Origin: an archaeon
GTDB taxonomy: Archaea > Nanobdellota > Nanobdellia > Pacearchaeales > GW2011-AR1
Length of the DNA: 64,000 nucleotides
Direction of reading: 5' to 3'
Assembly (NCBI GenBank): GCA_027343665.1
Contig: DAHWKL010000001.1
Location: 190,773-254,772 of the forward strand
The notes under the pieces were generated by a model that saw only the letters and a list, made by a program, of their open reading frames with translations, was not told the DNA's origin and made no database searches. Every line of letters starts with the position of its first letter. Positions within the stretch are counted from its first letter, which is position 1. Below, piece after piece: positions 1 through 64,000 of the stretch. Made by a program: the position numbers and the translations under genes.

Positions 1-80
1 CAGCAAAAGGTATTAACCCCAAAAGCGTAAAAAAAATTTAAATAGTTCAAAATTCCCGAATTTTGAAGATTATGGAAAGA

Positions 81-96
81 TTTATAAACTAATTTT
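81..96 (+). promoter_or_regulatory. TATA-type promoter upstream of rpoH (TTTATAAACTAATTTT)
   Basis: Archaeal TATA box; the same extended 16-mer occurs upstream of rpsL and fusA. Confidence 0.6.
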
Positions 97-167
97 TTAT
101 AAAATTTGTATTGTCTAATCTCCAAAGAGTATTATGCAAAACTAAACCAAATCCCCGACGACAAAAT

Positions 168-380
168 ATGCATATTCTACAACCAAAACACGTGAAACTA
201 AGCGAAAAACAGGCTGAAGAACTTTTAAACAAAATTAATGTCTCGAAAACCCAACTTCCAAAAATATTTTCTGATGATCCGGCTCTTCCGGAAGGGTGCG
301 GAGTGGGAGACATAATCCAAATAGAAAGGAAAGATTCTGAAACGGAAGAATTAAATGTGTATTACAGGGTGGTTGTATAA
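168..380 (+). CDS. rpoH: DNA-directed RNA polymerase subunit H (Rpb5-like)
   Basis: MHILQPKHVKLSEKQAEELL...LPKIFSDDPAL...GDIIQIERKD is typical RpoH; directly upstream of rpoB; ATG at 168 preferred over TTG at 111. Confidence 0.92.
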   Translation: MHILQPKHVKLSEKQAEELLNKINVSKTQLPKIFSDDPALPEGCGVGDIIQIERKDSETEELNVYYRVVV

Positions 381-3300
381 TGGTAGAGGGAAAAAGCCAC
401 CTTGTCGTCAAAAAATATCTGGAAGACCACTCGCTTGTCGAATCGAATATTATTTCTTACAATGAATTTGTCGAACATAGGATGCAGGAGATTGTTGATG
501 AGATATCTGGTTCAATAGAACAGGATGATGAAGAATTTAAGATAAAACTTGGAAAGATAGAGGTGGGAAGACCAATTGTCATTGAGGCAGACGGAAGTAC
601 TTCAACAATAATGCCTTATGAAGCAAGGTTAAGAAATCTTACTTATGCAGCTCCGATATACCTAGAACTCACTGTAAAAAAAGACGGGCAGGTTGACTCT
701 GAAGTTGTAGAGATAGGGAAGATTCCGGTTATGGTCAAAAGCAAAGTGTGCAACACATGGGGGCTTGACAAAGAAAAGCTCATAGAGAATTATCATGACC
801 CATTGGATGCCGGCGGATATTTTATAATAAAAGGAAATGAAAGAGTCATGGTTATGGCCGAGGATCTTGCCGAAAACCAGCCATTCATAGAAGAAAACTC
901 AAAAGGCCAGCTTAACCTAAAGCTCTTCTCCCTTAAAGGAACTTACAGAATCCCAACAACAATAAAAGAAGGAAAAGACGGAATTTTTGAAACTTCCTTC
1001 TCAAGATTCAAAGATGTTCCAACTATAATCCTTCTGAAAGCTCTTGGGCTCACAAAAGAAGCTGACATAGCAAGATACATCGAAAAAGAAACAGACAGTG
1101 TCATTGTCAATCTTTATGAATTCGCAAATATAGCGACGGAAGAAGATGCTATGATGTATATCGCCGAGAAAACAAATCTTCAAGGAACAAAAAAAGAAAT
1201 ACTTGACAGAGTAAAACAGAGAATCGATTCTTATCTTTTCCCACATATAGGACAAGACAAAGCTTCAAGAATAAAAAAAGCCGTGACAATCTGCAAGCTT
1301 GTGAAACAATTTCTTCTGGCAAAAGAAAATCCAAAACTTACAACAGACAAGGATCATTATGCGAACAAAAGGGTGAGGCTTTCCGGTGATTTGCTGACAA
1401 CTTTATTCAAAGTCAATCTGGGAATTCTCATAAGGGATTTACAATATTCCTTACAAAAATCATCTAAGAGGAAAAAATTCTTCTCGATAAAAGTCCTGGC
1501 AAAATCTACCCTTTTCAGCCACAGGATAGAATCAGCAATTGCAACCGGCTCATGGACGGGAGAAAGGAGCGGGGTCACTCAGAATATGGATAAGACTAAC
1601 TACCTTGCGACAATATCACAGTTGCAGAGAGTATCTAGCATGCTCGAATCCGGACAGGAAAATTTTGAAGCAAGAACGCTTCATCCGACACATTTCGGAA
1701 GATTCTGTCCTATCGAGACCCCTGAAGGAACCGAAATTGGCCTGAGAAAGAACCTTGCTCTCATGAGCAGGGTATCGACAAGGGTGGATATGGATGGGGA
1801 GAAATTCATGAAAGATTTAGAAAAATTTGGGCTTAACAAAGAGCTTAATGAAGGATATGAAGTATTCCTGAACGGAAATTACATTGGTAACGTGAAAGAT
1901 CCTAAAGCATTTTCGAATTTCATAAAGGAGAAAAGAAGAGCAGGGGAATTACCTGTTGAATTGAGCATAAGTGAAAAAGACGGGCTTCAATCGATCTCCA
2001 TGTCAACTGAACCTGGAAGAGTTCTTAGACCATTGATTGTTGTTGAAAACGGCGTCTCAAAACTTAAGGATGAACATCTGCTTGCATTAGAACAAGGAAA
2101 CCTGAAATGGGTGGACCTTGTGAAATCAGGAATTGTAGAATATTTGGATGCTTCCGAGGAAGAAAGTGCGCTTGTTGCACTTAATGACAAGGAGGTCACT
2201 CCTGAGCACACTCACATTGAAGTTGATCCTGTTGCATTCCTTGGTGCAGTTACAAGTCTAGTTCCTTACGGCAACCACGACCAGTCTTCAAGACTTAACA
2301 GAGGTTCAAAAACCCAGAAGCAGGCTTTGGGACTTTATGCTGCAAATTATCTTTGCCGTCTTGACACAGATGTTTCTGTACTGCAATATCCTCAAAAGCC
2401 ACTCGTAAGAAGTTTTGTTTATGATACTCTTAACACTTATCCTGCCGGACAGAATCTGACAGTTGCGATAATGACTTATGAAGGATATAACATGGAAGAT
2501 GCTCTGGTTTTGAACAAAGGAAGTCTGCAAAGAGGGATGGGAAGGAGTTTCTACTTCAGACCATATTCTGCCATAGAGATGAATTATGCAGGAGGATTAA
2601 AAGATGAAATAATCGTTCCAGAAAAAGATGTGTCAGGTTACAGGATGGAATCACTTTACAGATATCTTGAGGATGATGGAATAATCTACCCCGAAGCAGA
2701 TATAGGCGAGAGTGAAGTTTTGATAGGAAAGACGTCTCCTCCGAAATTCCTTTCGGAAGCGAGAGAGATTTCTGTAAGAACAAAGAAGGAATCAAGTGTT
2801 ACATTAAGACAGGAAGAAAAAGGAGTCGTGGAATCCGTTTTTGTAACAATCGACGATGAAGGGAATAAGATTGTCCAGGTTAAAACAAGGGATTTGAGAA
2901 TTCCGGAACTTGGAGATAAATTCGCAACTTCACATGGTCAGAAAGGAGTCATTGGTGCAATTGTTGATGAAGAAGACATTCCATTCACAAACTCGGGCAT
3001 GAGACCCGATGTTCTTTTCAACCCACACGGACTTCCAAGCCGTATGACTGTAGGATATTTAATAGAATTACTTGCCGGGAAGACTGCATCTTTAAGAGGA
3101 GAAGTCATTGACGGGACTTCGTTTTCAGGCGAATCAAAAGCCAGTCTTGAAGAACAACTTGAAAATTTGGGATTCAGATTTGACGGAAAGGAGACAATGA
3201 GAAGCGGAATCACAGGCAAAAAAATCGAAACCAAAATTTTCGTGGGAAATTTATACTATCTGAAATTGAAGTATATGGTCGCAAATAAGATACATGGAAG

Positions 3301-3643
3301 AGCTTCAGGTAAGATAGCACTTCTTACAAGGCAGCCAATTGAGGGAAGATCACGTGGGGGGGCTTTGAGACTTGGAGAAATGGAACAGCAAGCTCTTGTA
3401 GCCCATGGAGCATCCCTCCTTTTGAAAGAAAGATACGATTCAGACAAGGTGGTATTGCCAATATGTGCAAAATGCGGAGCAATAGCAATTGATGACAAGA
3501 TAAGAAAAAAGACCGTATGCCCTGAGTGCCATTCAGAAGAAGTTGAACCTGTTGAAGTTTCATACGCCTTCAAGCTTTTAATTGAAGAGCTTCAGGGACT
3601 TCATGTAAATACTAAATTTGAACTCAAGAATAAATATGAATAA
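380..3643 (+). CDS. rpoB: DNA-directed RNA polymerase subunit B, unsplit
   Basis: 1087 aa continuous ORF with GRFCPIETPEGTEIGLRKNLA, GYNMEDALVLNKGS, ELGDKFATSHGQKGVIG and C-terminal Zn motif CAKCGAIA...CPEC. Confidence 0.97.
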   Translation: MVEGKSHLVVKKYLEDHSLVESNIISYNEFVEHRMQEIVDEISGSIEQDDEEFKIKLGKIEVGRPIVIEADGSTSTIMPYEARLRNLTYAAPIYLELTVKKDGQVDSEVVEIGKIPVMVKSKVCNTWGLDKEKLIENYHDPLDAGGYFIIKGNERVMVMAEDLAENQPFIEENSKGQLNLKLFSLKGTYRIPTTIKEGKDGIFETSFSRFKDVPTIILLKALGLTKEADIARYIEKETDSVIVNLYEFANIATEEDAMMYIAEKTNLQGTKKEILDRVKQRIDSYLFPHIGQDKASRIKKAVTICKLVKQFLLAKENPKLTTDKDHYANKRVRLSGDLLTTLFKVNLGILIRDLQYSLQKSSKRKKFFSIKVLAKSTLFSHRIESAIATGSWTGERSGVTQNMDKTNYLATISQLQRVSSMLESGQENFEARTLHPTHFGRFCPIETPEGTEIGLRKNLALMSRVSTRVDMDGEKFMKDLEKFGLNKELNEGYEVFLNGNYIGNVKDPKAFSNFIKEKRRAGELPVELSISEKDGLQSISMSTEPGRVLRPLIVVENGVSKLKDEHLLALEQGNLKWVDLVKSGIVEYLDASEEESALVALNDKEVTPEHTHIEVDPVAFLGAVTSLVPYGNHDQSSRLNRGSKTQKQALGLYAANYLCRLDTDVSVLQYPQKPLVRSFVYDTLNTYPAGQNLTVAIMTYEGYNMEDALVLNKGSLQRGMGRSFYFRPYSAIEMNYAGGLKDEIIVPEKDVSGYRMESLYRYLEDDGIIYPEADIGESEVLIGKTSPPKFLSEAREISVRTKKESSVTLRQEEKGVVESVFVTIDDEGNKIVQVKTRDLRIPELGDKFATSHGQKGVIGAIVDEEDIPFTNSGMRPDVLFNPHGLPSRMTVGYLIELLAGKTASLRGEVIDGTSFSGESKASLEEQLENLGFRFDGKETMRSGITGKKIETKIFVGNLYYLKLKYMVANKIHGRASGKIALLTRQPIEGRSRGGALRLGEMEQQALVAHGASLLLKERYDSDKVVLPICAKCGAIAIDDKIRKKTVCPECHSEEVEPVEVSYAFKLLIEELQGLHVNTKFELKNKYE

Positions 3644-3902
3644 AATGAAAACGATTGAAAACAGAACAACTGGAAGGGAGATGGAAGGAATGAGTGAGAT
3701 GCATTATGAAAGAATCAGGCAAGCAACAAAAGATTTACAGTTAGAAGATACAGATATAGGAACAGGGTCATCCCTAGTTGAAGGAATAAGATATGCTTTC
3801 GCTGCCAGATCTTTCAGGTATGAAGCAAAACCTGAAATGATAATAAACGGTGTTCCACATATCTACCACTTAACCAAGATTACACAGGAGAGAAAAAACT
3901 AA
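3636..3902 (+). CDS. hypothetical protein between rpoB and rpoA
   Basis: ORF overlapping the rpoB stop by 8 nt and ending 1 nt before rpoA; no recognised family. Confidence 0.65.
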   Translation: MNKMKTIENRTTGREMEGMSEMHYERIRQATKDLQLEDTDIGTGSSLVEGIRYAFAARSFRYEAKPEMIINGVPHIYHLTKITQERKN

Positions 3903-3903
3903 A

Positions 3904-6900
3904 ATGAAAAATCAAATAAGCAAAAAAATCGGGGAAATAAAGTTTTCATTACTTAGTCCTGAGGAAATAAAAAAGATTTCAGTAGCAAAGATTGTCACCC
4001 CTGAACTTTATGATATCGACGGGTATCCTGTAGACGGTGGACTTATGGACTTAAGATTGGGGGCAATTGACCCGGGAGTTAGATGCAGAACTTGCGGAGG
4101 AAAGATAAAAGAATGCCTCGGGCACCCTGGAAGTATTGACCTTGCTAAGCCAATAATACACCTAAAGTATGTCCCCGTGATAGAATTAGGACTCAGATGT
4201 TTCTGCCGTGAATGTGGAAAACTTATGCTTGATGAAAAAGACCTGAAAAAATATTCTCCGAGCGAAAGAGCAAAAAAAGCAAAGGACGCAAAAAAATGCC
4301 CTTACTGCCATGCTTCACAGGAAAAGGTAAAGCTTGACAAGCCCACAAGTTTTTACAAAGGAAAATCAAGAATGTTCCCGACCGAAATAAGAGAGCATCT
4401 TGCCAAGATAACCGATCCTGAACTTAAAAAAATAGGGATAGATCCAAGGACATGCAGAATTGAATGGGCAGTTTTGAATTCACTCATAGTTCCTCCGGTG
4501 ACTGTAAGGCCAAGTATAATTTTGGAATCTGGCGAGAGAAGTGAAGATGATTTAACACATAAATTATCAGATATAATTCGTGCGAACCAAAGGCTCTGGG
4601 AAAACCTGAATGCAGGAGCACCTGAAGTGATAATAGAAGATCTCTGGGACTTGCTGCAATACCATATCACAACTTTCTTTGACAACACAGTCGCAAGAGT
4701 TCCTCCTGCAAGACATAGAAGCGGACAGCCGTTAAAAACAATAACTGAAAGAATAAAAGGAAAAGAAGGAAGAATAAGGAAGAATATTGCAGGAAAAAGA
4801 GTAAATTATTCAGGAAGAACTGTCATAAGCCCGGATCCAAACATAAGAATAAATGAAGTGGGAATACCTTTCGAAATCGCAAAAGTTGTAACGGTCGCTG
4901 AAACTGTGAATGATTACAACATAGAAAAACTTTCCAAATTAATAAGAATGGGTGAAAATTGGCCAGGTGCAAGTTATGTAATAAGACCTGACGGAAGAAG
5001 AAAAAAAATAACTCTTGATCTGCAGGAGGAGATAATCCAAGAACTTAAATCAGGATACAAAGTCGAAAGACATCTTCAGGACGGTGATATTGTCCTTTTC
5101 AACAGACACCCGTCACTTCATAGGGCAAGTCTTATGGCACATTATGTGAGAGTTCTCCCCGGAAAAACTTTCAGAGTTCATCCTGCGGCGGCAAATCCTT
5201 ACAATGCTGATTTCGATGGTGATGAAATGAATATACACTCACCACAAACAGAGGAAGCAAGAGCTGAGGCAAAGATACTTCTTGATGTAAAACAAAACCT
5301 TATCTCCCCAAAGAACAATACAAATCTAGTCGGTTGTATTGTCGACGCTATCACTGGAAATTATATCTTAGGGAAGAGGGAACTCACAAAAGAAGAAGCA
5401 AACCAGATACTTTACAAATCAGGCATCGTTGCGGATATCTCAACTAAGACAATATCAGGAAAAGAAGTTTTCTCTTATGTGCTTCCTGAGATAAATTTCT
5501 CCAATGAATCCATAGAGATAAAGAAAGGAAAATTCGTCAAAGGGGACATTGATAAAAATACTTTCGGAGATGAAGAAGGCGAACTTGTAAAAGTGATAGA
5601 TGAAAAGTTCGGGAGAAACGAAGCATTTGAGTCAATAAGAAAAGCTTTCAATCTTGGTAAAAATTACTTATCTGAAGTTGGGATTACAGCTTCAGTCGAG
5701 GATTTTGATCTTGATCAGGAAACAATAGAAGAAAGTGAAAAAGTAATAAGATCTACTGAAAAAAGAGCGGAAGAGATCCTTGAATCGTATAGGAACGGAA
5801 CACTTGAAATTATCCCAGGCAAAACCGTTGAAGAATCAAGAGAGATTCATCTGCTTAAAGTCCTCAATGAAGTAAGAACAAAGGTGGGTGCAATAGTAAA
5901 AGAAAGGTTCCCGGAAACAAACCCAGTAAGCAACATGATAAAATCCGGCGGCGGTGGGAATACTCTGAATATAACTCAGATGGCATCGTGTGTAGGACAG
6001 CAGGCTTTCGCAGGAGGGAGAATCAGTATAGGATATTCGGAAAGGACCCTTCCTTTCTTCAAAAGAGGAGACTTATCTCCAAGATCAAGAGGATTTATCA
6101 GGAGTGCTTTCATAAAAGGCCTCAAACCAGATGAATTTTTCTTTCAGGCAATAACCGGACGTGACTCACTTATGGACACCGCACTAAGAACACCAAAGTC
6201 GGGTTATTTGTACAGACGTTTGGCAAATGCACTCCAGGATATGAGGGTAGAATACGATGGTACAATAAGAGATTCTGGAAACAATATAATACAATTTCAG
6301 TATGGTGCCGACGGATATGATGTATCAAAAATACACTTAAAGGAAAAGATATCTCCTGGTGAAGCAATAGGACTTGTAACAGCACAGTCTTTCGGTGAAG
6401 CTTCAACACAGATGGTTTTGAATACTTTCCACATGGCAGGTGTTGCTGAAATGCAGGTGACAACGGGACTTCCAAGGATAATCGAGATCTTTGACGCTAG
6501 AAAGAAACCTTCTTCACCTAAGATGGAAATCTATCTTGAAAAAGATTACAACAATGAAAAAGACGCTAAAGTGTTCGCAGAAAAAATAAAAGAGGTCACG
6601 TTAAAAGAAGTCTCATCAGAAATAAATCTTGATTTTGGAAACAAGAAAATAGTAATCAATCTTGATAATAATGAACTCCGAAAGACCCACACAACACCTG
6701 TAAAAGTTGTAGAGAGACTCAGAGATCTTGGATTTAAAGTTGAAACCAGGGGAAACTCAATTGTTCTCAATGCTGCTGAGTATGGATTCAAAGAAATTTA
6801 TCAGCTAAAAGAGAAACTCAAGAAATCTATAATTTCCGGCGTCAAAGGAGTAGAGCAGATATTGATTGTTAAAAAAGACAAAGACTATGCAGTTATAACT

Positions 6901-7392
6901 CTTGGGACAAATTTGAAAGAAATAATAAAACTTAAAGAAGTTGATAAAAAGAAACTTATCTCAAACGACCTTTATGAAGTTGCTGAAATCTTTGGTATAG
7001 AAGCTGCAAGACAATTGATAATCAATGAAATCAAAGAAGTTCTGAACTCACAGGGATTGGATATTCACATAAAGCACCTTGAGCTCATTGCTGACGCCAT
7101 GACTAACACTGGAGATGTAAAAGGGGTCACAAGGATGGGAATCATAATGCAAAAAGCATCGATACTTGCAAGGGCAACATTCGAGACACCTGTAAAACAG
7201 TTTGTGAATGCGATAATTAAGGGCTCAACAGATAAGCTTGAAAGCGTAATAGAGAATGTAATCCTGAACCAGCCAGTCCCCGTTGGAACAGGGCTCCCCG
7301 GACTCCTTGTTAATGTTATTGGTTCTCTATCCGGAAACGATAAGAACAAGAAGACCGCAGAGAAGAAAGTCGTCGAAGCGAGCAACAATTAA
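3904..7392 (+). CDS. rpoA: DNA-directed RNA polymerase subunit A, A' and A'' fused
   Basis: 1162 aa ORF with CRTCGGKIKECLGHPG, NADFDGDEMNIH and A''-type SPGEAIGLVTAQSFGEASTQMVLNTFHMAGVAEMQVTTGLPRIIEIFDARK. Confidence 0.97.
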   Translation: MKNQISKKIGEIKFSLLSPEEIKKISVAKIVTPELYDIDGYPVDGGLMDLRLGAIDPGVRCRTCGGKIKECLGHPGSIDLAKPIIHLKYVPVIELGLRCFCRECGKLMLDEKDLKKYSPSERAKKAKDAKKCPYCHASQEKVKLDKPTSFYKGKSRMFPTEIREHLAKITDPELKKIGIDPRTCRIEWAVLNSLIVPPVTVRPSIILESGERSEDDLTHKLSDIIRANQRLWENLNAGAPEVIIEDLWDLLQYHITTFFDNTVARVPPARHRSGQPLKTITERIKGKEGRIRKNIAGKRVNYSGRTVISPDPNIRINEVGIPFEIAKVVTVAETVNDYNIEKLSKLIRMGENWPGASYVIRPDGRRKKITLDLQEEIIQELKSGYKVERHLQDGDIVLFNRHPSLHRASLMAHYVRVLPGKTFRVHPAAANPYNADFDGDEMNIHSPQTEEARAEAKILLDVKQNLISPKNNTNLVGCIVDAITGNYILGKRELTKEEANQILYKSGIVADISTKTISGKEVFSYVLPEINFSNESIEIKKGKFVKGDIDKNTFGDEEGELVKVIDEKFGRNEAFESIRKAFNLGKNYLSEVGITASVEDFDLDQETIEESEKVIRSTEKRAEEILESYRNGTLEIIPGKTVEESREIHLLKVLNEVRTKVGAIVKERFPETNPVSNMIKSGGGGNTLNITQMASCVGQQAFAGGRISIGYSERTLPFFKRGDLSPRSRGFIRSAFIKGLKPDEFFFQAITGRDSLMDTALRTPKSGYLYRRLANALQDMRVEYDGTIRDSGNNIIQFQYGADGYDVSKIHLKEKISPGEAIGLVTAQSFGEASTQMVLNTFHMAGVAEMQVTTGLPRIIEIFDARKKPSSPKMEIYLEKDYNNEKDAKVFAEKIKEVTLKEVSSEINLDFGNKKIVINLDNNELRKTHTTPVKVVERLRDLGFKVETRGNSIVLNAAEYGFKEIYQLKEKLKKSIISGVKGVEQILIVKKDKDYAVITLGTNLKEIIKLKEVDKKKLISNDLYEVAEIFGIEAARQLIINEIKEVLNSQGLDIHIKHLELIADAMTNTGDVKGVTRMGIIMQKASILARATFETPVKQFVNAIIKGSTDKLESVIENVILNQPVPVGTGLPGLLVNVIGSLSGNDKNKKTAEKKVVEASNN

Positions 7393-7479
7393 TCAAAATT
7401 CCCGATTTCCGACGGCAAAATTATTAAGATAAATAAAAACAACATTTTATAAAGAAGTTGTGTATAAAGAGTTTATACG

Positions 7480-7896
7480 ATGGTAAACACTATTGACATG
7501 CAGGATTTGAGACACCTTAATTTATTCAGGAAAGTGACTCACCTCGAAACGAGATACTGTTTTAGTTATAATGAAATACTCATGTTCTGCGTTCCGAGGC
7601 GCGATATATCAAGAGGCTTGGGGAAAAACGGGGAAAACCTGAAAAAAATGTCGGATATTCTCAGAAAAAGGATAAGAATAATCCCAATCCCAAACGGCAT
7701 TGAAGAGGCAAAGCAGTTCATACAGGCAGTAATTGCACCAGTAGGTTTCAAAGATATTGAAATCACGCCAAATGAAATAATAGTCAATGCAGGAAGTGAG
7801 AATAAAGCAGCACTCTTGGGTCGAAACAAGAGACGCCTGAATGAGATGAAAGAGATCGTGAAAGATTTCTTCAAAGTCGATTACCGAGTCATATAA
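7480..7896 (+). CDS. nusA: NusA-like KH-domain transcription factor
   Basis: CVPRRDISRGLGKNGENLKKM plus second KH-like AALLGRNKRRLNEMKEIVKDFF; position downstream of rpoA. Confidence 0.9.
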   Translation: MVNTIDMQDLRHLNLFRKVTHLETRYCFSYNEILMFCVPRRDISRGLGKNGENLKKMSDILRKRIRIIPIPNGIEEAKQFIQAVIAPVGFKDIEITPNEIIVNAGSENKAALLGRNKRRLNEMKEIVKDFFKVDYRVI

Positions 7897-7937
7897 TTTT
7901 TTGGATATAAATTATTATAAAGTAAGGTACTAATTTT

Positions 7938-8738
7938 TTGTTTATGAGGCATGACAAATTAATCAGGGACGGCATTCCTGCAATACTTAATGAAAAAGGC
8001 ATTAAGTATTCATCACACTTAATTGTCGGAAAAAAGTATGAAGAAGCACTGAAAGCGAAATTGATAGAGGAGGTTTATGAATTCGTTGATAAGATGGATC
8101 CTGAAGAAATGGCGGATGTTGAAACTGTTCTTGATACAATATATAACTATTATAGAATTGACCGAGATGAAGTCAGAAGACTGAAAGAAAGCAAATTGGC
8201 CAAGAGAGGCGGTTTCGAAAAGGGGATATTCCTTGATGAAACCCATAGGAGCAATTCTCAAAATTATGAAAATTGCTTTTTCTGCAAGACTTACCATGAT
8301 GGCAAGGAAGTGTTTTCCGAGAATCAGTTTTTCTATTCGAGATTCGACAGGTTCCCAGTCGAGCCGGGCCACCTTGAGGTAATACCCAAAAGACATTTCG
8401 CCAACCTCGATGACATGACCCAGCTTGAATGGAATTTCATATTGCCGATGATAAAAGAGACAGTTAATAAAATTAATGAGTCAGATTTGAGGAAAGTCTA
8501 TAAAGATTTACAGACAGATTTCCCTGAAGGAAAATCGATGAGACTTCTTGAAGAAGCACTGAATTCGCCATTCTTAAATAAAACCCCCGATGCTCGCAAT
8601 CATTTTATCAATGATGGACGCGCGGCAGGAAGGACGATAGATCATTTCCACTGGCACATACTTCCTAGGTACAACGGTGACGTCGAAAATCCTCGAGGTG
8701 GGGGAAGACATATAATCCCCGGGAAAGGTTCTTACTAA
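7938..8738 (+). CDS. MazG-like NTP pyrophosphohydrolase domain fused to HIT hydrolase domain
   Basis: N-terminal KLIRDGIPAILNEKG...KLIEEVYEFVDKMDPEEMADVETVLDTI; C-terminal CFFCK...PVEPGHLEVIPKRHF...DHFHWHILPRYNGD (HxHxH). Confidence 0.85.
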   Translation: MFMRHDKLIRDGIPAILNEKGIKYSSHLIVGKKYEEALKAKLIEEVYEFVDKMDPEEMADVETVLDTIYNYYRIDRDEVRRLKESKLAKRGGFEKGIFLDETHRSNSQNYENCFFCKTYHDGKEVFSENQFFYSRFDRFPVEPGHLEVIPKRHFANLDDMTQLEWNFILPMIKETVNKINESDLRKVYKDLQTDFPEGKSMRLLEEALNSPFLNKTPDARNHFINDGRAAGRTIDHFHWHILPRYNGDVENPRGGGRHIIPGKGSY

Positions 8739-8764
8739 AAATCTGCGAATAATTCAAGTAAAAG

Positions 8765-8780
8765 TTTATAAACCAATTTT
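8765..8780 (+). promoter_or_regulatory. TATA-type promoter upstream of rpsL (TTTATAAACCAATTTT)
   Basis: TATA ~34 nt upstream of the rpsL ATG, consistent with near-leaderless mRNA. Confidence 0.65.
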
Positions 8781-8798
8781 CTTAAGATTAATCATACA

Positions 8799-9221
8799 AT
8801 GGGATTAAAAAGTGCGTTCAAAAAATCAAAAGACAGAAAGAAATTCCGATGGAAAGACAAGGGGTATAAAGCACATACTCTTGACCTTTTCGCGAAATCC
8901 GATCCACTCGGAGGTGCGAACCAAGCAAAAGGAATCGTGCTCTCAAAGTTCCAGAAAGAAGCAAGACAGCCGAATTCAGCGATGAGAAAATGCTGCAGAG
9001 TACAACTCACCAAAAATGGAAAAGTTGTCGGTGCATTCATACCAGGAAATCTCGCCCAAAAATTCATAGATGAACATGATGAAGTCATGATTGAAAGAAT
9101 CGGCGGGAAACAGGGAAAAAGTAAAGGCGACATGCCCGGAATCAGGTACCAAGTTATAAAAGTAAATGATCAGCCTCTTGACAGACTTTGGATGGGGAAG
9201 ATACAAAAAGGTAGAAGATAA
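8799..9221 (+). CDS. rpsL: 30S ribosomal protein S12
   Basis: [40 protein letters not shown]. Confidence 0.96.
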
Positions 9222-9222
9222 G

Positions 9223-9414
9223 ATGACATTCAAAATTGTTTATTCTGATAGAAAAAGTGAAGAAGGATGGAATACCTATGCAGGTAATATTGGAAAAGAA
9301 CCTGACGCAAGATGGTACAATCAAATGTTCGGAAAAATATACATAACTATCGACAAAATCAATGAGAGGCTAAAGAAGAGCAAACTTGAGAAAGGAGTGG
9401 AAACAAATAATTAA
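9223..9414 (+). CDS. hypothetical 63-aa protein between rpsL and rpsG
   Basis: ORF filling the S12-S7 gap; ATG at 9223 immediately follows rpsL. Confidence 0.55.
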   Translation: MTFKIVYSDRKSEEGWNTYAGNIGKEPDARWYNQMFGKIYITIDKINERLKKSKLEKGVETNN

Positions 9415-9416
9415 AA

Positions 9417-10028
9417 ATGGCAGAGGAAAACAAAAATAATTTTAAAATCTTTGACATGTGGGACATATCCCAAATAAAAGTTGAGGACCCGGGGCTCTCC
9501 GGGGTTATCAATCTTGAACCAAAATTAATTTTAAAGTCTGAAGGAAGGAATGTTGTAAAACATGGCCAGACAAGAGTAAACATTGTGGAGAGGTTAGTCA
9601 ACAAAATTGCACTTACAGGACATAGAGGAAAAAAGCACAAAATAGAATTGGGACATTCTACAGGAAAATATTCAAAGAACCTTAAGATGGTTATTGAATC
9701 TTTCAAAGAAGTAGAGAAAAAAACTGGAAAAAATCCTGTTGAAGTCCTTGTTAAAGCGATTGAGAAAATCTCACCAAGAGATGAAACAACAATAATTGAG
9801 TATGGGGGTGCAAGATATCCACAGGCAGTTGACGTTTCCCCCATAAGAAGAGTCAATCTTGCACTGAAAAACATGGTTCACGGCGCAAGCGATAAAGCAT
9901 TCGGGAAAAAGAAAAAATTCTCGCAGGCACTCGCAGAAGAGATAATTCTGGCTTATGAAGAGAACGGTGAAAGCTCAGCCTTGAAGAAAAAGAAAGAATC
10001 AGAAGCACAAGCAGATTCAGCAAGATAA
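9417..10028 (+). CDS. rpsG: 30S ribosomal protein S7
   Basis: RNVVKHGQTRVNIVERLVNK...NPVEVLVKAIEKISPRDETTIIEYGGARYPQAVDVSPIRRVNLALK. Confidence 0.96.
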   Translation: MAEENKNNFKIFDMWDISQIKVEDPGLSGVINLEPKLILKSEGRNVVKHGQTRVNIVERLVNKIALTGHRGKKHKIELGHSTGKYSKNLKMVIESFKEVEKKTGKNPVEVLVKAIEKISPRDETTIIEYGGARYPQAVDVSPIRRVNLALKNMVHGASDKAFGKKKKFSQALAEEIILAYEENGESSALKKKKESEAQADSAR

Positions 10029-10064
10029 TTTCTAAAACCTTTTGATATGATTTTCATCAATAAA

Positions 10065-10080
10065 TTTATAAACTAATTTT
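10065..10080 (+). promoter_or_regulatory. TATA-type promoter upstream of fusA (TTTATAAACTAATTTT)
   Basis: Identical 16-mer to the rpoH promoter, 29 nt upstream of the ATG. Confidence 0.65.
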
Positions 10081-10093
10081 GCAAAAAACAATT

Positions 10094-12289
10094 ATGGCAG
10101 AAAAAGAAACGAACTTAGAGAAAATACAAAGATTGATTTCTGGACAGGAGAACATCCGTAACATCGCGACGTCTGCACACATTCACCACGGAAAAACTGC
10201 TTTCACGGACAACCTTTTAGCAGCTGCAGGAATGATGGCAGCAAAAAACGCAGGCGACCTTGAAGGTGGAATGGCGACTTGGCAGCACTCCGATGAGCAG
10301 GAAAGATTAATGACAGTTGATGCAGCAAACGTTTCTATGGCTCACACATATCAGGGGCAGGAATATTTGATTAATCTTATTGATACACCGGGTCACGTCG
10401 ACTTCAGCGGAAATGTAACAAGAGCGATGAGAGCTATCGACGGAACTTTTGTCCTTGTTTGCGCTGTCGAGGGTATAATGCCCCAGACCGAAACAGTTCT
10501 GAGGCAGGCGCTGAAAGAGAGAGTAAAACCTGTTCTTTTCATAAACAAAGTTGACAGACTCATCAATGAACTAAAATTCACACCTGAACAAATGCAGGAA
10601 AGATTCATGAAATTAATTGAAAGTTTCAATCATCTCATTGAACAAATTGCTGAAAAAGAATACGCTGAAAAATGGAGGGTCAATGTGAATGATGGCAGCG
10701 TTGCTTTCGGATCAGCTAGGGAAAACTGGGCACTTTCAATACCTTTCATGAAAAAAAAGAACGTGAGTTTCAAAGATATTTACAAGATTTACGATGAAAC
10801 AATACCTAAAGAGGAAAGGCAGAAATGGGTCTGGGAGAACGCAGCACTTTATGAAGTTGTCCTTGATATGGCTGTAAAGCATCTTCCAAACCCACTTGAA
10901 GCACAGAAATACAGAATACCAAAGATATGGCACGGCGATTCTGAATCAGATTTCGGCAAATCTTTAGTGAACTGCGACAGAAACGGGGAAGTCGGATTTG
11001 TCATAACAAGAATCGTCATAGATCCGCGTTCGGGAAAAGAAATTTCCGCGGGAAGATTATACTCTGGAACAATAAAAAACGGGATGGATGTTTATTTAAA
11101 TAATGAAGGAAGGCCCGGGAAAATCCAGCAAGTCCTTGTATACAATGGAATAAAACCAGAACAACTTGAAGAAGTTCCTGCAGGAAATGTCCTTGCAATA
11201 AGCGGAATCGATGCTGATGTCGGAGATACAATAACCCAAAAAGAACAAACCCCCTTTGAAGAGATAAAACACATATTCCAACCAGTCATAACAAAATCAA
11301 TTGAAGTCATAAAAACGCAGGATCTTCCGAAATTGATTGAGATCTTAAGAAAGGTCGCAAAAGAAGATCCATCGATAAAAGTCACGATAAATGAAGAAAC
11401 AGGAGAATCGTTGATTTCAGGAATGGGGGAACTGCACCTGGAAATTATAGAGAACAGGATAAAAACTGAAAAAGGCCTTGAGGTAAAAACTTCTTCACCA
11501 ATAGTTGTTTACAGAGAAAGTGTCCTTAAAGCCTCTCCTCCAAGTGAAGGAAGGAGCCCAAATAAGCATAATAGTTTTTTTATCAAAGTAGAACCCTTGC
11601 CTGAGGAACTTTCAAAACTGATTGAAAACGGAGATCTCCCTGAAGGCAGAGTTAAGAAAAAAAGCGAACAAGTTACGAAAACACTTTCTAAGATGGGATG
11701 GGGAGCAGATGAAATAAGAAATGTCAAAAATATATACAAGGGAAATGTATTGTTCGATGAAACACGTGGAGAAGTCCATATTGGTGAAGTTATTGAAATG
11801 GTGATGGACGCTTTCGAAATGGTGATGGACCAAGGTCCCCTTGCAAGAGAGCCATGCATGAATCTTAAAGTAACTTTGACAGATATAAAACTTCACGAAG
11901 ATGCAATCCACAGAGGACCAGCACAAGTTTACCCTGCAGTAAGAGATGCGATAAAAGAAGCTTTCAGAAACGCAACGCCTATAATGCTTGAGCCTCTTCA
12001 GACACATGTGATTGAAGTTCCTGAAGCCCTTATGGGATCTGCATCCAAACTTGTCGGAAGTAAGAGAGGACAAGTGCTTGACATGACACAAAGCGGAGGA
12101 ACCGTTAATCTTGAAGCAAAAATCCCCGTAGCTGAAATGATAGGATGGGCATCAGACTTGAGGAGTGCAACTGAAGGAAGAGGCATCTCATCATTGAAGG
12201 ACCAGACTTTTGAAAGAGTTCCAGGTTCTATACAGGCAGATGTTATAAAATCAATAAGAGACAGAAAAGGTTTGGCAGAAAACCAATAA
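10094..12289 (+). CDS. fusA: elongation factor 2 (aEF-2)
   Basis: NIRNIATSAHIHHGKTAFTDNLL, DTPGHVDFSGNVTRAMRAIDG, NKVDRL; diphthamide region LHEDAIHRGPAQ retained. Confidence 0.97.
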   Translation: MAEKETNLEKIQRLISGQENIRNIATSAHIHHGKTAFTDNLLAAAGMMAAKNAGDLEGGMATWQHSDEQERLMTVDAANVSMAHTYQGQEYLINLIDTPGHVDFSGNVTRAMRAIDGTFVLVCAVEGIMPQTETVLRQALKERVKPVLFINKVDRLINELKFTPEQMQERFMKLIESFNHLIEQIAEKEYAEKWRVNVNDGSVAFGSARENWALSIPFMKKKNVSFKDIYKIYDETIPKEERQKWVWENAALYEVVLDMAVKHLPNPLEAQKYRIPKIWHGDSESDFGKSLVNCDRNGEVGFVITRIVIDPRSGKEISAGRLYSGTIKNGMDVYLNNEGRPGKIQQVLVYNGIKPEQLEEVPAGNVLAISGIDADVGDTITQKEQTPFEEIKHIFQPVITKSIEVIKTQDLPKLIEILRKVAKEDPSIKVTINEETGESLISGMGELHLEIIENRIKTEKGLEVKTSSPIVVYRESVLKASPPSEGRSPNKHNSFFIKVEPLPEELSKLIENGDLPEGRVKKKSEQVTKTLSKMGWGADEIRNVKNIYKGNVLFDETRGEVHIGEVIEMVMDAFEMVMDQGPLAREPCMNLKVTLTDIKLHEDAIHRGPAQVYPAVRDAIKEAFRNATPIMLEPLQTHVIEVPEALMGSASKLVGSKRGQVLDMTQSGGTVNLEAKIPVAEMIGWASDLRSATEGRGISSLKDQTFERVPGSIQADVIKSIRDRKGLAENQ

Positions 12290-12334
12290 TTCTGAGTCAA
12301 AAAGGATTTTAAACAGAATTCTCCTTGATTCCCG

Positions 12335-13552
12335 ATGATTGACAGAAGAAGGATTCCTAAAAAGATCCTGAAAAAAGGTGAACTTCCAAAAGGGATAAGG
12401 ACTCTCACTTTGAGTACATCAATAAGGTGGTTTGGATGGGGACTTGGCGATGCGTTCATTCCAATATTCCTGCTTTTGTTTTCTAAGAATTTCCTTGAAA
12501 CTGGACTTCTGGTTTCAGTTTATTATATTGTCTTCTTTATGTTCCTGCCCATTGCAGGGTTTCTTGCTGACAGCATCAAAGCAAAAAAAATGATTCTTGC
12601 GGCGATGATTGTATATGTTTTCATAGGAGTTGGATATTTTATTGCAGGACTAACCGGAGCAGTTGCATTTGTGATAATTGCAATGGGTTTAAATGGAATA
12701 TCTTATTCTTTGGATGAAGTCGGAAGAGAATCCTATTTCATAAGACATTCCCCAAAAAAGAAAATTTCCTCAATATTCGGACATTTTGATTTCATAACTA
12801 ACGTCGGGTGGATTGTTGCAGTCTTCATAGGGTTTGCCCTAGTCAAATATGCAAACTTCCAGATTTACGAATTGTTATTTCTTATAGCTCCGACTTCGCT
12901 GATATCTTTCTTTGTTGTACTTAGATTAAGGGAGAAAAACAAGAAAAAAAAGAGAACAAAATTCTCAGTCAAAAAAGCTTATTTGAAAACTTTCAAAGAG
13001 GTCAAAAATTTCGGTACGGGATTGAAAGTCATCGCATTTCTGTCTTTCGTCTTTGGAATCCTTAGTTCAATAATATATTACTTTGTCCCAATCTCATCTT
13101 ACATCAGCGGGAACGGGCTTGTCAGCGCAGCTTTTCTCGCACTCATATACACTCTCCCTTATCTTCTTGGGAATTACCTCGGGAAAATAGCGGATAAAAG
13201 AAAGGAGAAAACTTATTTCATAGGGATATCTTTCCTTATATTCCTCTTCGTTCTCCTTGGGTTTTCAACAGATTATGCCATCCTTCTCGGAATAATGTTT
13301 TTCTCAAGCGCAATATTCGAGCTCATATATCTTACAAATAAGGGAATGATAACAAGAATTGCGGAAAGGGAGCATATAGGTGAAGTCGATGGATCACTTA
13401 ATGGAATCGCAGCACTTGGAGCTGTTGTAGGACCAATATTATTTGGATTCCTCGTTGACATTATCGGATTATCCTTCTCATATCTTTCTATGATAAGTCT
13501 TCTTGCAGCAGCGCTTCTTGTACTTGCAAAAGAGAAAAATAACCTGAAATGA
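12335..13552 (+). CDS. major facilitator superfamily transporter
   Basis: 405 aa, about 12 hydrophobic segments; MFS-like arrangement. Confidence 0.8.
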   Translation: MIDRRRIPKKILKKGELPKGIRTLTLSTSIRWFGWGLGDAFIPIFLLLFSKNFLETGLLVSVYYIVFFMFLPIAGFLADSIKAKKMILAAMIVYVFIGVGYFIAGLTGAVAFVIIAMGLNGISYSLDEVGRESYFIRHSPKKKISSIFGHFDFITNVGWIVAVFIGFALVKYANFQIYELLFLIAPTSLISFFVVLRLREKNKKKKRTKFSVKKAYLKTFKEVKNFGTGLKVIAFLSFVFGILSSIIYYFVPISSYISGNGLVSAAFLALIYTLPYLLGNYLGKIADKRKEKTYFIGISFLIFLFVLLGFSTDYAILLGIMFFSSAIFELIYLTNKGMITRIAEREHIGEVDGSLNGIAALGAVVGPILFGFLVDIIGLSFSYLSMISLLAAALLVLAKEKNNLK

Positions 13553-13603
13553 GGGAGATCTTAAATCAGTTCAATTTAAAAATATTCAATTTCTTTCTTT
13601 CAA

Positions 13604-14494
13604 ATGCAAATTTCAAAATTCTGGAAAGAAAGAACGGCCAACAAAGTTTTACTTTCAGTGATAATTGCATGGATAGTTGTAGCGATCATTTTCGCATTCT
13701 ATGACCTTGCAATTTCAGAAACGCTTTACAATGCAGCATCTCCCGTAGCGCAATACGTCCAATACTTCGGCGAAATTCCAGGGATACTTTTTGGATTGTT
13801 TGCACTTTTCACTTTGGGAACAAATCTCGAATTCAACGGAAAAAAACACACAAAAATATTTTTCATTGCAGAGATAGCAATTTCAGTTTTTTTGATCTAT
13901 TACGTGCTCAATCTTATATTGAATTATTTCCAAATTAATTTTAATTACATTTCATTTGCAGGGGTGCCTGTATTTTTGGGAATAGTTTTAGTCTCACTTG
14001 TAGGTTTTCATATTTTCGAAACAAAACTCAGCGAATTCCAAAAGAGAAAATATCTCTTTGCAAAAGTGAGCGTGATGACTTTTGTCGTTGCCGCTTTCAT
14101 AGTTGAAGTCTTGAAAATCCTATGGGGACGCGTGAGGTTCAGGGATTTGACTGCAGGCTTCACAAATTTTACTTCTTGGTATCTTCCTCAGGGAATCACA
14201 GGGGGGCACTCATTTCCATCCGGACACGCTTATCTCGCCTGGATATTAATCCCTCTATTTTTATTATTTATTAACAAAAAAGGCATAGGAAAATGGTTAG
14301 TCATGGGAATTACCATAATTTACGGATTTTTCATATCTATCGAAAGGATAATTGCAGGTGCTCATTATGCATCTGATGTACTGTTTTCCGCGGGTATTGT
14401 GATAATCACGTTCTTGATAATTTACAAAGCACACTTCCCAGAAAAAGAAAATTCACCGACGGGAAAGGGCAAAAAGGGAAAAAAGAAAAAATAA
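13604..14494 (+). CDS. PAP2-family membrane phosphatase
   Basis: Motifs KILWGRVRFRD, GGHSFPSGHA, SIERIIAGAHYASDVL in a multi-TM protein. Confidence 0.88.
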   Translation: MQISKFWKERTANKVLLSVIIAWIVVAIIFAFYDLAISETLYNAASPVAQYVQYFGEIPGILFGLFALFTLGTNLEFNGKKHTKIFFIAEIAISVFLIYYVLNLILNYFQINFNYISFAGVPVFLGIVLVSLVGFHIFETKLSEFQKRKYLFAKVSVMTFVVAAFIVEVLKILWGRVRFRDLTAGFTNFTSWYLPQGITGGHSFPSGHAYLAWILIPLFLLFINKKGIGKWLVMGITIIYGFFISIERIIAGAHYASDVLFSAGIVIITFLIIYKAHFPEKENSPTGKGKKGKKKK

Positions 14495-14502
14495 TCGAAA
14501 CA

Positions 14503-14519
14503 TTTATAAATGTAATTTT
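14503..14519 (+). promoter_or_regulatory. TATA promoter of tuf (TTTATAAATGTAATTTT)
   Basis: BRE-like purines plus TATA, 30 nt upstream of the ATG. Confidence 0.65.
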
Positions 14520-14532
14520 TCATTAACTAAAC

Positions 14533-15816
14533 ATGGCAAAAGACAAACCAAACATGAATGTAGTCTTCGTTGGACATGTTGATGCAGGAAAATCAACTTG
14601 CGTCGGTAGAATGATGTTCGATGGCGGGGCAGTTTCAGAGCAGGAAATGAAAAAGCTCAAAGAAGAAGCTGCAAAGTACGGAAAAGCTGGTTTTGAATTC
14701 GCTTATGTCATGGACAACATCAAAGAGGAAAGAGAAAGAGGAGTTACAATAGACCTTGCTTACAAGAAATTAGTTACCGACAAATATCAAATCACAATCA
14801 TTGATGCTCCCGGTCACAGAGATTTTGTTAAGAATATGATTACAGGAGCTTCACAGGCAGACGCTGCTTTCTTGGTAATTGCTGCACCAGCAGGTGTTCA
14901 GCCACAGACAACAGAACACTTATGGCTTTTAAGAACGATGGGGGTGAAGAACCTTGCAATAGCAATAAATAAGATGGATGCAGTAAATTATGAGGAGTCA
15001 AAATATAATTCTGTTAAAGAAGAAGTTTCGAAATTGTTGAAACAAGTTGGGATAAACCCAGATGCAACGACTTTCATAGCCTGCTCGGGTCAGTTAGGAG
15101 ATAATATTATAAGAAGATCTGAAAAAATGCCTTGGTATAAAGGGCCAACTTTAAGAGAGCAAATTGATTTGTTCCCAGCTCCAGAACTACCAACCAATCT
15201 TCCTATGAGAATGCCGGTTCAGGATGTTTACGAAATTACAGGAATAGGGACAGTTCCGGTAGGAAAAGTTGAAACAGGAGTATTAAAAGTAGGTCAGAAA
15301 ATAGTTGTTCTTCCTGGAAGAACGGGCGAAGGAATTCCGGGTGAAATTAAGAGTATTGAAGCTCACCACGAGTCTCTTCCCGAAGCTCAAGCCGGTGAAA
15401 ACATAGGGGTAAACATCAGAGGCATCGGAAAGAAAGATATAGCAAGAGGAGATGTTATATGTGAGGCTTCGTCTCCAATCCCAATTGTTGAAGAATTTGT
15501 CGCTCAAATTGCTGTGATAAATCACCCAACTGTTCTTGCAAAGGGATACACACCAGTTTTTCATATCCATACTGCTCAGGTTCCATGCCAGTTCGTGGAG
15601 TTGATTGCACAAATTGACCCAAGATCAGGTGAAGTTATAAAGGAACACCCAGACTTTTTGAAGAACGGAGATGTTGCAAAGGTAAGAATAAAACCTCAGG
15701 GGAGACTTGCTCTTGAAACAACAAAAGAGAACCCTTACATGGCAAGATTTGCTGTGAGAGACGCAGGACAAACTGTTGCTGCAGGTATGTGCCTTGAGAT
15801 AAGCAAAAAAAAGTAG
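14533..15816 (+). CDS. tuf: elongation factor 1-alpha (aEF-1A)
   Basis: VVFVGHVDAGKST, ERERGVTIDLAYKK, DAPGHRDFVKNMITGASQADAA, NKMD. Confidence 0.97.
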   Translation: MAKDKPNMNVVFVGHVDAGKSTCVGRMMFDGGAVSEQEMKKLKEEAAKYGKAGFEFAYVMDNIKEERERGVTIDLAYKKLVTDKYQITIIDAPGHRDFVKNMITGASQADAAFLVIAAPAGVQPQTTEHLWLLRTMGVKNLAIAINKMDAVNYEESKYNSVKEEVSKLLKQVGINPDATTFIACSGQLGDNIIRRSEKMPWYKGPTLREQIDLFPAPELPTNLPMRMPVQDVYEITGIGTVPVGKVETGVLKVGQKIVVLPGRTGEGIPGEIKSIEAHHESLPEAQAGENIGVNIRGIGKKDIARGDVICEASSPIPIVEEFVAQIAVINHPTVLAKGYTPVFHIHTAQVPCQFVELIAQIDPRSGEVIKEHPDFLKNGDVAKVRIKPQGRLALETTKENPYMARFAVRDAGQTVAAGMCLEISKKK

Positions 15817-15837
15817 GGCTTTAGACAAAATTTTTTT

Positions 15838-16221
15838 ATGGATTTAAGCAAATTAATATTACCTGAAGAGTTTTACAATTTGGAACCTGAAGAAAAAAGG
15901 GGATACAAAAAAAGCTTAACTTATGAGGAAAATCTTGTTTTCACGACAAATCTGGCTGAGTGGAATATAAAAGACTCATTTGGTATTGAGATAAATGGCC
16001 ACGAGAAATGGATGCTAAGGTTATACCTGAAAGCATCAATGGGCAAACCTTATGTGTGGGATTTTTTTCAGGAAAGCATTTCAAAATTACTCTTTGATTA
16101 TTTTGATATGAACTTTTCAGACTTTTTCCCAAAAGAGGAAGGTATGCTCAGGTATCCTCAGGTAAAAGAGTATTTACATAAAAGATCAAGTTTGTGGCGT
16201 GATGAAAGGGAACTTCTCTGA
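15838..16221 (+). CDS. hypothetical protein
   Basis: ORF directly downstream of tuf; no recognised family. Confidence 0.6.
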   Translation: MDLSKLILPEEFYNLEPEEKRGYKKSLTYEENLVFTTNLAEWNIKDSFGIEINGHEKWMLRLYLKASMGKPYVWDFFQESISKLLFDYFDMNFSDFFPKEEGMLRYPQVKEYLHKRSSLWRDERELL

Positions 16222-16297
16222 ACAAAGAATATATAAAGAAAATTGCATTAATCCACAAGTCTTAAAAATCAATTTTTTCATATTACAATAGATTAAA

Positions 16298-16894
16298 ATG
16301 CCAACAACAAATAAAGAGAGGAATGGAAGGAAACCGGAATTTCCCGTCGATGAAATCTTCCTTGATAGATGGTCACCAAGAGCCATGTCAGGTGAGAAGA
16401 TTTCAAAAAAGGAGATAATGTCTTTGTTTGAGGCTGCAAGATGGGCGCCGTCAGCTTACAATGGACAACCCTGGAGATTCATTTACGCTCTGCGCGAAAC
16501 TCCGCAATGGGAACCAATTTACGGGCTGATGAGTGAATTCAACCAGCAATGGACGAAAAATGCTTCAGCATTGATTGTTGTGATATCACAAAATAATTTC
16601 GAACATAACGGACAGCCTTCAATAACACATTCATTTGACGCTGGAGCTGCATGGGAAAACTTAGCACTCCAAGGAAGCTTTTTGGGATATGTCACGCATG
16701 GAATGTCTGGATTTGATTATGGTAAAGCCAAAAAAGTGCTTGGAATTCCTGAAGATTACACTGTTGAAGCGATGATTGCCATAGGAAAACCCGGGAAAAA
16801 AGAAGATCTGCCTGACGGAATGAGAGAAAGAGAGATACCAAGCCCAAGAAAAAACATCAAAGAGATAGTTTTTGAAGGAAAGTTCAGGAAATAA
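16298..16894 (+). CDS. nitroreductase family protein
   Basis: RWSPRAMSGEKISKKEIMSLFEAARWAPSAYNGQPWRFIYA, GAAWENLALQGSFLGYVTHGMSGF. Confidence 0.9.
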   Translation: MPTTNKERNGRKPEFPVDEIFLDRWSPRAMSGEKISKKEIMSLFEAARWAPSAYNGQPWRFIYALRETPQWEPIYGLMSEFNQQWTKNASALIVVISQNNFEHNGQPSITHSFDAGAAWENLALQGSFLGYVTHGMSGFDYGKAKKVLGIPEDYTVEAMIAIGKPGKKEDLPDGMREREIPSPRKNIKEIVFEGKFRK

Positions 16895-16943
16895 GCGAAA
16901 ATTCTCAGTAATCCTTAAATAGTCAGATTAAATAGATTCTCCC

Positions 16944-17213
16944 ATGAGAGAGATTGAAAGTAGAAAAGAAATGACTGCATTCTTCGAAAAAAACCTTGCC
17001 AGCGGTCACGAAGCTGAAGAGCTTTATTCCATACTTTTAAACCAAGGTTATCCGAAAAGTCTTATAAACGAGGGGTACAACGAAGCGACTGAGAAAATGA
17101 GGAAAAGAAAAGAAGTGCAGGCAGAAAAGCAAATACCGGTAGTTGAAAAGGCAGTTCCGGCTTCTGTTGAAAAAAAGCAGAACTTTTTTGGGAAACTTTT
17201 TGGAAAGAAATGA
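16944..17213 (+). CDS. hypothetical protein
   Basis: 89 aa with helical repeat-like N-terminus and basic/hydrophobic C-terminus FFGKLFGKK. Confidence 0.55.
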   Translation: MREIESRKEMTAFFEKNLASGHEAEELYSILLNQGYPKSLINEGYNEATEKMRKRKEVQAEKQIPVVEKAVPASVEKKQNFFGKLFGKK

Positions 17214-17268
17214 GCATTTATCAAAATTAAATAAAAATCCTTAAATACTTAATTTTGTTTTTACAAAC

Positions 17269-17826
17269 ATGCTAACTAAAGATATGCATAAACAGGACAT
17301 AGATAATTTTCTTGAAGGAAAGGGTGATTTCGTAAAAATAGACCATTTGACACGTTATATAAAATCCATGCCTCCGATTGAGATGAGAAAATACGCTTAC
17401 CTGAAGCTTGCCGAAGTTTTCACAAAAAAGGAGATGTTTGTCGACGCTGCAGGAGCATTCAGAAATGCTGCGGTGAACTCAGTCGCATTCAGGGAAAAGC
17501 AGGAAAATTACCTTAATGAAGCGAAAGCTTACATTTCAGGCGGAAAATTTGACGAAAGCGACAAGGCCCTGAAACGCGCGATGGATGAAGGAAATCAAAA
17601 GGAAAAAGACATGCTTTACTCTGAGATTCTGGAACATTACAGAAATGAAGTAAAGAACCTCAAAGCAAGAGGAAAACATGGGCATATTGTAAAAGTTTAC
17701 GAAAAAATGATAAGAATGAAATTCCCTGAAGGTGAAAAAGAAGAAATTAAAGGAGAACTATTAAATCTTTATGAAAAACTTGGCAAAGTAAAAGAATACA
17801 AAACCTTAAGGGGAATTGATTATTAA
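17269..17826 (+). CDS. TPR-like helical repeat protein
   Basis: Predicted all-alpha pattern: YLKLAEVFTKKEMFVDAAGAFRNAA...EAKAYISGGKFDESDKALKRAMDEG. Confidence 0.65.
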   Translation: MLTKDMHKQDIDNFLEGKGDFVKIDHLTRYIKSMPPIEMRKYAYLKLAEVFTKKEMFVDAAGAFRNAAVNSVAFREKQENYLNEAKAYISGGKFDESDKALKRAMDEGNQKEKDMLYSEILEHYRNEVKNLKARGKHGHIVKVYEKMIRMKFPEGEKEEIKGELLNLYEKLGKVKEYKTLRGIDY

Positions 17827-17870
17827 TCTGGCATAATTATCCTTAAAAAGGCTGGCTTCTCAGTCTTTTC

Positions 17871-18593
17871 ATGGAATACAAAACTGTTGAATATGATGCA
17901 AAAGAACACTCTGATGTTGTCAATAATCTTCCTGCCGAAACGATATTAAAACCCCACAATATCTTCAGGCATTTCAATCCAAAAGGAAAATTGATAGTTG
18001 ATTTGGGCTGTGGCGACGGGTCAATATCAAGAATGGCGATAGACAAAGGAGCCGATTATGTTTTGGGGATAGATTCAAAATTTGAGATGGTCATACGTGC
18101 AGGCGAGATGAATGAAGGTTACAAAGGCAAAATACATTATATAAATGATTTCGTCGAAAACTGCGGAGGTTCCGGAAAGTTTGATATCGCAATAATGTCC
18201 TATCTTTTAAACAACGCTCAAAGTGCAAATCAACTTGAAAAACAGGTAAAGGCGGCCTTTTCATTTCTCAAAGATGGCGGAATGGCAATAATATTCAACA
18301 ACAATCCTTTTGATACTTTTGGAGGTGATTTCACAAAGTACGGATTCAGGAAAACTATCGCCGGGACAGATGACGGAAGTGAGATAATATACAACTACAG
18401 CCCATTGATGAGCAAAAGAATAGTAAATTACTTCCTTAGCCCCGAAATTCACGAGCAAGCTTTCAAGACTGCAGGATTCTCAAATTTCAGATGGGAAAAG
18501 CTTGAATTGATGCCGAAAGCCGATAAAGATTTCTGGAAAGAATATTTTGAAAGGAAAGAGCTCCCGGTCATTGGGATTGTCGCAGAGAAATGA
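17871..18593 (+). CDS. SAM-dependent methyltransferase
   Basis: LIVDLGCGDGSISRMAIDKGADYVLGID motif I and class I MTase pattern. Confidence 0.85.
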   Translation: MEYKTVEYDAKEHSDVVNNLPAETILKPHNIFRHFNPKGKLIVDLGCGDGSISRMAIDKGADYVLGIDSKFEMVIRAGEMNEGYKGKIHYINDFVENCGGSGKFDIAIMSYLLNNAQSANQLEKQVKAAFSFLKDGGMAIIFNNNPFDTFGGDFTKYGFRKTIAGTDDGSEIIYNYSPLMSKRIVNYFLSPEIHEQAFKTAGFSNFRWEKLELMPKADKDFWKEYFERKELPVIGIVAEK

Positions 18594-18596
18594 ATT

Positions 18597-18926
18597 TCAT
18601 TTATGAGCTTCCCTTTTAGATTTGTAAAAATTGCAAGTCAAGCACATACGAAGATCTCTTTGAACCCTCTCACCAATCTCTTTTGCCATTTCATCAGTAA
18701 TGTCATCAGCAATCCTGACTCCTGCAAGATGAGCAACATCTACAAGGGTTTTTCTATCTTCTCCAAAAATCTTCTCTTCCGGGAACAAACCTGTCCGAAT
18801 AACCTTTTTATTTTCACAATTATAACTTTCGAACAGCCCATGCTGCCTTATCTCATAATCCATCTCATCTCCTCCTCCGGATCCTACCGCATATCTGCAT
18901 GCTTCCCATGATTGATTACCTGCCAT
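18597..18926 (-). CDS. hypothetical protein with C-terminal CxxC
   Basis: 109 aa; CLTCNFYKSK. Confidence 0.55.
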   Translation of the reverse strand: MAGNQSWEACRYAVGSGGGDEMDYEIRQHGLFESYNCENKKVIRTGLFPEEKIFGEDRKTLVDVAHLAGVRIADDITDEMAKEIGERVQRDLRMCLTCNFYKSKREAHK

Positions 18927-19165
18927 GAATTATGGTAAGGAAATTACTTTATAAGAATTATCAGGATTAATAAGATAATCCCTGATTGAAATAAACCCTG
19001 CAAAATCTTTAAAAACTCACCCCCCCATACAGAATAATCAGAAAAGTACTAAGCATATCACGCTTACTATCATATTCAATTTATATTGAAAGACTTTGGT
19101 GAAAAAGCTAAAGTATTTTTCTAAAAATCCATAAGGATTTTACAAACTAAACATAAGGAGAAAAA

Positions 19166-20338
19166 ATGGCAAAAGTAAGTCCAGTATCAATAAAATATAT
19201 GATTCATGCCACATTGAATGCTGAAGGCGCTCTTGAAAAGCCGGATGTAATAGGTGCTTTGTTCGGGCAGACTGAAGGCCTTCTTGGGGCTGACCTTGAA
19301 ATGAGGGAGCTTCAGAAAGAAGGAAAAATCGGAAGAATTGAAGTTGATCTTGAAAAAGCTGATAAAAGAACAATAGGAATAATAAAAATACCGACAGCTT
19401 TAGACCAGTCTGAAACCGCTTTGATCGCTGCTGCACTTGAAACTATTGAAAGAGTCGGACCATGCGATGCACAGATAGAAATCGAAAGAATTGAAGATGT
19501 GCGTGGAAATAAGAGAGACTATATCCTTGAAAGAGCCAAAAAACTCATGATGGGGATAGAGGGTTCAACTGATTCAAGGGATATATCCAATCAGATAAAA
19601 GACTCTACAAAGATTGCAGGTGTAAAAGAATACGGAGAAAGCAAACTCGCTTACGGCGGTGACCTTGATTCGAAAGAATTGATTGTCGTTGAAGGAAGAG
19701 CTGATGTCGTAAATTTGGTGAGAGCAGGAATCAATAATGTTATCGGGATGAATGGGACAAAACTACCTGATGAAATCAAAGAACTCGCAAAAACAAAGGA
19801 GATAACCCTTTTTGTTGATGGAGACAGGGGTGGAAAGCTCATTGCCCAGAACGTCATGGACAACGCAGATATAAGATATATCGCAACAGCTCCTGACGGA
19901 AAAGAAGTCGAAGAACTGGCTTCGAAAGAAATTTTGATGAATTTAAGAAAAAAAGTCCCCGCAAAGGACTTTTTTTCCTCTTTTGAAAAAAACTTCAAAT
20001 TCTCAGATAAGAAAACAAAAGATGGAGAGACAGAACCCAAAAAAGCGGAGGTTTTGGAATTAAGCCCTGAAAATAAAGAAAAATTAAAAAAGATCTCAAA
20101 AAGCATAGAAAAAAGCGGCAAAGCAGTGATCGTTGATGGAAACTTTAAGGAGTTAAAAGACGCTTCGGCAAAAGCAATATCCAGGGTTCTCAGAAATGTT
20201 AAAGGAGCGGCAGCATTAATCATAGATGGATCGGCTACTGGAGCAATAATAGAATCTGCTGAAGAAGCTGGGATCCAAATAATAGTCGCAAAGAATTTCC
20301 AGACAGCTGATACAAAGATAAAGTTATTGAGCTTGTAA
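19166..20338 (+). CDS. dnaG: archaeal DnaG-like primase (TOPRIM)
   Basis: KYMIHATLNAEGALEKPDVIGALFGQTEGLLG; LIVVEGRADVVNLVRAGINNVIGMNG; TLFVDGDRGG. Confidence 0.95.
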   Translation: MAKVSPVSIKYMIHATLNAEGALEKPDVIGALFGQTEGLLGADLEMRELQKEGKIGRIEVDLEKADKRTIGIIKIPTALDQSETALIAAALETIERVGPCDAQIEIERIEDVRGNKRDYILERAKKLMMGIEGSTDSRDISNQIKDSTKIAGVKEYGESKLAYGGDLDSKELIVVEGRADVVNLVRAGINNVIGMNGTKLPDEIKELAKTKEITLFVDGDRGGKLIAQNVMDNADIRYIATAPDGKEVEELASKEILMNLRKKVPAKDFFSSFEKNFKFSDKKTKDGETEPKKAEVLELSPENKEKLKKISKSIEKSGKAVIVDGNFKELKDASAKAISRVLRNVKGAAALIIDGSATGAIIESAEEAGIQIIVAKNFQTADTKIKLLSL

Positions 20339-20342
20339 GGAT

Positions 20343-22973
20343 TCAGAATTTCAAAAACTTCTTTTTATTGTTTAAAAATTTCAGAAAATCAAGTATGGCT
20401 ATTAGCAGAAGAGAGAAACCCAAAGCAATCAGCCAGTCAGTCCCAGGTATTGGAGACGTTTCAAAAATTTTATTCAATGGGCTGTAAACGATTATTGCAG
20501 TTGCAAGGATCGAGATTCCTGAAGCTATCACAAGATATTTGTTTGAAAAAGGAGATCTTGTCAAAACACTCTTCCTAAAACTTCTAAATACGAATGCACT
20601 TGCAATCTCTAAAAAGATTAGTGCAACAAGAGTTGTAGTTCTTGCACTTGAGATATCCTGCCCCATTACAGTGAATGTAAAAAGAAAAACTCCCAGCGTG
20701 AAAATTGCTATAAGAAAACCCGAAAAAATAAGCATCAATAAAGCTCCATGATTAATTATCTGTACTTTTTTCCTCGGTTTTTCGTCCATTATATCATGAG
20801 AACTTCCGCTTAACCCAAGAGTCACAGCAGGGAGATCATCTGTGACAAGATTCATGAATAATATCTGAAGAGACAAAAGGATCGGGATAGGCCACCCAAG
20901 AAAAGGTGCTAAAAGGACACCTATGAGAAGTATTGAAAGCTCAGCAGCATTGCATGAGAGTTGGTATGAAACAAATTTACGCAGATTGTTGAAGACTATT
21001 CTTCCTTCCTTTATTGCGTCGACAATTGTCGCGAAGTTATCATCTTTCAAAACAAGATCAGCAACACTTCTTGAGACATCTGTTCCAGTTCTTCCCATCG
21101 CAACACCTATGTGCGCTTCTTTAAGTGCCGGAGAATCATTCACACCATCTCCGGTCATTGTGACTATTTCTCCGTTTTCCTTTAAAGCTTTCACGATCCT
21201 CAGTTTATGTTCAGGTCTGACTCTCGAGAATATGACTATATTTTTCACAATTTCAGCAAGTTCTTTTTCGCTCATTTTGTCTATTTCATCTCCCACCATC
21301 ATTTTCCCCTTATCAAGGCCTATCTCTTTTGCAATCGAAACTGCAGTCTCTTGATTATCACCAGTTATCATTTTCACAGATACACCTGCCCTTCTGCAAG
21401 CGTTAAGCGCTTCTTTCAATTCTTCTCTTGGTGGATCTTCCATGCCGGCACCACCCAAAAAGATCAAATCTTTTTCCAGTTCCTCTTTGTTAGAGACATT
21501 TGTCTTTTTATATGCAAATGCGATAACCCTGAGTGAATTTCTTGCCATCATAGAAAACTCACGTTCAATTTTTTTTCTGTCTTTTTCCAAAAGCCTGAAA
21601 ACACCATTATTCCTCTGGATAAAACTGCACTTTCCCAATATCGTCTCAAAAGCTCCCTTAGAATAGACTATAAAACCGTCTTTTTCCTTCAAAAGGACAG
21701 ACATCATCTTCCTTTCCGAAGTGAATGTGAGTTCTTCTTCCCTTTCAATTTTAAAATCTTCTTTATAGATACTTCCCTTTGAAGCCATAGCAAGAAGAGC
21801 AGATTCCGTCGGCATTCCCGTCGTTTTGAAATCTTTTCCGTCACCTGTCCTTCGTATCTTTGCATCGTTACATAAAACCGAAGCTTTGAGAATAAGGTTG
21901 AGAGTTGGATCATCCTTAGGGCTAATCTTTCTATTTTCAAGCAAAAATTCACCATCTGCATTATATCCTGCTCCCGTCACATCAAAGATCTGATTGTCAG
22001 AAAAGATTTTTTTCACAGTCATTTCTCCTTTTGTCATTGTGCCTGTCTTATCAGAGCATATGACTGTAGTCTCACCAAGAGTTTCTATTATTGACATCCT
22101 GTTCACGATTGCATTCTCTTTAGCCATCCTGTAAGCCCCTGAAGAAAGAGTTGTTATAAGGACAACGGGAAGGCCTTCAGGAAATGCAGAAACAGATATT
22201 GCAATCGCAAGGATCAAAATGTCTATGAGATTACTTTTTGAAAAACCAATTGAGAAAAGCGTTATAACTCCAGTTAAAACAGCAACGGCAATTGCAACAA
22301 TTGCCATATATTTTGCAATATGATTCACTTTGTCCTGAAGGGGCAGTTCCTTCTCAGTTGATGAAATCATCCCGGCTATCTTCCCGAATCTTGTGGTCAT
22401 ACCAGTATTCACAACTTTTCCGATACACTTCCCACTCACAATAAATGATCCTGCAAAAATCATGTTTGAATCCTTGTTTTTTTCCGACGTTTTTACAGAT
22501 TTTCTTATCTCTTTTGATTCACCTGTAAGTACAGATTCATTCACAATCAGATCCTTTTCTTCAACCACGATACAATCTGCAGGAATCTTCTCTCCGTTTC
22601 TGAGGACAATTAAATCTCCGGGCACAATTTCTCTGGATGGGATTTCTCTTTCTATCCCTTCACGAACCACTATTGAAACAGGCATCACCATTTTCTTCAG
22701 GGCTTCTATTGCTCTCTCTGCCTTGAATTCCTGCAAAAAACCTGTAAGAACAACAGCTACTATAACCCCAAGAATTGTGTAAGCAGTGATATCCTTTCCG
22801 ACGAAAAAAGATACAATCATCGCAAAAAGTAGAATATAAACTATAAAGTTGCTTTTTATCTGTCTAAAGAGCACCTTTTCCCAAGAAGTCTTTCCAAGAT
22901 CTTTTATCTCATTCGGGCCGTATTTTTCGAGCCTCTTTTCCGCCTCTTTTTCAGAGATTGATTCATAGACCAT
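20343..22973 (-). CDS. P-type cation-transporting ATPase
   Basis: DKTGTMTKGEMTV, VNESVLTGES, MTGDGVNDSPALKEAHIGVAMGRTGTDVSR; Ca2+-ATPase-like topology. Confidence 0.93.
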   Translation of the reverse strand: MVYESISEKEAEKRLEKYGPNEIKDLGKTSWEKVLFRQIKSNFIVYILLFAMIVSFFVGKDITAYTILGVIVAVVLTGFLQEFKAERAIEALKKMVMPVSIVVREGIEREIPSREIVPGDLIVLRNGEKIPADCIVVEEKDLIVNESVLTGESKEIRKSVKTSEKNKDSNMIFAGSFIVSGKCIGKVVNTGMTTRFGKIAGMISSTEKELPLQDKVNHIAKYMAIVAIAVAVLTGVITLFSIGFSKSNLIDILILAIAISVSAFPEGLPVVLITTLSSGAYRMAKENAIVNRMSIIETLGETTVICSDKTGTMTKGEMTVKKIFSDNQIFDVTGAGYNADGEFLLENRKISPKDDPTLNLILKASVLCNDAKIRRTGDGKDFKTTGMPTESALLAMASKGSIYKEDFKIEREEELTFTSERKMMSVLLKEKDGFIVYSKGAFETILGKCSFIQRNNGVFRLLEKDRKKIEREFSMMARNSLRVIAFAYKKTNVSNKEELEKDLIFLGGAGMEDPPREELKEALNACRRAGVSVKMITGDNQETAVSIAKEIGLDKGKMMVGDEIDKMSEKELAEIVKNIVIFSRVRPEHKLRIVKALKENGEIVTMTGDGVNDSPALKEAHIGVAMGRTGTDVSRSVADLVLKDDNFATIVDAIKEGRIVFNNLRKFVSYQLSCNAAELSILLIGVLLAPFLGWPIPILLSLQILFMNLVTDDLPAVTLGLSGSSHDIMDEKPRKKVQIINHGALLMLIFSGFLIAIFTLGVFLFTFTVMGQDISSARTTTLVALIFLEIASAFVFRSFRKSVLTRSPFSNKYLVIASGISILATAIIVYSPLNKIFETSPIPGTDWLIALGFSLLLIAILDFLKFLNNKKKFLKF

Positions 22974-23060
22974 TTCAGTAATATATTAGAATAGTATGAG
23001 ATATATAAATTTTAAAGTCAAGATTAAGTATTTAAACTCTTTTTGATTAGGAGATTTGTC

Positions 23061-23267
23061 ATGAAAAAAGTAAGCATAGGGAAAGTAATTGTATCGCTTG
23101 CTGCAGTGGTTATAGCATATATATTTTTTGAATATGCGCTCCTAGTGTGCACCCCTTCAATTCCCAAGGTTTGCAAACCTCAATTTTCATATCTATTTAA
23201 TGTATTCTTCGGTCTTGTGATAGGAATTATAACATATCTCGTATATGGTCTATTTCAGAAGAGATAA
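23061..23267 (+). CDS. small membrane protein
   Basis: Two predicted TM segments; ATG at 23061 (MKKVSIGK). Confidence 0.5.
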   Translation: MKKVSIGKVIVSLAAVVIAYIFFEYALLVCTPSIPKVCKPQFSYLFNVFFGLVIGIITYLVYGLFQKR

Positions 23268-23309
23268 ACCTCGTGCAGATTTATAAATCCCAAAATTGTT
23301 GATGGGGCT

Positions 23310-23933
23310 ATGAAATATGAAGTAGTATTTTGGGATATTGACGGAACTCTTTACGATCCTCTTATAAACTGCCCAAAATGGGAAGAGGAACTTCCTGAAA
23401 AGTCAGACCTTGATGGGATAAATATATCTCATCTAAAATTTTGGATGCCTTACCCCGGAATTAAAGAACTTCTCAAAAAAATCCCACAAAACATCCAAGG
23501 AATAATCTCAAATGGGTATGACCTTAATCAAAAAAACAAAATTCTTCTCTTGGGGGTAGAAGATTATTTCAATCCAAAATTAATATTCACCTCTGGAGGG
23601 GAAGCGGAAAGGCTCCTCAGCTCAGGATACAGAAAAATCAACGGCAAAAAACATATTTGGGCCATTGATAATATGATGGGAGTAACTCAAAAACCCGAGG
23701 AATACATGTTCAAAAGAGCTCTGCAGATTTCAGGAATAAAAGCTGAAAATGCGATTATGATAGGAAACAGCTGGACAGACATTTGTGGGGCACAAAAAGC
23801 CGGAATGAATTCTATCTATATCTCTGGAACCGAAAAAAATGAAGAAGCAAATCCGGTTTTGGATGGAAAGATCATCCCCAAGGCAATTGTCAGAAAAGGG
23901 GATATGCCTGCCCTTGAAAGACTCTTGTTATAA
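23310..23933 (+). CDS. HAD-superfamily hydrolase
   Basis: VVFWDIDGTLYDP, ISNGYD, MIGNSWTDICGAQKAGMNSIYI. Confidence 0.88.
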   Translation: MKYEVVFWDIDGTLYDPLINCPKWEEELPEKSDLDGINISHLKFWMPYPGIKELLKKIPQNIQGIISNGYDLNQKNKILLLGVEDYFNPKLIFTSGGEAERLLSSGYRKINGKKHIWAIDNMMGVTQKPEEYMFKRALQISGIKAENAIMIGNSWTDICGAQKAGMNSIYISGTEKNEEANPVLDGKIIPKAIVRKGDMPALERLLL

Positions 23934-23964
23934 AGATTATTAAATTCAAACAACAACTTCCTTT

Positions 23965-24753
23965 ATGGCAAAAATCATTTTTGGACCTGCTGGCCTTGGA
24001 CCTACAAATGAGGCGGGAAAAAATCTTGAAACGTATCATAAATTGGGATTGATGGCATGTGAGATAGCTTTCACTTATGGAGTTTACATAAAAGAAAAGA
24101 AAGCAAAAGAGATTAGAAAGATTGCAGAGAAACTTGGAATCCATTTATCAATACATGCACCTTATTTCATAAATCTGAACTCACCTGACAAAGCAAAAGT
24201 AGAGAATAGCAAAAAAAGAATCTTAAAATGTCTCGAAATAGGAACTTTGCTTGGGGCGAAATATGTAGTTTTCCATGCGGGATTTTATGGAAAAGATACA
24301 AAAGAAAAATCCTATGAGACAATAAAAAATAATCTCACTCAAATTGAGAAGATAAGAAAAGAAAGAGGATTCACACCAAGACTTGCTCCAGAAACAATGG
24401 GAAAAGTGAATGTTTTCGGATCGCCCGATGAGATAGCACGACTTGTCAAAGACACCGGATGCTCTGCATGCATAGACTTTGCACATATTCTCGCAAGGTC
24501 CGGCGGAGATTATAAATTCAAAGAAACGCTTGATTTATTCAAAAATTTGAGCGATTTTCATATCCATTTTTCCGGGATTGTTTATGGAGAAAAGGGTGAG
24601 ATAAAACACAAAAAAACATCCGAAGAAGAGTTGGAAAAACTAATCAGAGCATTGCCAAAAAACAAAAATGTCGTCGTGATAAACGAATCGCCGGATATGC
24701 TAAATGATTCTGTTGCCGGAAAAAACAGATATGAAAAGATCATGCGCAACTGA
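23965..24753 (+). CDS. nfo: endonuclease IV-like TIM-barrel protein (AP endonuclease family 2)
   Basis: LSIHAPYFINLNSPD, YVVFHAGFYG, PETMGK, ACIDFAHILARSGGD, FHIHFSG, INESP. Confidence 0.85.
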   Translation: MAKIIFGPAGLGPTNEAGKNLETYHKLGLMACEIAFTYGVYIKEKKAKEIRKIAEKLGIHLSIHAPYFINLNSPDKAKVENSKKRILKCLEIGTLLGAKYVVFHAGFYGKDTKEKSYETIKNNLTQIEKIRKERGFTPRLAPETMGKVNVFGSPDEIARLVKDTGCSACIDFAHILARSGGDYKFKETLDLFKNLSDFHIHFSGIVYGEKGEIKHKKTSEEELEKLIRALPKNKNVVVINESPDMLNDSVAGKNRYEKIMRN

Positions 24754-24766
24754 GTGTCCAGACACT
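24753..24766 (+). terminator. perfect inverted repeat AGTGTC-CA-GACACT at the end of the nfo-like gene
   Basis: 6-bp stem overlapping the stop codon region. Confidence 0.35.
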
Positions 24767-24818
24767 ATGGGAAATAATTGCCACTTTATAATTATCTTGA
24801 ATTGTCATCACCATAAAG

Positions 24819-24826
24819 TTTATAAA
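24819..24826 (+). promoter_or_regulatory. TATA box of the surface-protein gene
   Basis: TTTATAAA followed by a structured 5' leader. Confidence 0.55.
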
Positions 24827-24897
24827 TAAAATAAGCAACCAATGAATAACGAAAAACAATGTTTTTCGTAGAAATAAACAAAACAAAAAAAACAAAA

Positions 24898-26124
24898 ATG
24901 GACAAAAAAAACCTGGTGGTTACTTTATGTACATTTGCTTTAGCCGTGTTTTTAGTTGCTAGCGCCAGTGCTACTGGCCTTGCTTCAAATGCGCAGGTTA
25001 CAGTTAATGATATAAATGTCCTGAGTTCTAACATGACTGCAGCTGTTTTCCCAAATAACATTTCAGTTGATGCGGGTAGCCAAATAACAGTTAAGGTTTA
25101 CTTCACGTCTCAGGTGAATGACACTAACGTTTACGTTAGGGCAACACTTGACGGTCAGTCAACCGTTACACAGCAGAGCCCAGTTTTCGATGTTGAGCAA
25201 GGTTACAAATACACTGAAGTCGTTACTTTGAATGTCCCTTATGACCTTCAAAACCAGCTTTCAGACAACCTTCGCCTCCAGATTGAAATAAACGGAGACA
25301 ACTACGAAACAACTCTTAATAATATACCATTAAGAGTACAAAGACCTGCATACAATGTCAATGTTGAATCTGTAACAACACCAAGCACAATAAATGCCGG
25401 GCAGCAATTCCCTGTAGAGATTGTCTTGAAAAATGTAGGTTACAATGAACTTAATGACGTTTATGTCTCAGCTGCTATAAGTGAATTAGGTGTTGTTCAA
25501 GGACCAAAATGGTTTGGTGACCTTGTCGCACTTGATAACTGCTCTGAAAACTGTAATAACCAAAACACAGTTGTAGGAGACCTTTACTTGACAGCTCCTT
25601 ACAATGTTAAGTCAGGAATTTACACCTTACAAGTTCTCGTGCAGAACAATGATGTAAGTACCACTGTTACTAGGCAAATTGCAATTACCAACAGCGTTCC
25701 GGACACCGTTCTTGTTGCAAATCCACAACAGACTGTTTCTTCAGGTGAAACTGCCACATACAACGTTCTTCTTGTGAACCCTACAAATAATGTAGTTGTT
25801 TACACTATAACGACTGACAGCGGCGTTACACCATCACAGTCTATGGTTGCTGTTCCAGCAGGATCAAGCGCAACAGTTACAGTAAGCGGAAGCTCACAGA
25901 CACAGGGAACACAAACATTCAATGTGAACGTCTACAATGGGAATACCCTTGTTAAGACAGTTCCATTGACAATGAATGTTACAGGAAGTTCAACTTCAGA
26001 TACAGTTGTTGTATTGACAGTTGTTCTTGCAGTAATCTTCCTTGTACTTTTGGTAGTTTTGATTGTACTCCTAAGTAAGAAACCAGAAAAAGCAACAGAA
26101 GACTTTGGTGAAAGTTATTACTAA
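24898..26124 (+). CDS. secreted/membrane-anchored surface protein with Ig-like (CARDB-like) domains
   Basis: Signal peptide MDKKNLVVTLCTFALAVFLVASASA; beta-rich repeats; C-terminal TM TVVVLTVVLAVIFLVLLVVLIVLLSKK plus cytosolic tail. Confidence 0.75.
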   Translation: MDKKNLVVTLCTFALAVFLVASASATGLASNAQVTVNDINVLSSNMTAAVFPNNISVDAGSQITVKVYFTSQVNDTNVYVRATLDGQSTVTQQSPVFDVEQGYKYTEVVTLNVPYDLQNQLSDNLRLQIEINGDNYETTLNNIPLRVQRPAYNVNVESVTTPSTINAGQQFPVEIVLKNVGYNELNDVYVSAAISELGVVQGPKWFGDLVALDNCSENCNNQNTVVGDLYLTAPYNVKSGIYTLQVLVQNNDVSTTVTRQIAITNSVPDTVLVANPQQTVSSGETATYNVLLVNPTNNVVVYTITTDSGVTPSQSMVAVPAGSSATVTVSGSSQTQGTQTFNVNVYNGNTLVKTVPLTMNVTGSSTSDTVVVLTVVLAVIFLVLLVVLIVLLSKKPEKATEDFGESYY

Positions 26125-26209
26125 CTTTCCTTTCTTTTATTTTTTTATTTTTTAACGACGGGGCGCACCCGATGTAAGCCCCTTTATTTTTTATTCATAC
26201 GAAACCAAA

Positions 26210-26560
26210 ATGACAGACCAAAAAGCAAGAATAACAATATCACGATACGGGAAGATGGGGGATACGAAAGAGCCCTGGGGGTACGAAGCAGTTTTCTCCA
26301 TGGATGAAATCGGAGACAAATACAAAAACCTCAGATTCAAGAATTCCGTTGAATACTTCGACAAGCACTGGAAACTTTCAGAAGAGACTTATAATAAAGA
26401 AAATGCAATGTTCGGGATTGAGAAAAAAAGAAATGTAAGAAAAGCTGACAACAGAGCTTATGAAAATGCAAAAACAAACCTTGTTCATAGGATATTGAAC
26501 TCAAATATTCCAAAAGAAATGAATGTTAATATCATAAATATGACCGGAAGAAGAAAATGA
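26210..26560 (+). CDS. hypothetical protein
   Basis: ORF; overlaps the next ORF by 4 nt (ATGA), suggesting coupling. Confidence 0.6.
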   Translation: MTDQKARITISRYGKMGDTKEPWGYEAVFSMDEIGDKYKNLRFKNSVEYFDKHWKLSEETYNKENAMFGIEKKRNVRKADNRAYENAKTNLVHRILNSNIPKEMNVNIINMTGRRK

Positions 26561-27006
26561 CAAAGAACATTGAAGTCAAATTTTGGAAAGATGAAAGTGG
26601 GAAACCTGTCCTTAATCTCATTCCTCTTTGGGAAGGAGTTGTCAGACCGCAAACACAAGATGAATACGATCAGCTTATGAAAATCTATGAATCGGGCGGA
26701 GTCAAATGGATAATGACAAGAAAAAAGCCAACAGAAATAAATTTATGGCCAAAGCTAAAAGGTGACACCTGTATTACAGCTAACTTTCCATCAGAAGACA
26801 AAGATTTCACATACGGCAGAAAAAGATTTTTCGAAGGTGAAAACAAAAAAATCCTTTCAGTCAATGAATACATAATATTCCAGAAAATTCTTCCAGATAA
26901 GATCAAGAGCATAAATAGATGGTTTGAAAAAAATGCCCCTTACAGGGAAAGCTCAGGTCATTTAGATCTTCAGACTTATGACCTTACTGATTCCGTCCTG
27001 CATTGA
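26557..27006 (+). CDS. hypothetical protein
   Basis: ORF coupled to the upstream gene; overlaps the smc-like 3' end antiparallel by 45 nt. Confidence 0.6.
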   Translation: MTKNIEVKFWKDESGKPVLNLIPLWEGVVRPQTQDEYDQLMKIYESGGVKWIMTRKKPTEINLWPKLKGDTCITANFPSEDKDFTYGRKRFFEGENKKILSVNEYIIFQKILPDKIKSINRWFEKNAPYRESSGHLDLQTYDLTDSVLH

Positions 27007-29820
27007 AACCCCATAAAGGTTCGTCGCACCGGTGATTATTTCATCATTATGGGTTATCACAATATACTGACCCTTGCCCATATATTTTTTCAACAATCCG
27101 GCAAGACGCTCTGAATTTCTCTTGTCCAAAGCTGCGTCGATTTCATCAAGGATATAGAATTGATATGGCTTGAGCTCTTGTATTGCAAAGATCAGTGAAA
27201 GAGCAACCATTGTCTGTTCCCCTCCAGAAAGCGATTTGACATCAAAGTATTTTCCATGACCTGTTTTGACAATTATGTCAACTCCGCCCAGAAAAGGCTC
27301 TTTTTTATTTTCAAGCTCGAGAAAAACCTGACCTTTAGTCGATATTTGCGCGAAATTTCTGGTAAAGATACTATTAAGCTCTTCCAAGGTCGAAAGGAAA
27401 GCTTTCTTCTTTTTTACATCTATTTCGTGGATTATTTTCATGACACCTTCCTTCTCTTTCTCAATAGATTCGGCTTTTTCTTTCACAGTCTCATACTCTT
27501 TCTTGAATTCATCATAAACTTCAAGTGCTCTCATGTTCACTGTTCCAAGTCTGATAAGCATCTCTTCGGTTTTCCTTAACCTCTCTGATAGAACTTCAAT
27601 GCCCGTTTTTATTATTTCTGACTCGGGATATTCAAGTATCTCGGTTTCAAGATTTTCAACTTCAGCATCTTTTTTTGCCTTTTCTATCTTGAGATTGTTT
27701 ACTATCTGCTCGGCATTGTAAACTAAATTCCTTTTTTCAACAAGTTCCATCTCATTTTCACGTATTTTCTGCTGTACTGAATCGCGTTCTTCAATGTATT
27801 TTTTGGCCTTCTTTATCAGTTCTTCCTCTTCTCTTCTTTTTACATCAAGAGATTTGCTTTTTTCAGATAAAGATCCCTCAATAATTTTAAGTTCCTCGTC
27901 AAGCTCTTCTTTCTCACGCGAAAGCTGCTTCAAAGAAAGAAGAGCACGATCAAGCTCCCTTTGCTTAAATGAAATTTCAGAAGAAAGATTCTCTTTATTT
28001 CTTAAAGATATCTCTTCTATCTCAAGCCTCAAAGTTTCATATTTTTCCTCAACATTTGAATTTTCATCAAAACTATCCTCAAGTTTTTTCCTTGATTTGA
28101 CGGCTTCACTTACTTCACTCTTTACCCTTTCTTCTTTCTCAGATAAATTTTTTATCTGCGCATTCTTGTCATTTATGAGCCTTATTTTCACAAGATCATC
28201 CTGCCTTTTCCTTATCTCTGTGTTTGCCGATTCTATTTCTTTTTTAAGAGCTTCTGAGGAAGATTTTATCTCAATAGATTCTTTCTTCAATACTGAAATC
28301 TCATCTTCAAGTGATCTTATAAGCGGTTCAGCCTCGCTTCTTATAGAATTCATATGCTCCTGCGTGATTTTGCTTTTGCAAAGAGGGCAAATATCCAGTT
28401 TCCCTATCTTTTCTATTATCTTCTTATTTTCTTCTATCTTGGAATTGTCAACAGATATTACTTTCTCTATTTCTCTCTCCCTTTTAACGAAGTTTTCCAG
28501 TGAACGATTCTTTTCAGAGAGTAATTTTTTAAGTTCTTCAACCTTGGATTCATCTGTTTTTTTGTCAAAAAGTTCTGACGAAAGTCTATCAAGTTCATGC
28601 ATCGCAAATTGAGATTCGCTTAAATAATTCTGAAGAAGACTTTTTTTATCCTCAATCTTTTCGGCAAGAGATTTAAGTTCACTTTTCTCCATATATCTTT
28701 TTTTTCTTTGCTCTTCCAGTTTTTCAAGTTCCGTTTTTTTCACTATGAGCTCTTTTTGGATTTTTTCAATAGTCGGGGATTCGTTTTTCAGGCTGTTTAT
28801 GGAGACCTCATTTTCTTCCATTGAAGTCTGAAGAGAAAGTTTTTTCCTTTCAATATCCTTAAGCTTTTTCTCGTGATTTTCTTTTTTTACGGCCAGACCC
28901 GCAAGATCAGCTCTCAGGTTTGAGATTTCACGATTTAATTTTTCCTGCTCCAAACCCGTCTGATCTTGGATCCTTGAATTAATCTGAGATACTTTCGCTT
29001 CCAATTCTTCAATTTCCCCTTCAGTTGAAAGAATTATTTTTTTTATCTTATCAACTTCCTTTAGCTTTGAGTCTATCCCTTTTGAGATTTCCTCTTCTTC
29101 TTTTTTCTTCCTTGAAAGATCAATGAATATTATGCTTTTCTTGAACTTTCTCAGGTCTTCTTCAAGCTTCTGGTGCTTTAATGCAATTTCCCTTTCTTTT
29201 TCTATATTTTCAAGGTAAGCGCTCCTCTCTTTTAATACAGCATTAACTTCCTTAAGTTTCTCTTCTGTCTTTTCAAGTTCACGCATTGATTTTTCTTTTC
29301 TGGATTCATATATTGATATTCCTGCTACCTCCTCGATAATCGATCTTCTCTCATCAGACTGCATCCTCACAAAATTCTGGATTTCACCCTGCAGGACAAT
29401 ATTGAATCCGTTTGGATCAATCCCTGCCTGAGCAAGGAGAGATAAAACTTCCTGACGGGTTTTTGTCTCACCGTTTATCTTGTAAATACTCTGACCATTT
29501 TTTCTCACGATTCTTTTTATTGAAATTTCTTTTTCGTTGATGTCAAAAGTCTTGTCCTCATTGTCAAAAAAAATCTCAACCTGGGCCTCTTTTGCAGGTG
29601 CGGCAACTTTTGTCCCCAAGAATATGAGATTTCCCGCTTTTGTTGCTCTCATAGACTTGGCGCTGAGTCTTCCCAGTACAAAACAGATGGCATCTGAAAT
29701 GTTAGATTTTCCCGAACCATTTGGTCCCAAGACCACATTTATTCCTGATGTAAATGGGAGTTCGGTCTTTCTTGCAAAACTCTTGAACCCAGACATCACC
29801 AGTTTTTTAACGTAAGACAT
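26962..29820 (-). CDS. SMC-family ATPase with central Rad50-like zinc-hook motif
   Basis: SMC heads: KLVMSGFKSFARKTELPFTSGINVVLGPNGSGKSNISDAICFVLG and KSLSGGEQTMVALSLIFAIQELKPYQFYILDEIDAALD; coiled coils; CPLC near residue 478 of 952. Confidence 0.93.
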   Translation of the reverse strand: MSYVKKLVMSGFKSFARKTELPFTSGINVVLGPNGSGKSNISDAICFVLGRLSAKSMRATKAGNLIFLGTKVAAPAKEAQVEIFFDNEDKTFDINEKEISIKRIVRKNGQSIYKINGETKTRQEVLSLLAQAGIDPNGFNIVLQGEIQNFVRMQSDERRSIIEEVAGISIYESRKEKSMRELEKTEEKLKEVNAVLKERSAYLENIEKEREIALKHQKLEEDLRKFKKSIIFIDLSRKKKEEEEISKGIDSKLKEVDKIKKIILSTEGEIEELEAKVSQINSRIQDQTGLEQEKLNREISNLRADLAGLAVKKENHEKKLKDIERKKLSLQTSMEENEVSINSLKNESPTIEKIQKELIVKKTELEKLEEQRKKRYMEKSELKSLAEKIEDKKSLLQNYLSESQFAMHELDRLSSELFDKKTDESKVEELKKLLSEKNRSLENFVKREREIEKVISVDNSKIEENKKIIEKIGKLDICPLCKSKITQEHMNSIRSEAEPLIRSLEDEISVLKKESIEIKSSSEALKKEIESANTEIRKRQDDLVKIRLINDKNAQIKNLSEKEERVKSEVSEAVKSRKKLEDSFDENSNVEEKYETLRLEIEEISLRNKENLSSEISFKQRELDRALLSLKQLSREKEELDEELKIIEGSLSEKSKSLDVKRREEEELIKKAKKYIEERDSVQQKIRENEMELVEKRNLVYNAEQIVNNLKIEKAKKDAEVENLETEILEYPESEIIKTGIEVLSERLRKTEEMLIRLGTVNMRALEVYDEFKKEYETVKEKAESIEKEKEGVMKIIHEIDVKKKKAFLSTLEELNSIFTRNFAQISTKGQVFLELENKKEPFLGGVDIIVKTGHGKYFDVKSLSGGEQTMVALSLIFAIQELKPYQFYILDEIDAALDKRNSERLAGLLKKYMGKGQYIVITHNDEIITGATNLYGVSMQDGISKVISLKI

Positions 29821-29871
29821 AAATTGTAGAAGGGAAGCTGGTTTTTAAGATTTTCAGGATGCAAAAGATTA

Positions 29872-30783
29872 TTATGTTTTTATCCAGCTAGGATCATAGA
29901 TTGTAACAGGATCTCCGAATTTTAATATTTTAAATTTTGACTTTTCAATTTTCCAGTCCAAACCCTCTAATTTTCCAGTATTAATATAAATTGTATTACC
30001 AATCTTCTCTTCAGCTTTCTTTTTTAAAAATCTTGGAAGATAATCTTGTGGCTTTTCCCGATGCTCTTTTGAGAAAAAGGCCGTAGCTAGATGAAATTCT
30101 CTGATTTTAGCAGCTCCATTGGACCGAAAATCAAAATAACTTGGGCCAAAATTCCTTGCCCAGTCCTCGGAAAACTTTTCTTCAGTCTTATTATTAAAGC
30201 TTGAAAGAGTAAGCTCTTCAAGTGTGCAATATGGCAAAGCTGTCAAATCTTCATCTAAAATAACCAGCTGGAAAATGTAAGTGCTAGATTCACTTTTTGG
30301 CGGGCCGTAATGGAATTCTCGAAAGCTCTGCGGAATCATTATCGCAAATCTTGTTGAACTATCCATATCAAAAATTTTCTTGTGCAAAATACCAAGATCC
30401 ATAGGAATCTCATAATGAGAAAGAATTTTAATCAGACCCTTGAAAGACTCAGAATTTGTCAGGTTAATTGCGCCCCAGTCTTCTCCTCTCCAGTGCGAGA
30501 AATCTGTATCTCTGTATTCAATCTCTTCAGCCCAATCAAGTATTGGGAAACTTAACGGTATGGAAAGTGAATAAATTTTTTTTTGATCTTCTGGGGTTAT
30601 CCTAGCGATCCTTGGCATTGTTTCCCAGGACTTTCTATAATGATCTTTTGCAAATTTTTCATATGGAGAAAGTTTTCCTACATTTCTCAATCTTACTTCC
30701 TGAAGTTTCCTTGCATCTGGAATAGAAGGAGCCCCTGCTGAAAAAAGTTTGTCTATAAGATATTTTCTTGTTTGTTTTACCAT
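29872..30783 (-). CDS. hypothetical protein
   Basis: 303 aa ORF, no recognised family. Confidence 0.6.
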   Translation of the reverse strand: MVKQTRKYLIDKLFSAGAPSIPDARKLQEVRLRNVGKLSPYEKFAKDHYRKSWETMPRIARITPEDQKKIYSLSIPLSFPILDWAEEIEYRDTDFSHWRGEDWGAINLTNSESFKGLIKILSHYEIPMDLGILHKKIFDMDSSTRFAIMIPQSFREFHYGPPKSESSTYIFQLVILDEDLTALPYCTLEELTLSSFNNKTEEKFSEDWARNFGPSYFDFRSNGAAKIREFHLATAFFSKEHREKPQDYLPRFLKKKAEEKIGNTIYINTGKLEGLDWKIEKSKFKILKFGDPVTIYDPSWIKT

Positions 30784-30847
30784 GAGTAACCTATCCCATA
30801 AATCTTTAAAAACAATTCAGCACTTTTCACCCAATATTAGAGTTAAA

Positions 30848-31618
30848 ATGATAGAAGACTTAAAAGCAGTTGGGCTAGGATATTATGAAAGCAAAATCAT
30901 TGAAGTCCTGATGAAAGAGAAACTCAATCTTCGAGAGTTGAGCAAAAAATCAGGGGTTCCTTTTGGAAAAATTTATTCTATTATTAAATCATTAAAAAAT
31001 AAAAAATTGATAAAGGAAAATAACTCCAGACCAAAGTTAGTATATATAGATAATGTCTCAGAAGTTATATCAGAACTTTTAAAAGAAAAGGAGGAAAAAG
31101 AAAAAAAGATCACCGAAAATCTCCGAAATATCGCAACAGAGATAGACAGGAGCAAAAAAAAACCTCAGAGATTTTTTCAAATAGGAACGAATATACAAGA
31201 TAATAAAAGAATACAAATGAGAAGCTTTACAGAAGCACAAAATGAAATTCTCCAAATATTGAATATCCACCATAAACCTGAATCTAACAGAGAAAGCAAA
31301 ACCATCTGGGAAAAGGAAATCATGAATGCTGTCAAAAGAGGAATAATTTTCAGGTCAATTTACCCAAAGAAGACAACCCTCCCAAAAATTCTTGATAATC
31401 TGAACAAGAAATATCCGGAAAAATTCCAAGTCAGAAGACTTGACACAGATTTTACAAGGTGCGACATAATTGATGGGAAAAAAGTCCTGTTAAAACTAAT
31501 TACTTCTGATGCTATCGGTTTTGGGGGAACTATATTTGTTGAGAATGAAGATTTGGCTTACAATCTGAAAGCTATATTTGAAGAGATGTGGGAACAAGGA
31601 AATCCACATGTGATTTGA
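30848..31618 (+). CDS. TrmB-family transcriptional regulator
   Basis: LKAVGLGYYESKIIEVLMKEKLNLRELSKKSGVPFGKIYSIIKSLKNKKLIKE wHTH; C-terminal sensor-like domain; ATG at 30848 avoids overlap with the divergent gene. Confidence 0.85.
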   Translation: MIEDLKAVGLGYYESKIIEVLMKEKLNLRELSKKSGVPFGKIYSIIKSLKNKKLIKENNSRPKLVYIDNVSEVISELLKEKEEKEKKITENLRNIATEIDRSKKKPQRFFQIGTNIQDNKRIQMRSFTEAQNEILQILNIHHKPESNRESKTIWEKEIMNAVKRGIIFRSIYPKKTTLPKILDNLNKKYPEKFQVRRLDTDFTRCDIIDGKKVLLKLITSDAIGFGGTIFVENEDLAYNLKAIFEEMWEQGNPHVI

Positions 31619-31736
31619 TAGCTTTTCATTTTTTATCAATTATACCCTTACTCCACATAGCGCGTTTAAATTTGTTTGTCATTAATAAGTAACAAAAATA
31701 AGAAGATTTATAAAGATATTTCCATAATGGGTTTTT

Positions 31737-32822
31737 ATGATAACAATAGAGGATATACTTAATCTTAATGATAATGATATAAGAGAATCCATTGGGGTCA
31801 ATCAAGGAAAACAGTTCATACACCCTTCAGGAAGGGCGGAACCAATTAAAGGAATAGCAAAAGAAGCACTTAGGAAATCCTTAGACTATTATTATACTCA
31901 ATTGTCCAGGAAGAAAAAACATCTTGCAAAAGAGATACAAGAACACAGAGAAAAGTATGGGATAAAAAGAAATGAAACTCTACTTTCAATGATAAAAGAT
32001 ATCCACCCGCAAGCCGTGCAAAAAATGGGGAGGCTGGTTTATTACATTGGACAAGGCACAGATTTGGAAAGAAGAATCTTATCTGGAGAAACAATAATTA
32101 ATGAAACAGAAAAAAGAATAATCACAGAAGCTGCATCTGTTTATTCTTATTTCACAAGAGGGATACAGAAGATTTTCTTCATGCCAAAGTTCTTTTATGA
32201 AGAAGAAATGTTTGATTTCAGTAAGATTTCACAATTAACTGATCAAGAAAAATATGCAAATTCGGGAGAGGTGAAATCTAAGTTTGTTAAAATAAAAAGT
32301 AAAGATGGCAATAATAAAATAAGTATTAGTTACACTCTTCTTGAAGATGGGATAATATTTCAATATCTTGCATTTAATCTTAGCGGAGATAGCAGTCAGG
32401 ATAAAATGCATATTGTAGGAAAAACGGATTATTTTGGGAATATTAAGGATATATATCATATAGAAGTGCAAGAAAAAATACATGATTATGATATAAATGA
32501 ACTTGCATATTTAATAAAAGTTTTAAATGAAGGGATAAATGAATCAGATCTTATGGCAATACTCCAACCACAAAAAAGAATTGAGTACAAGACTGACATT
32601 AAAACCAAAGAAGTCTTTGCTAACATTACCACTCATGAAGACAATGTGAAAAGGGTAGGAAACTTGAAGTTCAATAAAAACATTACAAATTTTGAGCTAA
32701 TAAAAAATGAACCTTGGATAGCTGGGGGGCCGGTCTTTCAAAAAGTGATCGATTACATAAAAGAAAATGAAAACAAACTTAAGGAAATTTATCAAAGGAA
32801 AATCAAAGGGCAAAATTTTTAG
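31737..32822 (+). CDS. hypothetical protein
   Basis: 361 aa ORF preceded by a TATA-like TTTATAAAG. Confidence 0.65.
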   Translation: MITIEDILNLNDNDIRESIGVNQGKQFIHPSGRAEPIKGIAKEALRKSLDYYYTQLSRKKKHLAKEIQEHREKYGIKRNETLLSMIKDIHPQAVQKMGRLVYYIGQGTDLERRILSGETIINETEKRIITEAASVYSYFTRGIQKIFFMPKFFYEEEMFDFSKISQLTDQEKYANSGEVKSKFVKIKSKDGNNKISISYTLLEDGIIFQYLAFNLSGDSSQDKMHIVGKTDYFGNIKDIYHIEVQEKIHDYDINELAYLIKVLNEGINESDLMAILQPQKRIEYKTDIKTKEVFANITTHEDNVKRVGNLKFNKNITNFELIKNEPWIAGGPVFQKVIDYIKENENKLKEIYQRKIKGQNF

Positions 32823-33497
32823 TCAAACCCCTAATTCTATCTGCGTCAGTTTTTCACAGGCTTCTTCCCATGTAGACCAAGATTTCCTGAATAAATCATC
32901 ATTTTTGTATTTGAGAGCAAATTTCTCGACGAACCGCATCGTTAGCGGATCGGTACAGTAGCCCGATCCTATTTCGCCCCCGTATTTTTCTTTCAGGAGA
33001 TCCATCCTTCTTTCCCTTTCAGACTTGGCAAGTATGGATGCTGCCCCAACAGAAAGGTAATTCCTGTCGGCTTTATGCTCAATAACAAAATCTAGGTTAG
33101 ATAAGTTTTTTATTTTTGGTTTCAGAAGATTTGTCCAGCTTTCTATACCTATTGAAGGGCAGTCGATTATGACTTTCATCTTCTCTTTGCCATCATTTAT
33201 TCTGTTGATTATTTCTGCAAATTTATCTGCTTCAAGTTTCGTGAGTTTTGAGCCGTCTTTTACAGCTTTATCTATTTCAGCAGTTTCACATACAATAATC
33301 TCAAAAGCTTTCGCGATTTTTTTTATCTCAGCTTCCAGAAAACCGCGTCTGCCAGGAGTTACCAATTTTGAATCTTTGACGCCCAGTCTCCTGAACAGAA
33401 TTTCGTCTTCTTTTTCAATTAAGCATCCTGCAAGGGCCATTGGCCCCATAACGGGCCCTTTTCCGGCTTCATCAAGACCAAGAATCAACTCGACCAT
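32823..33497 (-). CDS. rnhB: ribonuclease HII
   Basis: ILGLDEAGKGPVMGPMALAGCLIE; VIIDCPS; VEHKADRNYLSVGAASILAKSERERRM. Confidence 0.94.
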   Translation of the reverse strand: MVELILGLDEAGKGPVMGPMALAGCLIEKEDEILFRRLGVKDSKLVTPGRRGFLEAEIKKIAKAFEIIVCETAEIDKAVKDGSKLTKLEADKFAEIINRINDGKEKMKVIIDCPSIGIESWTNLLKPKIKNLSNLDFVIEHKADRNYLSVGAASILAKSERERRMDLLKEKYGGEIGSGYCTDPLTMRFVEKFALKYKNDDLFRKSWSTWEEACEKLTQIELGV

Positions 33498-33647
33498 GAA
33501 CCGAAAAAACACCGAAGCTTTTTAAGAATTGCGGACAAAGATGGACAAATGAAAGCAAGGTCGGTAAAAAACTGAAGATTAGATGTTACCTCTTATAAAA
33601 TACTACAATTAGTAAAATTTTTAAATTATTAATAATTAAAAATTGAT

Positions 33648-34073
33648 ATGGGAAGTAGAATAAAAGAATTTATTGATAATACTAAGTTGTTCGGTGAAGT
33701 TATCACACTATTGCCCGTTAGTTTTATGAATTATGGTGCTCATATATTAGCTAAAGCTTTTTCTGAAAAGGTAAGATATGGAAAAAACCTTGAAAAGATA
33801 CTCGAAAAAGAATCTTCAAAACTTGGTTTAGATGAGAAAAATGTCCATGTAAAATTTGGTCCTACTTTTCTCGATACAGCAGAAGTGGAAAAAATTCCAA
33901 ATGGAAATTATGAAATTCTACTAAGTGAAAATTATCAGGATGCATTCACTTTAAGACATGAGCTGTATCATATTTACAAAAAACATTTTGAGGATAAAAG
34001 TCCTTCCGTTACAAGATTATTTCTTAGGGAATCACAATCAACGTTATATGGATTATTTAGGATAAAAATCTAA
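33648..34073 (+). CDS. small putative zinc metallopeptidase-like protein (HExxH)
   Basis: TLRHELYHIYKKHF motif in a 141-aa protein. Confidence 0.55.
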   Translation: MGSRIKEFIDNTKLFGEVITLLPVSFMNYGAHILAKAFSEKVRYGKNLEKILEKESSKLGLDEKNVHVKFGPTFLDTAEVEKIPNGNYEILLSENYQDAFTLRHELYHIYKKHFEDKSPSVTRLFLRESQSTLYGLFRIKI

Positions 34074-34149
34074 AAGACCTAGTGGGTTTTCATGAAAATT
34101 TTTTCATGCGTTCCGTTAATATTATAAAGCACATTTTTTTATTACCGGC

Positions 34150-35061
34150 ATGGAAAATATTAAGGTAATCTTATTTTACAAGTTTGCAGATCTGAAAAAT
34201 CCGGGAGAATTCGTGAAAGAGCACCTGAAATTTTGCAAAGAACTGGGGATATTAGGAAGAGTCTTGGTCTCACATGAAGGAATAAACGGAAGCATCACTG
34301 GGACAGACTGGCAGATTGACAGGTACAAAGAAAACTTAAGATCAGATAAAAGATTCACAGACATAACTTTCAAGGAAGAGGAAATCATTGAAAAACCATT
34401 TACAAAAATGAAAGTTAAATTCAGAAAAGAGATAGTTACATTCGGAGAAAAAGTTGATCTGGCAAGAAAAGGAGATTATATAGCTCCGGAGAAGTTGAAA
34501 GAGATGTATGACAATAAAGAGGAATTCATCATACTTGACGCAAGAAATGATTATGAATATAAAATAGGCAGATTCAAAAATGCCATACATCTTGACATAA
34601 AAAATTTCAGAGATTTTCCATCCGCACTTAAAAGAATAGAAAACCTGAAAGACAAAAAAATTGTGACTTACTGCACCGGTGGGGTAAGATGCGAGAAAGC
34701 TTCGTCTTATATGAAAGAAAGAGGTTTCAGAAATGTCATGCAGCTTAAAGATGGGATACTCGCATTCGGAAAAAAGTTCCCTGACACAGTATGGGAAGGC
34801 AAATGTTTTGTATTCGATAAAAGGCTTGTCCAAAGTATAAATTCCAATGAAGACACTATCTCAGAATGTTTCATATGCTCAGCACCATCGGATCTTTACA
34901 GGAATTGCAGGAACCTTGACTGTGACAGACTTTTCATATCCTGCCTCAACTGTCAAAAAGAGCTCAACGGATGCTGTTCTAAAGAATGCCTCACCGAGTT
35001 CAGAAAACAATGTATGGGCAAGTCGATTGCAAAACAGGGAAGAAGAAGTTTAACAATGTAA
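34150..35061 (+). CDS. trhO: rhodanese-domain protein, TrhO/YceA-like tRNA uridine hydroxylase
   Basis: FYKFADLKNPGEF, GRVLVSHEGINGSITG, LDARNDYEYKIGRFKNAIH, TYCTGGVRCEKASSYMKERGF, C-terminal Cys-rich region. Confidence 0.88.
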   Translation: MENIKVILFYKFADLKNPGEFVKEHLKFCKELGILGRVLVSHEGINGSITGTDWQIDRYKENLRSDKRFTDITFKEEEIIEKPFTKMKVKFRKEIVTFGEKVDLARKGDYIAPEKLKEMYDNKEEFIILDARNDYEYKIGRFKNAIHLDIKNFRDFPSALKRIENLKDKKIVTYCTGGVRCEKASSYMKERGFRNVMQLKDGILAFGKKFPDTVWEGKCFVFDKRLVQSINSNEDTISECFICSAPSDLYRNCRNLDCDRLFISCLNCQKELNGCCSKECLTEFRKQCMGKSIAKQGRRSLTM

Positions 35062-35115
35062 TCAAAGATTCCAAAAAGATATAAAGGGTTTTTCTTTCAT
35101 ATCTGTTAAAGAGAG

Positions 35116-35760
35116 ATGATGGAAAAGTTAGACAAAAGAATAAGCCCGAAACATTTTCATGTGACCATTTTCGGGAGCGCAAGGATAAAAAAGAATGATC
35201 CAATCTACAAAGAGATTTACAAACTCGCGGAGATGGTGGGAAAAAGGAACTGGGATGTGGTCACAGGCGGCGGTCCCGGCATAATGGAAGCTGCCAATCT
35301 GGGTCACAGAAAAGGAAACAAAGGGAAAGATGCACACTCAATAGGTCTGGGGATAAAACTTCCACATGAACAAAGATTCAACACGGGAGTGCAGTTATAC
35401 CAGGAGTTTAAAATATTCTCAAGGAGACTAGACAATTTCATGCTCTTATCGAATGCGATAGTAATAGCTCCCGGAGGGGTGGGAACACTTCTTGAATTAT
35501 TGTACTCTTGGGAACTTATGCAGGTCGGGGACACATGTCAGATACCAATAATATTATTGGGGAATATCTGGGACGGACTTTTAAAATGGCTGAGGGAAAA
35601 ACCATTGAAGGAAAAATATTTCGAAGAAAAGGATTTCAAACTGCTTTATCACGCCAAAAGTTCAAAAGAAGCGATAGAGATCATAGATAATGCCTACGAA
35701 AGGTGGACAAAAGGAGACAGAACATTCTGCTTAAATTATAAGAAATACAAAATAAAATGA
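35116..35760 (+). CDS. LOG family protein (NMP phosphoribohydrolase-like)
   Basis: VTGGGPGIMEAANLGHRKG; IAPGGVGTLLELLYSWELMQVG. Confidence 0.88.
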   Translation: MMEKLDKRISPKHFHVTIFGSARIKKNDPIYKEIYKLAEMVGKRNWDVVTGGGPGIMEAANLGHRKGNKGKDAHSIGLGIKLPHEQRFNTGVQLYQEFKIFSRRLDNFMLLSNAIVIAPGGVGTLLELLYSWELMQVGDTCQIPIILLGNIWDGLLKWLREKPLKEKYFEEKDFKLLYHAKSSKEAIEIIDNAYERWTKGDRTFCLNYKKYKIK

Positions 35761-36224
35761 AAATCTTCATAGGCTCTGATCATGCAGGATTCGAATATAA
35801 AAGCAAGATCAAAGAGTGGCTGGATAAAAGTGGCTACAGCGTCGAAGACGTCGGGCCTTTCAAGTATGACCCAAAGGATGATTATCCCACTTACAGCTTT
35901 AAAGTGGCTGAACAAGTTGCAAAAACAAAAGATTCGTACGGAGTCATAATCGCACGCTCAGGAATAGGAGAAAGCATCGTCGCGAATAAGGTCACAGGCG
36001 TAAGAGCAGTTTCTTTCTTTGGAAAACCACCAAAAGATTTCCTGAAAATGTCGAGGATGCATGACAACACAAACGTCCTTTGTTTCGGTTCAGAATTTGT
36101 GACTCTCCCGGAAGCTAAAAAAGCCATAACAATATGGCTTAAGACAGAATTCAAAAACGAAACAAGACACAAAAGAAGACTAAAAGAAATCTCAGACTAC
36201 GAAAAGAAACATTGGAGAAACTGA
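35757..36224 (+). CDS. rpiB: ribose-5-phosphate isomerase B
   Basis: IGSDHAGFEYKSKIKEWLDKSGYSVEDVGP; ARSGIGESIVANKVTGVRAV; MHDNTNVLCFG. Confidence 0.9.
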   Translation: MKIFIGSDHAGFEYKSKIKEWLDKSGYSVEDVGPFKYDPKDDYPTYSFKVAEQVAKTKDSYGVIIARSGIGESIVANKVTGVRAVSFFGKPPKDFLKMSRMHDNTNVLCFGSEFVTLPEAKKAITIWLKTEFKNETRHKRRLKEISDYEKKHWRN

Positions 36225-36225
36225 A

Positions 36226-36861
36226 ATGAGAAAAGTCATACCGACGATTTTTGCACACAATAAAAAAGAATTTGATGAAAGATTAAAAAGATTACTCCCG
36301 ATATCAAACTATTTCCAGATAGATTTCATGGACGGGAAATTCGTCTCGGGGAAATCTGTCAAGATCTCCGAAATCCCCGACCTGAGAAGGTATAAGAAAA
36401 ATTTTGAAGCTCATCTCATGATAAAAAATCCTGAAAAAGAGATCGAAGAGCTCAGGAAAAAAGGGTTCAAAAAGATCATTTTCCACATAGAATCAACAAA
36501 AAACCCCGATAAAGCCATTAATGAAATAAAAAGATCTGAAATGAAATGCTTTATTGCCGTGAACCCTGAAACAAAAGCCGAAAGAGTTTTTCCGATGGCG
36601 GAAAAAATGGATGGCATCATGTTCATGGGAGTGCGTCCGGGAAAAGAAAATCAGAATTTTATAAGATCGGTTTACAAGAAAATAGTCTTGACAAAAAGGA
36701 GATTTCCTGATAAAGTGGTTCAAGTTGACGGCGGTGTAGATGATAAAACGATAATGAAACTCAAAAATTCTGGTTTGGACATTGCAAATACCGGTTCATA
36801 CGTGAACAATTCAGAAAATCCAAGGGAAGCTCTGAGAAAATTAAAAAAACTTTTTGGCTGA
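36226..36861 (+). CDS. rpe: ribulose-phosphate 3-epimerase-like protein
   Basis: IDFMDGKFV, EAHLMIKNPE, MGVRPGKENQNFI, VQVDGGV, GSYV. Confidence 0.85.
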   Translation: MRKVIPTIFAHNKKEFDERLKRLLPISNYFQIDFMDGKFVSGKSVKISEIPDLRRYKKNFEAHLMIKNPEKEIEELRKKGFKKIIFHIESTKNPDKAINEIKRSEMKCFIAVNPETKAERVFPMAEKMDGIMFMGVRPGKENQNFIRSVYKKIVLTKRRFPDKVVQVDGGVDDKTIMKLKNSGLDIANTGSYVNNSENPREALRKLKKLFG

Positions 36862-38667
36862 TTCAGCAATAGCATCAGCGTCAATCTTGTATTTATGCAA
36901 TAATTCGTCTTTTGCTCCTGAATGCGGAATACCTTCCACAAAAAGATGGTTTATCTTTATCCCGGAGTCTCTAAGTTCGGAGATAAGCATCTCGCCGATC
37001 CCGCCCTCTCCGTGATGATCCTCTGAGACAACAATTTTCCCGCCGTGCTTTCTGATGAATTTCACGAATTTCTTTGAATCGAAAGGTTTTATCTTGTATA
37101 AATCCACGACGGCAACTTTTTTCCCTTCTGCAGTTAATTTCTCGTAAGCTTTCAAAGATTCATGCAGAGTTATACCTGACCCTACAAGAACGGCTTCATC
37201 TTTTCTTGATTCACGGACGGCCTTAAAATCTTCGATACCAAAAACTTCAGAATTTTTGTATATCACGGGTAATTTTGGCCTTGTGGTTCTTAAATATTTT
37301 ATCCCTTTCATTTTTCCGGAGAGGAAAAGAAGTTTTTGTGCAGAGACTGCGTCTGATGGACAAAAAATAACTGAATCCGGAAGGCTTCTGAAAAGCGAGA
37401 TGTCCTCCAGGCCCATCTGTGAGGCACCATCTTCCCCTATTGAAACTCCCGCATGACTCCCGCATACAGTAAAATTCGCGGAGGATAAAGCAGACATTCT
37501 CAGTTGGTCATAGGCTCTTGTGAGAAAAGCGGAAAATGTCGAAGGATAAGGGTTCATCCCTTTTTTGCTGAGCCCGAGAGAAAGTCCGATCATATTCTGC
37601 TCTGAGATATAATTTTCCACGAATTGGCCTTTTGTTCCGGAATCTTTCTCGACATTCTCGGAATAAGTTGAATTTCCAACCTCGGAGTCTATTGCTATAA
37701 CACTCGGATCAGAACGGGCAAGTTCGAGCAGAGCTCTCCCGTAAGCCTCACGCGTTGAAACTTCTTCACCTATTTTGTAAAGGTCAGATTTAAGAGTCCT
37801 GAGTTTTATGCCGAATTTGACTTTTTCTGGGGATTTTATGCTTATTTTAGGCATTGCCCTGTGAGGAATCTCTTTGAGAGCCGCTTCAAGCTCAGATTCG
37901 GAAAGAGCTTTCCCATGCCAACCATTTTTTCCTTCAAGAAAAGAAACCCCTTTTCCCTTGACAGTTTTCGCAAGGATTACAGAAGGTTTCTGCGAAAATT
38001 TCGCTTTCTTCACTGCATTTATGATTTCAATGATATTATGACCATCAGCGACAATTGTTTCCCATCCGAAACTCTCGAATTTCTTTTTATAATTTTCCAG
38101 ATTATATCCGAACATTGTCTCCCTTGTCTGGCCAAGTCTGTTCACATCGACAATTGCTATTATATTTTCTATTCCGTGGTAAGAAGCAAAATTCAAGGAT
38201 TCATAAACTGAACCCTCCGCGAGCTCAGAATCTCCCATAAGAACATAGACATATGACTTCCTTTTTTGCATTCTCATCGCAAGAGCCATCCCAAGCCCGA
38301 CAGAAAGTCCCTGACCAAGTGAGCCGGTCGCAACTTTCACCCAAGGGAGAGAACGCGGCATCGGATGGCCTTCAAGAGGACTCCCGAATTTTCTCAAAGT
38401 TTTTAGATCGTTTTTTATGCATCCTGCCCTTTTCAAAGCTGAATACAAAATCGGAGCCGCGTGACCTTTACTAAGTATAAACTCATCATTATCAGGATTC
38501 TCAGGATTCTTCACGTCATAAGCCATCTCATTAAAGAACAGAGCGGCCATTATTTCTGCGCATGAGAGGCAAGATGTCGGATGTCCGCTTCCAGCAGCAG
38601 TCGTTGAAATGAGCGAATCCCTCCTTAAGACACTTGCAATACTTTCAAGATCATTGATCAGCACCAT
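36841..38667 (-). CDS. tkt: transketolase, full-length
   Basis: GHPTSCLSCAEIMAALFF, LSKGHAAPILYSAL, GSLGQGLSVGLGMALA, MGDSELAEGSVYESLNFA; C-terminal pyrimidine domain. Confidence 0.93.
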   Translation of the reverse strand: MVLINDLESIASVLRRDSLISTTAAGSGHPTSCLSCAEIMAALFFNEMAYDVKNPENPDNDEFILSKGHAAPILYSALKRAGCIKNDLKTLRKFGSPLEGHPMPRSLPWVKVATGSLGQGLSVGLGMALAMRMQKRKSYVYVLMGDSELAEGSVYESLNFASYHGIENIIAIVDVNRLGQTRETMFGYNLENYKKKFESFGWETIVADGHNIIEIINAVKKAKFSQKPSVILAKTVKGKGVSFLEGKNGWHGKALSESELEAALKEIPHRAMPKISIKSPEKVKFGIKLRTLKSDLYKIGEEVSTREAYGRALLELARSDPSVIAIDSEVGNSTYSENVEKDSGTKGQFVENYISEQNMIGLSLGLSKKGMNPYPSTFSAFLTRAYDQLRMSALSSANFTVCGSHAGVSIGEDGASQMGLEDISLFRSLPDSVIFCPSDAVSAQKLLFLSGKMKGIKYLRTTRPKLPVIYKNSEVFGIEDFKAVRESRKDEAVLVGSGITLHESLKAYEKLTAEGKKVAVVDLYKIKPFDSKKFVKFIRKHGGKIVVSEDHHGEGGIGEMLISELRDSGIKINHLFVEGIPHSGAKDELLHKYKIDADAIAESAKKFF

Positions 38668-38704
38668 CTTTCTTAAAGATAAATGGGAGAAAGATTTTAT
38701 AAAT

Positions 38705-39523
38705 TTAATATTTTCCGTCAACCAACTTTTTGTATTCTGGGACTATATCTTTTGTGAAACCCCTCATCCCTTCTGCTGTCTTGAAGTGGTTTACAAGGGA
38801 TTCGATTATATCAAAAGGCGCGGTGATAATGTCGGCACCTGCGATTATACATTCCCTGAATTCCCTTTTGTTTCTTATGCTCGCAGCGAGTATCTTGGTT
38901 TTTATCTTTTCCTTGTCGAATATTTCACGCGCCTCTTTTATCAGATCAACTCCTGAGATTATGCCCTCATCTTCGAGAACTTTCCCTTTCTTCTTTTCCC
39001 CTTTTTCAGGAAAATAGTCGTCTTTGTCAAAGCTTATTTTGTATTTCTTCCTTATGAAATCATCTTCCCTACCTACAAATGGGCTCACGAATTTTGCTCC
39101 TGCGCGGGCAGCGAGAAGGGCTTGTTCGGGCGTAAAGATGAGCGTGCAGTTCACTGGAATTTTTTCTTTCGACAGTATTTTTATCGCCTTTATGCCGTCA
39201 AAATCCCCGCCTGAAGATTCATCAAATGAAGGATTGACCGGGATTTTTATGTAAACATTTTTTCCCACACCATTGAATTTTTTGTATAATTTTTCTCCCT
39301 CTTTGACCATTTCTTTGTAAGTGTTTCCGATGACTTCAAGGCTAACGGGTTTTCCTTTGGCTACCTTCAGGATTTTTTTTATGTAATCTTCAATATCCCC
39401 GCCGAATTCATCTGAAGCTTTCTTTATCAAGCTCGGATTTGTCGTCACGCCATCAAGAAGTCCCCAGCTTTTGACTTTCTCGATCTCATCGAGTTTTGCC
39501 GAGTCAAGAAATATTTTCACCAT
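38705..39523 (-). CDS. tal: transaldolase
   Basis: KIFLDSAKLDEIEKVKSWGLLDGVTTNPSLI, VYIKIPV, NCTLIFTPEQALLAARAGAKFVSPFVGR. Confidence 0.92.
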   Translation of the reverse strand: MVKIFLDSAKLDEIEKVKSWGLLDGVTTNPSLIKKASDEFGGDIEDYIKKILKVAKGKPVSLEVIGNTYKEMVKEGEKLYKKFNGVGKNVYIKIPVNPSFDESSGGDFDGIKAIKILSKEKIPVNCTLIFTPEQALLAARAGAKFVSPFVGREDDFIRKKYKISFDKDDYFPEKGEKKKGKVLEDEGIISGVDLIKEAREIFDKEKIKTKILAASIRNKREFRECIIAGADIITAPFDIIESLVNHFKTAEGMRGFTKDIVPEYKKLVDGKY

Positions 39524-39564
39524 CTTGGATTAATAAAACGGAGGGAGTTTATAGGAGTTGCGGA

Positions 39565-39645
39565 CGCCCGGACCAGGACTCGAACCTGGATACCCTTTCG
39601 GGTCGGCCTTTCCAGGGCCGTGCAATACCCTTATGCGATCCGGGC
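39565..39645 (-). tRNA. tRNA-Ser (GGA)
   Basis: Acceptor GCCCGGA/TCCGGGC, anticodon arm CGGCC-CTGGAAA-GGCCG, class II variable arm CCCGAAAGGG, T arm CCAGG-TTCGAGT-CCTGG. Confidence 0.95.
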
Positions 39646-39732
39646 TTAATCTGTCTAGAAAAAACGGGAGAGTTAAAAATGTTGCTAAAGAACCTCAAGA
39701 AGGTTTTAATACAAGGAATGCCTTAATTTTAC

Positions 39733-40806
39733 ATGGAGAAAAACCTGATTGTCGAATGGGTTTTGGGGGCTTCCGGAAAATACGAAATAGACTTGGCCGA
39801 AAGTGGAATACAGTATCATTATTTAAGAGATTTCAAGATAGGTAGAGGATGCAATTTAAATTATTCTTCAGACGCAGGGAGTCCTGAACTGAGAGAGAAA
39901 ATCTCTAAGTTGTACAGAGTCAAAAAAGAAAATGTTCTTATTACCAATGGGAGCCAAGAGGCAATGTACATACTGCTCAATGTTCTTTTGAGAGAAGGCG
40001 ATGAGGTGGTAATAATCTCACCGGGGTGGCAACAGTATGAAGAAGTTGCTAAAAAAATAGGCGCCAAGATCAAGAAGTTATTTTTAGATCCTAAAGAAGA
40101 TTTTCAGTTAAACCCAAGTGATTTAAAGAAATTGATTAGCAAAAAAACAAAGGCAGTTATAATAAATAGCCCGCACAACCCGACAGGGCTCAAGTTTGAT
40201 ATCAAAAAAATAAAAACCATAATCCCAAAAGGAGTATTTTTGATAAATGATGAGGTTTATCTCTTAAACCCGAATGAGTCGGTTACATATAACTGTGAAG
40301 ACAAGAATTTTATCTCCGTGGGAAGTCTTTCAAAGATTCAGGGTGTACCCGGAATAAGGATTGGTTGGATGATTGGACTCAAGAGTATTGTAGACGAGGC
40401 GATAAACTATCGCAGGTATACAACAATATCTAATTCGGCTTTAGGTGAAGACATTGCGCTAGAAATCTTCAAAGACTACAGCAAGTATTTGAAAGAATAT
40501 CATAATTTAGTCTCAAGAGGGTTTCACACCCTTAAGAAATGGGTTGAAGAACAAAAAGGCATAAAACTCATTAAACCGCATGGGACCCCTTTTGCATTAA
40601 TAAAATACAAATTCAACATACCTTCAAAAGATTTGTGCGAGCAAATTTTGAATAAAGAGAAGGTGCTGTTGGTTCCAGGCTCTTCTTTTGGAACAGAAAA
40701 CTGCTTTAGAATATCCTTTGGTAGAGATCCAGAGATTTTAAATAAAGGCTTGAGAAAGATTTCAAGATTTTTTGGAAATATAAATGAAAACTCAGACAGT
40801 AAGTAA
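39733..40806 (+). CDS. PLP-dependent aminotransferase class I/II
   Basis: TNGSQEAMYILLNVLLREGDEVVIISPGW; NSPHNPTG; NDEVY; SVGSLSKIQGVPGIRIGWMIG (PLP Lys). Confidence 0.92.
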   Translation: MEKNLIVEWVLGASGKYEIDLAESGIQYHYLRDFKIGRGCNLNYSSDAGSPELREKISKLYRVKKENVLITNGSQEAMYILLNVLLREGDEVVIISPGWQQYEEVAKKIGAKIKKLFLDPKEDFQLNPSDLKKLISKKTKAVIINSPHNPTGLKFDIKKIKTIIPKGVFLINDEVYLLNPNESVTYNCEDKNFISVGSLSKIQGVPGIRIGWMIGLKSIVDEAINYRRYTTISNSALGEDIALEIFKDYSKYLKEYHNLVSRGFHTLKKWVEEQKGIKLIKPHGTPFALIKYKFNIPSKDLCEQILNKEKVLLVPGSSFGTENCFRISFGRDPEILNKGLRKISRFFGNINENSDSK

Positions 40807-41677
40807 TAATTTATGGGAAAGTTTCTTGAAAGACCTAAGAAGAGGCTGGGTCTCCTCAGAACACTGGTTCACTCAGAATGTGAAAGAACTAGATAAACTC
40901 TATTCCCCAAAGAATTTTCGAAGCAAAACCTCTTATTATGAAGTCCCTTCCGGAGAGCAGGGGATAATTCTTGAAAACATCAGCAAGATAACTAGATACA
41001 CCCAAGATCGACAAATTGTAGTGTGGGGGGCTGGCATGAAAGAAGCGGAGTTAGTGAAGGCGGCAATGAGGGAGGGTTCAAAGCGTCACATCACCATAAT
41101 TGACATAGAAAAATTCTATATGGATAAAATGATTAAGAGAATAAATAATCTGAAAAAAATCCGTGTAGTTAAAATCATCGACCTCTTCCAGAATGTCAGG
41201 CTCAATAAGAGAAATCCCTCTTTCCACATATTTCTCGGCACAAGCATAGGAAATTTCGATCAGGAAGAAATTTTCAGAGTCTTGGAAAGGAACATGAAAA
41301 AAGGCGACTTAATAATGATAGGATTTGAGTTGAACAAAAACCCTCCATGGATTCTTAAAGAGTATAAGAAAGATTCCAATTTCACAAAATGCGTCCACTT
41401 GAAGATATTTGATAATGCGATCAAGATGAAGAGGGCAAAAGAATATTGGAGATACAACAACAAAAAGCAACAGATAGAATTTTTCATAGAGTTCCTTGAT
41501 AATGTCAGGATAGATAAATTTAAACTGTATTTCAGGAAAGGATCAAAGGTAGAAGTCTTTCGGTCCAAAAAGTATAATGAGAAATCATTCTCTAGATTCG
41601 CACTAAGATACAGCTTGGAAACCTTGGAGACTTTTTCTGAAGGAAACAACTGCATAAAAATTTTAAGGAAAATGTGA
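40784..41677 (+). CDS. EgtD-like (histidine-specific) SAM methyltransferase family protein
   Basis: VVWGAGMKEAELVKAA; HIFLGTSIGNFDQEEIFRVLERNMKKGDLIMIGFELNK resembles the EgtD signature; overlaps the upstream ORF by 23 nt. Confidence 0.75.
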   Translation: MKTQTVSNNLWESFLKDLRRGWVSSEHWFTQNVKELDKLYSPKNFRSKTSYYEVPSGEQGIILENISKITRYTQDRQIVVWGAGMKEAELVKAAMREGSKRHITIIDIEKFYMDKMIKRINNLKKIRVVKIIDLFQNVRLNKRNPSFHIFLGTSIGNFDQEEIFRVLERNMKKGDLIMIGFELNKNPPWILKEYKKDSNFTKCVHLKIFDNAIKMKRAKEYWRYNNKKQQIEFFIEFLDNVRIDKFKLYFRKGSKVEVFRSKKYNEKSFSRFALRYSLETLETFSEGNNCIKILRKM

Positions 41678-41814
41678 AGTACGCCTCAGAGCAGTGCTCA
41701 CAACCTCGCACGAGTTTTTTGTTTCATGACCTGAATTTACTGGAACTCTACCACGAAGTTGCTCGTCGAACCAAAGAAAAATGAAATTTTTCGTCCGACA
41801 TCCTAACTGAGAAG

Positions 41815-41836
41815 GTGTATCACCAAGGCGATACAC
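41815..41836 (-). terminator. hairpin (GTGTATC/GATACAC) just 3' of tRNA-Ser(GCU)
   Basis: Perfect 7-bp stem, 8-nt loop, 4 nt beyond the tRNA 3' end. Confidence 0.4.
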
Positions 41837-41840
41837 TTAA

Positions 41841-41923
41841 CGCCTCAGGCAGGAATCGAACCTGCGCGCCCCGATGGGGCCGGGATTAGCAATCCCGTGC
41901 AATAACCACTATGCGACTGAGGC
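41841..41923 (-). tRNA. tRNA-Ser (GCU)
   Basis: Acceptor GCCTCAG/CTGAGGC, anticodon arm CGGGA-TTGCTAA-TCCCG, long variable arm, T arm GCAGG-TTCGATT-CCTGC. Confidence 0.95.
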
Positions 41924-42041
41924 TTGTCAATAAATTAAAACTAATACTGTGACTTATAAACATTTTGAAACTTAAGGAAAGCCCCGACTCAGAAACATTT
42001 TTAACCGCTGGATTCTTGTCAGATTCAGAAGGAGGTGGAAG

Positions 42042-42254
42042 ATGGGAGGTTATTACAAAGACGGTTTTTTGGCTTTGGTGGCACTCGTATTTGCAATCTT
42101 CAATTGGTCCAACGTAGTGGTTATCATTGCGACTGCACTGATAGTCCTACACTCTTTGCTTCATGTTTTCGGATGGTGCAAATGTGTCTGGCACAAGGAA
42201 ATGCCAAAAGAACCTATGAAAGCTGCGCCAAAGAAATCTGCAAGAAGAAAATAA
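42042..42254 (+). CDS. small membrane protein with basic C-terminus
   Basis: Shine-Dalgarno-like AAGGAGGTG upstream; two TM segments then KKSARRK tail. Confidence 0.65.
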   Translation: MGGYYKDGFLALVALVFAIFNWSNVVVIIATALIVLHSLLHVFGWCKCVWHKEMPKEPMKAAPKKSARRK

Positions 42255-42284
42255 TCTTGCACCCTTTTGTTTGATTTTTATTTT

Positions 42285-44723
42285 TTATTCTTTTTCAGAA
42301 TTATTCTTCATCCTTTCCCGATACTCTTCTATCCTTTTTTTGTTCGTCTCGCATTCTGAATTGAAACAAAATATCCAGGGTTTCTTCCCTTTTCTCAGGG
42401 ACATCAAAAGAGGGAAACCACATTTCTCACAGTTCTTTCCGGTTTTAGTTATATTGCCGTTCGGGGGAAGAGAATAAGTGTTCCTGCATTCGGGGTATCC
42501 TGAACATGATATGAAAAATTTCCTGTTTTTAGGGGAATAAGTTATCCTGAGCTTGTTCTTCCCGCATTTAGGGCAGAGATTGAGCATGTTCTCTTCCCTT
42601 TCAGCTTCCCTCTGGTTCTCCTGCGCACCTACAAGATCCTTGCCTATCAAAGAGCCGTCTTTCTCAAACTCTTCGGCTATTTCAGTTATCTGCTTTTTAG
42701 CTTTGTCCAAAATATCATCTTCTTTATTTCTTAGGGATTCTAAGGGAGCGTCCCCGTCTTCTACAATTTCATCCATCTCATCCTGCAGTTCCTTTGTCAG
42801 TTTTTCATTTACGATTATGGGGGAATAATTCTCTAAAGTATCTATCAAAGAAATCCCGATTGGTGTCGCTTCAATCGATTTCCCTTTTATGTAACCCCTG
42901 TCATAAAGGGTCTCTATTATCGCGGCACGCGTCGCCTTAGTGCCAAGATTCCTCTTCTCAAGTTCAGAGATTATCGATGCTGGGGAATACCTTCTTGGAG
43001 GCTGAGTTTCTTTCTCTTCTGTCCTTGTGCTTTTTATTTCTTTTTTTCCTTCAACATCCGGAAGCTCTTTTTCATTTGTTTTGACAGGATAAAATTCCAT
43101 CCAAGATTTTTGCCTTATGTGATATCCCGAAACTGAAAATGTGTAATCTTTAACCTTCCCAAATATCCTTTTCCTGTCTATTATGGCGTCATCACAGAAA
43201 AGCGCAAGAAATCTTTTGACGATGAGGTTATAAATTTTTTCCTCATCTCCTGAAAGGACCTGGTTGTTCCCTGTAGGATAGATGGAAGGATGTGCGGGGT
43301 CCGTTTTTTTTCCTTCAACTGGCCTCTCTCTTGTTATGAGCTTCGCGACTTTATATCTTATTTTCAAAATATCTAGTATGGACTTGTAATCAATCGATGA
43401 CGGAAGTTTTTGCGAAGAGGTCCTGGGGTAAGAGATAAGACCGGCAAGGTAAAGAGACTGCGCAGCTTTCAGAGCATTGACAGGAGTTATACCATAAAGC
43501 TTGTAAGCTTCAGTCTGGAGACTCGTAAGATCAAAAGGCGGATAAGGAGGAACTCTTTCTTCGACTTTTTTTGTCTCCAAATCTATCTCTTTTCCCACAA
43601 TGTCCTTGAAATTCTCAAGCTCTTTTTTATCGAAGAATTCTTTTGTGCATTTGAGTTCCAGTTTTGGCTTGTCAATCGTGACATAAAATTCCCAGTAAGG
43701 CTCTTTCTTGAAATTTTGTATCTCTTTTTCTCTTTCAACTATTAGTTTCAGAGCAGGACCCTGGACACGCCCGATAGACATTATCTTGAATCTGCCTGCA
43801 GCTTTTATCGCATTCATGAGAGCACGCGAAAGATTTATCCCATAGAACCAATCAAGATAATGACGCGATTCCCCCGCGACTGCCTGCCCCCAGTTTATGT
43901 GCGGGGACTTATCTTCATATGCCTTGTTAAGCTCTGAATTTGTCAAAGTCGAGAATTTCATCCTGCTCGCATCCGGTTGGTTGCATATAAGATTTACCAC
44001 ATTTTTTCCGATGACTTCACCTTCCACATCAAAATCAGTTGCCACAGTTATCGAACCGGCATTCTTTGCCAGATGCAAGATCGTATCATAATACCTCTTT
44101 GTGTAATCACCTTTTTTCGCAAGATAATTAGGAACCCAAGAAATGTCAAATATAGGAACATGGGAGCCAGAGGAATTTTGCTTCAATGTAAACAAGTGGC
44201 CGACAGCGCAAGCAACAATTATCTTTTTTCCGCTCCTGTCAACTTCATAATATGGGACGCCTCTCACGATCTCATGTTTTGAGGATACACCGAGCGCGCT
44301 CGCTATCTTCATTGCGGCCTGAGGTTTCTCAGTTATTATCAGCTCATAACCGTTTTTTTTCAGAAGTATTTTAGGAATGACATAAACCTCGGTTTTTGTC
44401 GTAGTGGATTTTTCTTTTTTCACGACCTGTTTTTTGCCGTTCTTTTTTCCGTTCTTCCTGCCGCCTTTTTTCTTAAGACCTTCGCCTTCCTTTTCTATAG
44501 TCACAATCTCTGAAATCTTCGGTTTGTATGAAACCTTTTCCACCATCCTCAGATTCTCAAAGTTCGGATCATAATCTTTCACTTCCTTCTCCACCACGCT
44601 TCTCAAGATCTCTTCACGCGGCAGCTCAGGTTTCACTTCCTTTTCTGTAGTCCTTTTGAAGTCCACGCCCGGCCTGAAAAATGTTTCAGTGGCCCTTTCT
44701 TCACTAGATTTCCTTTTTGCCAT
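42285..44723 (-). CDS. topA: DNA topoisomerase I (type IA) with basic N-terminal extension
   Basis: YELIITEKPQAAMKIASALG, ATDFDVEGEVIG, LSRALMNAIK...SIGRVQGPALKLIVEREKEI, SYPRTSSQKLP, C-terminal Zn ribbons. Confidence 0.95.
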   Translation of the reverse strand: MAKRKSSEERATETFFRPGVDFKRTTEKEVKPELPREEILRSVVEKEVKDYDPNFENLRMVEKVSYKPKISEIVTIEKEGEGLKKKGGRKNGKKNGKKQVVKKEKSTTTKTEVYVIPKILLKKNGYELIITEKPQAAMKIASALGVSSKHEIVRGVPYYEVDRSGKKIIVACAVGHLFTLKQNSSGSHVPIFDISWVPNYLAKKGDYTKRYYDTILHLAKNAGSITVATDFDVEGEVIGKNVVNLICNQPDASRMKFSTLTNSELNKAYEDKSPHINWGQAVAGESRHYLDWFYGINLSRALMNAIKAAGRFKIMSIGRVQGPALKLIVEREKEIQNFKKEPYWEFYVTIDKPKLELKCTKEFFDKKELENFKDIVGKEIDLETKKVEERVPPYPPFDLTSLQTEAYKLYGITPVNALKAAQSLYLAGLISYPRTSSQKLPSSIDYKSILDILKIRYKVAKLITRERPVEGKKTDPAHPSIYPTGNNQVLSGDEEKIYNLIVKRFLALFCDDAIIDRKRIFGKVKDYTFSVSGYHIRQKSWMEFYPVKTNEKELPDVEGKKEIKSTRTEEKETQPPRRYSPASIISELEKRNLGTKATRAAIIETLYDRGYIKGKSIEATPIGISLIDTLENYSPIIVNEKLTKELQDEMDEIVEDGDAPLESLRNKEDDILDKAKKQITEIAEEFEKDGSLIGKDLVGAQENQREAEREENMLNLCPKCGKNKLRITYSPKNRKFFISCSGYPECRNTYSLPPNGNITKTGKNCEKCGFPLLMSLRKGKKPWIFCFNSECETNKKRIEEYRERMKNNSEKE

Positions 44724-44828
44724 CTCAAATTTCAGAAGCAGGTGTTTTATATAAGTTTTTGTCCCCGAAGGCGCATGAATTGAAAACCTTTAAAAGGAAA
44801 AGACGTGCTATAATTCTGTAATCGTCAG

Positions 44829-44904
44829 AGCGGGGTAGAGCAGCCTGGAGTGCTCGTCGGGCCCATAACCCGGAGGTCGTGTGGTTCAAATCCCACCCCC
44901 GCTA
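44829..44904 (+). tRNA. tRNA-Met (CAU), initiator-like, with unusual features
   Basis: AGCGGGG/CCCCGCT acceptor, GGG/CCC anticodon stem, CAT anticodon, TTCAAAT T loop. Confidence 0.9.
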
Positions 44905-44935
44905 TTTTAAGGTGCGAGGAGTTTGAGATGAGTGA

Positions 44936-45637
44936 TTATTTTAGCATCAGTTCAAAAACAAACAGATCCGCAAAATACTTTTTCCCCACTTTATAGATTA
45001 GGATGTCTTTATTCTTTTCATACCATTCTTTGTCTGCATATACAAAATCTTTTACTGGTCCGCTGTAAAAATTAATCAATCTTGCTGAATAATTTTTTAT
45101 AATATACCTCAGACTTTTTCTGGAGTTTGACATAGTGTAAACAACAATGTACAGTCTTGTTTCTCTATGCATATACCTTTTTGCCCATGCAAGTGTCTTC
45201 ATCAACATTTCAGAACCAGTCTTACCTCCGGAATAAGAGATTACTTTCTCTTTAGTCCATTTACTTTTTATTTTTGGAGAGAGGACCTCTTGTGGAATAT
45301 TAGCAATAATCACATCAAATTTCTTTCCCTTAAAAGGGGAGAATAAATCACCCCTCCTGAAATCAACCCTAACATTATTCATTGACGCATTTTCTTTTGA
45401 TAAGATTATTGCATCTGGGAGGATATCTGTCCCACTCACAATCCCGCCTTTTTTTGCTGCAAGTATCGCAAGAAACCCGGTTCCACATCCGACATCGAGA
45501 ACACTTTCACCCTTACTTATCCTTATTGCAGTGCCGAGAGCTTTAGAGCCATGAAGTGATGGAATGAACAATTTCGGATTCGTTTTGATTTTGAGAGAAG
45601 TTCCTTGTATTTTCAAATTAAGTAAATTTGAAGACAT
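44936..45637 (-). CDS. class I SAM-dependent methyltransferase (HemK/small-type)
   Basis: SVLDVGCGTGFLAILAAKKGGIVSGTDI; VIIANIPQEVLSP in the NPPY position. Confidence 0.82.
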   Translation of the reverse strand: MSSNLLNLKIQGTSLKIKTNPKLFIPSLHGSKALGTAIRISKGESVLDVGCGTGFLAILAAKKGGIVSGTDILPDAIILSKENASMNNVRVDFRRGDLFSPFKGKKFDVIIANIPQEVLSPKIKSKWTKEKVISYSGGKTGSEMLMKTLAWAKRYMHRETRLYIVVYTMSNSRKSLRYIIKNYSARLINFYSGPVKDFVYADKEWYEKNKDILIYKVGKKYFADLFVFELMLK

Positions 45638-45684
45638 CCTATTTTAATATACTTCTTATGATTTAAATCTTTTTACCGAAGTCA

Positions 45685-46083
45685 TTATTTTTCTTCAGTA
45701 TAAGGGCCCGGAATAAAAAACTTCTTCTGCTGTTTGAGCATAACTTCGGGAGGCTCCATACATTCCCTGGAAATGCAGGCAAATTGTTCGCCTTCATCAG
45801 GCTGTGCAACAAGAAGTTCCGCAGATTTTCCTGAACGGACAATCCCCAAGATATATACAGGAGAATCTTCAATTGAATAAGGTTCGTCTCTCAGATACTT
45901 ATTTCCAACAATGAAATTAAAACTGGTTTTATTGTCCTGATAAGGTATCCTTATCTCATCGGTAAGTTCAAAGTTCTCAGATAGAAATCTCGTGAGATCA
46001 TGACTTGACAGATAATCTCTAATAGCCCTTTGCCGGTCTTCTTTTGCAGAAATACTTTCAAGAAGTTCATAGAGCGAGTCCAT
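45685..46083 (-). CDS. hypothetical protein
   Basis: 132 aa ORF. Confidence 0.55.
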   Translation of the reverse strand: MDSLYELLESISAKEDRQRAIRDYLSSHDLTRFLSENFELTDEIRIPYQDNKTSFNFIVGNKYLRDEPYSIEDSPVYILGIVRSGKSAELLVAQPDEGEQFACISRECMEPPEVMLKQQKKFFIPGPYTEEK

Positions 46084-46130
46084 TAAAAATGCTGCCTATG
46101 AAGGTTTTTATCTTTTATTGCTCTTTAAGA

Positions 46131-46586
46131 TCATAATTGGGATTCAAATTCATTTCTTTGCTTATGAAGTTCTACAAGTATGCCGAAATCTTCCTCGCTT
46201 ATCTGCTCAGTATCATTGGGAATCCCTTCAAGATTCGAGACTGCTTTTTTCCAAGCATCATAATCACTGTCATTTATCGCTTCCAGGATGGCGCCTTCAT
46301 CAACAGAATTGGATATGGGTTCCGGAGAAATACTGAAAGTTTTTTCCCTGAATTCCCTGTTCAATTCCTCGAAATAATCGAAGTTCTTAGTAACAGCAAT
46401 GTTATTCGCTTTTATGAAATCTCCAGGCTTGCTTGTCACAGGCTTCACACTTTCGATGTGCTGGACAGGCAAAGATCCTGAACTGCTTCCTGTCGGAAGA
46501 GCAATTGCACCTCCGCTCACAAGAATCATGCCAAGAGCAAGCGCAGAGAGAATTTTCTTCCCCCTATTTTTATTTTTTCTGTGCAT
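46131..46586 (-). CDS. small secreted protein
   Basis: Signal peptide KKILSALALGMILVSGGAIALP. Confidence 0.6.
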   Translation of the reverse strand: MHRKNKNRGKKILSALALGMILVSGGAIALPTGSSSGSLPVQHIESVKPVTSKPGDFIKANNIAVTKNFDYFEELNREFREKTFSISPEPISNSVDEGAILEAINDSDYDAWKKAVSNLEGIPNDTEQISEEDFGILVELHKQRNEFESQL

Positions 46587-46616
46587 TTTTTCACTCCTTA
46601 TTTTATCCGAGAAATC

Positions 46617-46664
46617 TTTTCTTTAAAAGAAAAATGGAACGAAAATACCTACCGATTTTTAAAG
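46617..46664 (+). repeat. imperfect direct repeat copy 1 (48 nt)
   Basis: 36/48 identical to 46671..46718, offset 54 nt. Confidence 0.7.
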
Positions 46665-46670
46665 GGGTTA

Positions 46671-46718
46671 TTTTCTTTAAAACCCCGATGGAATCAAAAT
46701 CCATATAGATATTTAAAG
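46671..46718 (+). repeat. imperfect direct repeat copy 2 (48 nt), ends in TATA-like ATTTAAAG
   Basis: TATA-like element ends ~20 nt upstream of the ATG at 46739. Confidence 0.7.
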
Positions 46719-46738
46719 ACAAAACAACTGAACTTTAC

Positions 46739-47425
46739 ATGCCTGCATTAGAGCAAATATTGTTCCCGAATACCTTTGGAATGGAGCTTACTTATTCATT
46801 TGTTATTATCTTTTGCAGCCTCATGATCTATTTCAGCACTAAAAAGATGTATGATATAAGCAAGCACACAGGAATAAAATATTTCAGGGATTCTTTTCTG
46901 TTTTTCGCGATAGCTTACTTTTTCAAATCTTTCATAGATTTTCTGCTCCTTCTCCTCGGACTCCATGAAGTTTTGGAATTTGACTCGTTCTCGATAGGAA
47001 TACTCACTCTTTTCATATTCATGTACGCGAGCACGATGGCAATTTTCTATCTCTTTTACAGTGTTATGTGGAAAAATTTCAAAGAAAAAAATTTTGTCGT
47101 TCCAATCGTCCATATTTTTGTCCTGATAATATCGGCTGTTCTTATAGAAACAAGATATGTCGCTTTCCTCCTGATTTTACAAATCATGATCTTCGGGTTT
47201 ATTACCCTGTATAATTATATTGTTCTTAGGAAGTCCAAGAACAAGAAAAAAGTCGGGCCTCTTTATGCAGTTTATCTTTTCCTTTTTGCATTCTGGATAC
47301 TGAACCTCATTGATCTCCTCATTGAAGGATTCGACCCGGTTCTCGAACTCGTTGTCTCAATGGTCTCAATAGGCCTTTTCCTTATCATATCATATAAAGT
47401 AATGAGAAGCATGGGTCCCGATTAA
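46739..47425 (+). CDS. multi-TM membrane protein (possible sensor)
   Basis: About 7 hydrophobic segments; adjacent to a winged-helix gene. Confidence 0.7.
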   Translation: MPALEQILFPNTFGMELTYSFVIIFCSLMIYFSTKKMYDISKHTGIKYFRDSFLFFAIAYFFKSFIDFLLLLLGLHEVLEFDSFSIGILTLFIFMYASTMAIFYLFYSVMWKNFKEKNFVVPIVHIFVLIISAVLIETRYVAFLLILQIMIFGFITLYNYIVLRKSKNKKKVGPLYAVYLFLFAFWILNLIDLLIEGFDPVLELVVSMVSIGLFLIISYKVMRSMGPD

Positions 47426-47426
47426 A

Positions 47427-47699
47427 ATGGTAAAGCGAGACAAATTAGAAATAATAAGGGATATCCTTAGAATAATCAAGGATAATCACGGCCACATAAA
47501 AATGACCCCTCTTTTGAGAAAATCTAATCTTTCATCAAAAAGATTCGCAGATTACAGAGCTGAACTTCTAAGGCGTGAACTAATACAGGAAATAGAGGAC
47601 AAAAAGCTTGGCCGTCAGATTCTTATCACTCCAAAAGGTATGGAATTCCTTGAAAAATACAGGACAATAGTGAATTTTGTCAGCGAATTCGATCTGTAA
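47427..47699 (+). CDS. winged-helix transcriptional regulator
   Basis: MTPLLRKSNLSSKRFADYRAELLRRELIQEIEDKKLGRQILITPKGMEFLEKY. Confidence 0.8.
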   Translation: MVKRDKLEIIRDILRIIKDNHGHIKMTPLLRKSNLSSKRFADYRAELLRRELIQEIEDKKLGRQILITPKGMEFLEKYRTIVNFVSEFDL

Positions 47700-47745
47700 G
47701 CCATGAGCCACATACTTTTTTATATTAACATTTCCATAACAGATA

Positions 47746-48201
47746 ATGGAAGCAGATAAAGTCAGTCTCATTCAGGCTAAGTTCAAAATTGTAAGTCCTA
47801 ATTATGAAACAAAATTAATTAAGCATTTTGGATTGTTCGTGGGGGAAGGAAATCATATGAATATTAATGTCATCCCCTATTCAAATCTGAAAGTAACAGC
47901 TCTGGATGACAGCCCTATAAAAGAGATTGAATTTTACGGTGTGACCCCCTCACTTCAAAAAGGAGACATGATAAATGCCTATATTTATGTGAACATGAGA
48001 AATTCTTACGAATCTTACATCATAGACCCGGCATCAGAGTTAGTTCCGGGGATATCTCCTAAGATAAAAAAGGAAACTTTCAAAATTCCTCCTATGGAAA
48101 GGGGACTAGCTTCCAAGATCGAAAAATTGAACGAAGTAGGGTTTGTTCTTGCTACTTATGAAGGACTCGAAAAAGATGTTGCCAGGAGATTATTCCAATA
48201 A
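47746..48201 (+). CDS. hypothetical protein
   Basis: 151 aa ORF. Confidence 0.55.
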   Translation: MEADKVSLIQAKFKIVSPNYETKLIKHFGLFVGEGNHMNINVIPYSNLKVTALDDSPIKEIEFYGVTPSLQKGDMINAYIYVNMRNSYESYIIDPASELVPGISPKIKKETFKIPPMERGLASKIEKLNEVGFVLATYEGLEKDVARRLFQ

Positions 48202-48221
48202 TTTATCTCCAATGAATTTTA

Positions 48222-49427
48222 TCAGAACCACTGATTGAGATTTCTCTGCGTTCCGTAAAGGCGCAGGAGGGTGCTCCTTTCGTAGATTATTTTTGGATCA
48301 AAATCATATTTCTCCTTTGAAATCTTCATGGCGTCTCCAAGAAGTTCCTCTTTGGATTCGAATCTCATAGCTTCGGCACCAAGAGATTTCCTGACGCTTT
48401 CTCTCACAACCCAAACACCAAGGCCTGCCCAATAACTGGGAGTCTCAAGTCGTATAACTAAAACCCCTGCCTGACGTTTTATCGAATCCAAATATTCTAA
48501 GAGGGGAAGTCTCGTCGCGTAATACCCGCCCCCGCAGTTTGAGGCATAAGCAGTTCTCCCATTATAACCTTCGGAATCAGTCGAGGCTTTCATGTCTTTT
48601 CCTGGATTCCAGCTTGATCCCGGGTAATATAACTCAAAAAGTTCATAACTCCATACATTAGGAAACAAAAAAATGAGATACTGGTTCCCCAAATATTCAC
48701 CTGAGAAAAATTCATAGTTCTCTATCCACTGATAAGACCTGACTTTTTTCAGCAATTCTTTCGCGATGATGTCATCTGTCGCAGTTATGCTCCATCTTGT
48801 AGGAACCATCTTTTTGTCTTTTTTCAGGCCAAGAACACCAACACTCAAAATTTTTGAAAGGCTGTATTCATTTATTCCGGATGAGTACAGAAAGTTTATA
48901 CCTTCATTCGCTTTCACTTCATCATTCATAGCCCTGTCAACTTTTGTGTCTATTTTTACATCTTCATAAATTTTCACATCCTTGAGCTCAGCCCTCATGC
49001 CGTTGGGTGTAAGGATCCTGTCGGGATTGCTTCCCACATTAACTCCTGATTTGAGCTCGATCTCGACGCTTACAGGTCTTTGGGAAAGCGCTATTTCCTT
49101 CGAAATTTCCGTAAATCTCTTGTTCAACCTGGAATCAGTGACCTGAGAAGTGAATCTTGAGTTAAGAAGGTTCTCCCTCAATTTCAGGACATCTGTGATT
49201 GAAAGCTCATCTTTCGCCCAATTTTTCGGATCATCAAAAACGCTGGCGTCATCAACCTTCTCGACGGGCGAAAGTATCCCGACATTCACGAGAGGATATT
49301 TGAGACCAGAACCTATAAATACGCTCGGCGGACTCGCCCCGTCAAACTTCGACAAACTCCTGAAATCCCTTGCCTTGAAATTAAGCTTTGAAAGTTTTTC
49401 GACAGTTCCGAATTTTACCTCTTCCAT
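48222..49427 (-). CDS. nreA: archaeal DNA repair protein NreA
   Basis: PPSVFIGSGLKYPLVNVGILSP; PTRWSITATDDIIAKELL; Nre-like C-terminus with QRNLNQWF. Confidence 0.9.
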   Translation of the reverse strand: MEEVKFGTVEKLSKLNFKARDFRSLSKFDGASPPSVFIGSGLKYPLVNVGILSPVEKVDDASVFDDPKNWAKDELSITDVLKLRENLLNSRFTSQVTDSRLNKRFTEISKEIALSQRPVSVEIELKSGVNVGSNPDRILTPNGMRAELKDVKIYEDVKIDTKVDRAMNDEVKANEGINFLYSSGINEYSLSKILSVGVLGLKKDKKMVPTRWSITATDDIIAKELLKKVRSYQWIENYEFFSGEYLGNQYLIFLFPNVWSYELFELYYPGSSWNPGKDMKASTDSEGYNGRTAYASNCGGGYYATRLPLLEYLDSIKRQAGVLVIRLETPSYWAGLGVWVVRESVRKSLGAEAMRFESKEELLGDAMKISKEKYDFDPKIIYERSTLLRLYGTQRNLNQWF

Positions 49428-49491
49428 TTTGAAAGAAGGAAATTTAGATTTATATTCTTTAGGAACTATTGCAGGATGTCAATACCCTGAT

Positions 49492-50229
49492 TCAAAACAA
49501 CCCTTTCTTGAAAATTCCTTCATTTCTTATCTCAAAGCTGAGATCTCTCTCTTTCAGGCTCCTGTGCTTCAGAAGCACAGCTTTTCTTGAATGGTTGTTT
49601 TTGAGTTCGATTATACATTTGCTCCAATATTTGAACAAATCCCCCCCGACAATGTTCATCTCTTTCTCAACGCCACTTTTCATCTCCTCAAAAGAAAGGA
49701 AATTTCCATAAACTTGGTTTGTTATTATGACTGGGATTTTCTCTTTTCTTGAAATTTCCACAAGCATCCTCATTTGTCTTGCTACATCCCTGTTCACCTC
49801 TTTTACTTTATCCTCATCATCCCCTTCAACCGCATCGCCAAGTTCGAGCCTGTAAAGCATAGCCATAGAATCAACGACTATCAGACCGACATCCTCTTTC
49901 TTCACATTTTCAAGAAGCTTTGAGAAACATTTTTTCTGCTCCTGAAAATTAGTCGGATTCAGTATGAGGATATTACTCAATATTCTTTCGGAATTTTCAT
50001 TTCCTACAATCTGTTTCACACGCTCAACTGAAAAACCACCTTCACTATCCACAAAAATCACTTTTTTCTCCCTTGCCTGAGAGCATGCAGCAAGTATGGA
50101 GAAATTGCTTTTTCCGGATCCCGGAGGACCGACAATCATGGTCACTATGCCTTTTTCATAGCCCCCTCCAAGCCAGTCATTCAGGTCAAAACTTCCCGTT
50201 GAAATCTTCTCGTCAGAGCCTTCCATCAA
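49492..50229 (-). CDS. radB: RadB recombinase paralogue
   Basis: DLNDWLGGGYEKGIVTMIVGPPGSGKSNFSI Walker A; LIVVDSMAMLYRLE Walker B; short RecA-like ORF. Confidence 0.88.
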   Translation of the reverse strand: MMEGSDEKISTGSFDLNDWLGGGYEKGIVTMIVGPPGSGKSNFSILAACSQAREKKVIFVDSEGGFSVERVKQIVGNENSERILSNILILNPTNFQEQKKCFSKLLENVKKEDVGLIVVDSMAMLYRLELGDAVEGDDEDKVKEVNRDVARQMRMLVEISRKEKIPVIITNQVYGNFLSFEEMKSGVEKEMNIVGGDLFKYWSKCIIELKNNHSRKAVLLKHRSLKERDLSFEIRNEGIFKKGLF

Positions 50230-50359
50230 AGAAAAAGAAGTGCATAATTAATAAGGGTTTATGTGATTAATCCCATATAGAAATGATTTTAAAGCGACCT
50301 GCTAAGTCTAGATTACAAGACAGACCCCAGTATAATTCTGAGCAACGTTTTGCCGAGAC

Positions 50360-50680
50360 ATGATAGAAAAAATAATAAAAAAACTTGATGAATCTCAAAA
50401 AAGGAAAACCGAACTTGTGAGTTCTATGATAATAAATAATTCCATAGAACCCTATATGATGTCATCACTCGAGCTTGGAAATATAACAAAAGGGAAGTTT
50501 AAAGATCCGGATAAGGAAAAAAGATATTCTCAGACACTTGAGATAATAAAAAATAATTTAGGTTATCTTCCTGATTTTTATTCAATTGAGAGCCAAAATG
50601 TGATCCCGAGCGGATGGCTGAATCTATCAATACATCCCGTAAACTTTTTCAGAAGGAAAAAATCATTTTTCAAAGAATAA
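50360..50680 (+). CDS. hypothetical protein
   Basis: 106 aa ORF. Confidence 0.5.
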   Translation: MIEKIIKKLDESQKRKTELVSSMIINNSIEPYMMSSLELGNITKGKFKDPDKEKRYSQTLEIIKNNLGYLPDFYSIESQNVIPSGWLNLSIHPVNFFRRKKSFFKE

Positions 50681-50685
50681 AAGGA

Positions 50686-50949
50686 TTACTTAGCTTTCTT
50701 GAAATCTTCCTCGACTTTCTCAAGGTCTTTCACTATTTCCTCAACTGCCTTGTCTATAGCAGCTTTGACATCTTTTCCTTTTGTTTTCACAAGAAGGACA
50801 GGATTCATTGTAGCATGCTCTTTTTTCCACGCTGCGAAAGTCACAGCAGAATCCTTGTTGAGGTAAACTCTCAGGATTTCAGGGAATGTCAAATCATCAA
50901 ACTCAACTTCAATCTCATTTTTCTCTCTCTTAAGGACTTTAAGTTCCAT
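50686..50949 (-). CDS. rpoL: DNA-directed RNA polymerase subunit L (Rpb11-like)
   Basis: MELKVLKREKNEIEVEFDDLTFPEILRVYLNKDSAVTFAAWKKEHATMNPVLLVKTKGKDVKAAIDKAVEEI. Confidence 0.88.
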   Translation of the reverse strand: MELKVLKREKNEIEVEFDDLTFPEILRVYLNKDSAVTFAAWKKEHATMNPVLLVKTKGKDVKAAIDKAVEEIVKDLEKVEEDFKKAK

Positions 50950-50992
50950 ATGTTAAAATCATAAAATGAATTTATAAAGGTTTGGATAGGGA

Positions 50993-51023
50993 TATATTGT
51001 TAAGTTAAAGGGACTTTTTTAAT
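50993..51023 (+). repeat. left terminal inverted repeat
   Basis: Reverse complement of 51765..51795 with 2 mismatches. Confidence 0.9.
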
Positions 51024-51050
51024 TTAGAAAAACATAAAAGGTAGCGAAAC

Positions 51051-51395
51051 TTGTTTATTTTGATGACTGAAGCGAAAATTGAATTTGCAAAAAGTTATTT
51101 TAATTTAGCGGAGATTTTTATAATTTTAGCAGGGTTTAGCTTTGCTTTAGCAGGAATTTTTTATAATGGTTCTATTGAAACATTAAATACAGGAATACAA
51201 GTGATAAATCAAATTGGTCAAAATCCTCAATTCCCAATTTCTGTTTATACAAACATGTCAAAAACTTTCCAAGATAAAAGTGACTCCCAAAAAGCATTAT
51301 ATCAATTTTGTCTATATTTTGGAATTTTGTTAATTCTTTTTTCCTTTATATCTTGGTTTAAGGGAAGGAAGAAAATAAAAAAATTAATGACTTAA
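51051..51395 (+). CDS. small membrane protein carried inside the insertion element
   Basis: Two TM segments (IFIILAGFSFALAGIFY; FCLYFGILLILFSFISW); lies between the TIRs. Confidence 0.6.
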   Translation: MFILMTEAKIEFAKSYFNLAEIFIILAGFSFALAGIFYNGSIETLNTGIQVINQIGQNPQFPISVYTNMSKTFQDKSDSQKALYQFCLYFGILLILFSFISWFKGRKKIKKLMT

Positions 51396-51644
51396 ATTAA
51401 TTAATTCCAACCACTTATTTTTATCATTCAGTTTCAGGTCTGTGGCGATTTCATAAGGACAGCATTTTATTGTTTAATGTTTCTTTATGAAATTGTAATA
51501 AATCTTATAACCTTTCATAATTGCATTTGCCGAAGAAATAGAGCCGTGAAATCCACGCATAGTTTTTGTTCTTGCTCTTATGTTGTTATGCAACCTTTCA
51601 ATAGGATAATTAAAACCCTCGTCCTTAATCGCCAACCGCAACAG
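51384..51644 (-). pseudogene. transposase C-terminal fragment with internal stop
   Basis: LLRLAIKDEGFNYPIERLHNNIRARTKTMRGFHGSISSANAIMKGYKIYYNFIKKH*TIKCCPYEIATDLKLNDKNKWLELINLSH*; DDE-type C-terminus with in-frame TAA at 51474..51476. Confidence 0.82.
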
Positions 51645-51764
51645 ACATATTAATTTTCAAAACTGGAAAGACCAATTTAGTCTTAGAAAAAAATGATATA
51701 AATATAGATGTTTTAATTTCTGTTTTGAATAATTTAAGAGAAAAGAAAAAATAAATTTTTTTAT

Positions 51765-51795
51765 ATTAATGAAGTCCCTTTAACTTAACAATATA
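51765..51795 (-). repeat. right terminal inverted repeat
   Basis: See left TIR. Confidence 0.9.
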
Positions 51796-51814
51796 GGATA
51801 GAGGAAATCTTTCA

Positions 51815-52315
51815 TTAAATAGTCAATTCTTCTTTCATTAAAGTCATTATATGTGTTTTAATAAAACCCAATTCGGTCAAATCAGTTAAAAAATTTGATT
51901 CGTTAACCTTCTTCTCATTTAAAATTAATTTTACAAGTAGACCTAACTTAAGTTCAATTGCGTCAAATTTAGCCAGAGTTTCCAACATATCTTTTTTAAA
52001 ATCTAAAAAATCTTCACCAAATTTAATTTTATCTTTTAAAATTTCATTATCAATCCTTGTGAGAATTTGTTTTTTGTCATAATCTTTTCTATGAAAAATT
52101 ATCTGATATAAATCCTCCCAATGATCTAATTTTTTGTTTAGAGCCTTTACAACCCTCATAAACTCTTCCCTTTTCCAAGTTAAAATTAATTCCCTTTTTC
52201 GATATTCTAACCTATTCTTATGAGTAAGATAATTAGAAATTATTGTCCCTATAGAAGTTACCAAAATCCCTACTACAAAAAAATACCCTGCTAAGATTAT
52301 CTCATTACTATCCAT
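51815..52315 (-). CDS. hypothetical membrane-anchored coiled-coil protein
   Basis: N-terminal TM ILAGYFFVVGILVTSIGTIISNYL then charged helical region. Confidence 0.6.
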   Translation of the reverse strand: MDSNEIILAGYFFVVGILVTSIGTIISNYLTHKNRLEYRKRELILTWKREEFMRVVKALNKKLDHWEDLYQIIFHRKDYDKKQILTRIDNEILKDKIKFGEDFLDFKKDMLETLAKFDAIELKLGLLVKLILNEKKVNESNFLTDLTELGFIKTHIMTLMKEELTI

Positions 52316-52316
52316 C

Positions 52317-53684
52317 TTAGAACTTCATTCCCCTCTTACCGAACTTCCTCATCATCTTCTGAAGCTGCTTGGGGTTCATGCCCTGAGAAGGGTCAAAGCC
52401 CGAAGAGTCTTTTATCATTGATGAAAGCAAATCGTATTGTTTCAGGAGAGCACGCACCTCACTTCCTGTCACACCCGCTCCTTTTGCTATTCTCGCAATC
52501 CTTGAAGTCTGATCCTTCAAAAGCTTGGGATTCTCTTTTTCTTCATGGGTCATTGACTTAACAATATGTTCCCATCTCTCGACTTTTTTTTCCTGGGATT
52601 CTAAAAGTTCATCAGGAATCTTTGCGTTTCCTAGTCCGGGAATCATTGATTTCAATTTCCCGAAACCACCCATGGAACCCATAGACTTGACCTGCTCTAC
52701 AACGTCAGTCAATGTCAGTTTCCCCTCGGATAATCTCTCTTCGAGCTTCTTTTGGGATTTTTCATCCGTGACGGAGCGCACTTTTTCCAGAAGAGCATTC
52801 AAATCTCCCATCCCGAGAAGCCTTGACAAAAAAGAGTCGGGGTTGAAAGATTCTATATCATTCATCTTCTCTCCTGTAGTTATGAAATAAACTCCGGATT
52901 TGGTTTCGGCACATGCACTCAAGGCTCCGCCGCCTTTGGCTGTGGAGTCCATCCTTGAGATAATGACTCCTGTGATATTAAGTGCTTCAGAGAATTTTTC
53001 AGCCTGATTTTTAGCAGCCTGTCCAATATCAGCCGGCATCACAAGAATCGTTTCATCCGGCTTTATCTCTTTATCAAGAGTCTCAATCTCTTTAATAAGT
53101 TCCTTATCAAGATCGTGCCTTCCCGCTGTATCCACAATCACGACTTCATATTTCTCAAGCTCTTTTTTGTGGGATTTCCAAATTTTGACCGGGTCTGTCT
53201 CTTTCATATCTGTGAAGACTTTTAGATTATTCTGCTCTCCCAACTGGAGGAGTTGCTCTTTAGCCGCTGGCCTCCACACGTCAAGCCCGACGAGAGCAGC
53301 CTTCTTTCCCCTTTTCTGGAAATAGTTCCCTAGTTTTGCGACTGTGGTCGTCTTACCTGAAGCGTAAAGCCCGACAAGCATTATTTTAGTCTGGCCTTTC
53401 TCCTTCACTAAAAGCTCTTTTTTCTCACCCAAGATCTTCACAAGTTCATCATGGAGAGTTTTTATGAGATGCTCTTTTTTCTCAACGCCTTTTATCCTCT
53501 CATCATATGCAACCTTCCTTAATTTCTCCGAAAGCTCTTTTATGAGGAGGATATTCACATCAGCTTCTATAAGTGCCCTTTGAAGCTCACGCACAATCCC
53601 ATCTACTAGATTCTTATCAAGGAATATCGCATTCGATATTCTGTCTGTTGCTTTTTTCAGAGCTGCCCCGAGTTTCTCTAACAT
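52317..53684 (-). CDS. srp54: signal recognition particle 54 kDa protein
   Basis: GLYASGKTTTVAKLGNYFQKRGKKAALVGLDVWRPAAKEQL; VDTAGRHDLD; M-domain GLGNAKIPDELL...GVTGSEVRALLKQY. Confidence 0.96.
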   Translation of the reverse strand: MLEKLGAALKKATDRISNAIFLDKNLVDGIVRELQRALIEADVNILLIKELSEKLRKVAYDERIKGVEKKEHLIKTLHDELVKILGEKKELLVKEKGQTKIMLVGLYASGKTTTVAKLGNYFQKRGKKAALVGLDVWRPAAKEQLLQLGEQNNLKVFTDMKETDPVKIWKSHKKELEKYEVVIVDTAGRHDLDKELIKEIETLDKEIKPDETILVMPADIGQAAKNQAEKFSEALNITGVIISRMDSTAKGGGALSACAETKSGVYFITTGEKMNDIESFNPDSFLSRLLGMGDLNALLEKVRSVTDEKSQKKLEERLSEGKLTLTDVVEQVKSMGSMGGFGKLKSMIPGLGNAKIPDELLESQEKKVERWEHIVKSMTHEEKENPKLLKDQTSRIARIAKGAGVTGSEVRALLKQYDLLSSMIKDSSGFDPSQGMNPKQLQKMMRKFGKRGMKF

Positions 53685-53840
53685 GTTTTTAGAAGCCAAA
53701 TGATAATTATTAAGTTTTTGGGTCATATATTGAAGTAAAGACCGATTTCATAATGATGTTACCAAAAATCTCCTTTAAGTTAACATTATATAGTAGTTAC
53801 TAATCGAAAGATTTAAATAATATTTCAGAGTATATGAATC

Positions 53841-54488
53841 ATGAATAGCCTAACTATTGAAGACACCTTGCCTGAAGGAACTTTCAACAGTGGCCTTAGT
53901 GAAAATCAGATTAGGGCGTTGAAGCTGGTTAAGAAAATCGGAAAAAAACTCATATCTGAACATCCAGAAATTGCAGAGGCCTATTTACAAGATGATGACC
54001 TCCAGACTTATTTAAAAGTTGCAAAAGATTATATCTCCGATGCGGAACAATTCCCTCAAGTTGCATCAAGGGCAGTAGGATATGCCATCAGGAGATTAGT
54101 TCCAAAAGAAACATTAAGCAATCTAACAAAAGTTAGAAATGGTAAGCGACTCGAAAACTTCTTTGATGGATTTGACAGCGAAAAATTCAGAGAGCATTGC
54201 AGGAATGCATCAAAGAAAAGACATGAATCTGGCATTGGTGTTGACACGGATGCAATGATTAAAGCAAGAGGAATGACCCCCTGGAGTGAAGATGAAAAAG
54301 CTTACGCCTTGAAATTATCAAAAAATGCAGAATACCAGCACACCTCTGGGTCCCAAAAAGGAAAGCCAGATTATGATTTGATTGCTTTAGAGCTAAACAT
54401 AACTTATCATGACTGCAAAGAGGTCAGATATCAGAACAGCGTCGCAAGTTTTGTCCGCGACTCAAGAAGAAAAGGCAAAAAGGATTGA
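53841..54488 (+). CDS. hypothetical protein, possible HTH/SANT-like C-terminus
   Basis: WSEDEKAYALKLSKNAEY...GKPDYDLIALELNITYHDCKEVRYQNSVASFVRD. Confidence 0.6.
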   Translation: MNSLTIEDTLPEGTFNSGLSENQIRALKLVKKIGKKLISEHPEIAEAYLQDDDLQTYLKVAKDYISDAEQFPQVASRAVGYAIRRLVPKETLSNLTKVRNGKRLENFFDGFDSEKFREHCRNASKKRHESGIGVDTDAMIKARGMTPWSEDEKAYALKLSKNAEYQHTSGSQKGKPDYDLIALELNITYHDCKEVRYQNSVASFVRDSRRKGKKD

Positions 54489-54550
54489 ACTACCAATTTC
54501 CTAAGATTTTCAAAGGTTAATAATTTAAACTTCTATTCACAATTAATTCT

Positions 54551-55208
54551 ATGACCTTCAGCATAATCGGGATAGATCGGAAAAAAAGGTGAAATCGGCG
54601 TCGCGACAGCGACAAAGGCATTCGCATGCGGGGCGATGGTACCCTTTGCCAAAGCGGGTGTCGGAGGAATAGCGACACAGTCTTATCCGAATGTCCTGCA
54701 CAAAGAAAAAGCTATGACTCTTTTTGAGAAGAATAAAAAACCTGAAGAGGTCGTAAAAATTCTCCTTAAAGGGGATAAGAAAAGAGAGAAAAGGCAAGTG
54801 ATAGTCATGGATAAAACCGGGAAATCTTTCGGGTTTACAGGAAAAGAGAACGAAGGGTATGCGGGGGAGGTTTCAGGGAAAGATTTCATATGCGCAGGAA
54901 ATATGCTCGCAAGTGAGAAAGTCCTTAAAGCTATTTCAAAGACGTTCACCTCATCAAAAGAGAATCTCACTGAGAGATTGATGAAATGTTTGATTGCAGG
55001 AGAAAAAGCCGGAGGAGACAAGAGAGATGAAGTTTACGGGTCTGCTTCGCTTTTAGTTGTCAAAAAGAACAAAGGGCTTTTCGGTCTGGGGGATAGGTGG
55101 CTTGACTTGAGAATTGATTACAGCAAAAATCCCATAAAGGACTTAAAGGAATTACTTAGCAAAAGAAAGAAGTTTGAGTTCTTATTTTCGTCAGAATTCA
55201 AGTATTAA
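54551..55208 (+). pseudogene. DUF1028-family (Ntn-hydrolase-like) protein, frameshifted near the N-terminus
   Basis: MTFSIIGIDRKK from ATG 54551, then GEIGVATATKAFACGAMVPFAKAGVGGIATQSYPN continues in another frame after an A7 run at 54581..54587. Confidence 0.8.
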
Positions 55209-55717
55209 TTTATCGGCCTTCTTGGCTTGACAATTGTCCAATATTTCCAGTCAGGTTTTATCCACCAAGAATGAAATCTTAAATCTATCCTGCCTTCAAA
55301 ACGGATTTCAAGGAGATGTTCATCAAGTATACTCCTTAAAGTCGATTTTCTTGGCTCTGGTAGCCCCGGATCATAAGGGTCAATCCCCGTGCTCAACATA
55401 ACCATCCTCCCGACCCCATCTTCGGTGGGCTCAATCCTTTCATAAGCAAGTGAAAAGCCCTTGGAATAACCTTTCAGCGGAAAATGAAAAACCTCATCAG
55501 AATCGATGATTATGTGCAATCCGGAAACATCTTTTCTGAAATCAAGAGATTTATCAGTCAGATCCTCGCTAACTTTTGCTCTCCCTTGCAAATGATATTT
55601 CCCATCTTCCCGAATTCCTCCGCAATCCCTTATGAACAAGAAGACAGGTTTATAATTCTCCAAACATAACCTTAAATTTTTGAAATCCAGTTTTTTCGGC
55701 ATCCAGTACTGTTCCAT
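55205..55717 (-). CDS. hypothetical protein
   Basis: 170 aa ORF. Confidence 0.55.
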   Translation of the reverse strand: MEQYWMPKKLDFKNLRLCLENYKPVFLFIRDCGGIREDGKYHLQGRAKVSEDLTDKSLDFRKDVSGLHIIIDSDEVFHFPLKGYSKGFSLAYERIEPTEDGVGRMVMLSTGIDPYDPGLPEPRKSTLRSILDEHLLEIRFEGRIDLRFHSWWIKPDWKYWTIVKPRRPIN

Positions 55718-55804
55718 ATTTATCGATAGGCATCAAGGGTATATAATTTTTCCCGGAAACTTAATCACAATAATTTTTATAAAAAATGATTCTTGACCCA
55801 ATTC

Positions 55805-56491
55805 ATGGCTTCAAAAAGCTCCGTTTTGGAGAGCAAGGTCTATGATTTCATTGATGAACTTGCAGATGAATTCGATCTTCCAGTAATCCCTCTTCCAGAG
55901 GTCTACTGGGTGGGAAAAAATTTCTCCTATGACCGAATAGGTCTTTTCGGAGAAGACAGAGAAGATTGTAAGGAGAAAGCGAGCAGTGGAAAAAGTATGT
56001 TTATTGTGTCTAAGAATATTATTGTAATTGGAGAAGATTCTCCGGTACACATTTGTGAGGAAGCAACTCATTGTGTACATTTTTCAAATGCTGATTTAAG
56101 ATCGAGGTATAGAAGAAAAGAGGGATTTCTTGCATTAAACTCAATTATTGAGATGATAGGTTTCTTTGGAAGCAAATTACAGTCTCCTTCGAGAAAAAAT
56201 ATTTATAGAGCTTATCCTGACCCTTTATTTGATAGAAAAGAGTACATTAAATTTGAGGAAAAGTTCTGTTTTGATCGTGAAAATTATTTTATCTACAAGA
56301 ATGGTTATGATATGGGAGAAAAGTTATATGACGCTTATATATCAAGCGAGATTTCTAAAGAGTTTATAAGAGAGTTGCTCTTGAATGACTTTTCGAAAAA
56401 AGGTTCTGTAGACCTGATGTTTAGTTATTTAAAATTGGGGGTCCTTAATTTTGAGAATAGACTGCCTACTCAAACCCAAGTTTCCCGATAA
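55805..56491 (+). CDS. hypothetical protein
   Basis: ATG at 55805 (MASKSSVLE); contains ICEEATHCVHF. Confidence 0.55.
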   Translation: MASKSSVLESKVYDFIDELADEFDLPVIPLPEVYWVGKNFSYDRIGLFGEDREDCKEKASSGKSMFIVSKNIIVIGEDSPVHICEEATHCVHFSNADLRSRYRRKEGFLALNSIIEMIGFFGSKLQSPSRKNIYRAYPDPLFDRKEYIKFEEKFCFDRENYFIYKNGYDMGEKLYDAYISSEISKEFIRELLLNDFSKKGSVDLMFSYLKLGVLNFENRLPTQTQVSR

Positions 56492-57641
56492 ACTTTTCCT
56501 TGTCAAAAGGCTCAAGGTCTTTGTATTCCTGCCCAACGCCCAAAAAGAGGATTGGTTTTTTTGTTATGTAACCGACTGACAAAGCTGTTCCGCCTTTCTC
56601 GTCAATATCAGCTTTTGAGAGAATTATTCCATCTATCCCGATTGCTTCATCAAAAGCCCTCACCTGATCAACTGAATCGTTTCCCGTTATAGATTCTCCA
56701 AGGAAAATCACGCGGTCCGGATTTGTCACACGCTTTATTTTTTCCATCTCACGTAGGAGGTTCTTTGCCGTGTGCATCCTTCCGGCAGTGTCTATCAAAA
56801 CAGCTTTTAGGTGATTTTTCTCAGCATATTTCACTGCATCAAATCCTACTGAAGCCGGATCGGAACCATACTCATGACTTATCACAGCCACCCCTAATTT
56901 CTCTCCATGCTTCTCCAGCTGCTCAATTGATGCTGCCCTGAAAGTGTCAGCCGCACCCATAACAGAAGAGATTTTTTTTCTTTTGAGCATGTCTGCAAAT
57001 TTCGCGATCGTTGTCGTTTTCCCTGCACCGTTTATCCCGCAGAATAATACCACATAAGGTGATTTTTTCTCTTCAATTTCTTTCACGATATCAAAAGGCT
57101 TGACCAGAACTTCCGTGAGTATTTCCTTAAGGTATTCTTTTATGGTCTCCTCAAGATCTTTTTTCTCAATCTCTTTGCCGACAATTTTTGTTTCAAGCTC
57201 GGCAATCACTTTCTCTGCAACTTCAAGAGCAACATTGTTCTCAATAAGAATCATCTCAAGATCTTCTGAATATTCTTTGAATTCATCTGAAGAAATCACC
57301 CTCTTGCCTGAAAAAATGCTTCTGAATATGGATTTTTTCTCTTTTTTCTCATCTTGTTCATCAGCAGATTTTTGAACATCATTGGGGAAAGGCATTACTT
57401 CTGCTCTTATCTGCTCGTTACTCTTGACAGACTCTTTTTCATCACGGGTGAGCTTTTCTTTGGGGGATTCATCTTTCTTCCATTTTTCAATTTTCTTACT
57501 TTCTTTTTCGGAGATTTTTTTCTTTAGCTCTTCTTCAATTTCTTTCTCTCCAGTTGGTTCTTCAGATGCACTTTCTTCCTCATTTGATTGAGAGATTTTT
57601 CCCGCCCAAGCTTTTAACTTTTCCTTTAGTTTTCCGAACAT
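56466..57641 (-). CDS. ftsY: SRP receptor FtsY
   Basis: LFCGINGAGKTTTIAKFADMLKRKKISSVMGAADTFRAASIEQLEKHGEKLGV; LIDTAGRMHTAKNLLREMEKI; charged N-terminal domain. Confidence 0.95.
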   Translation of the reverse strand: MFGKLKEKLKAWAGKISQSNEEESASEEPTGEKEIEEELKKKISEKESKKIEKWKKDESPKEKLTRDEKESVKSNEQIRAEVMPFPNDVQKSADEQDEKKEKKSIFRSIFSGKRVISSDEFKEYSEDLEMILIENNVALEVAEKVIAELETKIVGKEIEKKDLEETIKEYLKEILTEVLVKPFDIVKEIEEKKSPYVVLFCGINGAGKTTTIAKFADMLKRKKISSVMGAADTFRAASIEQLEKHGEKLGVAVISHEYGSDPASVGFDAVKYAEKNHLKAVLIDTAGRMHTAKNLLREMEKIKRVTNPDRVIFLGESITGNDSVDQVRAFDEAIGIDGIILSKADIDEKGGTALSVGYITKKPILFLGVGQEYKDLEPFDKEKFIGKLGFE

Positions 57642-57727
57642 AAATAAATGAAAGGCTCGACGTTTAAAAATTTGTTCAATATGCCGCAAAATGATATCTA
57701 TAGAATAACAATCAATATAAATGGAAA

Positions 57728-58243
57728 ATGACATTTTTTGATATGGGAAACGGTCAGGGTTATGTCAAATACCTAGAAAAAGACGAATGGATTCGTGGAT
57801 TTCAGAATTTCTTGTCTGCAGCAGGCGAAGCTTACAGAACTCTCAAAGAAGAAATAGACAAGGCTCCAAAAGAGGATATAGACGCATGGGGACTCGAAAC
57901 AGGATTGGAATTTTCACTCTCAGATCCGGAAGCACTCCTATTTGAAGCTGAATGGAAAGGTATCGGACACGTAAAAGTCAGTTTCAATTCAGGAAAGCCC
58001 CTCTTCAAATTATATGGATTTGCTGACGGAGAATACAAAAATCACAAATTCAAAGATGCCGAAGGGTTGTATAATTACCTTGAAACATTCCGATCCGATG
58101 GGACAGCTGTGATGTTCAACACAAAAAAACTCTTGAGTGATTCAAAACAGAACTTTCGCAAAAGCCTTGATGAAATTGTTGAGAGGATAATTTCACACAA
58201 GAAGGATAAAATCAATGAAAGCATAAAATCCTTTGACATCTGA
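57728..58243 (+). CDS. hypothetical protein, paralogue A of a tandem pair
   Basis: Shares KDEWIxxFQ, WKG, FKDAxGLYxYL and NFRxxxxxIVxxI motifs with 58303..58743. Confidence 0.65.
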   Translation: MTFFDMGNGQGYVKYLEKDEWIRGFQNFLSAAGEAYRTLKEEIDKAPKEDIDAWGLETGLEFSLSDPEALLFEAEWKGIGHVKVSFNSGKPLFKLYGFADGEYKNHKFKDAEGLYNYLETFRSDGTAVMFNTKKLLSDSKQNFRKSLDEIVERIISHKKDKINESIKSFDI

Positions 58244-58302
58244 ATTGTTTTTATGTTTTTTAACATAATAAACAATAAAAAGGAAGGAAAATTATTTTAA
58301 CA

Positions 58303-58743
58303 ATGAGTGAAGAGGTGAGTCTTCCCGGAAACTTTTCAAAAGATGAATGGATCATATATTTTCAGGGAATGCTCTCAAAAGTGAATCAGAGTTATGCTCA
58401 GCTCCAAGATGATATTGCAGATATATCTTCCGATAATCCTGGGGCAAATAACCTTGAGATAGCCATATTTGATGAACCATCATGGAAAGGAGCTTCAAAA
58501 ATAATAATAAGCAAAGACGGACAGGATTCATTTTTCAAAGTCGAAAAAAATTCTGAAGGATATGAGATTTTCAAAGATGCTACCGGCTTATATGATTACC
58601 TTGACAGCTTACATTATCACTTCAACGGAGACCACTTTGTCTCTTATTGCACTGAAAATTTCCGTGAAGGCGTCGAGACTATTGTTGATTCCATATTTTA
58701 CAGCAAAAAAAAGAAGATAAAAAATTCTATATCAAAAATTTGA
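58303..58743 (+). CDS. hypothetical protein, paralogue B of a tandem pair
   Basis: See paralogue A. Confidence 0.65.
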   Translation: MSEEVSLPGNFSKDEWIIYFQGMLSKVNQSYAQLQDDIADISSDNPGANNLEIAIFDEPSWKGASKIIISKDGQDSFFKVEKNSEGYEIFKDATGLYDYLDSLHYHFNGDHFVSYCTENFREGVETIVDSIFYSKKKKIKNSISKI

Positions 58744-58798
58744 AATGATTTTTGAGTAGTACAGCAACATATTAAAAGAAAAAAATCTTTTCCTGAAA

Positions 58799-59356
58799 AT
58801 GATAACTTACAAAGATATCTATGAAGCCGCAAAGAAAGAGAGATATTCTGAAAAACTGCAGCCCATCCCAAAAAATTTTGTCAAGGAAGTTTCCAGCTAT
58901 CTTGAAGAAAAAAAATCTGCATCATCTAAAGAAGACGGAAATTTTTCAGACATAATCCTGAAGACAAAAAAACAACTCGAGAATGCAGTCACACTTTTTC
59001 AAGAACTCATGAGAAGGAGAAGAAAAAAAATACTCAGTCTTGTCCTTATTGCAAGCGAGACAGGCATATCAAGGCAGGACTTCAACAACATGCTTTTATT
59101 CGAAAAGGAACTTTTCGAGGAGCTTATGAAAGCCATAGAAATTTCAGACAAGAAAATGAATAATATCCTGAGCGGCGGAAAAGAGGAAAGTGAAAAAGAG
59201 AATATGCTTGTGGTTTTCCTAGAGGATGTTAATGAGTTCAAATCTCCGGAAGGTGAAAGGTTCGGGCCATATTCAGCCGGACAATTCTCAAATCTTCCAA
59301 AAAGAATAGCTCAGATTCTCCTTTCTGACAATGTTGCTGAAAGCATGGAGAAATAG
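58799..59356 (+). CDS. archaeal GINS subunit (Gins15/Gins51-like)
   Basis: MITYKDIYEAAKKERYSEKLQPIPKNFVKEVSSYLEE; C-terminal B-domain VVFLEDVNEFKSPEGERFGPYSAGQFSNLPKRIAQILL. Confidence 0.82.
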   Translation: MITYKDIYEAAKKERYSEKLQPIPKNFVKEVSSYLEEKKSASSKEDGNFSDIILKTKKQLENAVTLFQELMRRRRKKILSLVLIASETGISRQDFNNMLLFEKELFEELMKAIEISDKKMNNILSGGKEESEKENMLVVFLEDVNEFKSPEGERFGPYSAGQFSNLPKRIAQILLSDNVAESMEK

Positions 59357-59420
59357 CTGACGTAATTTTTTAGAAGTAACAAACGAGAAAGCTTAAATAG
59401 TTCTTTGGAATATTTCTTGG

Positions 59421-59942
59421 ATGGAAATAAGCGACGAAAGAAAATTGATAATGTATAAGGTTAAGAAATATATGGAAAAGGTACCATATCAGGATGTCCT
59501 CTATTGGGCAAAAAGATGGTTGAATGAAAAAATAGGAGTCGATAACCTATCCACACTTGAGGAAAGAAGCTTATCAAGAATAGTCAATGATTGCATTTCA
59601 GATTATAGGAAAGATTTAGTTTCAAGGTTTTCGGGAGAGATTGGCCCTGAAGCCGTATCCGAAAATCTTGAAGAAGAGGCAGGCGAAAGATGGATGCTTT
59701 TTAATTATGGCGTTATATACTGGGGAGGAGCCTTTGATACAGTGATCTTGAGAATAGAAAAAAAACCACTTTCACCGCACAAGGGGAGGATTCTATTCAA
59801 AGGACCGATGAATCGCGAGAAAGAGATAAGAGAGATGTATAAAGATGAAATAAAAGATCACAAGGTGGCATTCGATCATGAAGTCTCACCCGAGTTCAAG
59901 GAATATTTCAGAAGACTGAGGGAAAAGTCCCACTTGATTTAG
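59421..59942 (+). CDS. hypothetical protein
   Basis: 173 aa ORF. Confidence 0.55.
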   Translation: MEISDERKLIMYKVKKYMEKVPYQDVLYWAKRWLNEKIGVDNLSTLEERSLSRIVNDCISDYRKDLVSRFSGEIGPEAVSENLEEEAGERWMLFNYGVIYWGGAFDTVILRIEKKPLSPHKGRILFKGPMNREKEIREMYKDEIKDHKVAFDHEVSPEFKEYFRRLREKSHLI

Positions 59943-59948
59943 ACCAAG

Positions 59949-59969
59949 TCCTGCAAAAATTCAGCAGTA
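59949..59969. promoter_or_regulatory. candidate operator 1 TCCTGC-N9-GCAGTA
   Basis: Same architecture as operator 2, one mismatch. Confidence 0.6.
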
Positions 59970-59989
59970 TCATGCAGTTCTCAACAGAG

Positions 59990-59997
59990 TTTATAAA
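59990..59997 (+). promoter_or_regulatory. TATA box of the thioredoxin/HTH operon
   Basis: TTTATAAA between the two candidate operators. Confidence 0.65.
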
Positions 59998-59998
59998 G

Positions 59999-60019
59999 TA
60001 CTGCAATTTTGTAGCAGTA
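59999..60019. promoter_or_regulatory. candidate operator 2 TACTGC-AATTTTGTA-GCAGTA
   Basis: Perfect 6-bp inverted repeat with 9-nt spacer directly downstream of TATA. Confidence 0.65.
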
Positions 60020-60042
60020 ATTAAATTCAAAGGAGTTAAAAA

Positions 60043-60372
60043 ATGGCAGTAAGCGTATTAACACTCAACAATTTCGAAGATGAAGTCTTGAAGTCGAAAA
60101 CACCGGTCATAATCGATTTTTATGCGGACTGGTGCGGACCTTGCCAGATGATGAAGCCTATCTTCCATGCACTGAGCGATAAGTTCGACGGAAAACTCAA
60201 ATTCATGAGGCTTGACACTGAGAAAGACGAATTCCTCGCAATGAAATTCGGAATACAGGGAATCCCTTCTCTTGTTATCGTTAAAGGGAACAAGGAAGTA
60301 GGAAGGATTGTCGGATACAGAAGCGAAGATCAGCTAAAGGCTCAGATCAACGAAGTATTAAAAAAAATTTAA
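60043..60372 (+). CDS. trxA: thioredoxin
   Basis: VIIDFYADWCGPCQMMKPIFHAL; GIQGIPSLVIVKGNKEVGRIVG. Confidence 0.95.
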   Translation: MAVSVLTLNNFEDEVLKSKTPVIIDFYADWCGPCQMMKPIFHALSDKFDGKLKFMRLDTEKDEFLAMKFGIQGIPSLVIVKGNKEVGRIVGYRSEDQLKAQINEVLKKI

Positions 60373-60379
60373 TTTTCAC

Positions 60380-60724
60380 ATGATAGACTTTGCATGCAAG
60401 AAATTCGATCTGGAAGAAGTCATAAAATGCTCACTTGGACTCAGCAAAGCAGAGTTCAGACTTTTAAAATTCATGGTAGAGCATGAAAAAAAATTCACGA
60501 CTGATGAGCTTGCAAAAAAACTCAATCTTGACAAGTCAACAATACAAAGATCAGTGAAAAAACTTCATGAAAAGAATATCCTTACAAGATCACAGATAAA
60601 CCAATCGGCAGGAGGGTATGTCTTTCTATATCGAGTAAAAGACAAAACAAATATAAGAAAGATAGTGACCGACACGATAGACAATTGGGTAAGTGTGTTT
60701 AAGAAAAAAATTGCTGACTGGTAA
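60380..60724 (+). CDS. winged-helix transcriptional regulator
   Basis: GLSKAEFRLLKFMVEHEKKFTTDELAKKLNLDKSTIQRSVKKLHEKNILTR. Confidence 0.87.
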   Translation: MIDFACKKFDLEEVIKCSLGLSKAEFRLLKFMVEHEKKFTTDELAKKLNLDKSTIQRSVKKLHEKNILTRSQINQSAGGYVFLYRVKDKTNIRKIVTDTIDNWVSVFKKKIADW

Positions 60725-60755
60725 AGTTTAATAATTTGCGATATCTATTCCTTTA

Positions 60756-60938
60756 ATGGAAAGCAGGAAAGTTTATGGGATAATAATAACTCTTATCGGA
60801 ATTATATTGATAGCATTGTCTTTCTTTGTAACATTTTTCACTTTGATTTATGGAATTCCTTTATTTGCAATTGGATTGTTCATATGGTTTAACAAAAAAG
60901 AAGATGAGATAGAAAAATTGAAGGTGAAAAGGAAATGA
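60756..60938 (+). CDS. small two-TM membrane protein
   Basis: GIIITLIGIILIALSFFVTFFTLIYGIPLFAIGLFIWF. Confidence 0.6.
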   Translation: MESRKVYGIIITLIGIILIALSFFVTFFTLIYGIPLFAIGLFIWFNKKEDEIEKLKVKRK

Positions 60939-61222
60939 TGCTCGAAGGGATCATACAAGAAGATGCGACGGTCCTGGGGGAAGACGGGAAAGTTTACCAT
61001 TTCGGATCAATAGAAGATGACGGAGATGGGTCTTTCAAAGCGTTATTTGATGCGACAGACGTAGGAGGCGGGGGGTATTTTGGCAGACAGTCCATAAAAC
61101 CTTATGTAGGAATGAGGGTCGTCTTCAGATGCAATACATTTGCGCCGCACGGATTCAATTATAAGATCTTGAAGGAAAAGGAGGTGAAAAATGAAAGAAT
61201 TTCTTGTAACAACAACAAATGA
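60935..61222 (+). CDS. hypothetical protein
   Basis: 95 aa ORF coupled to its neighbours (ATGA overlap). Confidence 0.55.
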   Translation: MMLEGIIQEDATVLGEDGKVYHFGSIEDDGDGSFKALFDATDVGGGGYFGRQSIKPYVGMRVVFRCNTFAPHGFNYKILKEKEVKNERISCNNNK

Positions 61223-61514
61223 AATCCCCGGGAAAAGAGTCATCAAAATCCTTGGCATAGCAAGGGGGAACACTGTCAGAGCAAGAAACCTTGGGCGTGA
61301 TATCGCTGCAGGGTTGAAGCATCTCATCGGTGGAGAGATAAAAACCTATACTGATATGGCGACACACGCCAGAGATGAAGCTTACAACAGGATGGTTAAT
61401 GAAGCGATACAAATGGGCGCTGATGCGGTCGTCGGAATGAGATTCATGACATCAACAATAATGGCAGGAGCCTCAGAGATGCTTGCTTTCGGAACAGCGG
61501 TGAAGCTCAAGTAG
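61191..61514 (+). CDS. YbjQ/UPF0145 family protein
   Basis: VTTTNEIPGKRVIKILGIARGNTVRARNLGRDIAAGLKHLIGGEIKTYTDMATHARDEAYNRMVNEAIQMGADAVVGMRF. Confidence 0.92.
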   Translation: MKEFLVTTTNEIPGKRVIKILGIARGNTVRARNLGRDIAAGLKHLIGGEIKTYTDMATHARDEAYNRMVNEAIQMGADAVVGMRFMTSTIMAGASEMLAFGTAVKLK

Positions 61515-61537
61515 GATAGTTTTTTATAAAATTAATA

Positions 61538-61609
61538 AGCCTGTGGAGAGAGTTGAACTCCCGACCTACTGCTTACAAGGCAGCCGCTCTGCCACTGAGC
61601 TACACAGGC
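61538..61609 (-). tRNA. tRNA-Thr (UGU)
   Basis: Acceptor GCCTGTG/CACAGGC, D stem GCTC/GAGC, anticodon arm GCTGC-CTTGTAA-GCAGT, T arm GGGAG-TTCAACT-CTCTC. Confidence 0.95.
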
Positions 61610-61717
61610 ATAGAATTCTTTAGAAAGAAGGTTTTAAAAAATCTTCTATGATTGAAGATAAAGAAAAAAATAAAAATTAGCAGAAGCCATGGAGGTAAAT
61701 TTAATCACGAAAAATCT

Positions 61718-62380
61718 TCAATCACCATGTGCAACACTCTTGACCAAGGGAATCCTCGTTGAATCGCTCATACCAAAAAGTTTTGGCAACAGGTATTTCC
61801 CACTAAATAAGAATAATTCAATGTGCTTTGGAACCAAACTTTTCACTTCATTAAGTGCATCTTTATTAGTCAGGATCAAAGATTTTATTGCACCAAGTGG
61901 GACAGATTTGGCGATTAACTGATTGTTTAACCTTTTAACTGGGATATCTCTTCCAACATAAGAGATCCCATTATCATTGCAAAATTTGACATAATCTGGA
62001 GAGTTTGAGGGATCATGACCCAGATCTAAAAGGATATCGAAAGAGTCATAATCAAACACATTTTTATCATCCATGTACGAGCCATTCAAAAAAAGTTCCG
62101 GATGATCAGATATATAATTAGGGTCAAGATAAAAGATTCCGCTTGTGCGCTCATCCGATAAACCACTCCATGAGTTGTACCTTCTAGCATTCAGTTTATA
62201 GAAGGTATAAGCACCATTGCCCTGAAATTCCGAGGTTTTACTGACAAGATACCTCCAGTTTGCTTCGCCGGTTTCACAGGTCGGCTTTATGGCTCCCTCT
62301 TCCAAGATTCTTTTAAGGCGACTGCTATCTCCAGCGTTCTTCTCTTGAACTGCATGGCTGATATAGATTTCGTTTTTCAT
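61718..62380 (-). CDS. hypothetical protein, possible ART-like fold
   Basis: MKNEIYISHAVQEKN...RLKRILEEGAIKP...GNGAYTFYKL...NNQLIAKSVPLGAIKSLIL; fold guess only. Confidence 0.5.
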   Translation of the reverse strand: MKNEIYISHAVQEKNAGDSSRLKRILEEGAIKPTCETGEANWRYLVSKTSEFQGNGAYTFYKLNARRYNSWSGLSDERTSGIFYLDPNYISDHPELFLNGSYMDDKNVFDYDSFDILLDLGHDPSNSPDYVKFCNDNGISYVGRDIPVKRLNNQLIAKSVPLGAIKSLILTNKDALNEVKSLVPKHIELFLFSGKYLLPKLFGMSDSTRIPLVKSVAHGD

Positions 62381-62396
62381 TTTTTTCTTAATGCGC

Positions 62397-62978
62397 TTAC
62401 ACTTCCACTCCCGTGATTCGGTCACGAATACTTACGCTTCCATTGTAAGATTCCATTATCAAAACCATCTTCGCGACATAAGCAGAATAGATGGAATTAT
62501 GATGAATCATGACTCCTGATCCCCTTAGGGAGTCGAGTTCCTCTTGCTTGCCCTGATTGTAAAGATGAAAAACCTGATTAGTCAGACCAACCTCTTCTCT
62601 TTCTAATTTCAGGTATTCATCCAAAAAACCAGGATAATTTCTTTTTAGGTATCCGCGGAATTTATCCAACAGACGGGACTTCTGGTGGATTATATTCGTG
62701 TGGGCGTTATTTGTCTCCAGATTGAATTTGCCTTCTTTAGACTTTTCAAAACAGAATCCTTTTTCACCGGACCGGGATTTCTGCATATAGTCATCACGGC
62801 TTATCTTTTCCCCGTGACTGTAATAGGTTAAATTTTCCGGAGCATCAACCCAAGGGTCATGCTCATAATAAAGAAAGTTCCCCCTAATGAATTCTTCATA
62901 TTTTTCAATTCCGAGAGGCGGACTGTCTAACGCTAAATCCCTCAATACTTCTTCATCAAGTGTTTTCCTTAATTCCAT
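62397..62978 (-). CDS. hypothetical protein
   Basis: 193 aa ORF directly upstream of the previous gene. Confidence 0.55.
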   Translation of the reverse strand: MELRKTLDEEVLRDLALDSPPLGIEKYEEFIRGNFLYYEHDPWVDAPENLTYYSHGEKISRDDYMQKSRSGEKGFCFEKSKEGKFNLETNNAHTNIIHQKSRLLDKFRGYLKRNYPGFLDEYLKLEREEVGLTNQVFHLYNQGKQEELDSLRGSGVMIHHNSIYSAYVAKMVLIMESYNGSVSIRDRITGVEV

Positions 62979-62995
62979 CTTCCTTCTTTTGTCAT

Positions 62996-63262
62996 TTAAC
63001 TCCTAAAAAAATTGTCGAGTCCTTCGTGAACTTTTTCCGTGATGTCTTTGATTTTCTTTTTATCTGTTATTTTTGTTGCAAATACGGGCCAGTCCCAGAA
63101 ATGACCATGCCTTCCAGATGAGAGACTATAAATCTTAGGTTCATCATCTGAGAGCGATGCAAGATCTATTGCATAAGACTTGTCTTTGTAATCAAATCTA
63201 TCAAAATAATTCCCGCCTATGTAAGCACAATCCTCATAAGATTCTACATCATAAGTTATCAT
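62996..63262 (-). CDS. hypothetical protein
   Basis: ATG at 63262 (MITYDVESYED). Confidence 0.5.
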   Translation of the reverse strand: MITYDVESYEDCAYIGGNYFDRFDYKDKSYAIDLASLSDDEPKIYSLSSGRHGHFWDWPVFATKITDKKKIKDITEKVHEGLDNFFRS

Positions 63263-63423
63263 TTTATTTAACGTCCTCCTTTTCACCTCTGTTGGAACTC
63301 ACGCTATGCACGGATTCTTTCTGAGGTGTTCTTTCTTTGGTATTCATTTTTTGTTCTGTTTTTTATGTTTAGTTTTTTGAGTTTGAAAAAATAAATTTAA
63401 AAAATAAAATCTTTGTTTTGGGA

Positions 63424-64000
63424 TTACTTTGATGGAACTATTCCTAAACTGTATCCATGACCGTGCCACAGTCTAGCTGGATCTCCATGAGTCACAATAT
63501 TATAAGTAGTACCATCAAAGCCTTTGGTGGAAATGGGATTATCCAGAAAATGACCAAAGAGACCCACTTGGGGGTGAATTTCATGACCTGTACCTGGCCA
63601 AAGGCGGATCTTTTTGTACTCCGAAAAAATTTCTTCGAGTTTCTCAGCCCCTTCTTCTCCATAACGCGCGATAATGTAAGGGTTTTTCTTTAGATAATGC
63701 CCCAAATAAAACCCAGTTTTAAAATCAAATTTTCCACCCCACTTCTCTTCATTAGAGACAAATTTCACATTTGGATCTCCTTCATGTAACCTTTTTATCA
63801 GGGAATCTTTATCCATAATTAAACCTTTATCGAGGGTGATCTTTGGGTTATGCTCGATTATTGTACCACCGGACCCGTCACCTGGTTTTTCTGGAGAAAT
63901 AAAAAGATTTCCAGTATATTCCCAGAAACCCATGCCGCTTAATCTGTTCAATAAATCTGCCACTTCGGCCGTATCTTCCTTATTTGAGTTTTTGAACGCA
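63424..64000 (-). CDS. hypothetical protein, truncated by window edge
   Basis: Frame stays open beyond the listed 63963 GTG (AFKNSNKEDTAEV|ADLLNRL...) to the window end. Confidence 0.5.
   Translation of the reverse strand, partial: AFKNSNKEDTAEVADLLNRLSGMGFWEYTGNLFISPEKPGDGSGGTIIEHNPKITLDKGLIMDKDSLIKRLHEGDPNVKFVSNEEKWGGKFDFKTGFYLGHYLKKNPYIIARYGEEGAEKLEEIFSEYKKIRLWPGTGHEIHPQVGLFGHFLDNPISTKGFDGTTYNIVTHGDPARLWHGHGYSLGIVPSK

Follow-up and report, generated by a model that had tools for sequence, protein, structure and literature searches.

A Rad50-like hook segment in place of the hinge in an SMC protein of the archaeal order Pacearchaeales

We propose that the 952-amino-acid protein encoded by the smc gene of the window (the whole stretch of 64,000 nucleotides that was analysed) is likely the archaeal SMC orthologue of its lineage, that is, the ATPase of a Smc-ScpAB condensin with a Rad50-like zinc hook substituted for the globular hinge. 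The sequences directly show SMC-type heads, a lost hinge, conservation of both the hook and the arm lengths, and a genome that encodes ScpA, ScpB and, separately, Rad50 with Mre11. In the open-access literature searched, such a swap of hinge for hook in an SMC has previously been seen only as a laboratory construct. The genome belongs to what we take to be the GTDB order Pacearchaeales of the class Nanoarchaeia, which contains the kinship groups referred to below as families f1 to f8. The data are metagenome assemblies, and that of the window genome is not closed (812 kb, 10 contigs, 88% complete).

The smc reading frame has no internal stop (Table 1), and its product carries a full SMC-type split ABC head with Walker A, LSGGE signature and Walker B. 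The first-pass annotation had claimed canonical SMC heads and a central CPLC at about residue 478 of 952. The heads held, with the GPNGSGKS, LSGGEQ and Walker B/D-loop motifs all present, and so did the cysteine motif, which lies exactly at nucleotides 28378..28389 and in the exact centre of the protein; the strand, not given at that time, is the minus strand.

Table 1. Coordinates of the smc gene and of the features of its product within the window.
Feature	Position	Strand	Evidence or remark
smc gene, 952-aa hook-type SMC protein	26962..29820	-	stop codon 26962-26964
N-terminal head half, aa 1-168 (ABC ATPase, SMC type)	29317..29820	-	Pfam; structure-sequence alignment
Walker A GPNGSGKS, aa 32-39	29704..29727	-	nearly all positions invariant in orthologues
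N-terminal coiled-coil arm, aa 170-473	28402..29313	-	AlphaFold helices; Walker A-Cys spacing
Apex hairpin (putative zinc hook), aa 474-486, replacing the SMC hinge	28363..28401	-	Pfam, AlphaFold, Rad50-hook comparison
CPLC zinc-hook motif, aa 478-481	28378..28389	-	sequence; orthologue conservation
C-terminal coiled-coil arm, aa 487-760	27541..28362	-	AlphaFold helices; Cys-SGGE spacing
C-terminal head half, aa 761-952	26965..27540	-	Pfam; structure-sequence alignment
ABC signature LSGGEQ, aa 864-869	27214..27231	-	sequence; orthologue alignment
Walker B and D-loop FYILDEIDAALD, aa 888-899	27124..27159	-	sequence; orthologue alignment

By its heads, the protein is a true archaeal SMC. Pfam SMC_N matches it with 164 bits, and in the NCBIfam ranking SMC_prok_A (520 bits) comes before ASRP and Rad50 (100 bits each). 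The score of 520 bits lies below the equivalog cut-off of 729, a shortfall that the absent hinge and the shorter arms would partly explain. Among solved structures, the closest by sequence is the Smc head of Pyrococcus yayanosii (5xei), to which residues 1-239 were aligned. In a tree of 79 head sequences, which contains no ASRP, the hook-type proteins of the order and the helical-tip proteins described below form one clade (support 100/99). This clade groups with the hinge-type SMCs of Woesearchaeota and relatives, themselves supported at 99/97, with a weaker joint node (89/49), and a branch of length 3.25, supported at 100/100, sets Rad50 apart. This placement indicates that the 952-amino-acid protein is an SMC with a changed tip and not a Rad50. 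Its genome encodes no other SMC; the other PF02463 matches read are Rad50 and an ABC transporter, and the remaining ones are short frames of 253-261 amino acids. Since the criterion of a globular hinge (PF06470) is unmet, we file the protein as a hinge-swapped variant and not as a canonical SMC.

SMC_hinge (PF06470) was not found by Pfam in the 952-amino-acid protein even at E<=10, and the same scan gave 103-110 bits in relatives from other orders. A custom hinge HMM made from eight archaeal and bacterial SMCs, with which a hinge below threshold was sought, found none in the order. None of the 51 genomes of the order that were tested has SMC_hinge, and all four genomes from other orders of the class have it; a hinge was also found in each of the 18 additional class members read and in all 62 named SMCs of bacteria and archaea retrieved by similarity. 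The surveys outside the class took in only SMCs that resemble the 952-amino-acid protein. The earlier claim that no hinge is recognisable therefore holds by Pfam, by the custom HMM and by the AlphaFold model discussed below.

In the class-wide scan, SMCs outside the order are mostly 1060-1190 amino acids long or enlarged by inteins. Short SMCs from outside the order were considered as extra hinge-less cases (L087, L164 and L165 with 920, 893 and 944 amino acids, respectively, and the bacterial L125) and rejected, as all of them have a hinge; L164 and L165 are the two short full-length class SMCs outside the order that were fetched. Hinge-type SMCs with shortened arms, of about 890-1015 amino acids, occur at four loci of Ruminococcaceae/Eubacteriales, including L125, and at the three Woesearchaeota-like loci just named. 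Since these shortened-arm SMCs keep the hinge, arm shortening and hinge loss are separate events.

The 952-amino-acid protein is matched in 49 of 55 relatives. Each of the 75 hook-type loci read, 35 of them in relatives and 40 more in family f1, has CPxC at the apex, and so do 12 named records, some of which come from the same genomes. In orthologues down to 39% identity, the alignment columns of C478, P479 and C481 do not vary, although the region around them does. Because the apical CPxC is found in every hook-type orthologue read and its columns stay invariant within a variable region, it is not a chance occurrence. An assembly chimera was considered and rejected, the same architecture being present in dozens of independent assemblies. 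The distances along the arms are conserved as well: in family f1 the cysteine and SGGE are 387 residues apart in 48 of 61 loci and, with a single exception, 385-389 residues apart; the spacing between Walker A and the cysteine is 445-451 residues in 60 of 61 loci, the remaining locus being interrupted by an intein. Working SMC proteins are reported to have length-tuned arms (PMC5344682).

The Pfam profile Rad50_zn_hook (PF04423) matches residues 459-508 with 22.1 bits (E 1.3e-4), just short of its curated cut-off of 24.3 bits; at E<=0.1 it detects no more than 9 of 18 orthologues. In the AlphaFold model of the 952-amino-acid protein, a helix (424-473) is followed by a short strand-turn-strand within 474-486 and a further helix (487-585); the predicted apex has 13 residues and no globular domain. 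The model, for which 18 orthologues were used, has moderate confidence values (pLDDT 77 overall and about 68-74 in the hook, pTM 0.42) and includes neither a dimer nor zinc. A Foldseek search with the full model returned mostly SMC proteins, matched over heads and arms, and is uninformative on the tip.

A comparison of 75-residue hook segments bears on the origin of the tip. The segments from SMCs of the order and from Rad50s of the class can be aligned over 73 columns with no gap (hhalign E 9e-20), with HMM scores between the two of 31-59 bits, and they have in common CPxC, a hydrophobic residue at +7, mostly T or S at +8 and H at +11. Rad50 hooks with C-P-C masked still score 10.5-32.5 bits, and control windows from the arms reach maxima of 6.5 bits (Rad50 arms) and 10.2 bits (SMC arms). 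These arm-window and masked-cysteine controls reject a coiled-coil bias as the cause of the match. The results support homology between the SMC hook segment and Rad50 hooks, with a signal that survives masking of the cysteines, and capture of a Rad50 hook is therefore the simplest origin; that the cell's own Rad50 was the donor is inferred. The tree of the hook segment (75 columns) is unresolved. By score, the hooks of families f2, f4 and f8 fit the Rad50 hook HMM better than the SMC hook HMM of f1, which gives no more than a weak hint that a second capture could have occurred.

Families f6 and f7 and part of f4 have SMCs of about 800 amino acids without a hinge and without CxxC; eight such loci, in eight genomes, were recorded. 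In the model of one of them, L047 (pLDDT 70, pTM 0.37), the tip is a helical hairpin formed by residues 360-404 and 408-444. Homology between the f4 and f6 tips extends over their entire length; in the tip comparison, no homology of the f7 tip to either was detectable. On the head tree, AU tests reject the hook-type proteins as one clade (p 0.003) and the helical-tip proteins as one clade (p 0.0005). As neither group is one clade, the tip was exchanged several times within the order, with the first tip type undetermined. A bolder reading, which could as well be wrong as right, is that the condensin of one archaeal order lost its hinge and took the hook from the Rad50 of the same cell, possibly more than once, and that some branches exchanged this tip again for a small, zinc-free helical one. 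If so, the order would provide a natural series of repeated swaps, and an SMC tip would need only to join two arms.

ScpA (296 amino acids, G000:C3:133500-134135) and ScpB (E 2.5e-37, G000:C4:54634-55071) are encoded in the same genome as the hook-type SMC, as is a separate Rad50 of 681 amino acids with CPTC, adjoining Mre11; there is no second SMC. Among the window neighbours examined, which comprise proteins without family, a TrmB-like regulator, RNase HII and others, neither scpA, scpB nor mre11 is adjacent to smc, as the first-pass annotation had stated. Neighbours of these kinds imply that there is no smc operon with the scp genes, and the location of all three elsewhere in the genome strengthens the condensin reading. 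A 149-amino-acid reading frame without Pfam match (26557..27006, plus strand) runs towards smc and shares 45 bases with the 3' end of that gene. Rad50-sized proteins of about 690 amino acids are also present in relatives, and no ASRP above the cut-off (NF045487, 300 bits) was found in 55 relatives. The Rad50s of the class are short (frames of 624-697 amino acids at eight loci, one of them on contig C4 of the window genome), with arms far shorter than those of the hook-type SMC. In family f13 (four genomes of about 600-700 kb, two of them in one contig), a query with the SMC N-terminal head found no SMC and PF02463 gives only weak matches, including a Rad50-sized frame of about 755 amino acids; conceivably, this family has no SMC at all.

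In the mechanism that we propose, one zinc, coordinated by four cysteines of which each chain supplies two, would link a pair of SMC chains where their arms end away from the heads. The heads would come together on ATP, and the kleisin ScpA, together with ScpB, would complete the ring on the head side; in this way the complex would entrap and fold or extrude chromosomal DNA without a hinge. Zinc binding, the homodimer, the ring, DNA entrapment and loop extrusion are all inferred. The first-pass annotation had likewise inferred a zinc-dimerised condensin, and this is supported, its function in vivo remaining an inference as well. It had named a folded hinge, a non-conserved CxxC and heads nested within Rad50 as findings that would refute it; none was met, as there is no hinge, CxxC is conserved in orthologues and the heads fall within SMC. 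What speaks against our reading is the modest quality of the zinc-free, monomeric AlphaFold model, the weak and patchy match to PF04423, the distance of the scp genes from smc and the existence of the zinc-free sister families, which shows that the hook is not essential to the whole SMC clade.

Three other readings deserve consideration. The protein could be a Rad50 homologue with SMC-like heads that acts with Mre11 in break repair, as the hook motif and the matching hook segment would suggest. Yet both the head score and the head tree place it in SMC, the genome already has its 681-amino-acid Rad50 beside Mre11, relatives likewise have proteins of Rad50 size, and ScpA and ScpB are retained; we regard this reading as very unlikely. 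Equally improbable is membership of the archaea-specific SMC-related proteins (ASRP), which include coalescin ClsN and Sph. ASRPs do carry a zinc hook and ClsN organises chromosomes (PMC9389158), but the ASRP profile reaches only 100 bits versus its cut-off of 300, whereas SMC_prok_A reaches 520, and none of the 55 relatives holds a member above the cut-off, with the reservation that ASRPs are missing from the head tree. The comparison with ClsN that had been drawn earlier is thus an analogy only: ASRP/ClsN carry hooks but form a separate clade (PMC9389158).

A less remote, though still unlikely, possibility is that the protein is a true SMC in which CPxC, as a zinc or redox site, only stabilises the tip of a single chain, while arms and heads dimerise. 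The sister families with an SMC of about 800 amino acids lacking any CxxC are in favour of it. Against it, the segment matches Rad50 hooks well past the cysteines, including the histidine at +11, the two cysteines of a single chain are insufficient on their own for a full tetrahedral Cys4 site, and the apex is merely a 13-residue loop. An SMC dimerised through a zinc hook thus remains the reading that we prefer.

The hook-type SMC shares with the SMC of archaeal and bacterial Smc-ScpAB the head motifs, the head phylogeny, long antiparallel arms, a single copy and the presence of ScpA and ScpB in the genome; whereas a canonical SMC has a hinge of about 115 amino acids and a length of about 1160, the protein described here has a 13-residue cysteine hairpin and 952 amino acids. 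Similar to Rad50/SbcC, it carries a CPxC hook with homologous flanks, zinc being inferred for the SMC, but it differs by its SMC heads, by the lack of an adjoining Mre11 and by the separate Rad50-Mre11 in the genome. With the ASRP family it shares being an archaeal SMC-superfamily ATPase with a zinc hook (PMC9389158), the hook in our case being predicted; that family is a separate clade in the literature, and its profile is far under cut-off for the 952-amino-acid protein. The closest parallels are engineered. B. subtilis Smc(Zh), with the hook of P. furiosus Rad50, supports normal growth on nutrient-rich medium (PMC5344682), and conversely Rad50 with the MukB hinge is functional in fission yeast (PMC6969161), so that the tips are interchangeable. 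These are laboratory chimeras, whereas the hook-type SMC occurs in nature and is conserved in most of an order. A marine actinobacterial cluster of hinge-less SMCs (PMC12153180) also combines SMC heads with the absence of a hinge; as it lacks CXXC, it is on this point nearer to the helical-tip SMCs of the sister families than to the hook-type SMC.

No description of a natural hook-bearing SMC in Pacearchaeota, DPANN or Nanoarchaeota was found in the open-access literature searched. A recent review splits coiled-coil ABC ATPases into SMC, with hinge and kleisin, and Rad50, with zinc hook and Mre11, and reports that many LmuB of Lamassu carry hooks (PMC10586767); a bona fide SMC with a hook, in a genome with ScpA and ScpB, cuts across this division. 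The result with Smc(Zh) pointed to a Smc function that does not depend on the fold of the dimerisation domain, an idea that a natural, order-wide case makes testable. The hook-type SMC also argues against models in which loading or extrusion requires DNA contacts specific to the hinge. Within the order, closely related heads carry two kinds of hinge-less tip, and the sister orders have hinge-type SMCs.

As a side observation, inteins of about 500 amino acids are inserted at Walker A (GPNGSGK/SN) of SMC at six loci, and frames of 1480-1690 amino acids also occur; one of these inteins, that of L040, has Intein_splicing and LAGLIDADG domains. They are found in hook-type and hinge-type genes alike.
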